Below, in pieces: positions 1 to 47,994 of a DNA stretch of 47,994 nucleotides. Within the stretch, counting starts at the first letter, position 1; every line of letters starts with the position of its first letter. The DNA is taken from the NCBI GenBank assembly GCA_009844885.1, contig VYAQ01000095.1:1-47994 (forward strand), given 5' to 3'. Below the pieces are notes generated by a model, which worked only from the letters and a program-made list of their open reading frames with translations, searched no databases and was not told the origin of the DNA. Both the position numbers and the translations under genes were made by a program. Source of the DNA: Gemmatimonadota bacterium (GTDB taxonomy: Bacteria > Gemmatimonadota > Gemmatimonadetes > Longimicrobiales > Gaopeijiaceae).

Positions 1-711
1 GTTCTCACCGGTGTGACCGTCGATTCCGCGGGGGCCGTTTCGCTCCGCGACGTCGATCTGACCGTGCGGCGCGGCGAGATCCTGGGCATCGCCGGGGTCG
101 ATGGGAACGGACAGCGGGCGCTGGCGGCGGTGCTGGCCGGGATGGTCAGGCCGGATTCGGGCACGGCGGTGCTGCCGCGAGAGGTCGGGTGGATTCCGCA
201 GGACCGGGGCGAGGAGGGGCTTGTGAAGCGTTTCACAATCACGGAGAACGTGGCGCTGGCCCTCCATGCAAAGGAGGCCTGCCGCAGGGGCCCCTGGCTT
301 GATTGGGCCGGGATCGGCGACACGTCCGCGGCGCTCGTGGACGAGATGGACGTACGGGCGGGATCGCCGGACGCACGGGCGCGCACCCTGTCGGGAGGCA
401 ATCAGCAGAAGGTCGTGGCGGGACGGGAGTTTCTGCGCGCCGGGGAGCTCCTGGTCGCCGAATCGCCGACCCGAGGCCTCGATGTGAAGGCGACGCGGGC
501 GGTCCGGGCGCGCCTCGCGGATCTGGTGCGTGTCGGCGACAGGCCCCCCGGTGTTGTGCTGATTTCGGCCGATCTCGACGAAGTGCTGGAGCTCGCGGAC
601 CGGATCGCCGTGATGGTGCGCGGGCGGCTGATTCCCGTGCCGCCGGAAGATCGTGACGCGACCGCGATCGGCGCGCTGATGCTGAGCGCGCGCACGGAGT
701 CCGCCCCGTGA
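1..711 (+). CDS. ABC transporter ATPase, second nucleotide-binding domain (5'-truncated), nucleoside/sugar-type importer
   Basis: Only the C-terminal ATPase domain is in the window; the frame is open from base 1, so the gene starts upstream. The Walker A region reads GVDGNGQ, the degenerate form usual in the second domain of sugar/nucleoside (NupO/RbsA-like) double ATPases. It is followed by signature LSGGNQQK and the Walker B-like LLVAESPTRGLD. It would energise import through the two permeases that follow. The stop codon overlaps the GTG of the next gene by 4 bp (GTGA), indicating coupled translation. The BMP-type binding protein expected for this family is not visible and probably lies upstream. 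Family assignment is strong; the substrate (nucleosides versus sugars) is inference from the permease pair. Confidence 0.9.
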   Translation, partial: VLTGVTVDSAGAVSLRDVDLTVRRGEILGIAGVDGNGQRALAAVLAGMVRPDSGTAVLPREVGWIPQDRGEEGLVKRFTITENVALALHAKEACRRGPWLDWAGIGDTSAALVDEMDVRAGSPDARARTLSGGNQQKVVAGREFLRAGELLVAESPTRGLDVKATRAVRARLADLVRVGDRPPGVVLISADLDEVLELADRIAVMVRGRLIPVPPEDRDATAIGALMLSARTESAP

Positions 712-1775
712 GGGCATTGCGCGCCACCCCCACGCGGCTTCGGCCCGGACTCGTGGCCACCCTCACCGCGACGGCCGCGGTCCTCGCCACCCTCGCCGTC
801 GCGGCCGTGCTCCTCGCGCTCGGCGGGCACTCACCCGCCGAAGCCTTCGCCGCCCTCGCCCGGGGCGCTTTTGGCTCATGGGACCGTTTCGTCTCGTTCA
901 CGCTGGTGCGGGCCACGCCCCTGCTCCTCACCGGCCTGGCCGTCGCCTTCGCCTTTCGCGCCCGCGTATGGAACATCGGCGCCGAGGGACAGTTGCACGC
1001 GGGCGCGCTTGCCGGCGTGGCCGTCGCCCTCGCGCTCCCCGGTGCGGGTGCGGTCCTTGTCCTCCCCGTCACCCTCCTCGCGGCCGCGGCCGCTGGCGCG
1101 CTGTGGGCGTCCGTCCCGGCGGCGATGAAGACGGGAATGGGCGTGGGCGAGGTGATCACCACCCTGCTCATGAACTTCGTGGCCATGTTTCTTGCGCAGT
1201 TCCTGGTCCAGGGCCCCCTGCGCGAGTCGCGGGGCGTGTTCAACCAGACCGACGAGATCCCCGCGGCCGCGCATCTGCCCGCCGTTCTCCCCGACACGTG
1301 GCTGCACGCGGGATTCCTGCTCGGCATCCTGATCGCGGTGGCGCTCTGGCTCTACCTGACCCGCACCCCGGGCGGCTTCCGCATCCGCGCCGCCGGCGCC
1401 TCGGTACGCGCCGCCGAGGTGAGCGGACGGTTCAGCGTGACCCCGGTGATCTGGCTGTCCTTCCTGGCGTCGGGCGCGATCGCGGGGCTGGCGGGCTGGA
1501 TCCAGATCGCGGGCGTCACGCACCGCATGTACGAGGGGCTTTCGCCCGGGTGGGGCTACACGGCGATCGCGGTGGCGCTCCTCGCGCGGCTGCACCCGCT
1601 TGCGGTCGTGGTCACCGCCATCGTCTTCGGGGCCCTGAGCGCGGGGGGCGGGGCCATGCAGCGTGAGGCGGGGGTGCCGGAAGTATGGGTCCGCGGGATC
1701 GAGGCGCTGGTGATACTGGCCGTGCTCACCGCAGACCGAATCGTCCAGGGAATGGCGCGGAGGGCGGCCCAGTGA
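708..1775 (+). CDS. ABC transporter permease, nucleoside-type (NupP/BPD_transp_2 family)
   Basis: A 355-residue hydrophobic protein with an N-terminal membrane anchor and roughly eight to ten predicted membrane segments. The conserved family region around GMGVGEVITTLLMNF matches the NupP/YufP-like permeases that pair with BMP-binding-protein importers. GTG start inside the stop of the ATPase gene (GTGA overlap); its own stop overlaps the next permease start in the same way. It forms one half of the inner-membrane channel. Confidence 0.9.
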   Translation: MRALRATPTRLRPGLVATLTATAAVLATLAVAAVLLALGGHSPAEAFAALARGAFGSWDRFVSFTLVRATPLLLTGLAVAFAFRARVWNIGAEGQLHAGALAGVAVALALPGAGAVLVLPVTLLAAAAAGALWASVPAAMKTGMGVGEVITTLLMNFVAMFLAQFLVQGPLRESRGVFNQTDEIPAAAHLPAVLPDTWLHAGFLLGILIAVALWLYLTRTPGGFRIRAAGASVRAAEVSGRFSVTPVIWLSFLASGAIAGLAGWIQIAGVTHRMYEGLSPGWGYTAIAVALLARLHPLAVVVTAIVFGALSAGGGAMQREAGVPEVWVRGIEALVILAVLTADRIVQGMARRAAQ

Positions 1776-2692
1776 CAGACCTCGCCGCCCTCTCATCCTT
1801 CCTCGTCTCCGCTGTGGGACTGGCGGTGCCGCTCGCGCTGGCGGCGCTCGGCGAAACGGTGTCGGAGAGATCCGGCGTCATCAACATCGGGCTCGAGGGT
1901 TCGGTGATCTGGGGGGCGCTCGGCGGGGCCCTCGGGGCACTGGCGATGGGACCGTACTGGGGACTCGCGGCGGGCGCGCTCGCGGGCGGACTGGCCGCGC
2001 TGGTATTCGCCGGCTTCGCGGTGCGGCTGGGCACGGATCAGATCATCACCGGGACGGCGGTCACCATCGGAAGCCTCGGCTTCACGGGAGCGGTCTTCCA
2101 GAGCCGTTTCGGGGCGACCGGGTTGGCGCTGGAGCTGCCAACCGTGCCGGTGTGGGAAGTCCCGCTGCTGTCGCGGATCCCGGTGCTGGGGCCGGCGTTT
2201 TTCGATCAGGCGGTCACGGCGTACCTGGCCTACGCGATGGTGCCGCTTCTGGGATGGTTCCTCTTCCGGACTCGCTGGGGTCTGGCGTTGCGGGCAGCGG
2301 GGGAATCGCCGGAGGCCGCGCACGCTGCCGGCGTTCCGGTGGTGGGGACGCGAATGCTGGCGGCCGTTTTCGGGGGACTGATGGCGGGGCTGGCGGGCGC
2401 GCACCTGAGCCTGGTGCACACCGGGACCTTTGCCGAGAACATGTCCGCCGGGAAGGGGTTTATCGCGATCGCGGTCGTGGTGCTGGGGCGGTGGCAACCC
2501 TGGGGAGTCTTCGCGGCGGCCCTCTTCTTCGGCGGAGCGGAGGCGCTGCAGTTCACGCTGCAGGCCCTCGACGCGGATCTGCCTTACCCGCTTTTCCTGG
2601 CCTTGCCCTATGTTCTGAGCCTGGCAGCGCTGGCCGGATGGTTCGGCCGATCTCGCGCGCCGGAGGGCCTGGCGCTGCCGTGGCCGCGCTAA
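1772..2692 (+). CDS. ABC transporter permease, nucleoside-type (NupQ family)
   Basis: A 306-residue membrane protein. The N-terminal ERSGVINIGLEG segment is the hallmark of the second permease (NupQ/YufQ type), and EAAHAAGVPV is the usual cytoplasmic coupling region. The GTG at 1772 overlaps the stop of the preceding gene by 4 bp and gives the expected length; an upstream in-frame extension would add a proline/arginine-rich stretch with no membrane character. Last gene of the importer operon; 60 bp of less GC-rich DNA follow. Confidence 0.9.
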   Translation: MTDLAALSSFLVSAVGLAVPLALAALGETVSERSGVINIGLEGSVIWGALGGALGALAMGPYWGLAAGALAGGLAALVFAGFAVRLGTDQIITGTAVTIGSLGFTGAVFQSRFGATGLALELPTVPVWEVPLLSRIPVLGPAFFDQAVTAYLAYAMVPLLGWFLFRTRWGLALRAAGESPEAAHAAGVPVVGTRMLAAVFGGLMAGLAGAHLSLVHTGTFAENMSAGKGFIAIAVVVLGRWQPWGVFAAALFFGGAEALQFTLQALDADLPYPLFLALPYVLSLAALAGWFGRSRAPEGLALPWPR

Positions 2693-2752
2693 GGCGCGTC
2701 ACTAAACAAAAATGGAAAGCGTGGTTTACCGAATATGTCAACTTTAGTATAC

Positions 2753-3553
2753 ATGCGACTTCGGTGTGGGCGCGCCCTGCTGGTCCTGGCGGGCCTGTGG
2801 CTGCTGGCGGCGCCGGACACCGGCCAGGGCCAGTCGCTGGTCGCGGACCGTCCCGACTTCACGGAGGCAACCAGCACGGTCGGGCTCGGTGGCTTCCAGC
2901 TGGAGCTCGGCTATACGCTTGGGCTCGACACCAACGGCGAATTCACCACGCGGGTCCACAGCTATGGCGAACCCCTGCTGCGGGTGGGGGTGTTCGTCGA
3001 ACGCCTGGAGCTTCGGGTGGGGACGACTGCCGTGACGCAGGTCGCCGAGGCATCGCCCACGGGCGTTGTCACCTCCGGCCTGGAGGACCTTTACGTGGGT
3101 GCCAAGATCGCGCTCTCCGGGCAGCGCGGCGTCCTCCCCGCGACCGCGATCCTGCCGCAGATGACGGTCGCCACCGGCACAGGCGGGTTTTCGGCCGGCC
3201 GGACGCTTCCGGGGTTCAACTTTCTGTACAGCTGGGATCTGAACGAGACGTTGTCGCTGGCCGGCAGCACGCAGGTGAACGCCGCCGTCGGGGACATGGA
3301 CGAGAACTACAGCGAGTGGGCCCAGTCGTTGTCGTGGGGCATCGCGACGGGCCAGCGCAGCGGCGTCTACGCCGAGTGGTACGCCTTCGTCCCGGCGGGG
3401 CTGGCCGGCGGGCGCGCCGAGCACTACCTCAACAGCGGGCTCACCTGGCTCGCCAACGACGACCTGCAGTGGGATGTCCGCATCGGTTTCGGCCTGAACG
3501 ACGGCGCCGAGGACATGTATGTGGGCGCCGGGGTGGTGATGCGGGTGCGTTGA
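2753..3553 (+). CDS. exported beta-barrel-like protein (transporter/phenol_MetA_deg-type outer membrane protein)
   Basis: The protein opens with a basic n-region (MRLRCGR), a hydrophobic core and a plausible signal peptidase site near GQGQ. The rest is rich in alternating aromatic/polar strands (for example LVADRPDFTEATSTVG, then LELGYTLGLD), ending in VVMRVR. The early DRPDFTEA motif is common in the 'transporter'/MetA-pathway phenol degradation outer-membrane family (PF13557). The ATG at 2753 gives the cleanest signal peptide; an in-frame ATG at 2735 adds six residues. The 60 bp upstream are locally AT-rich (GAATATGTCAACTTTAGTATAC) and probably hold the promoter, but no clear Shine-Dalgarno site is visible. 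Function unknown. Confidence 0.7.
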   Translation: MRLRCGRALLVLAGLWLLAAPDTGQGQSLVADRPDFTEATSTVGLGGFQLELGYTLGLDTNGEFTTRVHSYGEPLLRVGVFVERLELRVGTTAVTQVAEASPTGVVTSGLEDLYVGAKIALSGQRGVLPATAILPQMTVATGTGGFSAGRTLPGFNFLYSWDLNETLSLAGSTQVNAAVGDMDENYSEWAQSLSWGIATGQRSGVYAEWYAFVPAGLAGGRAEHYLNSGLTWLANDDLQWDVRIGFGLNDGAEDMYVGAGVVMRVR

Positions 3554-3558
3554 CGGCA

Positions 3559-3576
3559 GTAGCTACATGTAGCTAC
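3559..3576. promoter_or_regulatory. 18-bp perfect palindrome, probable toxin-antitoxin operator
   Basis: GTAGCTACATGTAGCTAC is its own reverse complement and lies 9 bp before the antitoxin ATG. Phd/YefM antitoxins typically bind such palindromes to autorepress their operon. A TTGACG that could act as a -35 element sits at 3550-3555, so the palindrome would overlap the promoter. Confidence 0.65.
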
Positions 3577-3585
3577 GTTGACGTC

Positions 3586-3879
3586 ATGCGATCCATCGGA
3601 ATCAGGGCGTTGAACAGCAAGCTCAGCGAGTATGTGCGGCTGGCGGCCGGTGGCGAGACCGTTCTGGTCACCGACCGGGGGCGCGTCGTAGCCGAAATCG
3701 GCCCCCCGCGAGAGACGAGGAGTTCCGTTCTGGCGGACGCCATGCTAGCCGATGCGGTGCGGAAAGGCTGGTTGACGCCGGCACTCTCTCCGGGATCCGA
3801 GCCCTCCCGTGGCGGGCCCCCGGAGGCCCCGCTATCGGTGTTGCTCGCTGAACTGAAGGGCGACAGAAGCGACCGTTGA
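3586..3879 (+). CDS. Phd/YefM-family antitoxin
   Basis: A 97-residue protein. The N-terminal half, MRSIGIRALNSKLSEYVRLA, followed by GETVLVTDRGRVVAEI, is the typical Phd/YefM DNA-binding fold (PF02604). The C-terminal half (SPGSEPSRGGPPEAPLSVLLAELKGD) is proline-rich and then helical, as expected for a toxin-neutralising tail. The open frame extends far upstream, but the ATG at 3586, just after the palindromic operator, fits the family start. The stop overlaps the toxin's TTG start. Confidence 0.88.
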   Translation: MRSIGIRALNSKLSEYVRLAAGGETVLVTDRGRVVAEIGPPRETRSSVLADAMLADAVRKGWLTPALSPGSEPSRGGPPEAPLSVLLAELKGDRSDR

Positions 3880-4265
3880 TCTACGTCGACACCTCGGTCG
3901 TCCTGGCCCACCTGTTCGCGGAAGACCGGCGACCCCCAGCTTCATTCTGGACTGAAACCCTTGTTTCGAGCCGTCTGCTCGAGTACGAGATGTGGACGCG
4001 CCTGCACGCCCGAGAGGCGACGGCAGCGCGCGTCGAGGCCGCGCAGGAGGTGATCGCTCGGATCTCGCTGCTGGAGCTCGCGCCACCTGTTCTGGCCCGC
4101 GCCATCGACCCGTTCCCGATACCGGTACGCACGCTCGACGCGCTACACCTGGCGTCATGCCAATTCCTCCTGGACCGGGGGCACCGCGTTGAACTCGCCA
4201 GCTACGACCATCGAATGGCGAACAGCGGCCGCGCCCTCGGCATTCCATTGCGGGCCCTGCCCTGA
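3876..4265 (+). CDS. PIN-domain ribonuclease toxin, VapC-like
   Basis: A 129-residue PIN domain. The acidic residues of the active site are visible: Asp5 (YVDTS), Glu36 (LLEYE), Asp88 (TLDALHLA) and Asp111 (ASYDHRM). VapC toxins cleave RNA, often tRNA or rRNA, in a Mg-dependent manner and are held inactive by the co-expressed antitoxin. The start is a TTG overlapping the antitoxin TGA (TTGA), so translation is coupled. Here VapC is paired with a Phd-type antitoxin instead of a VapB AbrB/RHH type, a common mix. Confidence 0.88.
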   Translation: MIYVDTSVVLAHLFAEDRRPPASFWTETLVSSRLLEYEMWTRLHAREATAARVEAAQEVIARISLLELAPPVLARAIDPFPIPVRTLDALHLASCQFLLDRGHRVELASYDHRMANSGRALGIPLRALP

Positions 4266-4274
4266 ACATCGGAA

Positions 4275-5108
4275 ATGCAAGCACTCCTGAAACGCTTCGC
4301 AGGCCGCCTCGCCCTCACGGTCGCGCTGGTCGTTCTCGAGGCCGCGGGGTGGGTCCTGTTCCCGCTCGTCATTGGGCGGGCCATCGACAGTGTTCTCGCC
4401 GATTCGACCCGCGGCCTCTACGAGTTCGCCGTGCTCGGCATTGTCACCATGGGGATCGCGGTCGGGCGCCGACTGCTGGACAGCCGGGCGTATGGGCGGA
4501 TCTACATCACCCTGGGCGAGGAAATGGCTGCATCGGCGGCCGCGAGCAGCACGTCCACGCGCACGGCGCGCCTCGGGATGCTCAAGGAGATCGTCGAGTT
4601 CTTCGAGAATTCCCTTCCTCAGCTCATCAACAGCGTGATCGGGCTCGGGGGCACGGTGTTGATCCTGGCCGCGCTGAACCTGCCGGTTTTCCTGGGGTGT
4701 CTCGGCGTGGCGCTCGGCACCGTGGCGCTCTACGCCCTGACAGGGGGCCTGACGATGCGCTACAACCAGGGTCTCAACGACGAACACGAGCGGCAGGTCG
4801 ATGCCGTCGACAGCGGCGATCCCGCCCGACTCGCCCGGCACCTTCGCGCCATGATGCGCTGGAACATCCGCCTCTCGGACCTCGAAGCGGCCAACTTCGG
4901 GATCAACTGGGTCCTGATGATCGCCCTGCTCGTCTTCGCGGTAAGCGCGGCCACGACCGAGACGGCGGAGTACGGGACGGTCTTCGCAGTCGTCATGTAC
5001 GTCTTCCAGTTCGTCGAATCGATGCTGATGCTGCCGTTCTTCTACCAGGAGTGGTTGCGTCTGCGCGAGATCTCGGGGAGGCTGGCCGCGGCGGAGGCGG
5101 AGGGCTAG
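4275..5108 (+). CDS. ABC transporter six-transmembrane domain protein lacking an ATPase domain
   Basis: A 277-residue protein with six likely membrane segments and the exporter-like coupling region around LGMLKEIVEFFEN. No Walker A, signature or Walker B motif is present and no ATPase gene is adjacent. It resembles the stand-alone 'ABC transporter six-TM' family (PF13748). Its 3' end overlaps the convergent gene at 5105 by 4 bp. The role is unknown; it may use an ATPase encoded elsewhere or have a non-transport function. Confidence 0.75.
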   Translation: MQALLKRFAGRLALTVALVVLEAAGWVLFPLVIGRAIDSVLADSTRGLYEFAVLGIVTMGIAVGRRLLDSRAYGRIYITLGEEMAASAAASSTSTRTARLGMLKEIVEFFENSLPQLINSVIGLGGTVLILAALNLPVFLGCLGVALGTVALYALTGGLTMRYNQGLNDEHERQVDAVDSGDPARLARHLRAMMRWNIRLSDLEAANFGINWVLMIALLVFAVSAATTETAEYGTVFAVVMYVFQFVESMLMLPFFYQEWLRLREISGRLAAAEAEG

Positions 5109-5650
5109 CGACTCTGACGGCGAAGCGCCGCACGGGCGTGCCGGACCCGCACCTTCACCGCCGCCGTCTCGGTTCTCTCCGCCCGGCGGAGCAGGCCTTC
5201 GATTTCGGCCCGCAACGCCGCATTCCGCACCGCCAGAAGCCCGAGGCCGTTGTACGCCCACGCTCGTACGAACACGCGGTCGGATTCGATCAGGCGCAGC
5301 AGTGCGCGGTGGAGCGTCCCTTCCTCGCCGGCGGGAAGGTCGGCCGCGAGGTCCATGTGCGGCAGGGTCTGCAGCAGGTGAAGGAGGGCGTCGGAAGCGA
5401 GCGGGCGACGCAATAGCCGCAGCAGCGCCACGGCCTCCCCGTCTCGCGGCGCCACACCCCGCTCGGCAAGGTACTTGAGCACCCAGGTCGCGCCTGTCTG
5501 GAGAGCCGTCTCTTCGGAGGCGGCGAGTGCGACGAGGTGGCCGATCGAGCCATTCCCGCGCCCCGGTCGCTCCAAGAGCGCTTCCGCGACCTCGCGAAAC
5601 GGCGCGACCCGCTTCCCGTCGTAACTGTGCAAGATCGCGGCGATATCCAT
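5105..5650 (-). CDS. HEAT-repeat-like helical protein
   Basis: A 181-residue, all-helical, leucine/alanine-rich protein with repeated helical pairs typical of HEAT/PBS-lyase-like scaffolds (for example LLRLLRRPLASDALLHLLQTLP, then LIESDRVFVRAWAYNGLGLLAV). No catalytic motif, signal peptide or membrane segment. Its ATG lies in a CCATGG shared with the divergent deacetylase reading frame, so the two 5' regions overlap. Probably a cytoplasmic protein-interaction module; a true function cannot be assigned. Confidence 0.7.
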   Translation of the reverse strand: MDIAAILHSYDGKRVAPFREVAEALLERPGRGNGSIGHLVALAASEETALQTGATWVLKYLAERGVAPRDGEAVALLRLLRRPLASDALLHLLQTLPHMDLAADLPAGEEGTLHRALLRLIESDRVFVRAWAYNGLGLLAVRNAALRAEIEGLLRRAERTETAAVKVRVRHARAALRRQSR

Positions 5651-5672
5651 GGCGGATAGTTACCTTCCCGGG

Positions 5673-8465
5673 ATGAAACTCGGCAAGATTGCAATGACGA
5701 CGCCGGCGCCAGCGATCGCGCTGCTCGCGCTCGCAACCGCTTTCCCGGCACCCGGCCCACATGGCCCCGGCCAGCTCTCCGCGCAGGCCGCCACGGCAAG
5801 CCTTTCCGGCGGGCAAGACCATGGCTTGGTGGGCACCGCGCTACGCCTGCGCCAGCTCGACGGCGTCAAACGCGTGCTGATGATCGCCGCCCACCCCGAC
5901 GACGAGGACACCAGTCTGCTCGCCACCCTCGCCCGCGGCATGGGGGCCGAGACCGCATACCTGTCCCTCAGCCGTGGTGAAGGCGGCCAGAACCTTATCG
6001 GGCACCGGCTGCACGAGGGTCTCGGCGTGATCCGTACCGGCGAGCTGCTGGCCGCCCGCGCTCTCGACGGCGGCGGGCAATACTTCACGCGCGCCTTCGA
6101 CTTCGGGTACTCCAAGACCATCGACGAGGCGCTCCGCTTCTGGCCGCTCGACGAGGTGCTGCGCGATGTCGTATTCGTGGTGCGCAAGTTCCGGCCGCAT
6201 GTGATCGTGTCGGTCTTCTCGGGTACGCCCCGGGACGGCCATGGCCAGCATCAGATCGCGGGCGTGGCGGCGCGCGAGGCCTTCGCGGCGGCCGGCGACC
6301 CGGATCGCTACCCCGAACTCGCCGCGCACGGTGTTACCCCCTGGCAGCCCGCCAAGCTGTACCGGTCCACGCGGTTCTCTCCCATCGATGCGACCCTCAG
6401 CGTGCCGACGGGCGGCTTCGATCCCGTGCTGGGGCGGTCGCACTTCCAACTGGCAATGGAAAGCCGCAGCCAGCACCAATCCCAGGACATGGGGTCGGGC
6501 CAGTCAATGGGCCCGCGGGCAACCTGGCTGCGCCTGGAGGAGGCAGCGACGGAAGGGCTGGAGGGGACGGAGGACGACGGCATCTTTGCGGGCGTCGACA
6601 CCACGCTCATCGGGCAACTGGGCGCACCGTTGCCTGCGGGATGGCCGCCGGACACCGAGCTGCGCCTGGACCGGTACCGTGGCGCGCTTGCGGACGCGGC
6701 GCGCGGCCTCTCGGCGGTGCGGACGGACGGGGCCGTAGCAGGGCTGGCGGAAGCGGCTGCGATTCTCGACGGCCTTGTCGCCGAGAGCCCGGACGGCGAG
6801 GGGCGCCGCGTGCTGGAGCGGCGGCTGGCGCAGGTGACCGAGACGCTGCTCGCGGCGGCGGGGATTGTGATCGACGTGCGTGTCGGGCGGGCCCTGCTGA
6901 CGCCCGGCGAGTCCGTCGGCGTGGACGTGAACGTGTGGAACGGGGGCGGCCTCGAGCTGTACGGCGTTGCACCCGATCTGCTGCTGCCCTCCGGATGGGA
7001 CGCGGCTCCCACCGAGGAATCGACGGTCGGTCGGTCGCGTTCGTTCTTCTTCCGGTCGCCGGTGGCCGAAACGCCCGCGGACGGTCGCCTCGACCCGGGA
7101 GAGATCGGGCGCTGGAGCTGGCGGGTCGCGGTTCCGCCGGACGCGCGGGTGTCGGCACCCTGGTACCTGGAAGAGGAGCGCACCGGCGCGATGTACAGCT
7201 GGCCGGACGACGCCGGACTGTGGGCGCGGCCCCTCGCTCCCGCCCCGGTGCAGGCCCGTGTGGCCATGGCGCTGTCCCAGGCGACCGCAACCGCAACCCT
7301 GGCCGTCGAGCGCGAAGGCTGGTACGTGGGCGTCGACGGGGCCACGGGCGAATACCGGGAGCGGGTGCTGGTCTTGCCCGCGATCGACGTGGCCGTGAAT
7401 CCCCCGTCCATGGCGTGGCCCGTTGGGGCGACCGGCGTGCGCGAGGTCGGGGTGGTCCTCACCAACACCTCGGCCACCGCACGCTCGGGGACCGTGCGTC
7501 TGGAGGCGCCGGACGGGTGGGTGGTCGCTCCCGCCGGGGTACCGTTCTCACTCGGGCCGGACGGCGCCAGCGCATCGGTCGCTTTTGAGGTTGCACCGAG
7601 CAATGACACAATCGTGGGAGATTTTGTCTTTCGGGCAGTCGCGAACGAGCATGCAGAGGGTTCGGGGGTTGGTAATGAGCCACGGCGGGACATAATCGCC
7701 GGTGATTTTGTCACAACTTCCGACATCATCGATCACCCGCACATACCGCGCAGCGCGCTCGTGCGGGAAGCTACGGTTCGGGTCTCGGCCTTTCCCGTGG
7801 TCGCCGACACAGAGTTGCGCGTGGGCTACGTCATGGGATCCGGCGACGGCGGCCCCGACGCGCTCCGCCAGATCGGAATGGAGGTCGAGGAACTCGGCGA
7901 AGCGGAATTGAACCGGGGCGACTTCTCCCGCTTCGACGTGCTGGTGCTCGGAGTGCGGGCCTACGAGACCCGGCCCGACCTCGCGGCCGCCAACGAGGCG
8001 GTTCTCGACTTCGCGCGCGACGGCGGCACGGTGATCGTGCAGTACAACAGATACGAGTTCCCCGCGAGCGGACTTGCGCCCTACCCCGTCACGATAAACA
8101 GGCCGCACGACCGTGTGACGGACGAGACCGCGCCGGTCACGATCCTGGCGCCCGCGTCCCCCGTTTTCTCGGCGCCGAACCCGATCGGCCCCGCCGACTT
8201 CGAGGGATGGGTGCAGGAGCGGGGCCTCTACTTCCTGGGCGAGTGGGACGAGCGCTACACGCCCGTCATGGAGATGGCCGACCCGGGCGAGGATCCGAAA
8301 CGGGGCGGCCTGTTGGTGGCCGAGGTGGGTGAGGGGCTGTACGTCTACACCGGGCTGGCCTTCTTCCGCCAGTTCCCCGCGGGCGTCCCGGGCGCGTACC
8401 GCCTCTTCGCCAACCTGGTGTCGATGCGGGCGGAGGACTGGCGGCGGGCGAAGCCGGTGAGCTGA
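5673..8465 (+). CDS. large exported PIG-L (LmbE-like) family deacetylase
   Basis: About 930 residues. After a signal peptide (MKLGKIAM, then a hydrophobic core to LSAQA) the PIG-L domain begins: VLMIAAHPDDEDTSLLA carries the zinc-binding AHPDDE motif, and GTPRDGHGQHQIAG supplies the distal histidines. These enzymes remove N-acetyl groups from GlcNAc-type substrates. The middle and C-terminal thirds hold beta-sandwich and NEW1/Ig-like segments (IIDHPHIP), and the end (LVLGVRAYETRPDL, FARDGGTVIVQYN) looks like a GATase/ThuA-like alpha-beta domain. This architecture is typical of large PIG-L proteins of Bacteroidota/Gemmatimonadota. An upstream in-frame ATG at 5649 is also possible; 5673 gives a better signal peptide. 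Confidence 0.88.
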   Translation: MKLGKIAMTTPAPAIALLALATAFPAPGPHGPGQLSAQAATASLSGGQDHGLVGTALRLRQLDGVKRVLMIAAHPDDEDTSLLATLARGMGAETAYLSLSRGEGGQNLIGHRLHEGLGVIRTGELLAARALDGGGQYFTRAFDFGYSKTIDEALRFWPLDEVLRDVVFVVRKFRPHVIVSVFSGTPRDGHGQHQIAGVAAREAFAAAGDPDRYPELAAHGVTPWQPAKLYRSTRFSPIDATLSVPTGGFDPVLGRSHFQLAMESRSQHQSQDMGSGQSMGPRATWLRLEEAATEGLEGTEDDGIFAGVDTTLIGQLGAPLPAGWPPDTELRLDRYRGALADAARGLSAVRTDGAVAGLAEAAAILDGLVAESPDGEGRRVLERRLAQVTETLLAAAGIVIDVRVGRALLTPGESVGVDVNVWNGGGLELYGVAPDLLLPSGWDAAPTEESTVGRSRSFFFRSPVAETPADGRLDPGEIGRWSWRVAVPPDARVSAPWYLEEERTGAMYSWPDDAGLWARPLAPAPVQARVAMALSQATATATLAVEREGWYVGVDGATGEYRERVLVLPAIDVAVNPPSMAWPVGATGVREVGVVLTNTSATARSGTVRLEAPDGWVVAPAGVPFSLGPDGASASVAFEVAPSNDTIVGDFVFRAVANEHAEGSGVGNEPRRDIIAGDFVTTSDIIDHPHIPRSALVREATVRVSAFPVVADTELRVGYVMGSGDGGPDALRQIGMEVEELGEAELNRGDFSRFDVLVLGVRAYETRPDLAAANEAVLDFARDGGTVIVQYNRYEFPASGLAPYPVTINRPHDRVTDETAPVTILAPASPVFSAPNPIGPADFEGWVQERGLYFLGEWDERYTPVMEMADPGEDPKRGGLLVAEVGEGLYVYTGLAFFRQFPAGVPGAYRLFANLVSMRAEDWRRAKPVS

Positions 8466-8519
8466 CGGGCTGGAGGCCCCGGCCGGCTGGAGCACGGTGG
8501 GGACAGCCGGCGATCGTCC

Positions 8520-9599
8520 TCAGTCCCCGAACGAAATCCCCATCGCCCGCGCCGCCCTGACCATGTCGCCGTCCACGGGCACCGTCTTGGTGGCCCGGGC
8601 TGCTTCCGCAAGGGGGACGGCGGTCACCGTCGGCGCATCCAGCGCCACCATGCACCCGAAGCGCCCCTCTGCCGCGAGATTGACCGCCGCCGTTCCGAAG
8701 AGAAGCGAGAGGATCCGGTCGAAGGCGATCGGCCGGCCGCCGCGCTGGAGGTGGCCGAGCACCAGACTGCGCGTCTCATGCCCGGTAAGCTCTTCCAGGC
8801 GGCGGGAGATCCGCTTCCCGACGCCCCCGAGACGCCGCCGGCCACCCTTTCCCACCTCTTCGAGATAGGAGGCCTCGCCGCCCCTCGGCATCGCCCCCTC
8901 CGCCACCACGATGATCGCGAACTCCCGTCCTCCCTTCCACCGGGCCTCGATCTTCTCCGCCACCCTGGTCAGATCGTAGGGGATCTCCGGGATCAGGATC
9001 ACGTCGGCGGTGGCCGCGAACCCGGCAAACAGCGCGATCCAGCCGGCGTGACGGCCCATGAGCTCCACCACCATCACTCTCTGGTGGGCCTGGGCGGTCG
9101 AATGGAGCTTGTCGATCGCATCGGTGGCGGTCTGTACGGCGGTGTGGAAGCCGAAGGTGAAGGTGGTGCCCGGCAGGTCGTTGTCGATCGTCTTGGGCAC
9201 GCCGATCACCCTGAGGCCCTTCTCCGCAAGCTCGCTGGCGATCCTCAGCGACCCGTCGCCGCCCACCGCGATCAGGCAGTCGATCTTCAGCTCCTGCATC
9301 CTGCTGATGACTTCGTCGGACCGGTCCACCATAAGGATGCTGCCGTCGGGCTGTCTGCCGGGGAACTTGAACGGGCTCCCGCGGTTCGTCGTTCCGAGGA
9401 TCGTTCCGCCAAGATGCGTGATCCCCCGCACCGAACCGCTGGTGAGGGACACGATCCCGTCGTCCATGAAGAGTCCGTCGTAGCCGCGGCGAATGCCGAC
9501 CACATCCCATCCCCGCCGTTCCGCAGCGAGTACCGCGGCGCGCACAACCGCGTTCAGGCCCGGCGCGTCGCCCCCACCGGTGTTGATGGCAATTCGCAT
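8520..9599 (-). CDS. pfkA: 6-phosphofructokinase (PfkA family, G/K active-site type)
   Basis: A 359-residue phosphofructokinase. The N-terminal TGGGDAPGLNAVVR loop, GGDGS (residues 113-117), PKTIDND (135-141) and the MGRHAGW segment are the nucleotide and fructose-6-phosphate binding regions. Gly in GGDGS points to ATP as donor (PPi enzymes have GGDD), whereas Lys in PKTIDND is shared with PPi-dependent and actinobacterial-type ATP enzymes. The mixed pattern is known in group-III PFKs, so the donor is not certain. The frame is open upstream, but the ATG at 9599 matches the conserved N-terminus. Transcribed opposite to its neighbours. Confidence 0.93.
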   Translation of the reverse strand: MRIAINTGGGDAPGLNAVVRAAVLAAERRGWDVVGIRRGYDGLFMDDGIVSLTSGSVRGITHLGGTILGTTNRGSPFKFPGRQPDGSILMVDRSDEVISRMQELKIDCLIAVGGDGSLRIASELAEKGLRVIGVPKTIDNDLPGTTFTFGFHTAVQTATDAIDKLHSTAQAHQRVMVVELMGRHAGWIALFAGFAATADVILIPEIPYDLTRVAEKIEARWKGGREFAIIVVAEGAMPRGGEASYLEEVGKGGRRRLGGVGKRISRRLEELTGHETRSLVLGHLQRGGRPIAFDRILSLLFGTAAVNLAAEGRFGCMVALDAPTVTAVPLAEAARATKTVPVDGDMVRAARAMGISFGD

Positions 9600-9659
9600 G
9601 AGGCGAATGTACCGACATGGGACTAGATTAGCGAAGCCCGCAAACGCCGGAGGTCGCAC

Positions 9660-9962
9660 GTGTCCGAAGTCACCCAGAAAGCCGTCCGCAACGCCCTGAA
9701 GACCGTCAAGGACCCGGAACTCAATCTGGACCTCGTGGTGCTGGGACTGGTGTATGATATCGAGATCGACGGCAGCAGTGCGAAGGTCGCCATCTCGCTG
9801 ACGACGCCGATGTGTCCCGCGGCCGGCCAGATACTCGAAGAGGCCCGCGAGGCCGTCGCCGGTGTGGACGGTGTGGAGGACTCCGAGGTGGAACTGACCT
9901 TCGAGCCGCCATGGACGCCGGAGCGCATCAGCCCCCTGATCCGCTCCGCGCTGGGGATCTAG
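9660..9962 (+). CDS. DUF59/MIP18-family protein (SufT/PaaD-like)
   Basis: A 100-residue stand-alone DUF59 domain (PF01883): VKDPELNLDLVVLGLVYDI and then TPMCPAAGQI with the conserved cysteine, ending in LTFEPPWTPE. Such proteins help mature Fe-S or diiron proteins. The GTG start at 9660 and position 17 bp before paaA suggest it opens the phenylacetyl-CoA epoxidase operon. A second DUF59 protein lies three genes further on, so one may serve PaaABC and the other general Fe-S assembly. It is not full PaaD because the zinc-ribbon tail is absent. Confidence 0.88.
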   Translation: MSEVTQKAVRNALKTVKDPELNLDLVVLGLVYDIEIDGSSAKVAISLTTPMCPAAGQILEEAREAVAGVDGVEDSEVELTFEPPWTPERISPLIRSALGI

Positions 9963-9979
9963 CCAACGGGAAGCACGCC

Positions 9980-10918
9980 ATGACGCCATACACGGAAGAC
10001 GAACTGAAGAAGAAGATCCGGGGCGGGTACATCCTCGAGTCGCCCGAGGAGATGACCCCCGGCTACAGGAAGGCGCTCATCGTGCAGCTGACCGTCCAGG
10101 CGGACACCGAACTCATGAGCGCTCCCGCCTACTGGTTCGCAGCCCGTCACGCGCCGTCGACCAACACCCAGGTGAGCGCGCACGCGATCATCCAGGACGA
10201 GTTGGCCCACGCCAACATCGCGTACCGGCTGCTGGAGGACCTCGGCGTCTCGAAGGAGCATCTCGTCTACGGACGCGAGCCGCATGAATTCAAGCACCCG
10301 TACGGTTTCGACCAGCCGCTCGACAACTGGGCCGAACTGGTCGTGGCAAACGGGTTCTTCGACCGGGCCGGGATCTGCCTGCTCGGCGACGTGCACCGCA
10401 ACACCTCCTACGGCCCCCTGAAGCGGGCGCTGGTCAAGGTGGACATGGAAGAGACGTTCCACCTGCGCCACGGCGAGGTGTGGATGCGGCGGCTGGCGCG
10501 CGCCGGAGGGGCCGCGACCGAGCTGCTGCAGCGGTGCGTCGACTGGATGTTCCCGATGACCATCGAGTGGTTCGGCCTGCCGGACGACCTCAAGCACCAC
10601 AGCGGGCAGCTGGACTACAAGCTCAAGGGGCTGACGAACGACGAGCTCCGGCAGGTGTGGATGTCGTCGACCGTGCCGCTGTGCGAGGGCCTGGGGCTGT
10701 CGGTGCCCGCCCACTACGACGAGGAAGCCGACGAGTACGTGCTGGAATACCCCTTCCCGTGCGAGTACGACCCCGGCGCCAAGCGCTGGCTGTTCGAGGA
10801 CGGCGAGATCACCTGGGGGGCGGTCTTCGAGCGCTGGAAGGGCCGTGGACCGATGAACGAGATTTACGTGGACTCGGTGCGCAGGTCGCGCGCGTCGGTG
10901 GCGTCGTGGCTGAATTGA
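9980..10918 (+). CDS. paaA: phenylacetyl-CoA 1,2-epoxidase, catalytic subunit PaaA
   Basis: A 312-residue diiron oxygenase subunit, close to the usual PaaA length. Iron-ligand segments are visible: DTELMSAPAYW, IIQDELAHANIAYR and DMEETFHLRHGE, giving the Glu/Asp/His set of the ferritin-like four-helix bundle. PaaA uses O2 and electrons from PaaE to epoxidise phenylacetyl-CoA. The ATG at 9980 was chosen for family length. The last 13 bp overlap the next gene. Followed by the paaD N-half, paaB and paaC. Confidence 0.95.
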   Translation: MTPYTEDELKKKIRGGYILESPEEMTPGYRKALIVQLTVQADTELMSAPAYWFAARHAPSTNTQVSAHAIIQDELAHANIAYRLLEDLGVSKEHLVYGREPHEFKHPYGFDQPLDNWAELVVANGFFDRAGICLLGDVHRNTSYGPLKRALVKVDMEETFHLRHGEVWMRRLARAGGAATELLQRCVDWMFPMTIEWFGLPDDLKHHSGQLDYKLKGLTNDELRQVWMSSTVPLCEGLGLSVPAHYDEEADEYVLEYPFPCEYDPGAKRWLFEDGEITWGAVFERWKGRGPMNEIYVDSVRRSRASVASWLN

Positions 10919-11376
10919 CGCGGTCGGCGGTGCCTGGCGAGGCACGCCGGTCGGCCGTACGGCGGCGGCGCTCGCTGGCGACCATCCTCGCTGCCCAGCC
11001 CGCTCCGGCCGTTCACGCCTCGGGCGGCCGCGACCAGTGGTCCGCGCCGCTGGACGAGGCGCCCGCCGACAAGGAAGCAGCCCTGCGCGACGCTCTCGGG
11101 GAGGTCCAGGACCCGGAGTTGCCGATTTCGCTGCTGGACCTGGGCCTCGTGTACGGCGTCGGGTTCGATGGCGGCACGGCGCGCGTGGATCTCACCTTCA
11201 CGGCCACGGCCTGCCCCTGCATGGACTTCATCAAGCAGGACGTGCGCGACCGGATCGGCCTGGAGCCATGGGTGGACGCGGTCGAGATCAATGAGGTGTG
11301 GGATCCGCCGTGGACCACCGCCAGGATGACCGACGAAGGCCGACGGAAGCTGGGACGCTTCGGGGTGAGCGCATGA
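10906..11376 (+). CDS. PaaD N-terminal half: DUF59 domain protein of the epoxidase operon
   Basis: About 156 residues: a basic N-terminal extension, then a DUF59 domain (VQDPELPISLLDLGLVYGV, FTATACPCMDFI, VWDPPWTTARM). This matches the first domain of E. coli PaaD, which is required for maturation of the PaaABC oxygenase. The Cys4 zinc-ribbon tail of PaaD is missing here and is encoded separately at 12396. The GTG at 10906 is the first plausible start and overlaps paaA by 13 bp; internal TTG starts are possible because the first 45 residues look non-conserved. Confidence 0.85.
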   Translation: MAELTRSAVPGEARRSAVRRRRSLATILAAQPAPAVHASGGRDQWSAPLDEAPADKEAALRDALGEVQDPELPISLLDLGLVYGVGFDGGTARVDLTFTATACPCMDFIKQDVRDRIGLEPWVDAVEINEVWDPPWTTARMTDEGRRKLGRFGVSA

Positions 11377-11403
11377 GAACGGGGATGGGCGCATGAGAAC
11401 GGG
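11369..11403 (+). repeat. 15-bp direct repeat (20-bp period) duplicating the paaB start region
   Basis: GCGCATGAGAACGGG occurs at 11369-11383 and again at 11389-11403. Both copies place an ATG over a TGA. The first ATG opens a seven-codon frame that ends exactly on the TGA overlapping the real paaB ATG. It looks like a tandem duplication of a translational-coupling junction. Confidence 0.85.
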
Positions 11404-11638
11404 CCTGGACGAGGGCGTCTACGAGGTCTTCGCCCGCAAGAGCCGCGGCGAGCCCCTGCGCCACATCGGGTATATCGACGCGCCGGGCGACGAACTGGCG
11501 CGCGTCTACGCCTGGAAGACCTACGACGAAGAGAACTGGTTCGAGATGTGCGTGGTCCCGCGCGGGGCGGTGATCCCGGTCAACCGGGTGGAGGGGCCGT
11601 GGGCGAAGAACGTGCCGGAAGAGACTCCCGGGTCATGA
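11393..11638 (+). CDS. paaB: phenylacetyl-CoA epoxidase subunit PaaB
   Basis: An 81-residue PaaB (PF06243). The conserved core YEVFARKSRGEPLRHIGYID, then ARVYAWKTYDEENWFEMCVVPR is clear. PaaB is a small structural subunit that bridges PaaAC heterodimers. The ATG lies in the second copy of the duplicated junction; the stop overlaps paaC (ATGA). Confidence 0.94.
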   Translation: MRTGLDEGVYEVFARKSRGEPLRHIGYIDAPGDELARVYAWKTYDEENWFEMCVVPRGAVIPVNRVEGPWAKNVPEETPGS

Positions 11639-12390
11639 CCCCCGCACCGCTCGCGCGCCACATCCTGAGTCTCGCCGACACCAAGCGCCTGCTCGGGATC
11701 CGCTACAGCGACTGGCTGCTGGGCAGTCCCTCGATTGAGACGGGGATCGCCGCCTCGTCCATGTCGCAGGACGAGTGGGGCCACGCGCGGCTTCTCTACG
11801 CCATGCTCAAGCGCCTCGGATTCGACCCGTTCGAGGTCGAGCACGAGCGCCCGGCGGCCCGCTACTACTCCGCACCCGCCCTGGACCGCCCCTTCGCCGA
11901 CTGGGCCCACTTCGTCGCGGCCGTGGTGGTCGTCGACGGAGCGCTTTCGGTCGCGCTCGAGAGCTTCGCGGACGGGAAGTTCGCGCTTGCGCGCTCCCGC
12001 GTGCCGAAGATGCTTGCAGAGGAGGAGTATCACCGCCGGTTCGGCGCGGCGTGGTTCAGCCGTCTGGCAGCTGCCGGTGGTGAGGGCGCGGCGCGCCTGC
12101 GGGATTCCGCCGGGGCCATGCTGCCCACGACCCTCGCGTGGCTCCTCCCCGCCGACACGGTCCACGACACGCTGGTAGCCGACGGGCACGTGTGGCCCGA
12201 GGACCGTGTCCGTGACCGGTGCAGGCGGCGGGTGGGAGACACGCTCGCCACCGCCGGGATCGACCTGGACGCGGTCGAGCCCGCGCGCGCCGGATGGGAC
12301 CCGGAACGCCGCCGAGGCCCGGGCGCGCCCGGCGAGGAAGCCGTGGAGCGGGCGCGGGGAGACCTGAACCGCGACCTCTTCGTGGAGTAG
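11635..12390 (+). CDS. paaC: phenylacetyl-CoA epoxidase structural subunit PaaC
   Basis: A 251-residue ferritin-like subunit, the usual PaaC length. Conserved DTKRLLGIRYSDWLLGSPSIE, then MSQDEWGHARLLYAML and MLAEEEYHRRFG mark the family. PaaC pairs with PaaA but does not hold the catalytic iron centre. ATG at 11635 overlaps the paaB stop; the zinc-ribbon gene follows after 5 bp. Confidence 0.94.
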   Translation: MTPAPLARHILSLADTKRLLGIRYSDWLLGSPSIETGIAASSMSQDEWGHARLLYAMLKRLGFDPFEVEHERPAARYYSAPALDRPFADWAHFVAAVVVVDGALSVALESFADGKFALARSRVPKMLAEEEYHRRFGAAWFSRLAAAGGEGAARLRDSAGAMLPTTLAWLLPADTVHDTLVADGHVWPEDRVRDRCRRRVGDTLATAGIDLDAVEPARAGWDPERRRGPGAPGEEAVERARGDLNRDLFVE

Positions 12391-12395
12391 CAGGC

Positions 12396-12635
12396 GTGGA
12401 CGCGACGCCATCCATCGCCGAGCCCGGCAGCGCACCGCCGTGCCCGTTCTGCGGGGGCGAGCGGACGGAGATCATGTCCCTCTTCGGGAGCCACGCATCG
12501 CTCACCACGTGCTGGTGCGCCGACTGCCGCAGCCCCTTCGAGTTCCTCCGCTGGCAAAACGCCGACCCGGACGACATGGTAGCGAACGAACTGGTTGCGA
12601 AGGAGATGGAACATGGACCCCCCGAGACGGGTTGA
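12396..12635 (+). CDS. PaaD C-terminal half: stand-alone Cys4 zinc-ribbon protein
   Basis: A 79-residue protein with two CxxC knuckles, CPFCGG and CADCRS, joined by ERTEIMSLFGSHASLTTCW, then PFEFLRWQ. This matches the C-terminal zinc ribbon of PaaD (CPRCGS...SEFGSTACKALYRC...CREPFDYF in enteric PaaD, from memory). Together with the DUF59 gene at 10906 it reconstitutes PaaD from two polypeptides separated by paaB and paaC. GTG start at 12396, 5 bp after paaC. Confidence 0.85.
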   Translation: MDATPSIAEPGSAPPCPFCGGERTEIMSLFGSHASLTTCWCADCRSPFEFLRWQNADPDDMVANELVAKEMEHGPPETG

Positions 12636-12682
12636 GTAAAGTGGTCACAAGCTCTTTTCGTACCCACAGCCACCACGGCGCC

Positions 12683-13384
12683 ATGACGATGCTCGCTTCC
12701 CTGAACGTTCGCCGCACACTTGTCGCGGTCGCCGCCCTCGCAACGTCGGCCTGTGGCACGGCCCAGTTCGAGCTTCCCGAACCGCGGCGGCTCGTCATTC
12801 TCTCCGGGGAACGGCTCGCGCCCACCAAGGAGCGCATGGAGGAAGTGGACCTGTGGCTGCGGGAACAGGTGGACAGCATCGAACTCGACCCCTCGTTCAT
12901 GATCTACACCAACGCGCAGGAAGGGCCCGTCTACCCCTGGGAGCGGCTCGAAGTGAACGAACAGGGCGATACCGCGAACGTGAGCGCGCAGGCACTACCG
13001 GGCATCCAGTGGCCATACACGATCTACGCGCACCTCCACCTGATGGCCGCGCAGAATCGACTGGACCGGTGGCTGCCCGAGGCGGTCGGCGCGAGCGATT
13101 TCGAACTCGAGAGGGCGATTCTGACCCGCGTGTCGGATTCCTGGCTATATCAGCGCTCGATCTTCGATGCCCCGCCCTACGGCATCCTCGACGAATTGAT
13201 GTACTCGAACGAGAACGGCTACCTGGAAGCGTTCATCCTGACCGCGCGCCCCGACGCGTTTGTCGAGGCCAGACGGGATTGGCTCGCCGCGGATCCCGGG
13301 GCCCAGGAGTCCTATGTGGCGTGGTTTCGGAGAGCCTTCGAACGGGATCCGCCCGGAGCCCGGGGCGCCACTGGAACGCGCTAG
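12683..13384 (+). CDS. putative lipoprotein of unknown function
   Basis: A 233-residue protein with a typical lipoprotein signal: basic MTMLASLNVRRT, hydrophobic core and lipobox TSAC with Cys near residue 24. The mature part has repeated aromatic/acidic segments (MIYTNAQEGPVYPWERLEV, WPYTIYAHLHLMAAQNRL) but no motif I recognise. It follows the paa operon by 47 bp and could be co-transcribed; no functional link is evident. Confidence 0.75.
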   Translation: MTMLASLNVRRTLVAVAALATSACGTAQFELPEPRRLVILSGERLAPTKERMEEVDLWLREQVDSIELDPSFMIYTNAQEGPVYPWERLEVNEQGDTANVSAQALPGIQWPYTIYAHLHLMAAQNRLDRWLPEAVGASDFELERAILTRVSDSWLYQRSIFDAPPYGILDELMYSNENGYLEAFILTARPDAFVEARRDWLAADPGAQESYVAWFRRAFERDPPGARGATGTR

Positions 13385-13432
13385 CCGCCCGTGGATAAGG
13401 CCGTCCCGCCGCGTTGACGCGCGGTTTTTCCC

Positions 13433-13744
13433 TCAGGCCGGTCCTGAGAGCGTCCACCCGACTGCCACAAGCCGCGCGGCTTCGTCCGTCGCGTGGACGT
13501 CCACACGCCCCGTTCTCGCCAGCCGGGAGTCCGAGGGCTTGCCGCCAAAGAGTGCGAAGCCGTCCACGGAAAACCGTTCTTCGCTGCCATCCGGCGCCGT
13601 GGCGAGCATGACGCAACTCTTCAGTTCCTTGACGCGCAGGGCCTCGCCCTTCCCGAGCCGCAGCCGCAGAATACGGCCCCCGTGAGGATGATCGAGCGCG
13701 TCGATCACGCGGTATGTCGCCTTGGGCGGAGCCGCTGTGGTCAC
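13433..13744 (-). CDS. hypothetical protein, small beta-rich
   Basis: A 103-residue protein, convergent with the lipoprotein gene. It alternates strands and turns (YRVIDALDHPHGGRILRLRLGKG, VKELKSCVMLATAPDG) and has no signal peptide, membrane segment or known motif. An ATG at 13744 gives an N-terminus MTTAAPPKATYRV. Codon use matches the neighbours, which supports a real gene over the antisense frames here. Function unknown. Confidence 0.6.
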   Translation of the reverse strand: MTTAAPPKATYRVIDALDHPHGGRILRLRLGKGEALRVKELKSCVMLATAPDGSEERFSVDGFALFGGKPSDSRLARTGRVDVHATDEAARLVAVGWTLSGPA

Positions 13745-13821
13745 TGTCGTACCTCCGTGGACATGGAACCGGTGCCGAACGCGACACTACACTAGAACCC
13801 TTACAACCAAGGCGTCAACGG

Positions 13822-15327
13822 ATGAAAGCAGAGCAGACGGGAACGGCGGCCGAAGCCACGGGCCGCACCCCGGCAGCGGCGGGGCGTGGCGCGGAGGAGG
13901 CCGGCACCGTCTTGCCCGGCCCGTCTCTCCTGGAGGACCCCGAGCAGATGCGGCGGTCCGGATACCGGGTGGTCGACGCGATCGTGGACCGCTGGGCGAA
14001 CCTCGCGGACGGTCCGGCCTGGCGGGGGGCCTCGCGGAAGGTCACGGAGCCCCTGCTTCACGGCCCGCCGCCGGAATCCGGCCAGCCCCTCGAGCCGATT
14101 CTCGAAACCGTGCTCCAGGACGTGATGCCGCTCGCCGGACGCATCGATCATCCCCGCTTCCTCGCCTTCATCCCGTCCAGCCCCTCCTGGGCCTCGGTTC
14201 TCGCCAGCTTCCTGGTCAATGGCTTCAACGTGTTTCAGGGCACGTGGCTCGAGTCTTCCGGTCCGTCCCAGATCGAAGTCACCGTCACGGAATGGTTCCG
14301 CGAGTGGCTGGGGTATCCACCCGGTGCCGGGGGCCTGTTTACCAGCGGCGGATCGGCCGCCAACCTGATCGCCCTCGTCGCTGCGAGGGAAGCCGCCGGC
14401 AATCCGCCTGCGGGCACGGTCTACGTCTCCGAACAGACGCATGCCTCCGCCGTGCGCGCCGCGCGCATCGCCGGGATCGACGGCACCCGGGTCCGCCACC
14501 TCCCCGTCGATGCCGACTTCCGGATCGTGCCCTCGGGCCTCCGCGAAGCGGTCCGCCGGGATCGCGAGGGCGGGCTCGCACCGTTCTGCGTGATCGCGAA
14601 CGCGGGAACCACCAATACCGGGGCCATCGACCCCCTGACCGAGATCGCACACGTTGCGAAGGAGGAGGGACTCTGGTATCACATCGACGCGGCCTACGGC
14701 GGCTTCGCGGTACTGGACCCCAACACCAGGCCCCTGCTTGCGGGGCTGGAACTGGGCGACAGCGTGAGCCTGGATCCGCACAAGTGGTTCTTTCAACCCT
14801 ACGAGACCGGCTGTCTCATGGTACGGGACGTGACCAGGCTGGAAGCGGCTTTCCGGATGCTTCCCGAATACCTGCAGGACGCCGACTGGGGACCGGAGCA
14901 CGTCAATTTCTGCGACCGCGGCCTGCAGCTCACGCGGTCCTTTCGTGCGTTGCGCGTCTGGCTTGCGGTGCAGCGCTACGGTCTTGACGCACATCGCACG
15001 GAGATTGCGCGGGCCATCGGACTGGCCAGGCGGACCGAGGCGCGGATCCGGGCCGAAGCCGAGCTGGAGCTTCTTTCGCCGCAGAGTCTCGGCGTGGTCT
15101 GCTTCCGCTACGTCGGGCGTCCGGCCGCCGCGCCACGCAGCCTCGACGAACTGAACCGCGAGATTCAGGACCGAATCACCCGATCGGGCCTGGCCATGCT
15201 CTCCTCCACCCGCCTGGGACGCAGGTTCTCGTTGCGGTTCTGCATTCTGAATACACGCACGACCGCCGCCGACGTCGATCTCGCGCTCGACGCCATCCTG
15301 CGCACGGGCAGGGAGCTGGACGCATGA
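13822..15327 (+). CDS. PLP-dependent aromatic-L-amino-acid/group II decarboxylase
   Basis: A 501-residue decarboxylase (PF00282). Marker segments: PRFLAFIPSSPSWASVLA, LFTSGGSAANLIAL, HIDAAYGGFAVLDP and SLDPHKWFFQP with the PLP-binding Lys at about residue 321. The family decarboxylates Phe, Tyr, Trp, DOPA or related amino acids to amines; the substrate cannot be told from sequence alone. The first ~40 residues are a low-complexity Ala/Gly/Glu lead. ATG at 13822; stop overlaps the next gene (ATGA), suggesting an operon with the CPBP protein. Confidence 0.92.
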   Translation: MKAEQTGTAAEATGRTPAAAGRGAEEAGTVLPGPSLLEDPEQMRRSGYRVVDAIVDRWANLADGPAWRGASRKVTEPLLHGPPPESGQPLEPILETVLQDVMPLAGRIDHPRFLAFIPSSPSWASVLASFLVNGFNVFQGTWLESSGPSQIEVTVTEWFREWLGYPPGAGGLFTSGGSAANLIALVAAREAAGNPPAGTVYVSEQTHASAVRAARIAGIDGTRVRHLPVDADFRIVPSGLREAVRRDREGGLAPFCVIANAGTTNTGAIDPLTEIAHVAKEEGLWYHIDAAYGGFAVLDPNTRPLLAGLELGDSVSLDPHKWFFQPYETGCLMVRDVTRLEAAFRMLPEYLQDADWGPEHVNFCDRGLQLTRSFRALRVWLAVQRYGLDAHRTEIARAIGLARRTEARIRAEAELELLSPQSLGVVCFRYVGRPAAAPRSLDELNREIQDRITRSGLAMLSSTRLGRRFSLRFCILNTRTTAADVDLALDAILRTGRELDA

Positions 15328-16109
15328 GAACCGGCCGCGCGCTGGTGGGCGCGGGAGGCACGGTGGCGCTGGCGGCGTTCTTTACGGTCTCGGGTCTGGG
15401 CGGGGTGATCACGTCCCTGTTCGCTGCCGCGTGGCTGGTCGCGATTCCGGCGTTGGCCGTGATCGGGGCGCCCCCTCCCGCCGAGGAGATTCGCGCCGAC
15501 CGGGCAGCGGTCTACAAGGGTTCCACCGTCCTGCTTGCGGTTGCCGGGCTGCTGGCCGTCTGGGCGCTCGTCCGGCTTCCACATCCCCCCGCGTCCCGGC
15601 TGCTGGCATGGCCCCCGGAGATTGCCGGGCTCCTGGGTCCAGCCCTTCTCCTTACCGCGGCAGGCGTCCTGGTCGCCTATGGATTCCGGGCCCTCTCGCG
15701 CCGGTTCGGCTGGCAGGAAACCGAAGTGGTCCGGGCGATCATGCCCGAGACGCGACGCGAGAAGGGGGCCTTCGCGGCTTTGTCCCTCGCCGCCGGTTTC
15801 TCGGAAGAGATCGTCTTCCGTGCATTTCTGCCAGTGTTTCTGCTGCCGTGGACCGGGTCGTACCTGGCTGGCGCCTTGCCTGCCGCGGGTGTTTTTGGCT
15901 TCCTTCATGCGTATCAGGGCCGACTGGGGATCGTGCGAACCACTGTGATCGGGGTTGTCATGGCCGCCGGCGTGGCGTGGACCGGCAGTGTGTGGCCGTC
16001 AGTTTTCGCGCATGCGGCCCTGGACCTGCTGTTCGGCCTTGTGCTGGCCAGGTCACTCATGGGAGAGCCGCGCGCCGACGCGGCCGGGGAAGGAGATTCG
16101 TGGACGTAG
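15324..16109 (+). CDS. CPBP-family intramembrane glutamic/metallo-endopeptidase
   Basis: A 261-residue polytopic membrane protein. The CPBP/Abi motifs are present in order: SEEIVFRAFL (EExxxR), FGFLHAY and FAHAALDLLFG. Relatives are Rce1-like prenyl-protein proteases; many bacterial members serve in bacteriocin immunity or membrane-protein processing. ATG overlaps the decarboxylase stop; a DUF6941-like gene overlaps its end. Confidence 0.9.
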   Translation: MRTGRALVGAGGTVALAAFFTVSGLGGVITSLFAAAWLVAIPALAVIGAPPPAEEIRADRAAVYKGSTVLLAVAGLLAVWALVRLPHPPASRLLAWPPEIAGLLGPALLLTAAGVLVAYGFRALSRRFGWQETEVVRAIMPETRREKGAFAALSLAAGFSEEIVFRAFLPVFLLPWTGSYLAGALPAAGVFGFLHAYQGRLGIVRTTVIGVVMAAGVAWTGSVWPSVFAHAALDLLFGLVLARSLMGEPRADAAGEGDSWT

Positions 16110-16516
16110 ATCTCGTACTCATCGCCGACGCGGCGACCATCGACGGGTCGGGCAAGCTGAACCTGCTCGGCGTCTTCGATCAGATCAGCGTGGCACGGTT
16201 CCCGGCTCGGCACGGCCGTCTCTCGCTGGTTCTGCGCTTCCTCGGCGGTGCCAACGATGCCGGCACCCACAAGCTCACGATCAAGCTGGCCTCGCCGTCC
16301 GGAAAGGAGATCGTCTCCCTGAGCGGCGAGCTCAAGGTGGCCCCCAGCCCCACGAGCCTCCAGACCGGAATCCGGGTTCCTCACGTGATCAACCTGGACG
16401 GCATCGTCTTTCAGGAGGCCGGGGTCCACACCTTCCACGTCCTGGTCAACGGACGTCACCAGGCCACGCTTCCGCTGACGATCGTCAGCCGCAACCTCGA
16501 CGCGGTGGTGACTTGA
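16100..16516 (+). CDS. DUF6941-like small beta protein
   Basis: A 138-residue protein beginning VDVDLVLIADAATIDGSGKLNLLGVFDQI, then RLSLVLRFLGGAND, the recognisable pattern of the DUF6941 family; function unknown. A strong ribosome-binding site (GGGGAAGGAGA) precedes the GTG at 16100, which overlaps the end of the CPBP gene by 10 bp. The stop overlaps the MOSC gene's TTG. Confidence 0.82.
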   Translation: MDVDLVLIADAATIDGSGKLNLLGVFDQISVARFPARHGRLSLVLRFLGGANDAGTHKLTIKLASPSGKEIVSLSGELKVAPSPTSLQTGIRVPHVINLDGIVFQEAGVHTFHVLVNGRHQATLPLTIVSRNLDAVVT

Positions 16517-17376
16517 CTGGCACACGCCCGGAACCGGCCCGGCCCGGCGGGGGGCCCCTCCGCGTGACCCGTCTCCGGGTCTATCCCGTGAAGGGGACCC
16601 GGGGAATCGACCTCGAAGCGATGGAATTCGACCAACTGGGTCCCCGTTTCGATCGCCGCTGGATGATCGTGACGCCCGACGGCGAATTCGTGAGCCAGCG
16701 CGGCACCCCCCAACTGGCGACCATTCGTCCCCGGCTCGCAAACGGCTCGCTCGCGCTTGGGGCCCCCGGGGCGGAGACGCTGACCGTGCCCGTCGACCCC
16801 GGCGGCGGCAGCAGCGTCAGCGTGCGCATCCACGGCACCGCCGCGGACGCCCGCACCGTCGGGGCGGAGGCCGACGCCTGGCTGTCCTCTGTCCTGGGCG
16901 GCGAGTTCCGGCTGGTCTTCATGCGGAATCAGGACGCCCGCGCCACGGACCCCGAATACGCCGCGGGACACCGCGTGGGCTTCGCCGACGGCTTTCCGGT
17001 GCTGCTCGTCAGCGAAAGCTCGGTGGACGAGTTGAGCCGGCGCGTTGGACGTCCGCTCCCGGTGGAGCGCTTCCGGCCCAATATCGTCGTGACCGGCGAC
17101 TCGCCGCACGACGAGGACCGCTGGCAGCGCTTCGTGATCGCTGAGCTGGCGTTCGAGGGCGTCAAGCTGTGCGCGCGCTGCAAGGTCACGACCGTCGACC
17201 AGGATTCGGGCGTCCGCGACCCCGCCTCCGAACCGCTCAGGACGCTGGCGTCCTACCGTCGCATCGAGTCGCACGTCTACTTCGGGGTCAACGTGGTGCA
17301 CAGCGGACGTGGCCGGATCGCCGTGGGCGACACGGTGGACGTGCTTGAGCGGGGGTACATACCGGGACGGCAGTGA
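16513..17376 (+). CDS. MOSC-domain protein (YcbX/mARC-like molybdenum-cofactor protein)
   Basis: A 287-residue protein with an N-terminal MOSC_N beta-barrel (RVTRLRVYPVKGTRGIDLE, FDRRWMIVTPDG) and a C-terminal MOSC domain (RFRPNIVVTGDSPHDEDRW, then VKLCARCKVTTVDQDSG, whose cysteine is the expected Mo-ligand position). mARC/YcbX proteins reduce N-hydroxylated bases using Moco. The TTG start at 16513 overlaps the preceding stop; a GTG at 16564 is an alternative that trims a Pro/Gly-rich lead. Confidence 0.87.
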   Translation: MTGTRPEPARPGGGPLRVTRLRVYPVKGTRGIDLEAMEFDQLGPRFDRRWMIVTPDGEFVSQRGTPQLATIRPRLANGSLALGAPGAETLTVPVDPGGGSSVSVRIHGTAADARTVGAEADAWLSSVLGGEFRLVFMRNQDARATDPEYAAGHRVGFADGFPVLLVSESSVDELSRRVGRPLPVERFRPNIVVTGDSPHDEDRWQRFVIAELAFEGVKLCARCKVTTVDQDSGVRDPASEPLRTLASYRRIESHVYFGVNVVHSGRGRIAVGDTVDVLERGYIPGRQ

Positions 17377-17410
17377 GCAGGAACCCCAGTGAGCAGCGGC
17401 AGGAGGCCGC

Positions 17411-19890
<2,480 letters not shown>

Positions 19891-19894
<4 letters not shown>

Positions 19895-21072
19895 GGTTCC
19901 TCGTGCTGGGCGGCGGCGCCCAGGGCTCCGCAGCCGCCTTCGATCTCCTCCGCCAGGACGCGGTCGAGGAGGTCGTCATCGCGGACCTGCGCCCGGACCG
20001 GTTGCACACGGCGCTCCGGCCCCATTTGGGCCGACGCCTGGCAACGCTGCAGGTCGACGCCGCCGACGCGCCCGGCGGCATCGCGGGAGCGATGGAGGGC
20101 GCCAGCGGGGTGCTGTGCGCGCTTCCCTACCACTTCAACTACGACATGGCGCGGATGGCGGTCGAGGCCGGCGCCCACTTCACGGACCTCGGGGGCAACA
20201 CCGACATCGTCACGCGCCAGCGCGGGCTGGACACCGAAGCCCGGCAAAAGGGACTGTCGGTTGCGCCCGACATCGGGCTGGCCCCGGGCATGGTCAATAT
20301 CCTGGCCCAGGCGGGTATCGAGCGGTTCGATTTGGTCCACGCGGTACGGCTGTGGGTGGGCGGGCTGCCCCGCCGTCCCCGGCCGCCGCTCAACTACCAG
20401 ATCGTCTACGCGCTGGAGGGCATGTTCGACTACTACGTAACCCCGGCCGAGATTCTGAGGGACGGAAAGCGGATCCGCGTCGATGCGCTGTCGGAGTTGG
20501 AGGCCGTCGAGTTCGGCGCGCCCATCGGCCGGCTGGAGGCCTTTCACACCGGCGGCGGGACCTCGACGATGCCCGCCCGGTACGAGCACCGCATCAACAG
20601 TTTCGAGTACAAGACGCTGCGCTACCCCGGCCATGCTCACGTCATGCGCACCATCCGTGAACTCGGGCTTCTGAGCGACCGGGACGTCGACTACAACGGG
20701 GCGGTGGTCAATCCCCGCAAGTTCTTCATCCAGCAGGTGACACCCTTCCTGAGGAACGAGGACGGGGACGACCTGGTCGTGGCGCGCGTCGAGGTGACTG
20801 GAGAGACGGATGGCGTTCGGTCCCGGATCCGCTATGAAGTCGTAGACCACTACGACCCGGCGACGGGGATCACCGCCATGGCCAGGACCACCGGGTTCAC
20901 GCTGGCGATCGTGGCACTGATGCAGGCGCGCGGCGAGGTTGCCGCGGGCGTGGGCACACCCGACGAGATCATCCCTGCGCAGACCTACATCGACGAACTG
21001 GGAGAGCGCGGCATTCGTGTTACTTTTGACCGTTTCCCACAACACACTACCAAGGCGGACCCAGTCCAATGA
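19891..21072 (+). CDS. saccharopine dehydrogenase-like / lysine 6-dehydrogenase-like oxidoreductase
   Basis: A 393-residue NAD(P)-dependent oxidoreductase. The N-terminal Rossmann fold is clear ([25 protein letters not shown]), then [15 protein letters not shown] and the [11 protein letters not shown] segment shared with lysine 6-dehydrogenase and saccharopine reductase relatives; the C-terminal domain carries the substrate-binding region. Substrate is inferred only to be an amino-acid-like compound. The ATG overlaps the topoisomerase stop and its own end overlaps the propeller gene, so the three form one transcript. Confidence 0.85.
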
Positions 21073-22139
21073 CGATACATCGTGCCACACTCCTGGTCGC
21101 CCTTGCGGCCATTGCCTCGCCCACCGACACGAACGCACAGCAGGACATCGCGCCGCCGGAGCTCGTCAAGTCCGGCGAGAGCCGCTTCGGCGAGATGCGG
21201 CAGCTCACCTTCGCGGGAGAGAACGCCGAAGCCTACTGGTCGTTCGACGGTTCCAGGCTGGTCTACCAGTCGACCCGCACGCCCGGAGAGGGGTGCGACC
21301 AGATCTACATATACGACCCGGCAACGGGTGAGGAGCAACTCGTCAGCACGGGTGGCGGCCGCACCACCTGCTCGTACTTCTACCCCGACGGCAACCGGAT
21401 CCTCTACTCGTCGACGCATCATTTCAACCGCGCCTGCCCGAGACCGCCCGATTTCTCGCGGGGATACGTATGGGCCCTGTACCCGAGCTTCGACATCTTC
21501 GCGACTGACCTGGACGGATCGAACTTCCGGCAGCTGACGAGTGAATTCGGCTACGACGCCGAGGCCACGTTCTCGCCCGCGGGAGACCGGATCATCTTCA
21601 CCTCGATTCGCGATGGCGACCTCGACCTGTACTCCATGCTGCCCGACGGCTCGGACGTGAAACGCGTCACCGACCGGCTCGGCTACGACGGCGGCGCGTT
21701 CTACAGTCCTGACGGCACGAAGATCGTATGGCGGGCCCACTACCCCGAGACCGACGAGGAACGCGAGGACTACCTCGCCCTTCTGGCCGACAACCTGATC
21801 CGTCCCTCCACGCTCGACATCTACGTCGCCGACGCGGACGGCTCGAACGTCAGACAGCTGACCGACAACGGCGCGGCCAACTTCGCCCCCTATTGGCACC
21901 CCTCCGGAGAGCAGATCATCTTCTCGTCGAACATGGACGATCCGTATGGGCGCGACTTCGAGCTCTACCTGATCAACGTGGACGGAACCGGGCTCGAGCG
22001 GGTTACATGGTCGGAGGGCTTCGATGGTTTCCCCGTGTTCCACCCGGACGGCAACAGCCTCGTTTTCGGCTCCAACCGGAACATGTCGCACGAGGGCAAC
22101 ACGAACCTGTTTCTGGTGGAGTGGCAGGATTCGCGGTAG
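21069..22139 (+). CDS. exported TolB-like beta-propeller (PD40/WD40-like) protein
   Basis: A 356-residue protein with a signal peptide ([18 protein letters not shown], then TNAQ) and about six PD40-type blades: SFDGSRLVYQST, YPDGNRILYSST, SPAGDRIIFTSIRDGD, SPDGTKIVWRAH, HPSGEQIIFSSN and HPDGNSLVFGSN. Such periplasmic propellers bind proteins or glycans; no catalytic residues are visible. Overlaps the preceding stop (ATGA). Its end lies 40 bp before the transposon at 22180, so the insertion did not disrupt it. Confidence 0.88.
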   Translation: MTIHRATLLVALAAIASPTDTNAQQDIAPPELVKSGESRFGEMRQLTFAGENAEAYWSFDGSRLVYQSTRTPGEGCDQIYIYDPATGEEQLVSTGGGRTTCSYFYPDGNRILYSSTHHFNRACPRPPDFSRGYVWALYPSFDIFATDLDGSNFRQLTSEFGYDAEATFSPAGDRIIFTSIRDGDLDLYSMLPDGSDVKRVTDRLGYDGGAFYSPDGTKIVWRAHYPETDEEREDYLALLADNLIRPSTLDIYVADADGSNVRQLTDNGAANFAPYWHPSGEQIIFSSNMDDPYGRDFELYLINVDGTGLERVTWSEGFDGFPVFHPDGNSLVFGSNRNMSHEGNTNLFLVEWQDSR

Positions 22140-22156
22140 GGTGAACGACAACTACG

Positions 22157-22173
22157 GTTTACATTCTGTAAAC
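22157..22173. promoter_or_regulatory. perfect inverted repeat GTTTACA-TTC-TGTAAAC beside the transposon insertion point
   Basis: Two 7-bp arms around a 3-bp centre, 17 bp downstream of the propeller gene. It could be an operator or a weak AU-rich stem at the transcript end. Its last two bases are part of the duplicated target site of the adjacent transposon. Confidence 0.5.
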
Positions 22174-22179
22174 TTTGGT
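22172..22179. repeat. left copy of the 8-bp target-site duplication ACTTTGGT
   Basis: ACTTTGGT lies directly outside the left terminal inverted repeat and is exactly repeated at 26551-26558 outside the right one. Eight bp is the characteristic duplication length of IS1595-family transposition. Confidence 0.92.
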
Positions 22180-22202
22180 GGGGATTACTGCCCAAAGTAA
22201 CC
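22180..22202 (+). repeat. left terminal inverted repeat (23 bp)
   Basis: GGGGATTAC, then TG, then CCCAAAGTAACC. The right end, read inward, is the same except AT in the centre: 21 of 23 identical. The left target site and repeat together also contain CTTTGG/CCAAAG as inverted arms. Confidence 0.92.
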
Positions 22203-22222
22203 ACGCGAGATCGTCTGCATGG

Positions 22223-22429
22223 CTACTCGTCCTTGAAGAGACCGGTATCGACGCCAAAACACACTGCCACGAACAGTAGGCCGTCCAGTGCCTCGGCAAT
22301 GTGCATCTGCACCAGCGTCTCAGGGGCGACGCCCACAGGTCCATCGCGCATGGAGTTTCGCTCCTTCGCGCGGCGGCGAATGCCCTGCAGGGTGGTGGCG
22401 AGATGCTCTAAGTCTATGGTATTGGCCAT
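22223..22429 (-). CDS. small protein of unknown function, transposon cargo
   Basis: A 68-residue protein starting MANTIDLEHLATTLQGIRR. The N-terminal half is basic and helical; the C-terminal half (VQMHIAEALDGLLFVAVCFG) is hydrophobic and could pack as a helix or a weak membrane segment. No family recognised. An AGGGA ribosome-binding site precedes the ATG. It follows the gene at 22440-22625 by 10 bp, so the two form a small minus-strand operon ending 20 bp from the left inverted repeat. Confidence 0.65.
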   Translation of the reverse strand: MANTIDLEHLATTLQGIRRRAKERNSMRDGPVGVAPETLVQMHIAEALDGLLFVAVCFGVDTGLFKDE

Positions 22430-22439
22430 TGGGATGTCC

Positions 22440-22625
22440 CTAGCTCTCTTTCCGCTCTTGAGCGTACCGCCAGTTTCCGCGCTTCTTCGGCGGCGTACCG
22501 AGGATGGCCTTGGCGATGTTCTCCGGCGTGTCCGGGATCGGCTCGGGCAGCGGGTACTTCACGGGACGACCCCGCGGACGCTTCTCTGGAGGTGGGGGTG
22601 TGGCTGGGTGTTTCGATTTTCCCAT
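22440..22625 (-). CDS. small basic protein with AT-hook-like RGRP core
   Basis: A 61-residue protein: basic, proline-rich N-terminus with KRPRGRPVKYP, an AT-hook-like core, then PEPIPDTPENIAKAILGTPPKKRGNWRY. Similar short proteins with the 'DTPEN(I/V)A.....TPPKKR..W.Y' tail occur in many bacteria as uncharacterised proteins (from memory). The ATG at 22625 has an AAGGGG ribosome-binding site 6-7 nt upstream; an in-frame ATG at 22658 lacks one. Suggested role: DNA or RNA binding, by inference from the RGRP motif only. Confidence 0.65.
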   Translation of the reverse strand: MGKSKHPATPPPPEKRPRGRPVKYPLPEPIPDTPENIAKAILGTPPKKRGNWRYAQERKES

Positions 22626-22675
22626 TGTCGTCCCCTTCGTGGACGGGGTAGCTTTCATCGGGCGGCTGGTCCCAT

Positions 22676-22798
22676 GACCTGAACCAGTCGTCAGGTCGGA
22701 GCAGGGCAGGGAGTGACGGTGAACCAGCCCCCAGCCGGACGGGAGGTTCGGGGGAACGGGATGTTCCCGAGGCTGGCGCTGCTACTCCCTGCCCTGCT
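22676..22798. ncRNA. strongly structured region with two perfect hairpins, possible leader RNA of the minus operon
   Basis: GACCTGA/TCAGGTC (22676-22682 with 22691-22697, 7 bp) is followed by a 15-bp perfect stem, AGCAGGGCAGGGAGT at 22700-22714 with its complement at 22784-22798. The 69-nt loop folds further: CCAGCC/GGCTGG and GGGAAC/GTTCCC. No gene lies on the plus strand here; on the minus strand it would form the leader of the 22625-22223 operon. A minus-strand micro-frame (22808-22782, MIRKQGRE) with GGAGG in front ends inside the first arm of the long stem. Structure is directly visible; RNA status is inferred. Confidence 0.5.
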
Positions 22799-22955
22799 TT
22801 CTGATCATTTTCCTCCGCTACCCCGCTGGCCCGGCTGACCGCCAGGCTGCCTGGGTGGAGTGGGCGGCGGCACGTTTACCGATCCGCCGGTTCTCTTTCC
22901 ACCATCACTCATCAGAGATCTACCCTTCTATCGGTGGGGGAATCTGCGATTTCAC

Positions 22956-22985
22956 GTACACCAATTTAAGCCTACAGCGGTGTAC
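22956..22985. repeat. inverted repeat GTACACC...GGTGTAC
   Basis: Seven-bp perfect arms at 22956-22962 and 22979-22985 with a 16-bp spacer, upstream of the promoter for the plus-strand cargo genes. It could be an operator. The stretch 22810-23001 around it has no supported gene. Confidence 0.45.
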
Positions 22986-23001
22986 GCGGAAGGCAGCCGG
23001 C

Positions 23002-23031
23002 TTGCCATTTCCCCTGACCGCGGTGTATGCT
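23002..23031 (+). promoter_or_regulatory. probable sigma-70 promoter for the 23217-24031 genes
   Basis: TTGCCA at 23002-23007, 18-bp spacer, TATGCT at 23026-23031. The predicted transcript would have a ~180-nt leader that includes a GTTGCCCG...CGGGCAAC pairing and the hairpin at 23167. Confidence 0.5.
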
Positions 23032-23166
23032 GGTCTCGTCGATACCTCTGCGGGCCTGAGTCGGGTTGCCCGCGAATACAACAGCCGGATACGGGCAACG
23101 GGTAGCTCCCAGCGCCTCGGCGAATAACGGGGACCGCATTGCTTTCCCGCAGCGGTATCGACAACG

Positions 23167-23186
23167 GCCCGGCACCCGTGCCGGGC
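23167..23186 (+). other. perfect 8-bp hairpin in the leader
   Basis: GCCCGGCA, loop CCCG, TGCCGGGC. No T-run follows, so it is not a standard terminator; it lies 30 bp before the start codon at 23217. Confidence 0.6.
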
Positions 23187-23216
23187 GCGCTGACGACCAA
23201 GCGGGGAGATCACCTC

Positions 23217-23690
23217 ATGCGCCGGTGGAATACCCACGCAATAGTGGTGGCGGGGCTGGTACTGGTGGCTACGGTGATAGTCGTGAATGGCCGCGGCCCG
23301 ATCGGACAGCCAGGCGCGATGGATCGTGCGGAGGAAAGCACCGCCAGTCTTCGGATTCTCATGGGCGAGTACACGGGGCCGATTGCCGCTGCACCTGAAG
23401 GAACACTGGCCCACATGTCCAGATCCCCCGACCTGCCGTATGTGGTCAGTTCGGATGCGTGGCGTCACGCCGTCCGATCCACTGCGTACCGGTCCATGCC
23501 GACCGCCATGTGGACAGCGGTCGGTGTGGAGACCGACGCGCGGCGTCTGGCCGACGGGCGCTCGATCCACACGGTGACATTCGCTGACAGCAGCGCGATC
23601 TCTACGATCTGGACCAAGTGCGGCGATGACCACTGCCTCGACGAAGTGCAGCCCATCCGCGGGCGCAGAGTCGGTGCATTTTCCCGATGA
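23217..23690 (+). CDS. single-pass membrane or secreted protein of unknown function, transposon cargo
   Basis: A 157-residue protein. MRRWNTHAIVVAGLVLVATVIVVNG is a basic n-region plus a membrane helix or uncleaved signal, followed by ~130 extracytoplasmic residues with segments SDAWRHAVRSTAYRSMPTAMW and a Cys pair KCGDDHC. No family recognised. The ATG at 23217 has a GGGGAG ribosome-binding site; the longer open frame upstream (to 23139) runs through the hairpin and is less likely. Its stop overlaps the next start (ATGA), so the two products are probably made together. Confidence 0.7.
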   Translation: MRRWNTHAIVVAGLVLVATVIVVNGRGPIGQPGAMDRAEESTASLRILMGEYTGPIAAAPEGTLAHMSRSPDLPYVVSSDAWRHAVRSTAYRSMPTAMWTAVGVETDARRLADGRSIHTVTFADSSAISTIWTKCGDDHCLDEVQPIRGRRVGAFSR

Positions 23691-24031
23691 GTGACGACCG
23701 GGAATCCCGCATCGCCGAACTGGAACGCCAGCTTGCCGCGCTACGCACCGAGCGCGAGGAAGTGCAGGTCGTCAAGCGTCCACTGGCGGATGATGACGCC
23801 ACCCGAATCGCCGCGCTCGAGCGGAAGCTGGAGGAGGTGGCCGTCACACGGGACATCGACCAGCGGCCTGCGATCCAGGTCATCCAGCGCGTCGAGGGCG
23901 GGGGGAAGCAGAAGCGGGTGCTGACGCCGGTCGAGGAGAAGGCAACGCAGGTGATGGGGTGGGGATGCGCGGTTGCGATGGTGCTGTGGACTGCCTGGTG
24001 TTTTAGCCTCGGGGCAGCGGTACTGCCGTAA
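23687..24031 (+). CDS. coiled-coil protein with C-terminal membrane anchor, transposon cargo
   Basis: A 114-residue protein. Residues 1-55 form a heptad-type coiled coil (RIAELERQLAALRTEREEV, IAALERKLEEVAV); residues ~90-114 are a tail membrane segment (MGWGCAVAMVLWTAWCFSLGAAVLP). No family recognised. Translationally coupled to the membrane protein before it; an interaction between the two at the inner membrane is a reasonable inference. Confidence 0.72.
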   Translation: MSDDRESRIAELERQLAALRTEREEVQVVKRPLADDDATRIAALERKLEEVAVTRDIDQRPAIQVIQRVEGGGKQKRVLTPVEEKATQVMGWGCAVAMVLWTAWCFSLGAAVLP

Positions 24032-24135
24032 GGCGCGATTGGTAGCGCAGGCGAAACGGGCGAAATCCGTAAAGCCCCACGGGGCGGGCATCGCCGTCAT
24101 TCGGCTGTTCATACGCCATTGACAGCGGTGGCGGT

Positions 24136-24189
24136 GTTCCTTCTTCGTAGAAGCAGGAACCGCCCCCGCGCTGTGAACACGGGGGCGGT
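24136..24189 (+). other. two tandem perfect hairpins just upstream of the tRNA
   Basis: Hairpin 1 (24136-24160): GTTCCT/AGGAAC plus CTTC/GAAG around a GTA loop. Hairpin 2 (24159-24189): ACCGCCCCCG/CGGGGGCGGT, 10 bp, 11-nt loop. They share the bases AC at 24159-24160, so only one can form fully. No T-run follows the second. They may terminate the upstream operon or act in processing the tRNA 5' end; a TTGACA hexamer lies at 24119-24124 but no good -10 follows it. Confidence 0.55.
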
Positions 24190-24194
24190 CAAAT

Positions 24195-24269
24195 GCCCCT
24201 ATAGCTCAGTCAGGATAGAGCGCTCGCCTGCTAATCGAGAGGTCGCGGGTTCAAGTCCCGCTGGGGGCA
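24195..24269 (+). tRNA. tRNA with anticodon GCU (Ser codons) but short variable loop
   Basis: A complete 75-nt cloverleaf: acceptor GCCCCTA/TGGGGGC, D stem GCTC/GAGC, anticodon stem CTCGC/TCGAG with a C-T mismatch at 31/39, anticodon GCT at 24230-24232, T arm GCGGG-TTCAAGT-CCCGC, discriminator A. The variable loop is only AGGTC (5 nt). Bacterial tRNA-Ser is class II and SerRS needs the long variable arm, so charging with serine is doubtful. The body resembles tRNA-Arg: A at position 20, C35 and U36 are arginine identity elements. CCA is not encoded. It may be an Arg-charged AGC/AGU decoder, an orphan, or non-functional. Confidence 0.9.
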
Positions 24270-24293
24270 CATTGGAAGATGGCGAATAGCGCA

Positions 24294-24324
24294 ATGCACT
24301 GCAAGGCACTGCAATGCAGTGCAT
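24294..24324. repeat. 10-bp perfect inverted repeat downstream of the tRNA
   Basis: ATGCACTGCA at 24294-24303 and TGCAGTGCAT at 24315-24324, with a partial direct copy (GGCACTGCAA) between them. It could form the transcript end of the tRNA or serve as a protein site. The rest of 24270-24516 shows only a small ACTGG-AAT-CCAGT palindrome at 24424-24436. Confidence 0.5.
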
Positions 24325-24516
24325 GACGTGGCTCGGTGGAGCCCAGTTCGGGTGGGGGGTGGGACATGGGCGTAGCGCGCGGATCGGAATTCAACTACCG
24401 TTAATCCCCCATTTGTCGCGGAGACTGGAATCCAGTGTCGAGTCCGGCACCAAACGACAGTGGGCGGACAGTGATCGCACACCGGACCACTCCCCACCAG
24501 AAGGAAGAGAACCTCC

Positions 24517-24699
24517 ATGCGTTTCGTCATCTACCTCGACAACGCCAGCCAGTACCGCTGGCGGTTGCGTGCTGCCAACAACAAGATCATCGCCGACTCC
24601 GGCGAAGGGTACATCACCAAAGCAGCATGTAAGCACGGCATCGACCTCGTGAAATCGACAAATGCGAGCACGTCCGTGGTCGATCTGACCGAGGACTAG
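24517..24699 (+). CDS. YegP/DUF1508-like small protein
   Basis: A 60-residue single-domain protein: MRFVIYLDNASQYRWRLRAAN, NKIIADSGEGYITKAACKHG, IDLVKSTN. The pattern (F.IY...YRWRL.A.N...IA.SGEGY..K..C..GI..VK) matches the DUF1508/YegP repeat, here present once. Family function is not well defined. AGGAAG ribosome-binding site 12 nt before the ATG. It precedes the winged-helix gene by 48 bp. Confidence 0.82.
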   Translation: MRFVIYLDNASQYRWRLRAANNKIIADSGEGYITKAACKHGIDLVKSTNASTSVVDLTED

Positions 24700-24747
24700 C
24701 AACCGCACCGACTGGCAGGACAAATCAAGGAAAGGGAAGTAACCCTC

Positions 24748-24978
24748 ATGAGCAAAGCGCTGGATAAGGTACTCACAGTGTTTGCGCACAGGGCGAGTGA
24801 CGCCCCCACACATGTTGAGGACATTGCAGCAGAGATGGACATCTCGATCCCCCGTGCCCGTCACTACTTGCGGTTGCTGAACGAACAGAATCTCGTTTGG
24901 GCGGACGAGAACGATACGTATGGACTGACTGCGGCTGGAGACGAGCACATCGTGAAGGGTGGACTGGACCTTTTCTAG
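24748..24978 (+). CDS. small winged-helix DNA-binding protein
   Basis: A 76-residue protein folding as one winged-helix domain: helix ALDKVLTVFAHR, then HVEDIAAEMDISIPRARHYLRLLNEQNLVW (helix-turn-helix with recognition helix) and the wing WADENDTYGLTAAGDEHI. It could regulate the transposon's own genes; this is inferred from position only. AAAGGGAAG ribosome-binding site. Its stop overlaps by 3 bp the end of the convergent 75-residue gene. Confidence 0.75.
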   Translation: MSKALDKVLTVFAHRASDAPTHVEDIAAEMDISIPRARHYLRLLNEQNLVWADENDTYGLTAAGDEHIVKGGLDLF

Positions 24979-25202
24979 CCGTCATTCTGTGGCAGCGTGA
25001 TCGGCGCGTGGTCGTCGATCCACGCCCTGGCGTCCTCGACCGTGTCGAATTCGGGAGACGCCACGTGGGACGGGTTGACCCACCGCTCGAACAATTCGGG
25101 GGTGGGGGACACCGTGAGAACCACGCGCTTCTCAAGGTGATGGGTGGTGGCGATCACCGCCCACCCGCGGTAGCGCTCGACCGTCCGCGTGCTCCGCATC
25201 AC
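24975..25202 (-). CDS. 75-residue protein translationally coupled to the transposase
   Basis: MMRSTRTVERYRGWAVIATTHH, then RVVLTVSPTPELFERWVNPS and FDTVEDARAWIDDHAPI: a small alpha/beta fold with no recognised family. The ATG overlaps the transposase TGA (ATGA), so it would be made in proportion to the transposase; a second ATG follows immediately. A transposition accessory factor or regulator is the simplest reading, by inference. Confidence 0.7.
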   Translation of the reverse strand: MMRSTRTVERYRGWAVIATTHHLEKRVVLTVSPTPELFERWVNPSHVASPEFDTVEDARAWIDDHAPITLPQNDG

Positions 25203-26185
25203 GTGGCCTTCGACGAAATCCCGGTGTCGGCCGTCAGGTCAGTGAACCGCAGCCGCTTGCCCTCCAATCCCCTGACCAGCAACCGCATCTGGTCGATGGT
25301 ATCCAGCTCCCGCATGTTCTGCCGTCCCGCAAACTCGGCAGCGTACCGTCCGAGATGCTTCGGTGAGATCCGGTGGTAGACGCCATGGTAGCCCCGCTTG
25401 AGCATGGACCAGAACGATTCCACGGAGTTCGTGTGAACGTCGCCCTTCACGTACTCCCCCTCGCTGTGGGCGACGCTGGAGTGGATGTAGCCAGCCAAGC
25501 CTCTGTACTGTGACGCGCCGTCCGTGTAGACCGTCGCACCTGGCTTGGCGTGCTCCTTCACGAAGCCCTGCAGCGTGGCAGCGTTCACGTACCGGATGAC
25601 CCGCGCGGACACCTTCTTCGTCTTCCGGTCCTTGATCGCGAGTACCGCCGTCTTGTGGGCGGTCCCGCCCTTGGCGGCGGTCTGCTTGTGTTTCGGCTGA
25701 TTCTTCTTCGCGCCGCCGAAGTAGCTCTCGTCGATCTCCACGGGTCCATCGAATAGACCGATCCTCGTGTCCACCCACGCCTCGCGGAGCCGGTGCGCCA
25801 GGTGCCACGCGGCCTTCTGACCGATCCCCAAATCACGATGGAACTTCATGCTGGACCGCCCCTTCAGCTCCGTGGACATCAGGTAGATCGCAATCGCCCA
25901 CGTCCGCAGTCCCAGCTTCGTCGACTGCATCGCCGTTCCCGTCGTCACGCTGAAAAACTTCCGGCAGCCCTTCTCCCGGCAGCGATGTGTCTGGCTCGGA
26001 TGCTTCGCGCCCGTCTGCACGTTCACCGATCCGCAGTGCGGACACGCGGGCTCGCCACCCCACCGGGCATCCTCAAACCACTCACGCGCCGCGTCGTCCG
26101 TGGAGAATCTCTCCACCACTTCGACCAGCGACATGCCCTTCCTGTGGTACTTGCCGGGACGCTTTCCCTGGGACTTTTTCGCCAT
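25199..26185 (-). CDS. IS1595-family (ISXO2-like) DDE transposase with N-terminal zinc ribbon
   Basis: A 328-residue transposase, typical length. The Cys4 zinc ribbon is CPHC (Cys48, Cys51) with Cys69 and Cys74; the ISXO2-like domain carries EIDESYFGG (Asp152), VYTDGASQY (Asp222) and HTNSVESFWSMLKRGYHGVYH (Glu256), the complete DD(E/N-E) triad. No frameshift or truncation, so it should be active. The start is unclear: ATG 26185 gives the best N-terminus and AGGAGG lies at 26201-26206 (spacing about 15 nt), while an in-frame ATG at 26212 has no ribosome-binding site and would be nearly leaderless. Confidence 0.93.
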   Translation of the reverse strand: MAKKSQGKRPGKYHRKGMSLVEVVERFSTDDAAREWFEDARWGGEPACPHCGSVNVQTGAKHPSQTHRCREKGCRKFFSVTTGTAMQSTKLGLRTWAIAIYLMSTELKGRSSMKFHRDLGIGQKAAWHLAHRLREAWVDTRIGLFDGPVEIDESYFGGAKKNQPKHKQTAAKGGTAHKTAVLAIKDRKTKKVSARVIRYVNAATLQGFVKEHAKPGATVYTDGASQYRGLAGYIHSSVAHSEGEYVKGDVHTNSVESFWSMLKRGYHGVYHRISPKHLGRYAAEFAGRQNMRELDTIDQMRLLVRGLEGKRLRFTDLTADTGISSKAT

Positions 26186-26222
26186 CCGGACCCATCCATT
26201 CCTCCTGACCATTTACTGACTA

Positions 26223-26251
26223 ATAGTAACCAAATGGAGGGCGGATATCAA
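26223..26251 (-). promoter_or_regulatory. sigma-70-type promoter of the transposase
   Basis: On the minus strand TTGATA (26251-26246), 17-bp spacer, TACTAT (26228-26223). The predicted transcription start is near 26216, giving a very short leader to the transposase. Confidence 0.65.
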
Positions 26252-26266
26252 CGCCGAAACTGCCCA

Positions 26267-26295
26267 TAGACAGACCCCGGCGACGTGGCTATATT
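26267..26295 (+). promoter_or_regulatory. sigma-70-type promoter of the micro-ORF transcript
   Basis: TAGACA (26267-26272), 17-bp spacer, TATATT (26290-26295). It is divergent to the transposase promoter and would start a short transcript near 26302 that contains only the hairpins and the 12-codon micro-ORF. Confidence 0.6.
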
Positions 26296-26319
26296 GGGGC
26301 GGAATCGCGAAACGGAAAC

Positions 26320-26351
26320 GGGCGACAGGGGGCCAAACCCCCCTGCCGCCC
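26320..26351 (+). other. 13-position hairpin in front of the micro-ORF
   Basis: GGGCG-A-CAGGGGG at 26320-26332 pairs with CCCCCTG-C-CGCCC at 26339-26351; only the central A/C pair mismatches; loop of six bases. It ends nine bases before the micro-ORF ribosome-binding site. Confidence 0.7.
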
Positions 26352-26375
26352 CAACCTCGAAAGGAGGCTGCCCTC

Positions 26376-26414
26376 ATGAGTGACTTGCCGAATGTCACCG
26401 ATCTCATGAGATGA
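26376..26414 (+). CDS. 12-codon micro-ORF with consensus ribosome-binding site (MSDLPNVTDLMR)
   Basis: AAGGAGG at 26361-26367 lies 8 bp before the ATG, an ideal Shine-Dalgarno arrangement. The frame encodes MSDLPNVTDLMR and its TGA overlaps the first bases of a 14-bp perfect hairpin. It is preceded by its own promoter and hairpin and there is no downstream plus-strand gene, so it is not a classical leader peptide for a neighbouring gene. It may be a translated small peptide, a ribosome-sensing element in a regulatory RNA, or coincidence. Too short for standard gene finders. Confidence 0.5.
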   Translation: MSDLPNVTDLMR

Positions 26415-26460
26415 CGCCCCGCCCGCCCTGAAAGGGATTCCATCCCGCGGGCGGGGCGTC
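26413..26460 (+). terminator. 14-bp perfect hairpin closing the micro-ORF transcript
   Basis: GACGCCCCGCCCGC at 26413-26426 and its exact complement at 26447-26460, with a 20-nt loop that itself can pair GGGA/TCCC. Very stable. No T-run follows, so it is a terminator only in a broad sense; RNA stability or protein binding are alternatives. Confidence 0.55.
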
Positions 26461-26493
26461 ACCAACAGAATGCGACCCAGAAACCAGAACCGT

Positions 26494-26528
26494 CAAGCGC
26501 GCCCGGGCCCACCGCCGCGGCGCGCTTG
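26494..26528. repeat. 10-bp perfect inverted repeat abutting the right transposon end
   Basis: CAAGCGCGCC at 26494-26503 and GGCGCGCTTG at 26519-26528. The second arm touches the right terminal repeat. It may be a subterminal transposase site or a block to read-through from outside. Confidence 0.6.
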
Positions 26529-26550
26529 GTTACTTTGGGATGTAATCCCC
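26528..26550 (-). repeat. right terminal inverted repeat (23 bp)
   Basis: Reads GGTTACTTTGGG, AT, GTAATCCCC on the plus strand; reverse complement of the left end except two central bases. Confidence 0.92.
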
Positions 26551-26558
26551 ACTTTGGT
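26551..26558. repeat. right copy of the 8-bp target-site duplication ACTTTGGT
   Basis: Exact copy of 22172-22179, directly outside the right terminal repeat. Confidence 0.92.
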
Positions 26559-26585
26559 TGACATTTCCGGCCTGGCTGCGGCCGC

Positions 26586-27200
26586 TCACACGGGTTGCCG
26601 TAGCACCTCCAGAAACTCGGTCAGGATCCGGTAGGTCAGACCCCAGATCACCTGGCCGTCCAGCCGGATGCACGGGAACTGCCTCGCCCCCAGGCTCGGA
26701 TCGCGGTACGTGTACGAATCGCGGTTCGACCGGTCGCCGAGGGCGCGGACCTGGAACCAGTGGACCGAGGCCACTTCGGGGCTGGCAATACGGGCTTTCG
26801 TCGTCGGATCCGCCTGGAACACGAAGGGCCAGATCGTGATCACCGGCAGGCGCACCCCAAGCGGCCGCATCGGCTCGATCCTCCCCAGCGGATGGCCGTC
26901 CACGTCCAGGCGCAGCCCCGTCTCCTCATGCGCCTCGCGCACAGCGGCGGCCATCAGCCCGGGGTCCACCGCGTCCAGGCTCCCGCCCGGCAACGCCATC
27001 TGCCCCGACCACGGATCGCGAGAGGAGTCCGCCCTGCGGATCGCCAGCACCTCGCAGCGGTCGACCCGGGGGTCCGCGACGCCGGACGGCGGACGCAGCA
27101 CGAGCGCAACCGCGGCGTTCTTGCGGTGCCGATCCGGAAAAGCCGAGTTCGCCGGTCCGAATCGCTCGGCCAGCGCGTCCGGAAGCTGCGAGAGGCGCAT
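26586..27200 (-). CDS. Nudix hydrolase, CoA pyrophosphatase-like (NudL/YeaB type)
   Basis: A 204-residue Nudix protein. The Nudix box is GGSLDAVDPGLMAAAVREAHEETGL (REAHEETG core intact; Asp replaces the first Glu, as is common in the CoA subgroup), preceded by the PWSGQMALPGG segment typical of NudL-like CoA/ADP-ribose pyrophosphatases. The reaction would be hydrolysis of CoA to phosphopantetheine and 3',5'-ADP. First gene after the transposon, reading toward it; 28 bp separate its stop from the target duplication. Confidence 0.88.
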   Translation of the reverse strand: MRLSQLPDALAERFGPANSAFPDRHRKNAAVALVLRPPSGVADPRVDRCEVLAIRRADSSRDPWSGQMALPGGSLDAVDPGLMAAAVREAHEETGLRLDVDGHPLGRIEPMRPLGVRLPVITIWPFVFQADPTTKARIASPEVASVHWFQVRALGDRSNRDSYTYRDPSLGARQFPCIRLDGQVIWGLTYRILTEFLEVLRQPV

Positions 27201-27236
27201 GCGCGTCGGGTTCGCTCAACCGCCCTGGCGTCCGGC

Positions 27237-27905
27237 CTAGACGCCGGCGCGGTCGGGTCCCCAGATGTGCTTGTGGAGCTGGGTCTGGAACCGAACCGGC
27301 AGCCCGCTCGCCAGGATCGCTGCGGCCAGTTCCTCCACCTCCTCCAGTCCCCAGACCGGCGACACCAGCAGCGCCCCGAGCGTGCCGGCGCGCACGCGCT
27401 CGTGCAGCCCGTGGCGGCGGATCGCGTCCGCGGCCCATTCGAAGTCGTCCCGGCCGGAGACGACGAACTTGACCTCGTCGCGCTCCGTCAGGTGGTCCAG
27501 GTTGGTCCAGAGATTGCGGTCGGCCTCGCCCGAACCCGGGCACTTGAGGTCCATGATCGTGTGGACCCGGTCGTCCAGAACGCTCACGTCGACCGCGCCC
27601 GAGGTCTCGACCAGCACCGTGTATCCGTCGTCCAGGAGGCGTGAGGCCAACGTCGCGGCACCCGGCTGAACCAGCGGCTCGCCGCCGGTGATCTCGACCA
27701 GCCGGCACCGCTTCGCGGCCACGGTCTCCACGACCTCGGCGATCGACATGCGCGTGCCCCCGTGGAAGGCGTACGCGGTATCGCACCACACGCAGCGCAG
27801 CGGGCAGCCCGTCAGGCGCACGAAGGTGCACGGCAGGCCCGCCCAGGTGGACTCCCCCTGGATCGAATGGAAGATCTCGGTCACGCGCACGGACGGCGGC
27901 GTCAC
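27237..27905 (-). CDS. queE: 7-carboxy-7-deazaguanine synthase (QueE)
   Basis: A 222-residue radical-SAM enzyme. The cluster motif CPLRCVWC (Cys34, Cys38, Cys41) has the CxxxCxxC spacing; FHSIQGESTWAGLPCTFVRL and EITGGEPLVQ are characteristic of QueE. It converts carboxy-tetrahydropterin to CDG in queuosine/7-deazaguanine synthesis. The start is the GTG at 27905, overlapping the TGA of the upstream gene (GTGA); the frame is open further but non-conserved. No queC/queD/queF nearby. Confidence 0.92.
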   Translation of the reverse strand: MTPPSVRVTEIFHSIQGESTWAGLPCTFVRLTGCPLRCVWCDTAYAFHGGTRMSIAEVVETVAAKRCRLVEITGGEPLVQPGAATLASRLLDDGYTVLVETSGAVDVSVLDDRVHTIMDLKCPGSGEADRNLWTNLDHLTERDEVKFVVSGRDDFEWAADAIRRHGLHERVRAGTLGALLVSPVWGLEEVEELAAAILASGLPVRFQTQLHKHIWGPDRAGV

Positions 27906-28261
27906 CCCGATCTCCCCTCTCTCTCCGCCCTGGCCACCACCGCTTCGTTCAGCATCCGCTGCACATCGTTCAGGGTCACGGCCCGGGCGGCGTCCAGCAC
28001 CGCACCGCGCGTGGAACCCCACCACTGCAAAGGGCTCTCCACGTGCCCCACGATCCCCAATCCGGTCTCGGCCCAACGCGGAAAGACGAGGTATCCGGCC
28101 ACCGGCGCCTTCAGATCGCCGGTCCGTTCGGTCTCGATGGAAACCGTGTACGGCTGACCGTCGACCGCTTCGAACGCGGGCGGACGGCTGTGGACGTCCA
28201 AATAGCCTCCCAGGGTGCGGTCGTCCTCGCGCGTACCCGGCCCCTTCGCTGGCTGTGTCAC
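27902..28261 (-). CDS. hypothetical protein upstream of queE
   Basis: A 119-residue protein beginning VTQPAKGPGTREDD, then LGGYLDVHSRPPAFEAVDGQPYTVSIETERTGD, VAGYLVFPRWAETGLGIVGHVES and LQWWGSTRGAVLDA. Compact alpha/beta with conserved-looking Trp residues; no family recognised. A GTG at 28261 is preferred because the upstream frame is arginine-rich and lies in the divergent promoter region (98 bp to the oxidoreductase gene). Coupled to queE by the 4-bp overlap; a link to deazaguanine synthesis is only positional. Confidence 0.65.
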   Translation of the reverse strand: MTQPAKGPGTREDDRTLGGYLDVHSRPPAFEAVDGQPYTVSIETERTGDLKAPVAGYLVFPRWAETGLGIVGHVESPLQWWGSTRGAVLDAARAVTLNDVQRMLNEAVVARAEREGRSG

Positions 28262-28359
28262 GTGTAGTCCTCGTCGTCTCCGTGGTCCCGCCCCCCCGCA
28301 TCGTCCTCTTATGTTAGTTACTACAGCCCGACATCGCCCAACCCCGCGGAGGTCCAAAG

Positions 28360-29436
28360 TTGCTGGCTGCAGTGTTTCACGAGAACGGCGGCCCCGAGGT
28401 CGTCACCGTCGAGGACGTCGCCATCCCCAAACCCCAACCCGGCGACGTGCGAATCCGGGTTGAGGCTTCGTCCATGAACCACCTGGATCTGTGGATGCGG
28501 CGCGGGCTTCCGATCGAGATCCCCATGCCGCACATCGGGGGCGCGGACATCGCGGGCGTCGTGGAAAAGACCGGACCCGGCACCATCCGCTCGCTCCTCG
28601 GCAAACGCGTGGTCGTGGATCCCTCCCTGCACTACGACTGGTATCGGCTCGCTTCCAGCCTCGGGAACCGCGCGGAGCCGTTCCAGATCATCGGGGAGCA
28701 CACACAGGGCGGTTTCGCGGAGTACGCAGTCGTTCCGGCCATGAATGTCGTGGAGATCCCCGACCACGTGTCGTCGGCCACCGCCGCGGCCGCCGCCCTG
28801 GTCGGTGTGACCGCTTGGCACGGGCTCACATCGCGGGGCCGCGTTCGCGGGCACGAAAGGGTGCTGATCACGGGTGCGAGCGGCGGCGTGTCCTCCATGG
28901 CCGTGCAGTTCGCAAAACACCTCGGCGCGGAGGTCTTCGCGGTCACCTCGTCCGAGGAGCGCGCCCGGCAAGTCCTCGCATTGGGCGCCGACCACGTGTT
29001 TGACAGAACCACGACGGATTGGAGCAGAGAGGTCTTCAAGGCCACCGGCAAGAGAGGGATCGACGTCTGTCTCGACTCGGTTGGCGAGGCGATTTGGCCC
29101 CAACTGGTGAGGAGTCTGGCCGTCGGAGGCCGGCTCGTGTCCTTCGGAGCGACGACCGGTCCCGGCGGAAAGATCGATATCCGGCTCCTCTTCTGGCGTC
29201 AGCTTTCGATCCTCGGCTCCACCATGGGCACGCCCGAGGAGTTCCGGAAGACGATGGAGCTTGTCTTCAGCGGGGTGGCGACGCCGCCCATCCATGCGGT
29301 GCTGCCGCTTTCGGAGGCGCGGCGGGCACACGAGCTACTCGAGGCGGGAGATGTCTTCGGCAAGCTCGTCCTGGACCCGAGGCTGCCGTCCGGCGGCGAA
29401 GCGGGGGCGGGCTCCGCGCCGGCTTCGGAGAGCTGA
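28360..29436 (+). CDS. zinc-independent MDR alcohol dehydrogenase/quinone oxidoreductase
   Basis: A 358-residue medium-chain dehydrogenase. GroES-like N-domain (VRIRVEASSMNHLDLWMRRG, HIGGADIAGVVEKTG), then the NADPH-binding GASGGVSSMAVQFAK. The catalytic Cys and structural four-Cys zinc loop are absent, as in quinone oxidoreductases and enoyl reductases. TTG start at 28360 with GCGGAGG upstream. Followed by a MazG-like gene 5 bp later. Confidence 0.88.
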   Translation: MLAAVFHENGGPEVVTVEDVAIPKPQPGDVRIRVEASSMNHLDLWMRRGLPIEIPMPHIGGADIAGVVEKTGPGTIRSLLGKRVVVDPSLHYDWYRLASSLGNRAEPFQIIGEHTQGGFAEYAVVPAMNVVEIPDHVSSATAAAAALVGVTAWHGLTSRGRVRGHERVLITGASGGVSSMAVQFAKHLGAEVFAVTSSEERARQVLALGADHVFDRTTTDWSREVFKATGKRGIDVCLDSVGEAIWPQLVRSLAVGGRLVSFGATTGPGGKIDIRLLFWRQLSILGSTMGTPEEFRKTMELVFSGVATPPIHAVLPLSEARRAHELLEAGDVFGKLVLDPRLPSGGEAGAGSAPASES

Positions 29437-29441
29437 GCGGC

Positions 29442-29786
29442 GTGGACTTCCGCGAAGCCCAGGATCGGGTGGACGAGTGGATCGGCCGATTCGAGGAGGG
29501 ATACTGGCCACCGCTCGCGATCCTCGCCCGTCTTGTTGAGGAGGTCGGGGAACTGTCGCGCGAGATCAATCATCGATTCGGCTCGAAGCCCAAGCGCGCC
29601 GACGAGGCGGCGGCGGAGCTCGAACTGGAGATCGCCGATGTTCTCTTCGTGCTGGTCTCGCTCGCCAACCAGCAGGGAATCGACCTGGGCGAGGCGTTCG
29701 AGCGCGTCATGGAAAAGTACGAGCGCCGGGACCGCGGACGCTGGACGCCCAAGGTCGGATCCGGCCCGGCGGGGACCGCTTCGTAA
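29442..29786 (+). CDS. MazG-like nucleotide pyrophosphohydrolase
   Basis: A 114-residue single MazG fold. LVEEVGELSREI (EExxE) and ELEIADVLFVLVSLA (ExxD) supply the Mg-binding acids. Single-domain members hydrolyse non-canonical NTPs or dCTP-like nucleotides to the monophosphate. GTG start at 29442, 5 bp after the oxidoreductase stop. Confidence 0.88.
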   Translation: MDFREAQDRVDEWIGRFEEGYWPPLAILARLVEEVGELSREINHRFGSKPKRADEAAAELELEIADVLFVLVSLANQQGIDLGEAFERVMEKYERRDRGRWTPKVGSGPAGTAS

Positions 29787-29861
29787 CAAAGCTCGCTGCC
29801 TGGCTGTCCGCAGAAGCGAGGGCACACCTCGTCCGATTCAACTCCAGCCAGCCCGACATCC

Positions 29862-30440
29862 ATGGACAACGGGGAGACAGACGGAATCCTCGTCGAGCGT
29901 GTTCGCCGCGGCGACAGCAGCGCGTTCGATAAGCTGGTCCGGCGGCACCTGAGAACCGCGCACGCGGTTGCCAGGGCCAATCTGGACAACCCCAGCGACG
30001 CGGACGGAGTGTGCCAGGATGCTTTCATAAAGGCGTTGCAGCAGATCGACGCATGCCGCAACCCCGACCGATTCGGTGCATGGCTCATGGTCATCGTTCG
30101 CAACACCGCACACAATCGCCGCGACTACAACCGCGTGCGGACCGCGATACCGCTGGAGAAGGCGACCGCTGCGGCTTCGGGCCACGACCCGTTTGCCGAC
30201 ACGGCCAGGGCGGAGCTTCGCGGCCGGCTCCGGGAGGCCATGACGCACCTCACGGATCTGCAGCGCAAGGTGCTCGTCCTCTACGATCTGGAGGGCTGGC
30301 GACATGGAGAGATCGCCGACGAACTCGGCATTTCGGCAGGTTCGTCCAGGGTCCACCTGCATATGGCACGAAAGACGATGAGAAAGCGGCTCGCGGATTC
30401 GAGCGGTTTTTGGCCAAGGACAGTCAAGGGAGTCATTTGA
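29862..30440 (+). CDS. ECF-type sigma-70 factor
   Basis: A 192-residue ECF sigma. Region 2: FDKLVRRHLRTAHAVARANL, then SDADGVCQDAFIKALQQ and FGAWLMVIVRNTAHNRRD. Region 4: LTDLQRKVLVLYDLEGWRHGEIADELGISAGSSRVHLHMARKTMRKRL with the helix-turn-helix. Two genes that look membrane-linked follow; the group resembles a stress-response cassette. Confidence 0.92.
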   Translation: MDNGETDGILVERVRRGDSSAFDKLVRRHLRTAHAVARANLDNPSDADGVCQDAFIKALQQIDACRNPDRFGAWLMVIVRNTAHNRRDYNRVRTAIPLEKATAAASGHDPFADTARAELRGRLREAMTHLTDLQRKVLVLYDLEGWRHGEIADELGISAGSSRVHLHMARKTMRKRLADSSGFWPRTVKGVI

Positions 30441-30441
30441 G

Positions 30442-30834
30442 ATGAACGACCACCAGAACAAGGCGCGAGGCTCCGCACCTGCGGGCGCCCGCCCTGCCGC
30501 CGCAGCCGACCTCGACCCCGAGACCGACCCGAACCGCTGGGAGGCTCTCGTAGCCCGGATCCTGGCGGAAGCCCGGCCATTGCTGGACGCCCGGCGGCTT
30601 CAGCCAACGCTCGCCGGCACGCTTGCCGGTTGGCGCCGTCCTGTCATTGCAGCCGCCAGTGGCCTTGCCGCGGCGGCCGTTGCGACGCTGATGCTTCTGC
30701 CGAGCGCTGGCGGAGCGGAGGAGGTCGCGATGGCCGAAGTGATGGTTCCGTGGTCCGTCGCGGCGTGGATAGAGGGAAGCTACGCGCCAACCGTGGAAGA
30801 GCTTGTCGTAGCCGTGGAGGAGTACGCCCCATGA
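30442..30834 (+). CDS. putative anti-sigma factor (single membrane segment)
   Basis: A 130-residue protein: Ala/Pro-rich cytoplasmic N-terminus with helical WEALVARILAEARPLLDARRL, one membrane helix (VIAAASGLAAAAVATLMLLP) and a short outside tail. It lacks the zinc-binding anti-sigma HxxxCxxC motif, so the role is inferred from position: its ATG lies one base after the sigma stop, and its stop overlaps the next gene. Confidence 0.65.
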   Translation: MNDHQNKARGSAPAGARPAAAADLDPETDPNRWEALVARILAEARPLLDARRLQPTLAGTLAGWRRPVIAAASGLAAAAVATLMLLPSAGGAEEVAMAEVMVPWSVAAWIEGSYAPTVEELVVAVEEYAP

Positions 30835-31316
30835 ACAGGAGAGCAACCGCCGCCGCAGTGCTCGCCGCAGTATTCTTCGCCGGAGCCACCGTGACCCTGG
30901 GTGTCCTCCGGATCATGGACAACCGATCCGAGGGCTACGTCGGAGAAGACTCGAGGTCTCTCCGTCCCGACCAGCGTCCCGAGCTGGCGAGACGTCCGGG
31001 AGGTCTCCGTGGACCGGCCGAATTCGACCAGTTGGCCCGCATTCAGGTCACCGATCGGATGGCCCGGTCCCTGCAGCTGTCGGATGGCCAGCGCGAACAG
31101 ATCGACGCGGCCATGGAACGCTCTCGCGTGGCTGCACAACAGGTCATGGAGGGGGTGCTGCCGCGTCTGCGCAGCCAGATGGACTCCCTGCAGATTGAGA
31201 TCGACGGCATTCTGACCGAAGATCAGCGCGCGGCGTTCCGGGAGTTCCAGCGGCAGGACCGGGAGCGCTTTCGCCGATGGACCAGCAGGAGGGGACGGCC
31301 GGGCGGGCGGAGGTGA
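30831..31316 (+). CDS. Spy/CpxP-like periplasmic protein
   Basis: A 161-residue protein with a signal anchor (MNRRATAAAVLAAVFFAGATVTLGV) and a long helical mature part: LQLSDGQREQIDAAMERSR, then LRSQMDSLQIEIDGILTEDQRAAFREF. The LTxxQ-type repeats are typical of CpxP/Spy/heavy-metal-resistance chaperones. Coupled to the anti-sigma-like gene by ATGA overlap; likely the stress-sensing or effector part of the cassette. Confidence 0.75.
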   Translation: MNRRATAAAVLAAVFFAGATVTLGVLRIMDNRSEGYVGEDSRSLRPDQRPELARRPGGLRGPAEFDQLARIQVTDRMARSLQLSDGQREQIDAAMERSRVAAQQVMEGVLPRLRSQMDSLQIEIDGILTEDQRAAFREFQRQDRERFRRWTSRRGRPGGRR

Positions 31317-31366
31317 GTCCGAGGGTGGCAGCCTTGCCCCCGGTGCGTTTACCCGCATTTTTTCAT

Positions 31367-31386
31367 GGCCGGTCAATCGACCGGCC
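31367..31386. other. 8-bp perfect hairpin between cassette and threonine dehydrogenase
   Basis: GGCCGGTC, loop AATC, GACCGGCC. On the plus strand the T-run (ATTTTTTC) lies before it, so it is not a normal terminator in either direction; it may block read-through or be an operator. Confidence 0.5.
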
Positions 31387-31442
31387 GGTCCGTCGCAGGA
31401 TCGCCCGCCCGCAAATTCCGGAGAGCCGGCCATCTCTCTCAC

Positions 31443-32414
31443 ATGAAGCGTATCCTGATAACCGGAGCCGCCGGGCAGATAGGGACCGAGCTATCCGCAA
31501 CCCTTCGGGCGCGTTACGGACCCGACGCGGTGTGGGCCACGGACATCCGCAATCCCGCGGAGTGGGCCGGAGCGAACCCGGCCGCCGAGCTCGACTCGCT
31601 GGACATGCCGGCATTGCGTGACGCGGCGGAGCGTTTCGGAGCCACCGAGATCTTTCACCTTGCAGCGGTCCTCTCTGCGGCCGCCGAACAGGATCCGGCG
31701 CGCGCCTACCGAATAAACATGGGCTCGCTCCTGAACGTGTTGCAGGTCGCGGCCGAGACGGGTTGCCGGGTCTTCACGCCCAGTTCGATCGCGGTCTTCG
31801 GTCCGGAAACGCCGCGTGATCCGGCGCCACAGTCGACCCTGCAGCGGCCCACGACCATGTACGGCGTGACCAAGGTCGCCGGCGAGCTTCTGTGCGACTA
31901 CTATCACACCCGTTTCGGAGTCGACGCCCGCGGGCTCCGCTTCCCGGGACTCGTTTCCTACACGGCTCCTCCGGGCGGCGGCACGACCGACTACGCCGTC
32001 GACATCTTCCGCTGCGCGCTGACCGAGGGCCGCTACACCTGCTTCCTGAAGCCGGACACGCGTATGGACATGCTGTACATGCCCGACGCGATGCGCGCGA
32101 TCGTCGAGCTGATGGAAGCGCCGTCCGAGGCGCTCGTCCACCGCAACGCTTTCAACGTCACGGGCATGCACTTCACCCCGGCCGAGCTCGCGGACGCGAT
32201 ACGCGTGCACCTGCCCGATTTCGAGATCGCCTACGAGCCGGACCCCTTGCGCCAGGCCATCGCCGATTCGTGGCCGGCGCGGCTGGACGACTCGGCGGCG
32301 TTCGAACAGTGGGGCTGGCGCGCCGAATTCGGGCTCCCGGAGATGGTCGCGGACATGTTCAGGGGACTGAGAGGCCAACTCGCCCGCGAAGGATCGGGCT
32401 CAGCACGGAGGTAA
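31443..32414 (+). CDS. NAD-dependent L-threonine 3-dehydrogenase (epimerase-like type)
   Basis: A 323-residue SDR/epimerase-fold enzyme. GAAGQIGTELSATLRARYG, FHLAAVLSAAAEQDP, TPSSIAVFGPETPRDPAPQ, MYGVTKVAGELLCDYYH, RFPGLVSYTAPPGGGTTDYAVDIF and DSWPARLDDS match the NAD-threonine dehydrogenase family, unrelated to the zinc-containing Tdh of E. coli. It oxidises threonine to 2-amino-3-ketobutyrate, which the next gene's product cleaves to glycine and acetyl-CoA. The two genes are 8 bp apart. Confidence 0.93.
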   Translation: MKRILITGAAGQIGTELSATLRARYGPDAVWATDIRNPAEWAGANPAAELDSLDMPALRDAAERFGATEIFHLAAVLSAAAEQDPARAYRINMGSLLNVLQVAAETGCRVFTPSSIAVFGPETPRDPAPQSTLQRPTTMYGVTKVAGELLCDYYHTRFGVDARGLRFPGLVSYTAPPGGGTTDYAVDIFRCALTEGRYTCFLKPDTRMDMLYMPDAMRAIVELMEAPSEALVHRNAFNVTGMHFTPAELADAIRVHLPDFEIAYEPDPLRQAIADSWPARLDDSAAFEQWGWRAEFGLPEMVADMFRGLRGQLAREGSGSARR

Positions 32415-32422
32415 GCGACAAG

Positions 32423-33655
32423 ATGCCGATGGATCGCCTGACCGACGTGGTGAATCGCCTGGTCGCCGGGATGGAAGAGGCGGGTACGGCAAAGGGAGCC
32501 GAAGTCGTGGTCCGCGAGGTGATCCCGCCCCGCGACGGACACGGACCCCGGTTCCTCCTGGAGGGGCAGGGCGACAAGCCGTTCATCCGCATGAACGCCA
32601 ACTCGTACCTGGGCCTCAGCCTGCACCCCGAGGTGATCGAGGCCGAAGAGGTCACGGCGCGTGCGATGGGGGCCGGGCCGGGGGCCGTGCGCTTCATCGC
32701 CGGGACCCACACCCCGCACATCGAGCTGGAGCGCGGGCTGGCGGCGTTTCACGGCCGGGAAGAGGGGATGATCTTCTCCTCGGCCTACGCGGCGGTCGTG
32801 AGCGCGCTCGTCTCGCTGACCGACAAGACCACCTTCCTGCTGTCCGACGAACTCAATCACAACTGCATCATCAACGCGATCCGGATGTCGCGTCCGGCAG
32901 GGAAGGCGATCTACCCTCACCTGGATCTGGCCACCCTGGACCGCCAGCTGGACGAAGCAAAGGGTGTCGCGCGCCGGGCGATTGTGGTAACCGACGGCAT
33001 CTTCTCGATGCGGGGGGACCACGCCCCGGTCGACGAGATCATGGAGATTGCGAGGAAACACGACCCCGACTATCCCGAGAACGTGGTCGTGTTGGTGGAC
33101 GACTCGCACGGTGTCGGCTCGTTCGGCGCCACCGGCCGTGGCACGGAGGAATACACCGGCAGCCCGCCCTGCGACCTGCTCGTGGGCACCCTGGGCAAGG
33201 CGTTCGGCGTCAACGGCGGCTACGTCGTGTCGAGTGCCCCGGTGATCCGCTTTCTGCGCGAGTCCTCGCCCCTGTACATCTACTCGAATCCCATAACCGC
33301 CGGCGAAGCCGCGGCCGCGCGGAAATCGCTTGAAATCCTGCAGGGACCCGAAGGCGCGACCCGTCTGAGGCACCTGCGCAACCTCACCGAGCGCTTCGAA
33401 TCCGGGCTCGTCTCGCGCGGCTTCGAGATCATCCCGGGTGACCACCCCATCGTCCCCATCATGGTGCGTGACACGACCGAAACCCGCCGCCTGGTCGCCG
33501 CCCTCTTCGACGCCGGCGTCCTGGCCACGGGTCTCGCCTTTCCCGTCGTTCCGCGCGGCGACGAGTCGATCCGCTTCCAGATCAACGCCGACCACACCGA
33601 GGCCGGGATCGACTACGTTCTGGCCGCGCTGGAAGGTGCCCGCCAGGCCCCCTGA
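32423..33655 (+). CDS. kbl: 2-amino-3-ketobutyrate CoA ligase / glycine C-acetyltransferase
   Basis: A 410-residue PLP alpha-oxoamine synthase. NANSYLGLSLHPEV, FSSAYAAVVSAL, VVLVDDSHGVGSFGATGRG and TLGKAFGVNGGYVV with the PLP lysine at about residue 259 are clear. KBL with threonine dehydrogenase degrades threonine to glycine plus acetyl-CoA; BioF-like relatives are close in sequence but the dehydrogenase neighbour decides the call. Two in-frame ATGs (32423, 32429) are possible. Confidence 0.92.
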   Translation: MPMDRLTDVVNRLVAGMEEAGTAKGAEVVVREVIPPRDGHGPRFLLEGQGDKPFIRMNANSYLGLSLHPEVIEAEEVTARAMGAGPGAVRFIAGTHTPHIELERGLAAFHGREEGMIFSSAYAAVVSALVSLTDKTTFLLSDELNHNCIINAIRMSRPAGKAIYPHLDLATLDRQLDEAKGVARRAIVVTDGIFSMRGDHAPVDEIMEIARKHDPDYPENVVVLVDDSHGVGSFGATGRGTEEYTGSPPCDLLVGTLGKAFGVNGGYVVSSAPVIRFLRESSPLYIYSNPITAGEAAAARKSLEILQGPEGATRLRHLRNLTERFESGLVSRGFEIIPGDHPIVPIMVRDTTETRRLVAALFDAGVLATGLAFPVVPRGDESIRFQINADHTEAGIDYVLAALEGARQAP

Positions 33656-33688
33656 TCGCACACTCCGCCCGACCGTACGAGACACGCT

Positions 33689-34435
33689 GTGCGCATTGCC
33701 ATCATCTCCGACATCCATGGCAACCTGCCCGCGCTGGAGGCGGTTCTCGCCGACATCGCGTCTCGGGACGTCGATGCCACCTACCACCTGGGTGATCTCG
33801 TCGGCTACGGTCCCTGGCCCAACGAAGTCATCGAAACGATCCGATCGGCCGGCATCGCGGGGGTGGCGGGCAACTACGACACGACCGTCGCGCTCGGCCA
33901 CCCCAGCTGCGGCTGCCAGCACGACGACCCCCGTCACCGGGAGCTGTCGGCTCTGAGCTACCGCTGGACCCGCGACAACATCACGGCCACCAGTCGGCGC
34001 TACCTCGCCAGCCTTCCGTTCCGCCTCGACCTGCGGCCGTGCGGCGGCCACGCGCCCGGGCGCACCCTGATCCTCGTGCATGGCGCCGCCACGCTGAACA
34101 CCGTCTACTGGCGCGAGGACCGCTCCGACCGCTTCTGCGACGAGATGATCGACCTGCTCCGCGCCCAGGAAGGCGACGCGATCTTCTTCGGTCACACCCA
34201 CAGGCCCTGGACCAGGGCATTCAACGGCCGCACCCTGGTGAACACCGGTTCCGCGGGCAGGCCAAAGGACGGCGACCCGCGCGGTTCCTACGCTCTCGTG
34301 CACGTCGCCAACGACGGGATCGAGGTCCACTTCCCCCGCGTCTCCTACGACCTGGATCGCGCCATCGCGGCGCTCGAAGCGGCGGGACTGCCCGCCGACC
34401 TGGGAGTCGTCCTCAGAACCGGCGGATCGCGCTAG
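33689..34435 (+). CDS. calcineurin-like metallophosphoesterase (YfcE/MJ0936-like)
   Basis: A 248-residue phosphoesterase. Metal-binding motifs: ISDIHGNLPALEAVL, HLGDLVGYGPWPNEVI, GVAGNYDTTV and the C-terminal IFFGHTHRPW with NTGSAGRPKDGDPRGSYAL. Such enzymes hydrolyse phosphomono- or diesters; no substrate can be named. GTG start at 33689. It converges on the minus-strand envelope operon 7 bp away. Confidence 0.9.
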   Translation: MRIAIISDIHGNLPALEAVLADIASRDVDATYHLGDLVGYGPWPNEVIETIRSAGIAGVAGNYDTTVALGHPSCGCQHDDPRHRELSALSYRWTRDNITATSRRYLASLPFRLDLRPCGGHAPGRTLILVHGAATLNTVYWREDRSDRFCDEMIDLLRAQEGDAIFFGHTHRPWTRAFNGRTLVNTGSAGRPKDGDPRGSYALVHVANDGIEVHFPRVSYDLDRAIAALEAAGLPADLGVVLRTGGSR

Positions 34436-34442
34436 CCAAACG

Positions 34443-35564
34443 CTAGTTCCAGGGCCTCACCCGGAGGAAGAAGGAGCCGCCGAAGCGCGTATAGTACGCC
34501 CCGCTGATGTTCGTCTCCACCTTCTGCCAGCCGAAGCGGAACGCGCCCGAAACCCGGTCTCCCAGGTGGCGGGTCAACTCGGCGTACAGTATCGAGGCGT
34601 TGTCGGCTTCCTCTCCCGCAACCAGAGCGTCCTGATCGGGCTGGATGAAGCGCTTGCGAGCCAGCGTGCCCAGGAGTCCGATCTGCGTGTTCTCTCCCAG
34701 AATCCAGTCGGCCCGGCCGTTCAGGCGTGCGGCGTTGTATTCCACCCGCAGCGACGTCGAGCGGCTGCGCGTTCCCTCCAGCGTGAGCTCGAGTGACAGT
34801 CGCTCCCATCTTCCCTGGAAGGCGGCCCCCGCACCCAGGGCATGGTCGATTCGGGGCGAACCCTCCCCCTGCTGGGGATAGCTGTGATAGCTGTAACTGC
34901 TGAACGCCCGCAGGCCCCAGTAGTCGTCTCGATCAAGCTCGGCCGCGCTGCGGTAGATCTTCCTGATGCCCGCGTTCACCACCAGCGAGGACCGGTCCAG
35001 CAGATCCAGCGCGGGCTGCACCTTCGGCGCCAAATAGTCCGCGATCTCTCCCTCGACGCCCAGATCGAAGAGGCCCCGGTGCAGGTAGGACACCCCGGCG
35101 GTATACCGATCATACCCCGGGGAGAGGTAGATCGGCAGCGGCGGCCTGTCGGAGATGCTCCGCAGCCGCGCGCCCGTCTGGGCCGTCAGGGTCCCGCTCC
35201 GGATCAGGCGCTGATACATCGTTTCCACGCTTCCGCTGTGCTCGCGGGGCGCGTAGTTGCGCAGCTGGAAGCCGCCTGTAGCGAACTGACGGATCCCACC
35301 GTCGAACGCCACGTCGACGGTCTGGTTTTCGCGGCCCATGAGCCGCAGGATGCCGCGGACACTTACCTCTCCCACGCCGGCCACGGCCTTCTCGGTCGAG
35401 TCGATCTGGGGAACTGTAATCGCGGCGAAGTTCCCCAGATAGCCCTCGAGCGAAGCCCCCTCCGTAATCACGAAGTCGCGTAGACGAATCTGCCCGTCCG
35501 CCGCAGCTGGCGCGGCGAGGCCGACACACATGGCCAGCAGCGCCGGAAAGCGTCCGGTCCTCAT
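34443..35564 (-). CDS. outer membrane beta-barrel-like protein of unknown function
   Basis: A 373-residue exported protein: signal peptide MRTGRFPALLAMCVGLAAPAAADGQ, then many amphipathic strands (YDRYTAGVSYLHRGLFDLGVEGEI, SLVVNAGIRKIY, RLSLELTLEGTRSRSTSLRVEY) and a C-terminal GGSFFLRVRPWN that could be a BAM-recognised end. ATG overlaps the stop of the coiled-coil gene (ATGA), placing it last in the operon with the two-component system. Confidence 0.72.
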   Translation of the reverse strand: MRTGRFPALLAMCVGLAAPAAADGQIRLRDFVITEGASLEGYLGNFAAITVPQIDSTEKAVAGVGEVSVRGILRLMGRENQTVDVAFDGGIRQFATGGFQLRNYAPREHSGSVETMYQRLIRSGTLTAQTGARLRSISDRPPLPIYLSPGYDRYTAGVSYLHRGLFDLGVEGEIADYLAPKVQPALDLLDRSSLVVNAGIRKIYRSAAELDRDDYWGLRAFSSYSYHSYPQQGEGSPRIDHALGAGAAFQGRWERLSLELTLEGTRSRSTSLRVEYNAARLNGRADWILGENTQIGLLGTLARKRFIQPDQDALVAGEEADNASILYAELTRHLGDRVSGAFRFGWQKVETNISGAYYTRFGGSFFLRVRPWN

Positions 35565-36472
35565 GGCCTGCGCTCCGCTTCCCTCTGGAAATCCTCGACC
35601 TTCTCCTCCAGTTGTTCGATTCGCTCGAGCACATCGTCCCTTAGCCCGGTCAACCGGGCTATGCGCGTCTCCAGGGGCTCCAACGCCAGATCGACCGCTG
35701 TCGTGTCCCCAACGGCGGTCGTCGTGCCCGAGCGTGGCGTTACAGGAACCACGATGACATCGAATCCCTGCAGGCTCGCGTCGAAGTCGTCACGCGTCCG
35801 CTCCCAGCGCTGCCTGTTCTCCAGCTGCGCGATCTTCCCGTCCAGCTCGCTCGACACGTCTTCGAGGACTGTGATCCTGTTCTGGAGATTGCGGATCTTG
35901 AAATTGATCTCTCCCCGGGTGTCGTCCGGCTGGATCTGCATGTCGGGCATCGGCCGCAGCTCCAGTTCCCTCCGGGGCCCCAGCTCCGTCTCCGTTTCGC
36001 TCTCAACTTCCCGCAGCCGCCCGCTGTACAGGTTGTACTCGTCGAGCAAATCGGGGTTGGAACCCACGGGCGAACGCTCCATCTGCTGTACCTGGAGCTC
36101 GATCCGCGCCTCCAGCGCGCTGATCAGGCCCTCGCTGGCATCGTGCCATTCGTCCTTGCGTATCCGCAGGGCGCTCTCGGCCCGGTCCCTTTCCTGCGAA
36201 AGGTCCTGGAGCTGTGCGAGGATTTCGGTGGTGCGCCTCTCGTCGTCCGCGGCCTGCGCCCGGCCGAATTCCTCCATGAGCTGTTGCCAGCGGCTTTCGT
36301 AGTATTCCCACTCCTGGTACGCGGCCTGGTAGTTGTCCCTGGCCACTTCGTACCTGCCCTCCCAGTCGTCAACGACCTGGGACAGGTTCCCCTGCGCACC
36401 AAGAGCGACCGGCGCGCCTGCGGCGGCCAGTGCTCCGATCAGCAGCGGAACGGACCAGCGTGGGCACTTCAT
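35561..36472 (-). CDS. periplasmic coiled-coil protein
   Basis: A 303-residue protein: signal peptide (MKCPRWSVPLLIGALAAAGAP, then ALGAQG) and a long coiled coil with charged heptads (EWEYYESRWQQLMEEFGR, LQDLSQERDRAESALR), ending in a second coiled coil (LTGLRDDVLERIEQLEEKVE). A short non-helical patch (VIVVPVTPRSGTTTAV) splits it. Lies between the sigma-54 regulator and the barrel gene, overlapping both by ATGA. Likely a scaffold or sensor partner in the periplasm. Confidence 0.75.
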   Translation of the reverse strand: MKCPRWSVPLLIGALAAAGAPVALGAQGNLSQVVDDWEGRYEVARDNYQAAYQEWEYYESRWQQLMEEFGRAQAADDERRTTEILAQLQDLSQERDRAESALRIRKDEWHDASEGLISALEARIELQVQQMERSPVGSNPDLLDEYNLYSGRLREVESETETELGPRRELELRPMPDMQIQPDDTRGEINFKIRNLQNRITVLEDVSSELDGKIAQLENRQRWERTRDDFDASLQGFDVIVVPVTPRSGTTTAVGDTTAVDLALEPLETRIARLTGLRDDVLERIEQLEEKVEDFQREAERRP

Positions 36473-37881
36473 CAGTCGATGCCGTATTTCTCGATCTTGT
36501 AGTACAGCCGGCTCTTCGGAATGCTCAGCAGCCGGGCAGCCTCCGCCTTGGCGCCCCCCGTTCGGGCCAACGCCTGCCGGATCAGCCTCTCCTCCATACC
36601 CTCCACGGCTCGGCCGAGGTCGACCCCATCTTCACCCAGGCTGACCACCGACACGCCGGCACCCGCCCCGTTGGCCAGCAGGGGCAGATCGCCCTCCTCC
36701 AGCTTTTCGCCGTCCGCGAGCACAAGGGCCCGCTCAATGACGTTTTCCAGTTCACGTACGTTCCCCGGCCAGTCGTACTCCTTCAACCGGCTCAGCGCTT
36801 CCTGGCTGATCGCCGTGACGCCGGAACGCGTTCTCGCCCGGAGCTTGCCGATGAAGTGGCCGGCGAGGAGCTCGATGTCGTCCTTGCGATCCCTCAGGGG
36901 AGGCACCGTCACGGGCACGACGTGGAGGCGGTAGTACAGGTCTTCGCGGAAGCCGTCGCCCGCCAGGAGGTCCTCGGCGGGTGTGTTCGTCGCCGCCACG
37001 ATACGCACGTCGACGGCGATGGTGTCTTCGCCGCCCACTCGCTCCAGCTCGCGCTCCTGAAGCACGCGCAACAGTCGCACCTGCGTCGCCGGACTGATGG
37101 TCGAGATTTCATCGAGGAAGAGGGTCCCGCCATCCGCCAGTTCGAAGCGGCCGCGCCTCTGCTTGGCCGCGCCGGTGAATGCGCCGCGCTCATGGCCGAA
37201 GAGTTCCGAGTCGAGCAGTCCCTCGGGCAGAGCGCCGCAGTTGACGCGCACGAACGGACCCTTGTGGCGCGCGGAGCGTGCGTGGATCGCGCGCGCGACC
37301 AGTTCCTTGCCCGTGCCCGACTCGCCGTACACCATGACCGTCGAGTCGGAACGCGCCACGCGTTCCACGAAGCGCTTGACACGGTTGATGGTCTCGGAGT
37401 TGCCCACCATCTCGCCGTATTGCGTGCTGTCGTCGCCTGCCTCACTCCGCAGGTAGGTGTTCTCGACCCTGAGCGCGAGGTTCTCCTGCTGCAGGCGCAG
37501 CCGCTCGTCGCGTTCGCGCAGAATCCGGTCCACCTTGATCCCGAACTCCTCCGACGAGAACGGCTTGGAGATGAAGTCGCAGGCGCCGAGCTTCATCGCC
37601 TCGACGGCGCGCTCGACCGTGCCGTGCGCGGTGATCACCAGGACGTCCGTATTCGGCGAACTGCGCTTGACTTCCTGGAGGACCCTGATTCCGTCGTCCG
37701 CCCTGGCCATCTTGAGATCCGTGATGACCAGATCCGCCCCCGCCTCCTCCAGGATTCGCAGGCCTTCGTCCCTGCTGCCGGCGGAGCGAGTCTTGTGGCC
37801 GCGGCGGCGCATGAGCAGCTCCAGCCCTTCGCGAATGGCGTCGTGATCATCAATGATCAGTACCTGTCTGTGGCCGCTCAT
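36472..37881 (-). CDS. NtrC-family sigma-54-dependent response regulator
   Basis: A 469-residue regulator: receiver (LIIDDHDAIREG, phospho-acceptor Asp55 in VITDLKM), AAA+ domain with Walker A GESGTGKE, GAFTGA loop for sigma-54 contact and Walker B GGTLFLDEI, and a Fis-type DNA-binding helix (GGAKAEAARLLSIPKSRLYYKIEKYG). The receiver loop has LKMARADDG in place of the usual KMPxxDG. Overlaps the kinase gene upstream (37878-37881). It would activate sigma-54 promoters, perhaps for the envelope operon. Confidence 0.95.
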   Translation of the reverse strand: MSGHRQVLIIDDHDAIREGLELLMRRRGHKTRSAGSRDEGLRILEEAGADLVITDLKMARADDGIRVLQEVKRSSPNTDVLVITAHGTVERAVEAMKLGACDFISKPFSSEEFGIKVDRILRERDERLRLQQENLALRVENTYLRSEAGDDSTQYGEMVGNSETINRVKRFVERVARSDSTVMVYGESGTGKELVARAIHARSARHKGPFVRVNCGALPEGLLDSELFGHERGAFTGAAKQRRGRFELADGGTLFLDEISTISPATQVRLLRVLQERELERVGGEDTIAVDVRIVAATNTPAEDLLAGDGFREDLYYRLHVVPVTVPPLRDRKDDIELLAGHFIGKLRARTRSGVTAISQEALSRLKEYDWPGNVRELENVIERALVLADGEKLEEGDLPLLANGAGAGVSVVSLGEDGVDLGRAVEGMEERLIRQALARTGGAKAEAARLLSIPKSRLYYKIEKYGID

Positions 37882-39377
37882 TTTGCCACGCCCTCCTCCT
37901 GCGACGCCTGCTGTCGAACCCCTTCGGTCGGAAGGTCCTCCGGGCCACTGAAGTATACGTGGAACTCGGCGCCGCCCCCAATCAGGCCATCCCCTTCGGC
38001 CCCCGCTTCCTGCCCCACCAGCTCGACCCGCCCGTGGTTCGCTTCGGCCATCTCCTTGACGATCGCCAGGCCGAGCCCGGCTCCCTGCGCCTTGTCCCCC
38101 ACAAACGGCTCGAAGATCCGGTCCCTGATCTCCTCCGGGACCCCCGGGCCATCGTCCCTAACCGCGATTCGCACCTGGCCGTTGACCATGGCGCCCTCGA
38201 CCCAGACCGTCTCCCCGGCGTGGGCCGCGTTGCGGAGCAGGTTCAGCACCAGCCGCTTTACCTGACGCGGATCGGCGTTCGCGAGCAGGGGCTGCGTGGG
38301 GAATTCGACATACAATTCGCCGCCCTTTTCCCTGACCTCCGCCTCGGCCAAAGAGACCGCATCGCTAACGGGATCCCGGACGTCGTGCAGCTCGAGCTCC
38401 GTGCGTCCCGGTCGAGCGAAGCCGAGGAACTCGTTGATAATGCTGTTGAGGCCCACGACCTCTCTCCGCACCCGTCCGAGAATCCGTTGCCTTTCCTCCC
38501 GGTCGTCGGTTTCCTGGGCCTCGGCGGCAAACAGTTCGAGGCCCGCCAGCGGGTTCCGGATCTCGTGCGCGACGCGCGAGAGCATCAGTCGCAGCTGCTC
38601 GTCCCTGCGCTGAATGCCGGTCCGCATGCGCTCCATGGCCCGGGCGAGCCGCCCTACCTCGTCCTCGCCCTCGAGGTCGAAGGGCCGGTCCATCATGCCG
38701 CGCTGAATGCGCAGGGCGCCCCTGCTGAGCACCTCCAGGCGCGACACGATCCCGGTCGCCAGTCGCCGGCCGATAAGGGCAGCCAGCGTGGCCGCGGCCA
38801 GCGAGAGTGCGACGATCGTCCATGTCAGCGCGCGCAGCGGTTCAAGGTGGTCTTCCGGAATCCGCAGGATGAGGAAGGTCTCGCCCGACCGCAGGGGCAG
38901 GATCCCGTAACGGTAGTCGCGTCCTTCCAGCTCGAAGCGGGTTGTCGTCGCAGCTCCCCTTTCATACGCCTCCTGCACCATTCCCGAGACGACGTACGGT
39001 TCGACCCAGCTCAAGCGTTGCAGGATCGCGATGGAGTCGGGCGGCTCCGGCGTCACGAGGGCCCTGACCTCCAGGTCGCCGGGACGCCATCTGAAGATGT
39101 CCGCGCGGTCCACCACGCCCGAGGCCGCCATCTGCCTGAGCCTGTCCTGGAACACAAACCAGTCGGGCGGCGGATCCTGCCCCTCCTCCAGCAAAAGGAG
39201 CACGTCATCCTGACGAAACATCGTTTCCCGCGCCAACTGGCCGGCGGACAGCAACTCGCGGTCGAGCTGCTCCTCGAGCGCCCTGTGCGCGGCATTCCAG
39301 GTCAGCACGCCGCCCAGGGCGCTGATCAGCACAGCGAACGCGACGAAGAAGGCGGTGAACCGGTTTCGCAGAGTCAT
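37878..39377 (-). CDS. sensor histidine kinase with periplasmic domain and HAMP
   Basis: A 499-residue kinase: TM1 (FTAFFVAFAVLISALGGVLTW), ~150-residue periplasmic sensor, TM2 (ALTWTIVALSLAAATLAALI), HAMP, H box HEIRNPLAGLELF, N box LVLNLLRNAAHA, G1 RDDGPGVPEEIRDRIFEPF and G2 GAGLGLAIV. Pairs with the overlapping sigma-54 regulator. The signal is unknown, but the periplasmic coiled-coil and barrel genes suggest an envelope cue. Confidence 0.94.
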   Translation of the reverse strand: MTLRNRFTAFFVAFAVLISALGGVLTWNAAHRALEEQLDRELLSAGQLARETMFRQDDVLLLLEEGQDPPPDWFVFQDRLRQMAASGVVDRADIFRWRPGDLEVRALVTPEPPDSIAILQRLSWVEPYVVSGMVQEAYERGAATTTRFELEGRDYRYGILPLRSGETFLILRIPEDHLEPLRALTWTIVALSLAAATLAALIGRRLATGIVSRLEVLSRGALRIQRGMMDRPFDLEGEDEVGRLARAMERMRTGIQRRDEQLRLMLSRVAHEIRNPLAGLELFAAEAQETDDREERQRILGRVRREVVGLNSIINEFLGFARPGRTELELHDVRDPVSDAVSLAEAEVREKGGELYVEFPTQPLLANADPRQVKRLVLNLLRNAAHAGETVWVEGAMVNGQVRIAVRDDGPGVPEEIRDRIFEPFVGDKAQGAGLGLAIVKEMAEANHGRVELVGQEAGAEGDGLIGGGAEFHVYFSGPEDLPTEGVRQQASQEEGVAK

Positions 39378-39401
39378 GGTCGGCTAGCAGTCCATGGGCT
39401 G

Positions 39402-40445
39402 CTACGTCCCGCAGTGAACCCGCTCGGCCCGCACCTCGGGGTAGAACGGCTCCGGCGTCTTCGGTGCGACGACGATGTGATACGGCCGGACGATCCGCCT
39501 TGCCGGTGCGCAGAAATCACCCGGGTTCCTCTCGACGATCTCGATCCTGGTCCCGGTGACCCGCTCGTCGTTCCCGATCAGCAGGAGCCGCCGCACCTCG
39601 ACCGAGTCGCCGACCTCCTCGCGCACACCCACCGCCCCGACCAGGACCATTTCCTCGGCCCAGTCGACCTCCGGCGCCGCGCGTCCGGAGCCCGCCGTGT
39701 GCGAATCCCAGAAGGCCTGGAAGCGATCCTGCGTCTCGGCGCCATCGGAGTCGTCGGGAGCGCGGAACCATATCAGGCTGTCGACCCCGGACCCCGTCTC
39801 GGTCCCCTTGTCCAGCGTCCCGTACGGAAGGCTCCCGGAGTACACCGACAGGAAGTCCGCCCCGACCGTCCAGTCCCTGATCTTGATCGCCGCCTGAATG
39901 ATCCGGCTCGCGCCCGTGTCCGGCCCGGCCCCTTCCGTCTTCACGTTCCGAAGCGTGCTGGCATCCCCGGCGCAACGGGTCCATTCCCTCCGCTCCTCGC
40001 GCCGCGAGTCGTAGATGTGCAGGGTCACTCTGGTCTTTCCGACACCGCACTCCGGCTCCAGGTCCGGCTCCAGGATCGAGTCCACCCCGAACACCTTCGC
40101 GCCACCGTCGTTGAGCAGCTGGATCAGGCTCGGGTACTGGGCGGCGTAATGGACCGGCAATCCGGGGTTGCGGGTCAGGTTCTCGTCTCCGGTCGCGCCG
40201 CGATAGCCGATCTGCTCGAACAGCTTCCAGGCTCCGTCCGAGCTCCAGGTGACCACCTGCTGAAGCCAGCCGATATCCCCCTGGAGCGGCACCTCGGCGG
40301 TGATCCGCACCTCGCCCTCCGACCCGAACCGCAGCAACCCGTTGGGGGGACCGGTGGTATCGCAGCTCGCAATGAGTCCGCAAAACATGGTCAGACCTAG
40401 AGTTATGCCTACAGAGCGGATTCGGCGCGGACTTCCTTTGCGCAT
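39402..40445 (-). CDS. putative lipoprotein of unknown function
   Basis: About 347 residues with a lipoprotein signal: MRKGSPRRIRSVGITLGLTM, FCGLIASC with Cys near residue 28. The mature part contains solute-binding-like segments (LQQVVTWSSDGAWKLFEQIGY, ADFLSVYSGSLPYGTLDKG) but no recognised family. The in-frame region upstream of 40445 overlaps the divergent pyrE start, so 40445 is preferred. Upstream of the kinase by 24 bp and probably co-transcribed. Confidence 0.7.
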   Translation of the reverse strand: MRKGSPRRIRSVGITLGLTMFCGLIASCDTTGPPNGLLRFGSEGEVRITAEVPLQGDIGWLQQVVTWSSDGAWKLFEQIGYRGATGDENLTRNPGLPVHYAAQYPSLIQLLNDGGAKVFGVDSILEPDLEPECGVGKTRVTLHIYDSRREERREWTRCAGDASTLRNVKTEGAGPDTGASRIIQAAIKIRDWTVGADFLSVYSGSLPYGTLDKGTETGSGVDSLIWFRAPDDSDGAETQDRFQAFWDSHTAGSGRAAPEVDWAEEMVLVGAVGVREEVGDSVEVRRLLLIGNDERVTGTRIEIVERNPGDFCAPARRIVRPYHIVVAPKTPEPFYPEVRAERVHCGT

Positions 40446-40470
40446 CCTTTCAGTGTATCTTTGCATCGCC

Positions 40471-41013
40471 ATGTCTGCCATCTCCCGTCTCCGCAATCTA
40501 CTCTGCGACCGCAGTGTGAGGACAGGTGATTTTACACTGGCCAGCGGCCGGCGTTCGCGGTACTACATCGACGCGCGCCTCACGACCATGACCGGCGAAG
40601 GCCAGATCCTCGTCGGCGAAGTCGGCTTTGGGGCGATTCGGGAGGCCGGCTGGACGCCTGAGTTCGTGGGCGGGATGACGCTGGGCGCCGATCCCGTGGC
40701 CTACGCGATCGCGCACCACGCGACCCGCACCGGCACCGCCCTCGACGCTTTCACGGTCCGCAAGGAAGCCAAGGGGCACGGGACCGGCCGGCAGATAGAG
40801 GGCGGCCTCACCCCTGGCGCGCGCGTCGTTGTGGTTGAGGATTCGGTTACGACCGGAGGAAGTCTGCTCAGGGCGCTCGAGGTGGTGGCGGCCCACGGAG
40901 CCGTCATCCTTGGAGTGCTCGCCCTGGTCGATCGTCAGGAAGGCGGTGCGGAACGCCTGGCGGCCGCCGGATACGACTTTTGCGCGGTCTTTGCGGCCAG
41001 AGAACTGCTCTAG
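40471..41013 (+). CDS. pyrE: orotate phosphoribosyltransferase
   Basis: A 180-residue type I phosphoribosyltransferase. The N-terminal FTLASGRRSRYYIDARL orotate region and the PRPP loop VVVVEDSVTTGGSLLRA are diagnostic. It makes OMP from orotate and PRPP. ATG 40471; divergent from the lipoprotein gene with only 25 bp between starts. Convergent with dnaN; the 71-bp gap (41014-41084) shows no clear terminator. Confidence 0.93.
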   Translation: MSAISRLRNLLCDRSVRTGDFTLASGRRSRYYIDARLTTMTGEGQILVGEVGFGAIREAGWTPEFVGGMTLGADPVAYAIAHHATRTGTALDAFTVRKEAKGHGTGRQIEGGLTPGARVVVVEDSVTTGGSLLRALEVVAAHGAVILGVLALVDRQEGGAERLAAAGYDFCAVFAARELL

Positions 41014-41084
41014 AAACTCCGCACGGGTTGCATGGGCAGTCCGGCCCGCGGTCCGCCCCGTAACCCGGCGTCCACGACCGCGGG

Positions 41085-42188
41085 TCAGTCGACCAGTCGC
41101 AGCGGCATGACCAGACACAGGTAGTCCAGGTCGTCGCTGGCGGGCGTCACGGTGGCCGCGCGCTCCGCGCTCTTGAAGGCGAGTCTGACTTCGCCGGGCG
41201 GCATGTTCCGCAGAACTTCCAGCAGGTAGTTCGCGTTGAAGCCGATTTCCAGCCCGTCACCCTCGTAGTCCAGCTCCAGTTCGTCGTGCGCCTCGCCCAG
41301 ATCGGGCGTCATGACGTCGAAGTGTACCCGGTCGGTCTGGAACGACATTTTCACGCGGCGCGTCTGGTCGCTGGCGAGAACCGCCATCCGGCGCAGCGCC
41401 CCCTCCAGGACCTGCCGGTCGACCGTGGCGATCCTGTCGTTGTCCTTCGGAATGACCTGTTCGTAATTCGGGTACTTGCCCTCAATCAGGCGCGTATAGA
41501 CCTCCTTGTGGTCCGAGCGGAACGCCAGGTGGTTGCCGCCTCTTGCGACCGTCAGGGTCCCGTCCTCGTCGAACAGCCGTTCCACCTGCCCCAGGGCAGT
41601 GGGCGGAACAATGAGGTCGGCGCTCCCGGCCTCCGTGGAATCCGACTTCACGACCATCTTGGCCAGGCGATGGCCGTTGGTCGCCACCATGCACATCTGC
41701 GTGTCCTCGAGCTCCCAGAGCACGCCGTTCAGGATGGGCCGGCTCTCTTCCGTCGATACCGCGAACGATGTCGTCTTGATCAGCAGGCGCAGCGACTCTT
41801 CCGAGACCGCCCATCCTTCCTCGAAGTCGATCACCGGCAGATTGGGGAACTCCTCGCTCGGGAGCCCGTTGAGCTTGAAGCGGCTGTGACCGCAGGCGAT
41901 CTCGAGCTGGTCGCCGCGAGCCTGCACGTCCACCGGTTCATCCGGGAGCTCGCGGGTCAGTTCCTGGAGCTTGCGCCCGGGCGCCGTGATTGCTCCACCC
42001 TGTGCCACCTCCGCCGGGACCTTCATCCGGATTGAAACGTCGAGATCCGTGCCGCTCAGCCAGACGGCGTTGTCCTCGGCTTCCAGCAGGACGTTGGAGA
42101 GCACGGGCAGCGTCGTCTTGGCCGGAATGCTGGCCGATACCGCGGCGAGCCCTTTGTGGAGGTTCTGCCGTGTGATCGTGAATTTCAT
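41085..42188 (-). CDS. dnaN: DNA polymerase III beta sliding clamp
   Basis: A 367-residue clamp, standard length. MKFTITRQNLHKGLAAVS and PVLSNVLLEAEDNAVWLSGTDLDVSI are typical, and the protein ends in YLCLVMPLRLVD (M-P-(L/M/V)-R hallmark). It tethers the replicative polymerase to DNA. It lies on the same strand as dnaA, separated from it by the origin. Confidence 0.97.
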   Translation of the reverse strand: MKFTITRQNLHKGLAAVSASIPAKTTLPVLSNVLLEAEDNAVWLSGTDLDVSIRMKVPAEVAQGGAITAPGRKLQELTRELPDEPVDVQARGDQLEIACGHSRFKLNGLPSEEFPNLPVIDFEEGWAVSEESLRLLIKTTSFAVSTEESRPILNGVLWELEDTQMCMVATNGHRLAKMVVKSDSTEAGSADLIVPPTALGQVERLFDEDGTLTVARGGNHLAFRSDHKEVYTRLIEGKYPNYEQVIPKDNDRIATVDRQVLEGALRRMAVLASDQTRRVKMSFQTDRVHFDVMTPDLGEAHDELELDYEGDGLEIGFNANYLLEVLRNMPPGEVRLAFKSAERAATVTPASDDLDYLCLVMPLRLVD

Positions 42189-42523
42189 GGAAGCCTGTCG
42201 GGGAGCGTGATGGGGATATGCACGGACAAGGGCCGTCCTCGCCTGTGAAATATGGCATTAAAGATAGATAAACTCATCATCATAGGGGCTGTGGATACTG
42301 TGGAAATCGTCTGTGTGGAGGGGTCTGGGGGGGTGAATACAGTGGGTTGGAGAGCGGATCCCGGGGGGTGTGGATAGCTGTGGAGAAAATGGGGTTCTCC
42401 CACCCCGAATCACGACCGCTGTGGAAAAAGGGGGAAACTGGGGCGCTTTTCCACGGGGTTTTCCACATCGTAGCCGCGCATTCCACCGCGTGGGAGCGAT
42501 GATCCCGCCGGATGCCTTCCGGC
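42189..42523. other. chromosomal replication origin (oriC)
   Basis: Between dnaN and dnaA. DnaA boxes (TGTGGAWAA-like) at 42289-42297 (TGTGGATAC), 42298-42306 (TGTGGAAAT), 42369-42377 (TGTGGATAG), 42379-42387 (TGTGGAGAA), 42420-42428 (TGTGGAAAA), and reversed at 42447-42455 (TTTTCCACG) and 42459-42467 (TTTTCCACA). A patch that is unusually AT-rich for the window (42247-42283, AAATATGGCATTAAAG...) is the probable unwinding element next to dnaN. Five boxes point one way and two the other. Location dnaA-oriC-dnaN is classical. Confidence 0.92.
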
Positions 42524-43918
42524 TCACGCCGATTTCGCCAGGGTTTCCCGAAGCTGGTCGACCTTCGCCTGAAAGGTCCCGTCAGTCCGGAGGCGCGCCT
42601 CGACCTTGCGGATGGAGTGAATGACCGTGGTATGGTCACGGTCGCCGAACGCGCCCCCGATCCGGGCCAGCGGAAGATCCAGCAGCTCGCGCGTCAGGAA
42701 CATCGCGACCTGTCTCGGGACGACGAGTTTGCGCGTCCGGCTCTTCGAGGCGAGGGCCTTGCCGGTCACGCCCCAGACATCGGCCACCCTGTCCCGGATG
42801 CTCTCGGCGTCGAGCGGGCTGCGCTCCTGCAGCTCCGCCATTCCGGCCAGCGCAATGCGTGCGAGGTCGAGGGTGGGCTCTCGTCCCGTCAGGGAAGCGA
42901 CCGCCAGCAGCTTGATGAGCGCACCCTCCAGTTCCCGAACGGACGACCGGCAGCAGCGCGCGATCAGGTCGACGACGGTGGGCCCGATCGACAAGTCGTC
43001 TTCCTCGGCCTTGCGCTGCAGGATCGCCACGCGGGTCTCGTACTCGGGGCAGTCGACACCGGCCACGAGCCCCCACTCGAAGCGCGAGACAAGCCGGTCT
43101 TCGAGGCCTTTGAGCTCCCGCGGGTGACGGTCGCTGGTCAGAACGATCTGGCGGCCGCTGTTGTACAGCACGTTGAAGGTGTGGAAGAACTCCTCCTGGG
43201 TACGCTCCTTGCCGCGCAGAAACTGCACATCGTCCACCAGGAGCAGGTCGAACGACCGGTAGCGGCCCCGGAAGGCGTCGGTGGTATGGCTGCCGATCGC
43301 GGAGACCATCTCGTTCACGAACTGTTCGGCCGGGATGTAGCAGATACGCGTGCCGCCGGCCTCGCGCAGCCGGTTCGCGATGGCCTGCATCAGGTGGGTC
43401 TTCCCCAGACCGGTGCCTCCGTACAGGAACAGCGGGTTGTAGCTCCGCGCCGGCCGCTCCGCGACGGCCATGCTCGCCGCCTGTGCCAGGCGGTTGTTCT
43501 CGCCGACGATGAAGCGGTCGAAGGTGTACCGGACGTTGAGCCCGGGTACCGGCCGGGCCGGAGCCGGGGACATGTCCGCCGCCGCGCGCGGTTCGCCGTA
43601 GGGCGGTGACGCATCCGGTTCCTCGACCTGGGCGACCGAGATCTCCGGCGTCGACCGCTCCGCGTCTCCGGGTTCCGTAGAGACCCGCAGTTCAACCGGG
43701 GCGCCCAGGATCGCGCGGGCGATCTCGTGCACCGTCTCGCCGTACTTGTCTTCCAGCCACTCCGCGTGGAAGCGGCTCGGCGCCGTGACGTGCAGGATTC
43801 CGCCCGACCATGAGACCGCCTCCGCGCTGGCAAGCCAGGTGCGAAACGTCTGTTCGGGAAGGCCGCGCCTGGCCTGCCCGAGTATGCGGTCCCAGAGTTC
43901 GGTTGCGCCTAGTTCCAT
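42524..43918 (-). CDS. dnaA: chromosomal replication initiator DnaA
   Basis: A 464-residue DnaA: domain I (ELWDRILGQARRGLPEQTFRTWL), variable linker, AAA+ domain (NPLFLYGGTGLGKTHLMQAIAN, LLLVDDVQFLRGKERTQEEFFHTFN, LTSDRHPRELKGLEDRLVSRFEWGL) and domain IV signature (AFGDRDHTTVIHSIRK). ATG 43918 with a GAGGG ribosome-binding site. It binds the boxes just downstream of its own gene. Divergent from rpmH with 248 bp between. Confidence 0.97.
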   Translation of the reverse strand: MELGATELWDRILGQARRGLPEQTFRTWLASAEAVSWSGGILHVTAPSRFHAEWLEDKYGETVHEIARAILGAPVELRVSTEPGDAERSTPEISVAQVEEPDASPPYGEPRAAADMSPAPARPVPGLNVRYTFDRFIVGENNRLAQAASMAVAERPARSYNPLFLYGGTGLGKTHLMQAIANRLREAGGTRICYIPAEQFVNEMVSAIGSHTTDAFRGRYRSFDLLLVDDVQFLRGKERTQEEFFHTFNVLYNSGRQIVLTSDRHPRELKGLEDRLVSRFEWGLVAGVDCPEYETRVAILQRKAEEDDLSIGPTVVDLIARCCRSSVRELEGALIKLLAVASLTGREPTLDLARIALAGMAELQERSPLDAESIRDRVADVWGVTGKALASKSRTRKLVVPRQVAMFLTRELLDLPLARIGGAFGDRDHTTVIHSIRKVEARLRTDGTFQAKVDQLRETLAKSA

Positions 43919-44052
43919 GCCCTCACGGTGTTCAATAGGGGCGCCAACGTTACGGGCGCGCAGACCCGAAGTCAAACACCCGCCCACGCCGCGCCCGCTC
44001 CCTCCCGGGGGGCCCGTTTCCGGTCTCCGGATGTACGTACCTGTGGCTGCGG

Positions 44053-44082
44053 TTGACCGAAGACGAGTCGTTCGGATACCTT
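44053..44082 (+). promoter_or_regulatory. probable promoter of the rpmH-rnpA-yidD-yidC operon
   Basis: TTGACC (44053-44058), 18-bp spacer, TACCTT (44077-44082); the palindrome CCTTTAAAGG (44079-44088) overlaps the -10. The rest of 43919-44166 contains the dnaA upstream region; no gene is supported there. Confidence 0.4.
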
Positions 44083-44166
44083 TAAAGGCTAGCCCGTTGT
44101 TGGTCGCGACCTCCTTTCCCGGATCGGGGGCGACCGTTACCGAGACCGCCACCGCGAGCGGATCAG

Positions 44167-44325
44167 ATGAAACCGACTTACAGGCCCCGCAACCGCAAGC
44201 GCTTGAACAAGCATGGCTTTCGAGCGCGCATGAGCACGAAGGCGGGCCGGGCGACCCTCAATCGCCGCCGCCGCCGCGGACGACGCTCGCTGGTGGTGCG
44301 CATCGGGTCCAAGAATCCCAAGTAG
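44167..44325 (+). CDS. rpmH: ribosomal protein bL34
   Basis: A 52-residue, arginine/lysine-rich protein: [40 protein letters not shown], then a tail [12 protein letters not shown]. Slightly longer than the 44-47 residues usual, because of the C-terminal tail. ATG 44167. First gene of the classical rpmH-rnpA-yidD-yidC-mnmE cluster next to dnaA. Confidence 0.96.
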
Positions 44326-44331
44326 CGGTGC

Positions 44332-44697
44332 ATGGTGGAGCCGGAGGGCCAGCGGCTCCCCGGGACGGCCCGGATCCGGCGCGGCGACGATATCCGGACC
44401 GTGTTGCGAAGGGGAATCCGCTCGAGAACGCTAACGTTGGACGTCTACATCCTCCGTGTGCCGTCACGACCCCAGCCGCGCGTCGGATGGGTGGTCCCCA
44501 AGCTGGGCAACGGGAGCGTCGCGCGGAACCGTCTCAAGCGCCGGCTGCGGGAGATCGGGCGAACGCGGGTGTTGGGAGCGCTCAGCGCGAGGGGAGTCGG
44601 GGTGGATGTGCTGGTGCGGGTTAGAACAAGCGCCTACCGGGCGACGTATCGTCAACTCGAGGAGGAACTGATGAGCGTCGTGGACGGAACATGGTAG
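44332..44697 (+). CDS. rnpA: ribonuclease P protein component
   Basis: A 121-residue protein with the RNR motif region VARNRLKRRLREIGR and the preceding PRVGWVVPKLGNGS strand. It aids the RNase P RNA in 5' tRNA maturation. Six bases after rpmH; its end overlaps yidD by 7 bp. Confidence 0.94.
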   Translation: MVEPEGQRLPGTARIRRGDDIRTVLRRGIRSRTLTLDVYILRVPSRPQPRVGWVVPKLGNGSVARNRLKRRLREIGRTRVLGALSARGVGVDVLVRVRTSAYRATYRQLEEELMSVVDGTW

Positions 44698-44966
44698 AAG
44701 GCCACCCACAGCGCAGCACGGGGCGAAGCAGCCTTACCGTGCGCGTCATGGTCGCGGCGATCCAGGCATACCAGGGGACGGTGTCGGCGTTCAGGACGTC
44801 TCCCTGCCGGTACCTGCCGACCTGTTCGGAGTACGCCCGCGTGGCCATCGAGACGTACGGCCCCTGGAGGGGCGGGTGGCTCGGCGTCCGGCGGCTGGCG
44901 CGCTGTCATCCGTGGGGCGGGCACGGATTCGATCCGGTCCCCGGTGTGGAGACGGGAGAGCAATGA
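44691..44966 (+). CDS. yidD: membrane protein insertion efficiency factor YidD
   Basis: A 91-residue protein with the family core IQAYQGTVSAF (usually IR.YQ...SP), CRYLPTCSEYARVAIETYG and RRLARCHPWGGHGFDPVP. Acts at the membrane with YidC. The N-terminus overlaps rnpA and the stop overlaps yidC (ATGA). Confidence 0.94.
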   Translation: MVEGHPQRSTGRSSLTVRVMVAAIQAYQGTVSAFRTSPCRYLPTCSEYARVAIETYGPWRGGWLGVRRLARCHPWGGHGFDPVPGVETGEQ

Positions 44967-46639
44967 AGACCGGACTGAGGTTCCTGCTGGCGATGTTGCT
45001 GATGCTCGCCGTGTTCGTGCTCACGAACCTGCTCTTTCCGCCGGTCACCCCGGATCCGGTGCCGGAGCCTGCGGGTGAAGCGGCCGAACCGCGGGCGGGA
45101 GAGCCCGGCGTACGCGACGAGCCAACCGTCGACCGACCCTTCGAGGCACCACGGGAAGACGATCCGGAGCAACTGGTCACCGTGGAGACGCCACTGTTCC
45201 ACCTGACCTTCTCGAACCGCGGTGCCCGTGTGCGCTCGGTCCGCCTCCCCGGCTACGAGTCCTTTCAGCGTGAGGGCGCGGTGGAACTGGTCCCCGAGGG
45301 CGTCGAGGGCGTCCTCGGCGCGACGTGGCTGTATGGCGGAGGCGCGGACTCGGTCGCCCTGGAGCGGTACCCGTACACGGTCAGCCCGGCGGGCGGATTC
45401 CGGCTCGGCGAGGGGAGCGGGCCCCGCACGCTGACGTTCCGCTACGACTATCCCGAGGGGCAGTTCTTCAGCGAGATCCGGTACACGTTCACCGCGGACT
45501 CGTACATGGTCGGAGTCGAGGGCGAACTGCCGGCGGTGGAACGGTCCGCGCTGTTCCTGGATCTCGGGCCGGGCCTGGCGATCAACGAGCTCCAGGAGTC
45601 CGAGGACTGGCGGGCGATGGCGTACCTCGGGAACCACGCGGAGGACGGCACCAGATCGCGCCCGCTTTCCCGAGTGGACGAGCCTGAGGTGGTGGAGGGC
45701 CCGCTCCGGTGGGCGGCCGTCAAGAGCAAGTACTTCGTCCAGGTGATTCTGCCGGGAGACGGTATCTCCGCTGGCGACTACCTCACCGCCATGTGGGCAC
45801 AGCCGCTGCCCGTGGAAGGCCGGGCCAGCGTGCAGGTGGCCAGCCCGGTGGGCGACGACGGGAGCTACTCGTACCGGGCGTATCTGGGTCCGATCGAGCG
45901 CGAGCGGCTGGTCGCGATCGGGAACGACCTCGAGGAGGTCAACCCCTACGGATGGCGTATCTTCCGCCCCATTATCCGGCCCCTGGTGGCGGTGATCCTG
46001 TGGCTCGTCCGGGTCCTGCACGAGAACCTGCTGCTGGGGTACGGCTGGGTGCTGATCGTGATCGGGGTGCTGATGCGCGTGCTTCTGTGGCCCTTGCAGC
46101 GCAAAGCGATGCTCGCGCAGGTCAACATGATGAGCGTTCAGCCGCTGGCCCAGGAGATCAAGGAAAAGTACCCGAACGACCCGCAGCGGATGCAGCAGGA
46201 GACGATGAAGCTGTACAGGGAGCACGGCGTCAACCCGCTCGCGGGGTGTGTGCCGATGCTCATCCCCATGCCCATGCTCATCGCGCTGTTCCTGGTGTTC
46301 CGGACCACGATCGAGCTCCGTGGCGAGTCGTTCATGTGGCTACCGGACCTGTCCGCCGCGGACCCCTTCTACATCCTGCCGCTCTCGCTGGGCGCCAGCA
46401 TGTTCCTGCTACAGTTCATCATGTACAAGACCAGTCCCGCGCAGGGGATGGCGAATCAGCAGATGAAGATGATGATGTACATCATGCCGGTCTTCATGAC
46501 CGTGCTCTTCTGGCGGTGGGCGTCGGGGCTCAATCTCTACTACGTGACCGTCAACCTCGCGACGATTCCGCAGCAGGTCCTCATCGCCAGGGAAAGAAAG
46601 AAGATGCAGGCGGCGGGTCCGGTGAAGCGCGCTCGCTGA
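44963..46639 (+). CDS. yidC: membrane protein insertase YidC
   Basis: A 558-residue Gram-negative-type YidC: TM1 (GLRFLLAMLLMLAVFVLTNLLF), a ~300-residue periplasmic P1 beta-domain, then the conserved insertase core (YGWVLIVIGVLMRVLLWPL, then the cytoplasmic loop KAMLAQVNMMSVQPLAQEIKEKY, and MIPMPMLIALFLVFR). ATG 44963 overlaps the yidD stop. The large P1 domain is direct evidence for a diderm cell. Confidence 0.97.
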   Translation: MKTGLRFLLAMLLMLAVFVLTNLLFPPVTPDPVPEPAGEAAEPRAGEPGVRDEPTVDRPFEAPREDDPEQLVTVETPLFHLTFSNRGARVRSVRLPGYESFQREGAVELVPEGVEGVLGATWLYGGGADSVALERYPYTVSPAGGFRLGEGSGPRTLTFRYDYPEGQFFSEIRYTFTADSYMVGVEGELPAVERSALFLDLGPGLAINELQESEDWRAMAYLGNHAEDGTRSRPLSRVDEPEVVEGPLRWAAVKSKYFVQVILPGDGISAGDYLTAMWAQPLPVEGRASVQVASPVGDDGSYSYRAYLGPIERERLVAIGNDLEEVNPYGWRIFRPIIRPLVAVILWLVRVLHENLLLGYGWVLIVIGVLMRVLLWPLQRKAMLAQVNMMSVQPLAQEIKEKYPNDPQRMQQETMKLYREHGVNPLAGCVPMLIPMPMLIALFLVFRTTIELRGESFMWLPDLSAADPFYILPLSLGASMFLLQFIMYKTSPAQGMANQQMKMMMYIMPVFMTVLFWRWASGLNLYYVTVNLATIPQQVLIARERKKMQAAGPVKRAR

Positions 46640-46661
46640 CGGCTGGCCGGGTGGTGCTCCC

Positions 46662-47994
46662 GTGGATTCCGGCGTGGTGCCCGACACGATCGTGGCCCTG
46701 GCGACGGCTCCGGGGTTCGGCGCCATCGCGCTGGTGCGCCTCTCCGGAGGCGGCGCGCTGCGGATCGCGGCGGAACTGACCGGGGAGTCCGCCAGCGCCA
46801 CCGCCGCGTGGGCGGAACGAACCAGCCATCTGCGCACCCTGAGCCGTCCGGGCTCCAGCGAGACTCTCGACCGGGCGCTCGTGACCGTGTACCGTGCCCC
46901 GGCGAGCTACACCGGCGAGGACATGGTGGAGATTTCGACGCACGGCGGACACTCGATCCCCGGGAACGTGGTCGCCGCGTGCATCGCGCTGGGCGCTCGC
47001 AACGCCCGACCGGGCGAATTCACCGAGCGCGCGTACCTGAACGGCAAACTCGACCTGACCCAGGCGGAGGCGGTCGCGGATCTGGTTGCGGCGCGCTCGG
47101 AGAAGGGTCGGGCTGTCGCCCTGCATCAGCTGGAGCGGGGGCTCGGCGGGAGGATCGCCGCTCTGAGGGAGAGCGTGGTCGGGCTCGCCGCCCTGCTGGT
47201 GCAGCACATCGATTTCCCCGAGGAGGACGACGCCCCGACGCCCCTGGACGCGATCGCGGGGAGGGCCGCCGACGTCGCGCGCGACTTGGGTGCGATCCTG
47301 GCTACGGCTCCGTCCGGGGAGTTGCTGAGGGAGGGGGCGGTGACGGTCTTGGCTGGCCGGCCCAATTCCGGCAAGTCCAGTCTGTTCAATGCTTTAGTGG
47401 GGCAGGAGCGTGCAATCGTGACGGATGTTCCGGGCACGACGCGCGACGCGATCGAAGCCGTTGTGGAAGTCGATGGGTTTCCATTCCGCCTGGTCGACAC
47501 GGCCGGTTTGCGCGGCGACGCGGGCGCCGTGGAGCGCTTGGGCATCGAGGTTGCACGCCGCTACCTGGCCGGGGCCGACGTCGTCCTGCACTGCAGGGAG
47601 GCGGGGCGCGCCGCGGGCAGGCGGGAAGAGGAGTTCCTGGCGTCGGTCGGGTCGCCGGTGATCGTGGTGAGGACGAAGTGGGACCTTGCCGGGGCCGGGG
47701 AGGTGCCGCGCGACGGGGAGGTGGCGGTTTCGGTGGAGTCGGGCGAGGGGCTCGCCGAACTGAGAGGCATGCTGCGCGGACTCGTGTTCCAGGGTATCGT
47801 GGAGAATCGCGACGAGGTGCCGGTTGTCACGAATCGACGGCAGGCGGAATTGTTGCGGGTGGCGCGAGCCGAGGTGGAGGCCTTCGCCGAAGCGCTCTCG
47901 GCGGAGATCCCGCCCGAGGTCGCGTCTGCCCACCTCAAGTCCGCCGAGAGCGCGCTCGAGGAGATCCTCGGCGTGATCGCGCCGGACGACGTGC
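46662..47994 (+). CDS. mnmE: tRNA-5-carboxymethylaminomethyl-2-thiouridine GTPase MnmE (3'-truncated by window)
   Basis: The N-terminal formyl-THF-binding domain (DTIVALATAPGFGAIALVRLSG, GEFTERAYLNGKLDLTQAEAV), then the G domain: GRPNSGKSS, TDVPGTTRDAI, DTAGLR and TKWD (Thr in place of Asn in the NKxD motif). The window ends at SAESALEEILGVIAPDDV, about a dozen residues before the usual FCIGK end. With MnmG it modifies wobble U34 of tRNAs. Start GTG 46662; GTGs at 46674 and 46677 are alternatives. Confidence 0.95.
   Translation, partial: MDSGVVPDTIVALATAPGFGAIALVRLSGGGALRIAAELTGESASATAAWAERTSHLRTLSRPGSSETLDRALVTVYRAPASYTGEDMVEISTHGGHSIPGNVVAACIALGARNARPGEFTERAYLNGKLDLTQAEAVADLVAARSEKGRAVALHQLERGLGGRIAALRESVVGLAALLVQHIDFPEEDDAPTPLDAIAGRAADVARDLGAILATAPSGELLREGAVTVLAGRPNSGKSSLFNALVGQERAIVTDVPGTTRDAIEAVVEVDGFPFRLVDTAGLRGDAGAVERLGIEVARRYLAGADVVLHCREAGRAAGRREEEFLASVGSPVIVVRTKWDLAGAGEVPRDGEVAVSVESGEGLAELRGMLRGLVFQGIVENRDEVPVVTNRRQAELLRVARAEVEAFAEALSAEIPPEVASAHLKSAESALEEILGVIAPDDV

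Follow-up and report, generated by a model that had tools for sequence, protein, structure and literature searches.

Transposons that carry passenger genes raise the question of whether their cargo is an assorted collection or a set that is kept together. The window analysed here, a stretch of 47,994 nucleotides on contig VYAQ01000095.1 of a Gemmatimonadota bacterium, contains an IS1595-type element with several small genes, a tRNA gene and hairpins between its ends, which the original prediction regarded as a possible functional module. The complete transposon, its passenger DNA and an empty site in relatives were all borne out, but the idea of the cargo as a module was not. What does recur is a structured RNA, here named R1, which is found in at least two kinds of transposon and often lies directly upstream of a gene for a putative exported protein.

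The transposon and its transposase

The transposon body spans 22180-26550 (4371 bp). Its inverted ends, first described as 23 bp, run longer, to about 28 bp, and the left and right ends are identical at 21/23, 22/24 or 25/28 positions depending on the length compared. The exact 8-bp duplication that had been claimed, ACTTTGGT, is present on both sides (Table 1), and the target site is palindromic. Ends that match at 20/24 or more, lie 1-8 kb apart and carry an 8-bp duplication occur as a pair once in the window and in none of 10 mononucleotide shuffles. With up to three mismatches the end sequence was found at these two places only in the whole of its own genome, so that unpaired ends scattered over the genome, which would have spoken against the element, are not the case.

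The search for an empty site in relatives, as had been suggested, was successful. Among the matches listed, 19 of the 22 other genomes of the genus have the two flanks on a single contig and at most 140 bp apart, the three without this flank-to-flank arrangement being G006, G009 and G011. The flanks are 83 bp apart in G017 (contig C78; 92% identity), and a single ACTATAGT stands in G017 and G004 where the duplication sits in the window. The transposon arrived here in a single insertion, with a TolB-like gene on one side and a NUDIX-like gene on the other (both gene names assigned by eye).

The transposase exceeds the cut-offs of PF12762 (134.9 bits; cut-off 27), the zinc ribbon PF12760 (36.4 bits; cut-off 25.4) and NF033547 (188.4 bits; cut-off 75). 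It has Cys 57, 60, 78 and 83, presumably the zinc ribbon, and the motifs EIDES, YTDGAS and NSVESFW, which we take to hold the DDE residues; on these grounds the predicted intact ISXO2-like transposase is upheld. Seven IS1595 transposases were counted in its own genome (4.9 Mb). A DDE transposase with a zinc ribbon, paired ends (22/24), an 8-bp duplication and an empty site, as expected of the IS1595 family, were found together. IS1595 elements with passenger genes are known from the ISfinder literature, and the present element resembles ISXO2-like transposons in its transposase domains, terminal repeats starting with GG, 8-bp duplication and passengers. It differs from them in that one structured RNA with an exported-protein gene is carried repeatedly, and the titles and abstract openings of the papers found on IS1595 passengers, noncoding RNA, Gemmatimonadota and sponges contain no report of such repeated RNA carriage by IS1595 elements.

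Table 1. Features of the transposon and its cargo in the window.
Feature	Position	Strand	Remarks
Left target-site duplication ACTTTGGT	22172..22179	.	exact 8 bp
Left terminal inverted repeat	22180..22207	+	25/28 identical to right one
68-aa passenger ORF	22223..22429	-	one relative, L046 (IS1595 locus), 68% over 62 aa
72-aa basic passenger ORF	22440..22658	-	sole cargo protein recurrent in IS1595 loci
Long hairpin	22700..22798	+	perfect 15-bp arms 22700-22714 / 22784-22798; not seen elsewhere
Structured RNA, new family	23035..23192	+	model R1 117.5 bits, full-length match; window copy in training set
RNA outer stem P1, 5' arm	23038..23054	+	
Crossing helix Px, 5' strand GTCGGGTTG	23060..23068	+	
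RNA outer stem P1, 3' arm	23146..23162	+	
Crossing helix Px, 3' strand CGGCCCGGC	23165..23173	+	
157-aa ORF, N-terminal hydrophobic segment	23217..23690	+	start 25 nt past RNA, SD GGAG
114-aa ORF, coiled-coil-like, C-terminal hydrophobic segment	23687..24031	+	4-bp overlap with 157-aa ORF
tRNA gene, anticodon GCT (called Ser)	24195..24270	+	short-variable-arm Arg-like body
DUF1508 (PF07411) protein, 60 aa	24517..24699	+	profile match
Winged-helix-like protein, 76 aa	24748..24978	+	PF01022 21.6 bits, just below cut-off 22
75-aa ORF	24975..25202	-	overlaps transposase stop by 4 bp
IS1595-family transposase, 337 aa	25199..26212	-	PF12762, PF12760, NF033547 over cut-offs
Perfect 15-bp inverted repeat	26412..26461	.	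between transposase start and right end
Right terminal inverted repeat	26523..26550	-	partner of left repeat 22180..22207
Right target-site duplication ACTTTGGT	26551..26558	.	exact 8 bp

Cargo proteins and tRNA

The passenger ORFs, the single tRNA gene and the long hairpins exist as had been listed. Recurrence of the cargo was judged by tblastn of the seven passenger proteins against the fetched loci, and four of the seven (the 157-, 114-, 76- and 75-aa proteins) lack a counterpart in any other IS1595 locus. The one relative of the 114-aa protein is not near an IS1595 transposase, the 157-aa protein had no noteworthy match in Pfam, NCBIfam or PHROGs, and the 75-aa protein, once proposed as a transposase-coupled gene, has no relative in any fetched locus, for which reason that reading was dropped. 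The single relative of the DUF1508 protein lies in a locus that has an IS1595 transposase. Recurrence is limited to the 72-aa protein: 11 of its 12 tblastn matches are in loci with an IS1595 transposase, or seven of eight distinct places once double fetches are removed. The tRNA is absent from the seven other complete elements compared, which rules it out as conserved cargo; among the loci its anticodon-arm pattern matches copies of the window locus only, and a class-I GCT tRNA pattern gave no match in IMG/VR. The cargo proteins are therefore mostly private to the window copy, and a module of small proteins was rejected. The recurrent part of the cargo, the RNA at 23035-23192, had been listed only among the hairpins.

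A structured RNA with a crossing helix

The RNA is about 165 nt long and consists of a variable long outer stem (P1), a covarying second helix (Px) that crosses the outer stem to give a pseudoknot, and a conserved core, in which the unpaired segments GAAUACAA, GGGUAGCUCCC and GGCGAAUAGGC are strongly conserved. When each of 94 P1 5' arms was tested against all 94 3' arms, its own partner ranked first in 48 cases (about one expected), with a mean pairing score of 38.5 for native and 25.3 for swapped arms. All nine Px pairs form in 74 of 104 copies; the most variable of them, which occurs as GC, AT and TA, is kept in 86 of 104, compared with a mean of 56.7 and a maximum of 69 over 2000 shuffles. 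Two-sided changes were seen at 24 of the 28 model pairs (189 cells against 69.3 when shuffled, with none of 500 shuffles as high), a count to be read with the alignment itself having been fitted to the model. Slid structures score far below the modelled one, and G-U wobble dominates several positions (UG in 52 and 51 of about 83 at two Px pairs).

Two further features were considered. A terminator-like 3' hairpin that shares a Px strand, and would be the alternative fold of an expression platform, is weakly supported, scoring above the shuffled 95th percentile in 29 of 104 copies. A start codon in the core (CCCAUG), as of a leader peptide, is not conserved, being absent from the window and L051 copies.

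Comparison with known RNAs

No Rfam family reached its gathering score over the RNA, and in the window only the tRNA did so. Likewise, five loci searched whole (L036, L048, L051, L049 and L044) gave no match at E<=1. As judged from these sub-gathering scores, the family is absent from the Rfam 15 catalogue. Of the three slices tested, two had sRNA-Xcc1 (RF02221) as their top family, below its gathering threshold of 53 bits: the window slice scored 29.5 bits (E 0.0019) and the L051 slice 25.8 bits (E 0.036), the latter in an alignment that spans all 87 model positions and takes in AAUACAA, GAAUA and the closing helix. The L141 slice had no RF02221 match, and a search of 59 relatives gave none at E<=0.001, nor did the control genomes.

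The possible likeness to sRNA-Xcc1 lies in the closing helix and the two motifs, with sub-threshold full-length alignments in two of the three slices, and in mobility. In addition, Xanthomonas cassettes carry sRNA-Xcc1 upstream of symE in the same orientation, according to PMC12444791, a placement ahead of a gene that resembles that of R1. The R1 family differs in its long outer stem, its crossing helix and the GGGUAGCUCCC hairpin, which the Rfam model lacks or treats as an insert. Furthermore, sRNA-Xcc1 is integron-borne, whereas the R1 family is not integron-associated in the genus (no integrase over the cut-off in 23 of 23 genomes).

With riboswitches and orphan leaders the family shares a conserved core, covarying helices directly 5' of a ribosome-binding site, many copies per genome and occurrence in many phyla; a structured leader right before a coding region was found for 70 of 126 copies, at a median of 24.5 nt. 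Unlike those leaders, it is carried by transposons and its downstream genes share export rather than a metabolic pathway. The guide RNAs of transposons (the omega RNAs of IscB and TnpB, and HEARO) are also structured RNAs within transposons, but the R1-bearing stretches searched had no Rfam match to HEARO or IS605-orfB. A known ribozyme or guide RNA was rejected for want of an Rfam match at gathering score. No IscB- or TnpB-type nuclease gene was noticed in the element.

Distribution and carriage by transposons

The covariance model finds the RNA in 28 of 298 Gemmatimonadota genomes. It is also present in 110 of 117 stretches from a pattern scan of contigs, in at least nine phylum- or class-level groups, totals that refer to the matches listed and are not a census; the copies are related to one another, so that counts overstate independence. 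Eighty of the 117 stretches were named, and the remaining 37 were searched with the model only and left out of the arm, ORF and element statistics. The records carrying the RNA are presumably of sponge and coral origin, although their isolate codes led to no useful match in papers.

Paired ends (at least 18/24) with an exact 8-bp duplication enclose 17 of 147 model matches and none of 273 random positions. These 17 correspond to 12 distinct elements, 10 of IS1595 type and two with an IS1-like transposase (L199 and L146), in hosts that include Gemmatimonadota, Alphaproteobacteria (L135, L199) and a gammaproteobacterium (L181). Of 40 loci that were fetched solely for the RNA, 8 have an IS1595 transposase, as do 12 of the 80 named loci, four of these 12 being places of earlier loci; for comparison, the 4.9 Mb of the own genome contain seven. 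Among the first loci, 42 of 60 RNA copies have no such transposase in the stretch fetched around them, so that transposons are one vehicle among others; four of the first eight complete elements (L035, L040, L042 and L043) do not carry the RNA. Both the RNA and its linkage with transposons are well supported.

Other vehicles were also considered. Viral contigs gave no exact pattern match, a narrow test as the pattern misses about half of the known copies including that of the window, and a similarly narrow search of plasmids gave no match of the window RNA, hence neither phage nor plasmid was retained as a vehicle. The integron was discarded on the integrase result given above. The picture on cross-phylum transfer from RNA similarity is mixed, the nearest RNA being in the same group for 48 of 87 matches. 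A clear pair across phyla is formed by L150 (Gemmatimonadetes) and L182 (Latescibacterota), whose RNAs are 90% identical; the 5.5 kb around them are similar too, and one record may be mis-binned. Across genera, RNA and downstream gene are kept together, for example in five acidobacterial loci that share one exported-protein gene (L136, L142, L144, L149 and L195).

The gene downstream of the RNA

Among the matches listed, 126 distinct copies have at least 150 nt downstream, and 70 of these are followed by an SD-led ORF of at least 70 aa starting at -10 to 110 nt, compared with 17% of 2264 random positions. The middle half of the distances to the start lies at 19-31 nt. By our own hydropathy criterion 50 of the 70 products are signal-like (6.6% of 378 random-position ORFs; 17.4% of 564 long ORFs) and 22 of the 70 lipobox-like (2.6% and 5.5%, respectively). 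The products are otherwise diverse: the Pfam tally of 54 includes LRR, bacterial Ig, M66 and M4 peptidases, SNase, beta-barrel and CsgG, among others, with no type in more than five. Twenty of the 70 ORFs are not signal-like, such as a TylF-type methyltransferase (L049). For the 56 copies with no qualifying ORF in reach, truncation, decay, missed starts or lack of a cis role may be responsible.

A probable leader RNA and its rivals

The pseudoknotted fold, the position before the ribosome-binding site, the excess of exported products and the carriage by transposons are observed. They make it reasonably probable that R1 represents a novel class of leader RNAs that act in cis on genes for exported proteins and are spread in part by transposons. 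The proposed unit would comprise the RNA of about 165 nt, a gap of about 25 nt and a gene whose product has an export-like signal at its N-terminus. The RNA would be transcribed in one message as the 5' leader of that gene and would act in cis on its translation or on message stability by changing between folded states on a common signal. IS1595-type and IS1-like transposons would capture such units and carry them from one bacterium to another, whereby a newly arrived exported-protein gene would bring its own regulator.

The strongest rival, a possibility to be taken seriously though less probable than not, retains the leader without switching and assigns it a constitutive part in message stability, localisation or export-coupled translation. 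The functional diversity of the downstream genes, which have mainly the export signal in common, and the weak alternative hairpin are consistent with it, whereas the conserved unpaired core (GAAUACAA, GGGUAGCUCCC, GGCGAAUAGGC) resembles what may be a binding core.

It is unlikely that R1 is an independent trans-acting small RNA gene like sRNA-Xcc1, with the exported-protein gene a mere neighbour sharing the insertion. The RF02221 scores of the window and L051 slices point in this direction, as does the mapping of sRNA-Xcc1 by RACE as an 88-nt RNA (PMC2996969). A free-standing small RNA would not be expected to lie at so narrow a distance from an SD-led start or to precede so many exported products, however, and the L141 slice and the 59 relatives gave no RF02221 support; the placement of sRNA-Xcc1 before symE fits a leader equally.

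A fold that functions at the DNA level, as would a recombination site of an integron- or transposon-like system that folds as a single strand, is highly improbable. Its inverted-repeat anatomy, the association with mobile elements and the published sRNA-Xcc1 copies, reportedly integron-encoded, would suit such a site, but the dominant G-U wobbles favour RNA, the spacing to the start codon is strand-specific, integron integrases are missing from the genus at the family cut-off, and two unrelated transposase types carry the RNA. An ordinary IS1595 transposon with no more than assorted passengers, as the mostly private proteins and the known passenger-bearing relatives might suggest, is scarcely credible given an RNA family shared by 12 distinct elements, whose hosts belong to three phylum- or class-level groups.

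Beyond the leader reading, a broader and quite speculative proposal is a mobile regulon, in which at least two transposon families would distribute a sensor RNA with a pseudoknot, coupled in each case to another exported-protein gene, among phylogenetically distant bacteria of a common habitat, probably that of marine sponges and corals. Surface and secreted proteins of unrelated symbionts might in this way come under one signal; the sRNA-Xcc1 of plant pathogens would then be a reduced member of the superfamily.

As a rule, leader RNAs belong to a pathway and are passed on with it. If the leader reading is true, a class for exported proteins that occurs in many phyla and is carried by transposons as a unit with its gene would show horizontal transfer of regulation itself. 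R1 is a defined RNA for which the signal can be looked for directly and, if the presumed sponge and coral origin holds, that signal would be one common to the habitat. Furthermore, sRNA-Xcc1, which has been studied as trans-acting, may turn out to be a relative of leaders, and R1 would, if its function is confirmed, be a mobile gene-control element.

The transposon and its insertion site

The complete IS1595 transposon of the original prediction is upheld, with paired ends identical at 22 of 24 positions (25 of 28 over a longer span), an exact 8-bp target duplication (ACTTTGGT) bordering the element, and a transposase that profile searches place above the curated thresholds for PF12762, PF12760 and NF033547. 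Unpaired ends all over the genome had been named as evidence against it; the organism's own genome held no further end sequence with up to three mismatches allowed. The suggested search for an empty site found both flanks adjoining each other in 19 of the 22 other genomes of the genus, and the target site is present as a single copy in genomes G017 and G004.

Nearby genomes contain seven further complete elements with terminal inverted repeats and 8-bp duplications (loci L035, L039, L040, L042, L043, L049 and L050), all sharing the transposase with the window element. Similar insertion sites, following the pattern TGTMA-N8-TGACATT or the reverse of it, occur in three of the eight (window, L039 and L049), and are possibly a preferred target of these elements. 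The site is part of a palindromic intergenic sequence, uninterrupted in genomes G007 and G021; the own genome holds two further matches to the pattern.

Features of the window element and of two IS1-like elements
Feature	Record	Position	Detail
Element body	window	22180-26550	IS1595 type
Insertion-site flanks	window	22150-22179 + 26551-26570	TGTMA-N8-TGACATT-type site
72-aa ORF	window	22440-22658 (-)	
Hairpin	window	22700-22798	beside 72-aa gene
RNA copy	window	23035-23192 (+)	
P1 (outer stem)	window	23038-23054 / 23146-23162	
Px (crossing helix)	window	23060-23068 / 23165-23173	
157-aa ORF	window	23217-23690 (+)	
tRNA gene	window	24195-24270	anticodon GCT (Ser)
Transposase	window	25199-26212 (-)	
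IS1-like transposon with RNA	L199	2433-5702	ends 22-23/24, 8-bp duplication
IS1-like transposon with RNA	L146	1409-4303	ends 22-23/24, 8-bp duplication

Passenger cargo

The small-gene cargo had been proposed as a functional module. A conserved protein module is not borne out, since among the window passenger proteins only the 72-aa ORF recurs in IS1595 loci. None of the seven other complete elements contains a tRNA. The window tRNA is closest to Arg(CCT) tRNAs (L022, L023), sharing their short variable arm and body; by tRNA identity rules (A20, C35), it might carry arginine and read serine codons, or it could just as well be a copy in decay, with one anticodon-stem mismatch. The hairpin beside the 72-aa gene is very stable (z -3.70) and unrelated to the new RNA.

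A conserved RNA and its fold

One conserved piece of the cargo is an RNA. Positions 23020-23190 are matched by stretches in L036, L039, L044, L045, L048, L049 and L050, with two in L051, and a covariance model (R1) was built from ten aligned copies including that of the window. The conserved fold is real. Each sequence's own 3' arm of P1 ranked top in 48 of 94 cases, all nine Px pairs form in 74 of 104 copies, and 86 of the 104 retain the variable Px pair, more than in any of 2000 shuffles (at most 69). Two-sided variation was seen at 24 of 28 pairs in alignment A4, which was fitted to R1 and whose rows are related to one another. P1 encloses the 5' strand of Px and leaves the 3' strand outside, so the two helices cross as a pseudoknot. 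Compared with its shuffles, the window copy has the more stable fold (z -2.78).

No Rfam family reached its gathering score over the RNA; under permissive settings sRNA-Xcc1 was the best family for the window and L051 copies, but not for L141. The papers compared were PMC12444791, PMC2996969, PMC12189769, PMC11701678, PMC10469786, PMC6557892 and PMC8876359. Literature searches, judged by titles and abstract openings, showed no transposon-borne leader RNA of exported proteins.

Distribution

At E<=0.001, R1 gave 71 matches spread over 22 of 98 relatives, and 18 of the 23 own-genus genomes have a match; among 298 genomes sampled from the phylum, 28 genomes and 5 of 119 genera had matches at E<=1e-5. 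A broader scan of genome contigs with a 24-base degenerate core pattern, which catches 30 of the 60 copies known at that point and misses the window's own, found at least 117 stretches. R1 confirmed 76 of the 80 listed (each E<=0.00032) and 34 of the remaining 37 at E<=0.001, with another at E 0.055, all scores including a contribution from the pattern's own bases. Grouped by record titles, these 76 comprise Alphaproteobacteria (27), Gemmatimonadota (18), Gammaproteobacteria (9), Acidobacteriota (9), Binatota (4), Verrucomicrobia (3), Chloroflexi (2), Latescibacterota (1), Rhodothermales (1) and two ungrouped; among the matches listed, the remaining 37 bring in Nitrospira-group records (L204, L224). 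Many record names (SB066x, jk18x, COS, RHO, IRC, STY, APA, CO36, Plut) are presumably those of sponge or coral metagenome bins; some records, e.g. L218 and L224, may come from other habitats. L150 (Gemmatimonadetes) and L182 (Latescibacterota) have about 5.5 kb in common at 84-88% identity, RNA included, reflecting either a recent transfer between phyla or misbinning.

Carriage by transposons

Transposons carry this RNA family. Paired ends with an 8-bp duplication enclose 17 of 147 model matches (60 + 87, places fetched twice counted in), representing 12 distinct elements, compared with 0 of 273 random positions. Ten are of IS1595 type (window, L039, L049, L050, L117, L118, L120, L121, L135 and L181), with weaker end matches in L049 (18/24) and L120 (19/24). 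In the other two, L146 and L199, the transposases exceed the Pfam cut-off for IS1 (46.3 and 35.1 vs 24.1) and fall short of the NCBIfam one (78.9 and 72.4 vs 100). In L199 a putative lipoprotein comes next after the RNA; it has a HELLH-like stretch, noted by eye.

Ends with no visible duplication were found in L036, L045 and L123. L036 (G000:C349) and L123 (VXPN01000034.1) are elements spanning their whole contigs, end to end, and are probably collapsed multicopy transposons; L123 has about 2x the coverage of another contig in its bin, per record titles. A search for paired ends found none at seven or more loci with both IS1595 transposase and RNA (L044, L051/L132, L084, L088, L125, L153, L160, L167, L168). 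For the majority of copies no transposase lies within reach; in the first set this holds for 42 of 60.

Downstream genes and possible mechanism

The RNA family precedes exported-protein genes. Following ORFs were scored by one set rule: a start codon with four or more SD bases, a length of at least 70 aa, and a position -10 to 110 nt from the RNA end. Of the distinct copies, 70 of 126 have such an ORF; at random positions the figure is 378 of 2264. Signal-like ORFs make up 50 of these 70, against 25/378 and 98/564 in controls (counts recomputed from fractions 0.066 and 0.174). In the window, the 157-aa ORF begins 25 nt after the RNA and bears an N-terminal hydrophobic segment. The products are diverse (54 scanned), including LRR, Ig-like, M66 and M4 peptidases, SNase, beta-barrels, CsgG and others.

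The data show a conserved pseudoknotted RNA, its leader-like position, exported products and transposon carriage. The RNA would be co-transcribed with the downstream gene and control it in cis, one common signal acting on the RNA. A candidate switch would have the 3' strand of Px pair instead with a downstream complement, a pairing present in the window copy and supported in just 29 of 104 copies.

Within the genus, the RNA repeatedly precedes genes for large exported proteins in which Ig-like, LRR and M66-like peptidase regions occur (L085, L090, L096, L099, L086). Since several neighbouring copies occur per contig, this suggests that a family of large exported proteins expanded together with its leader.
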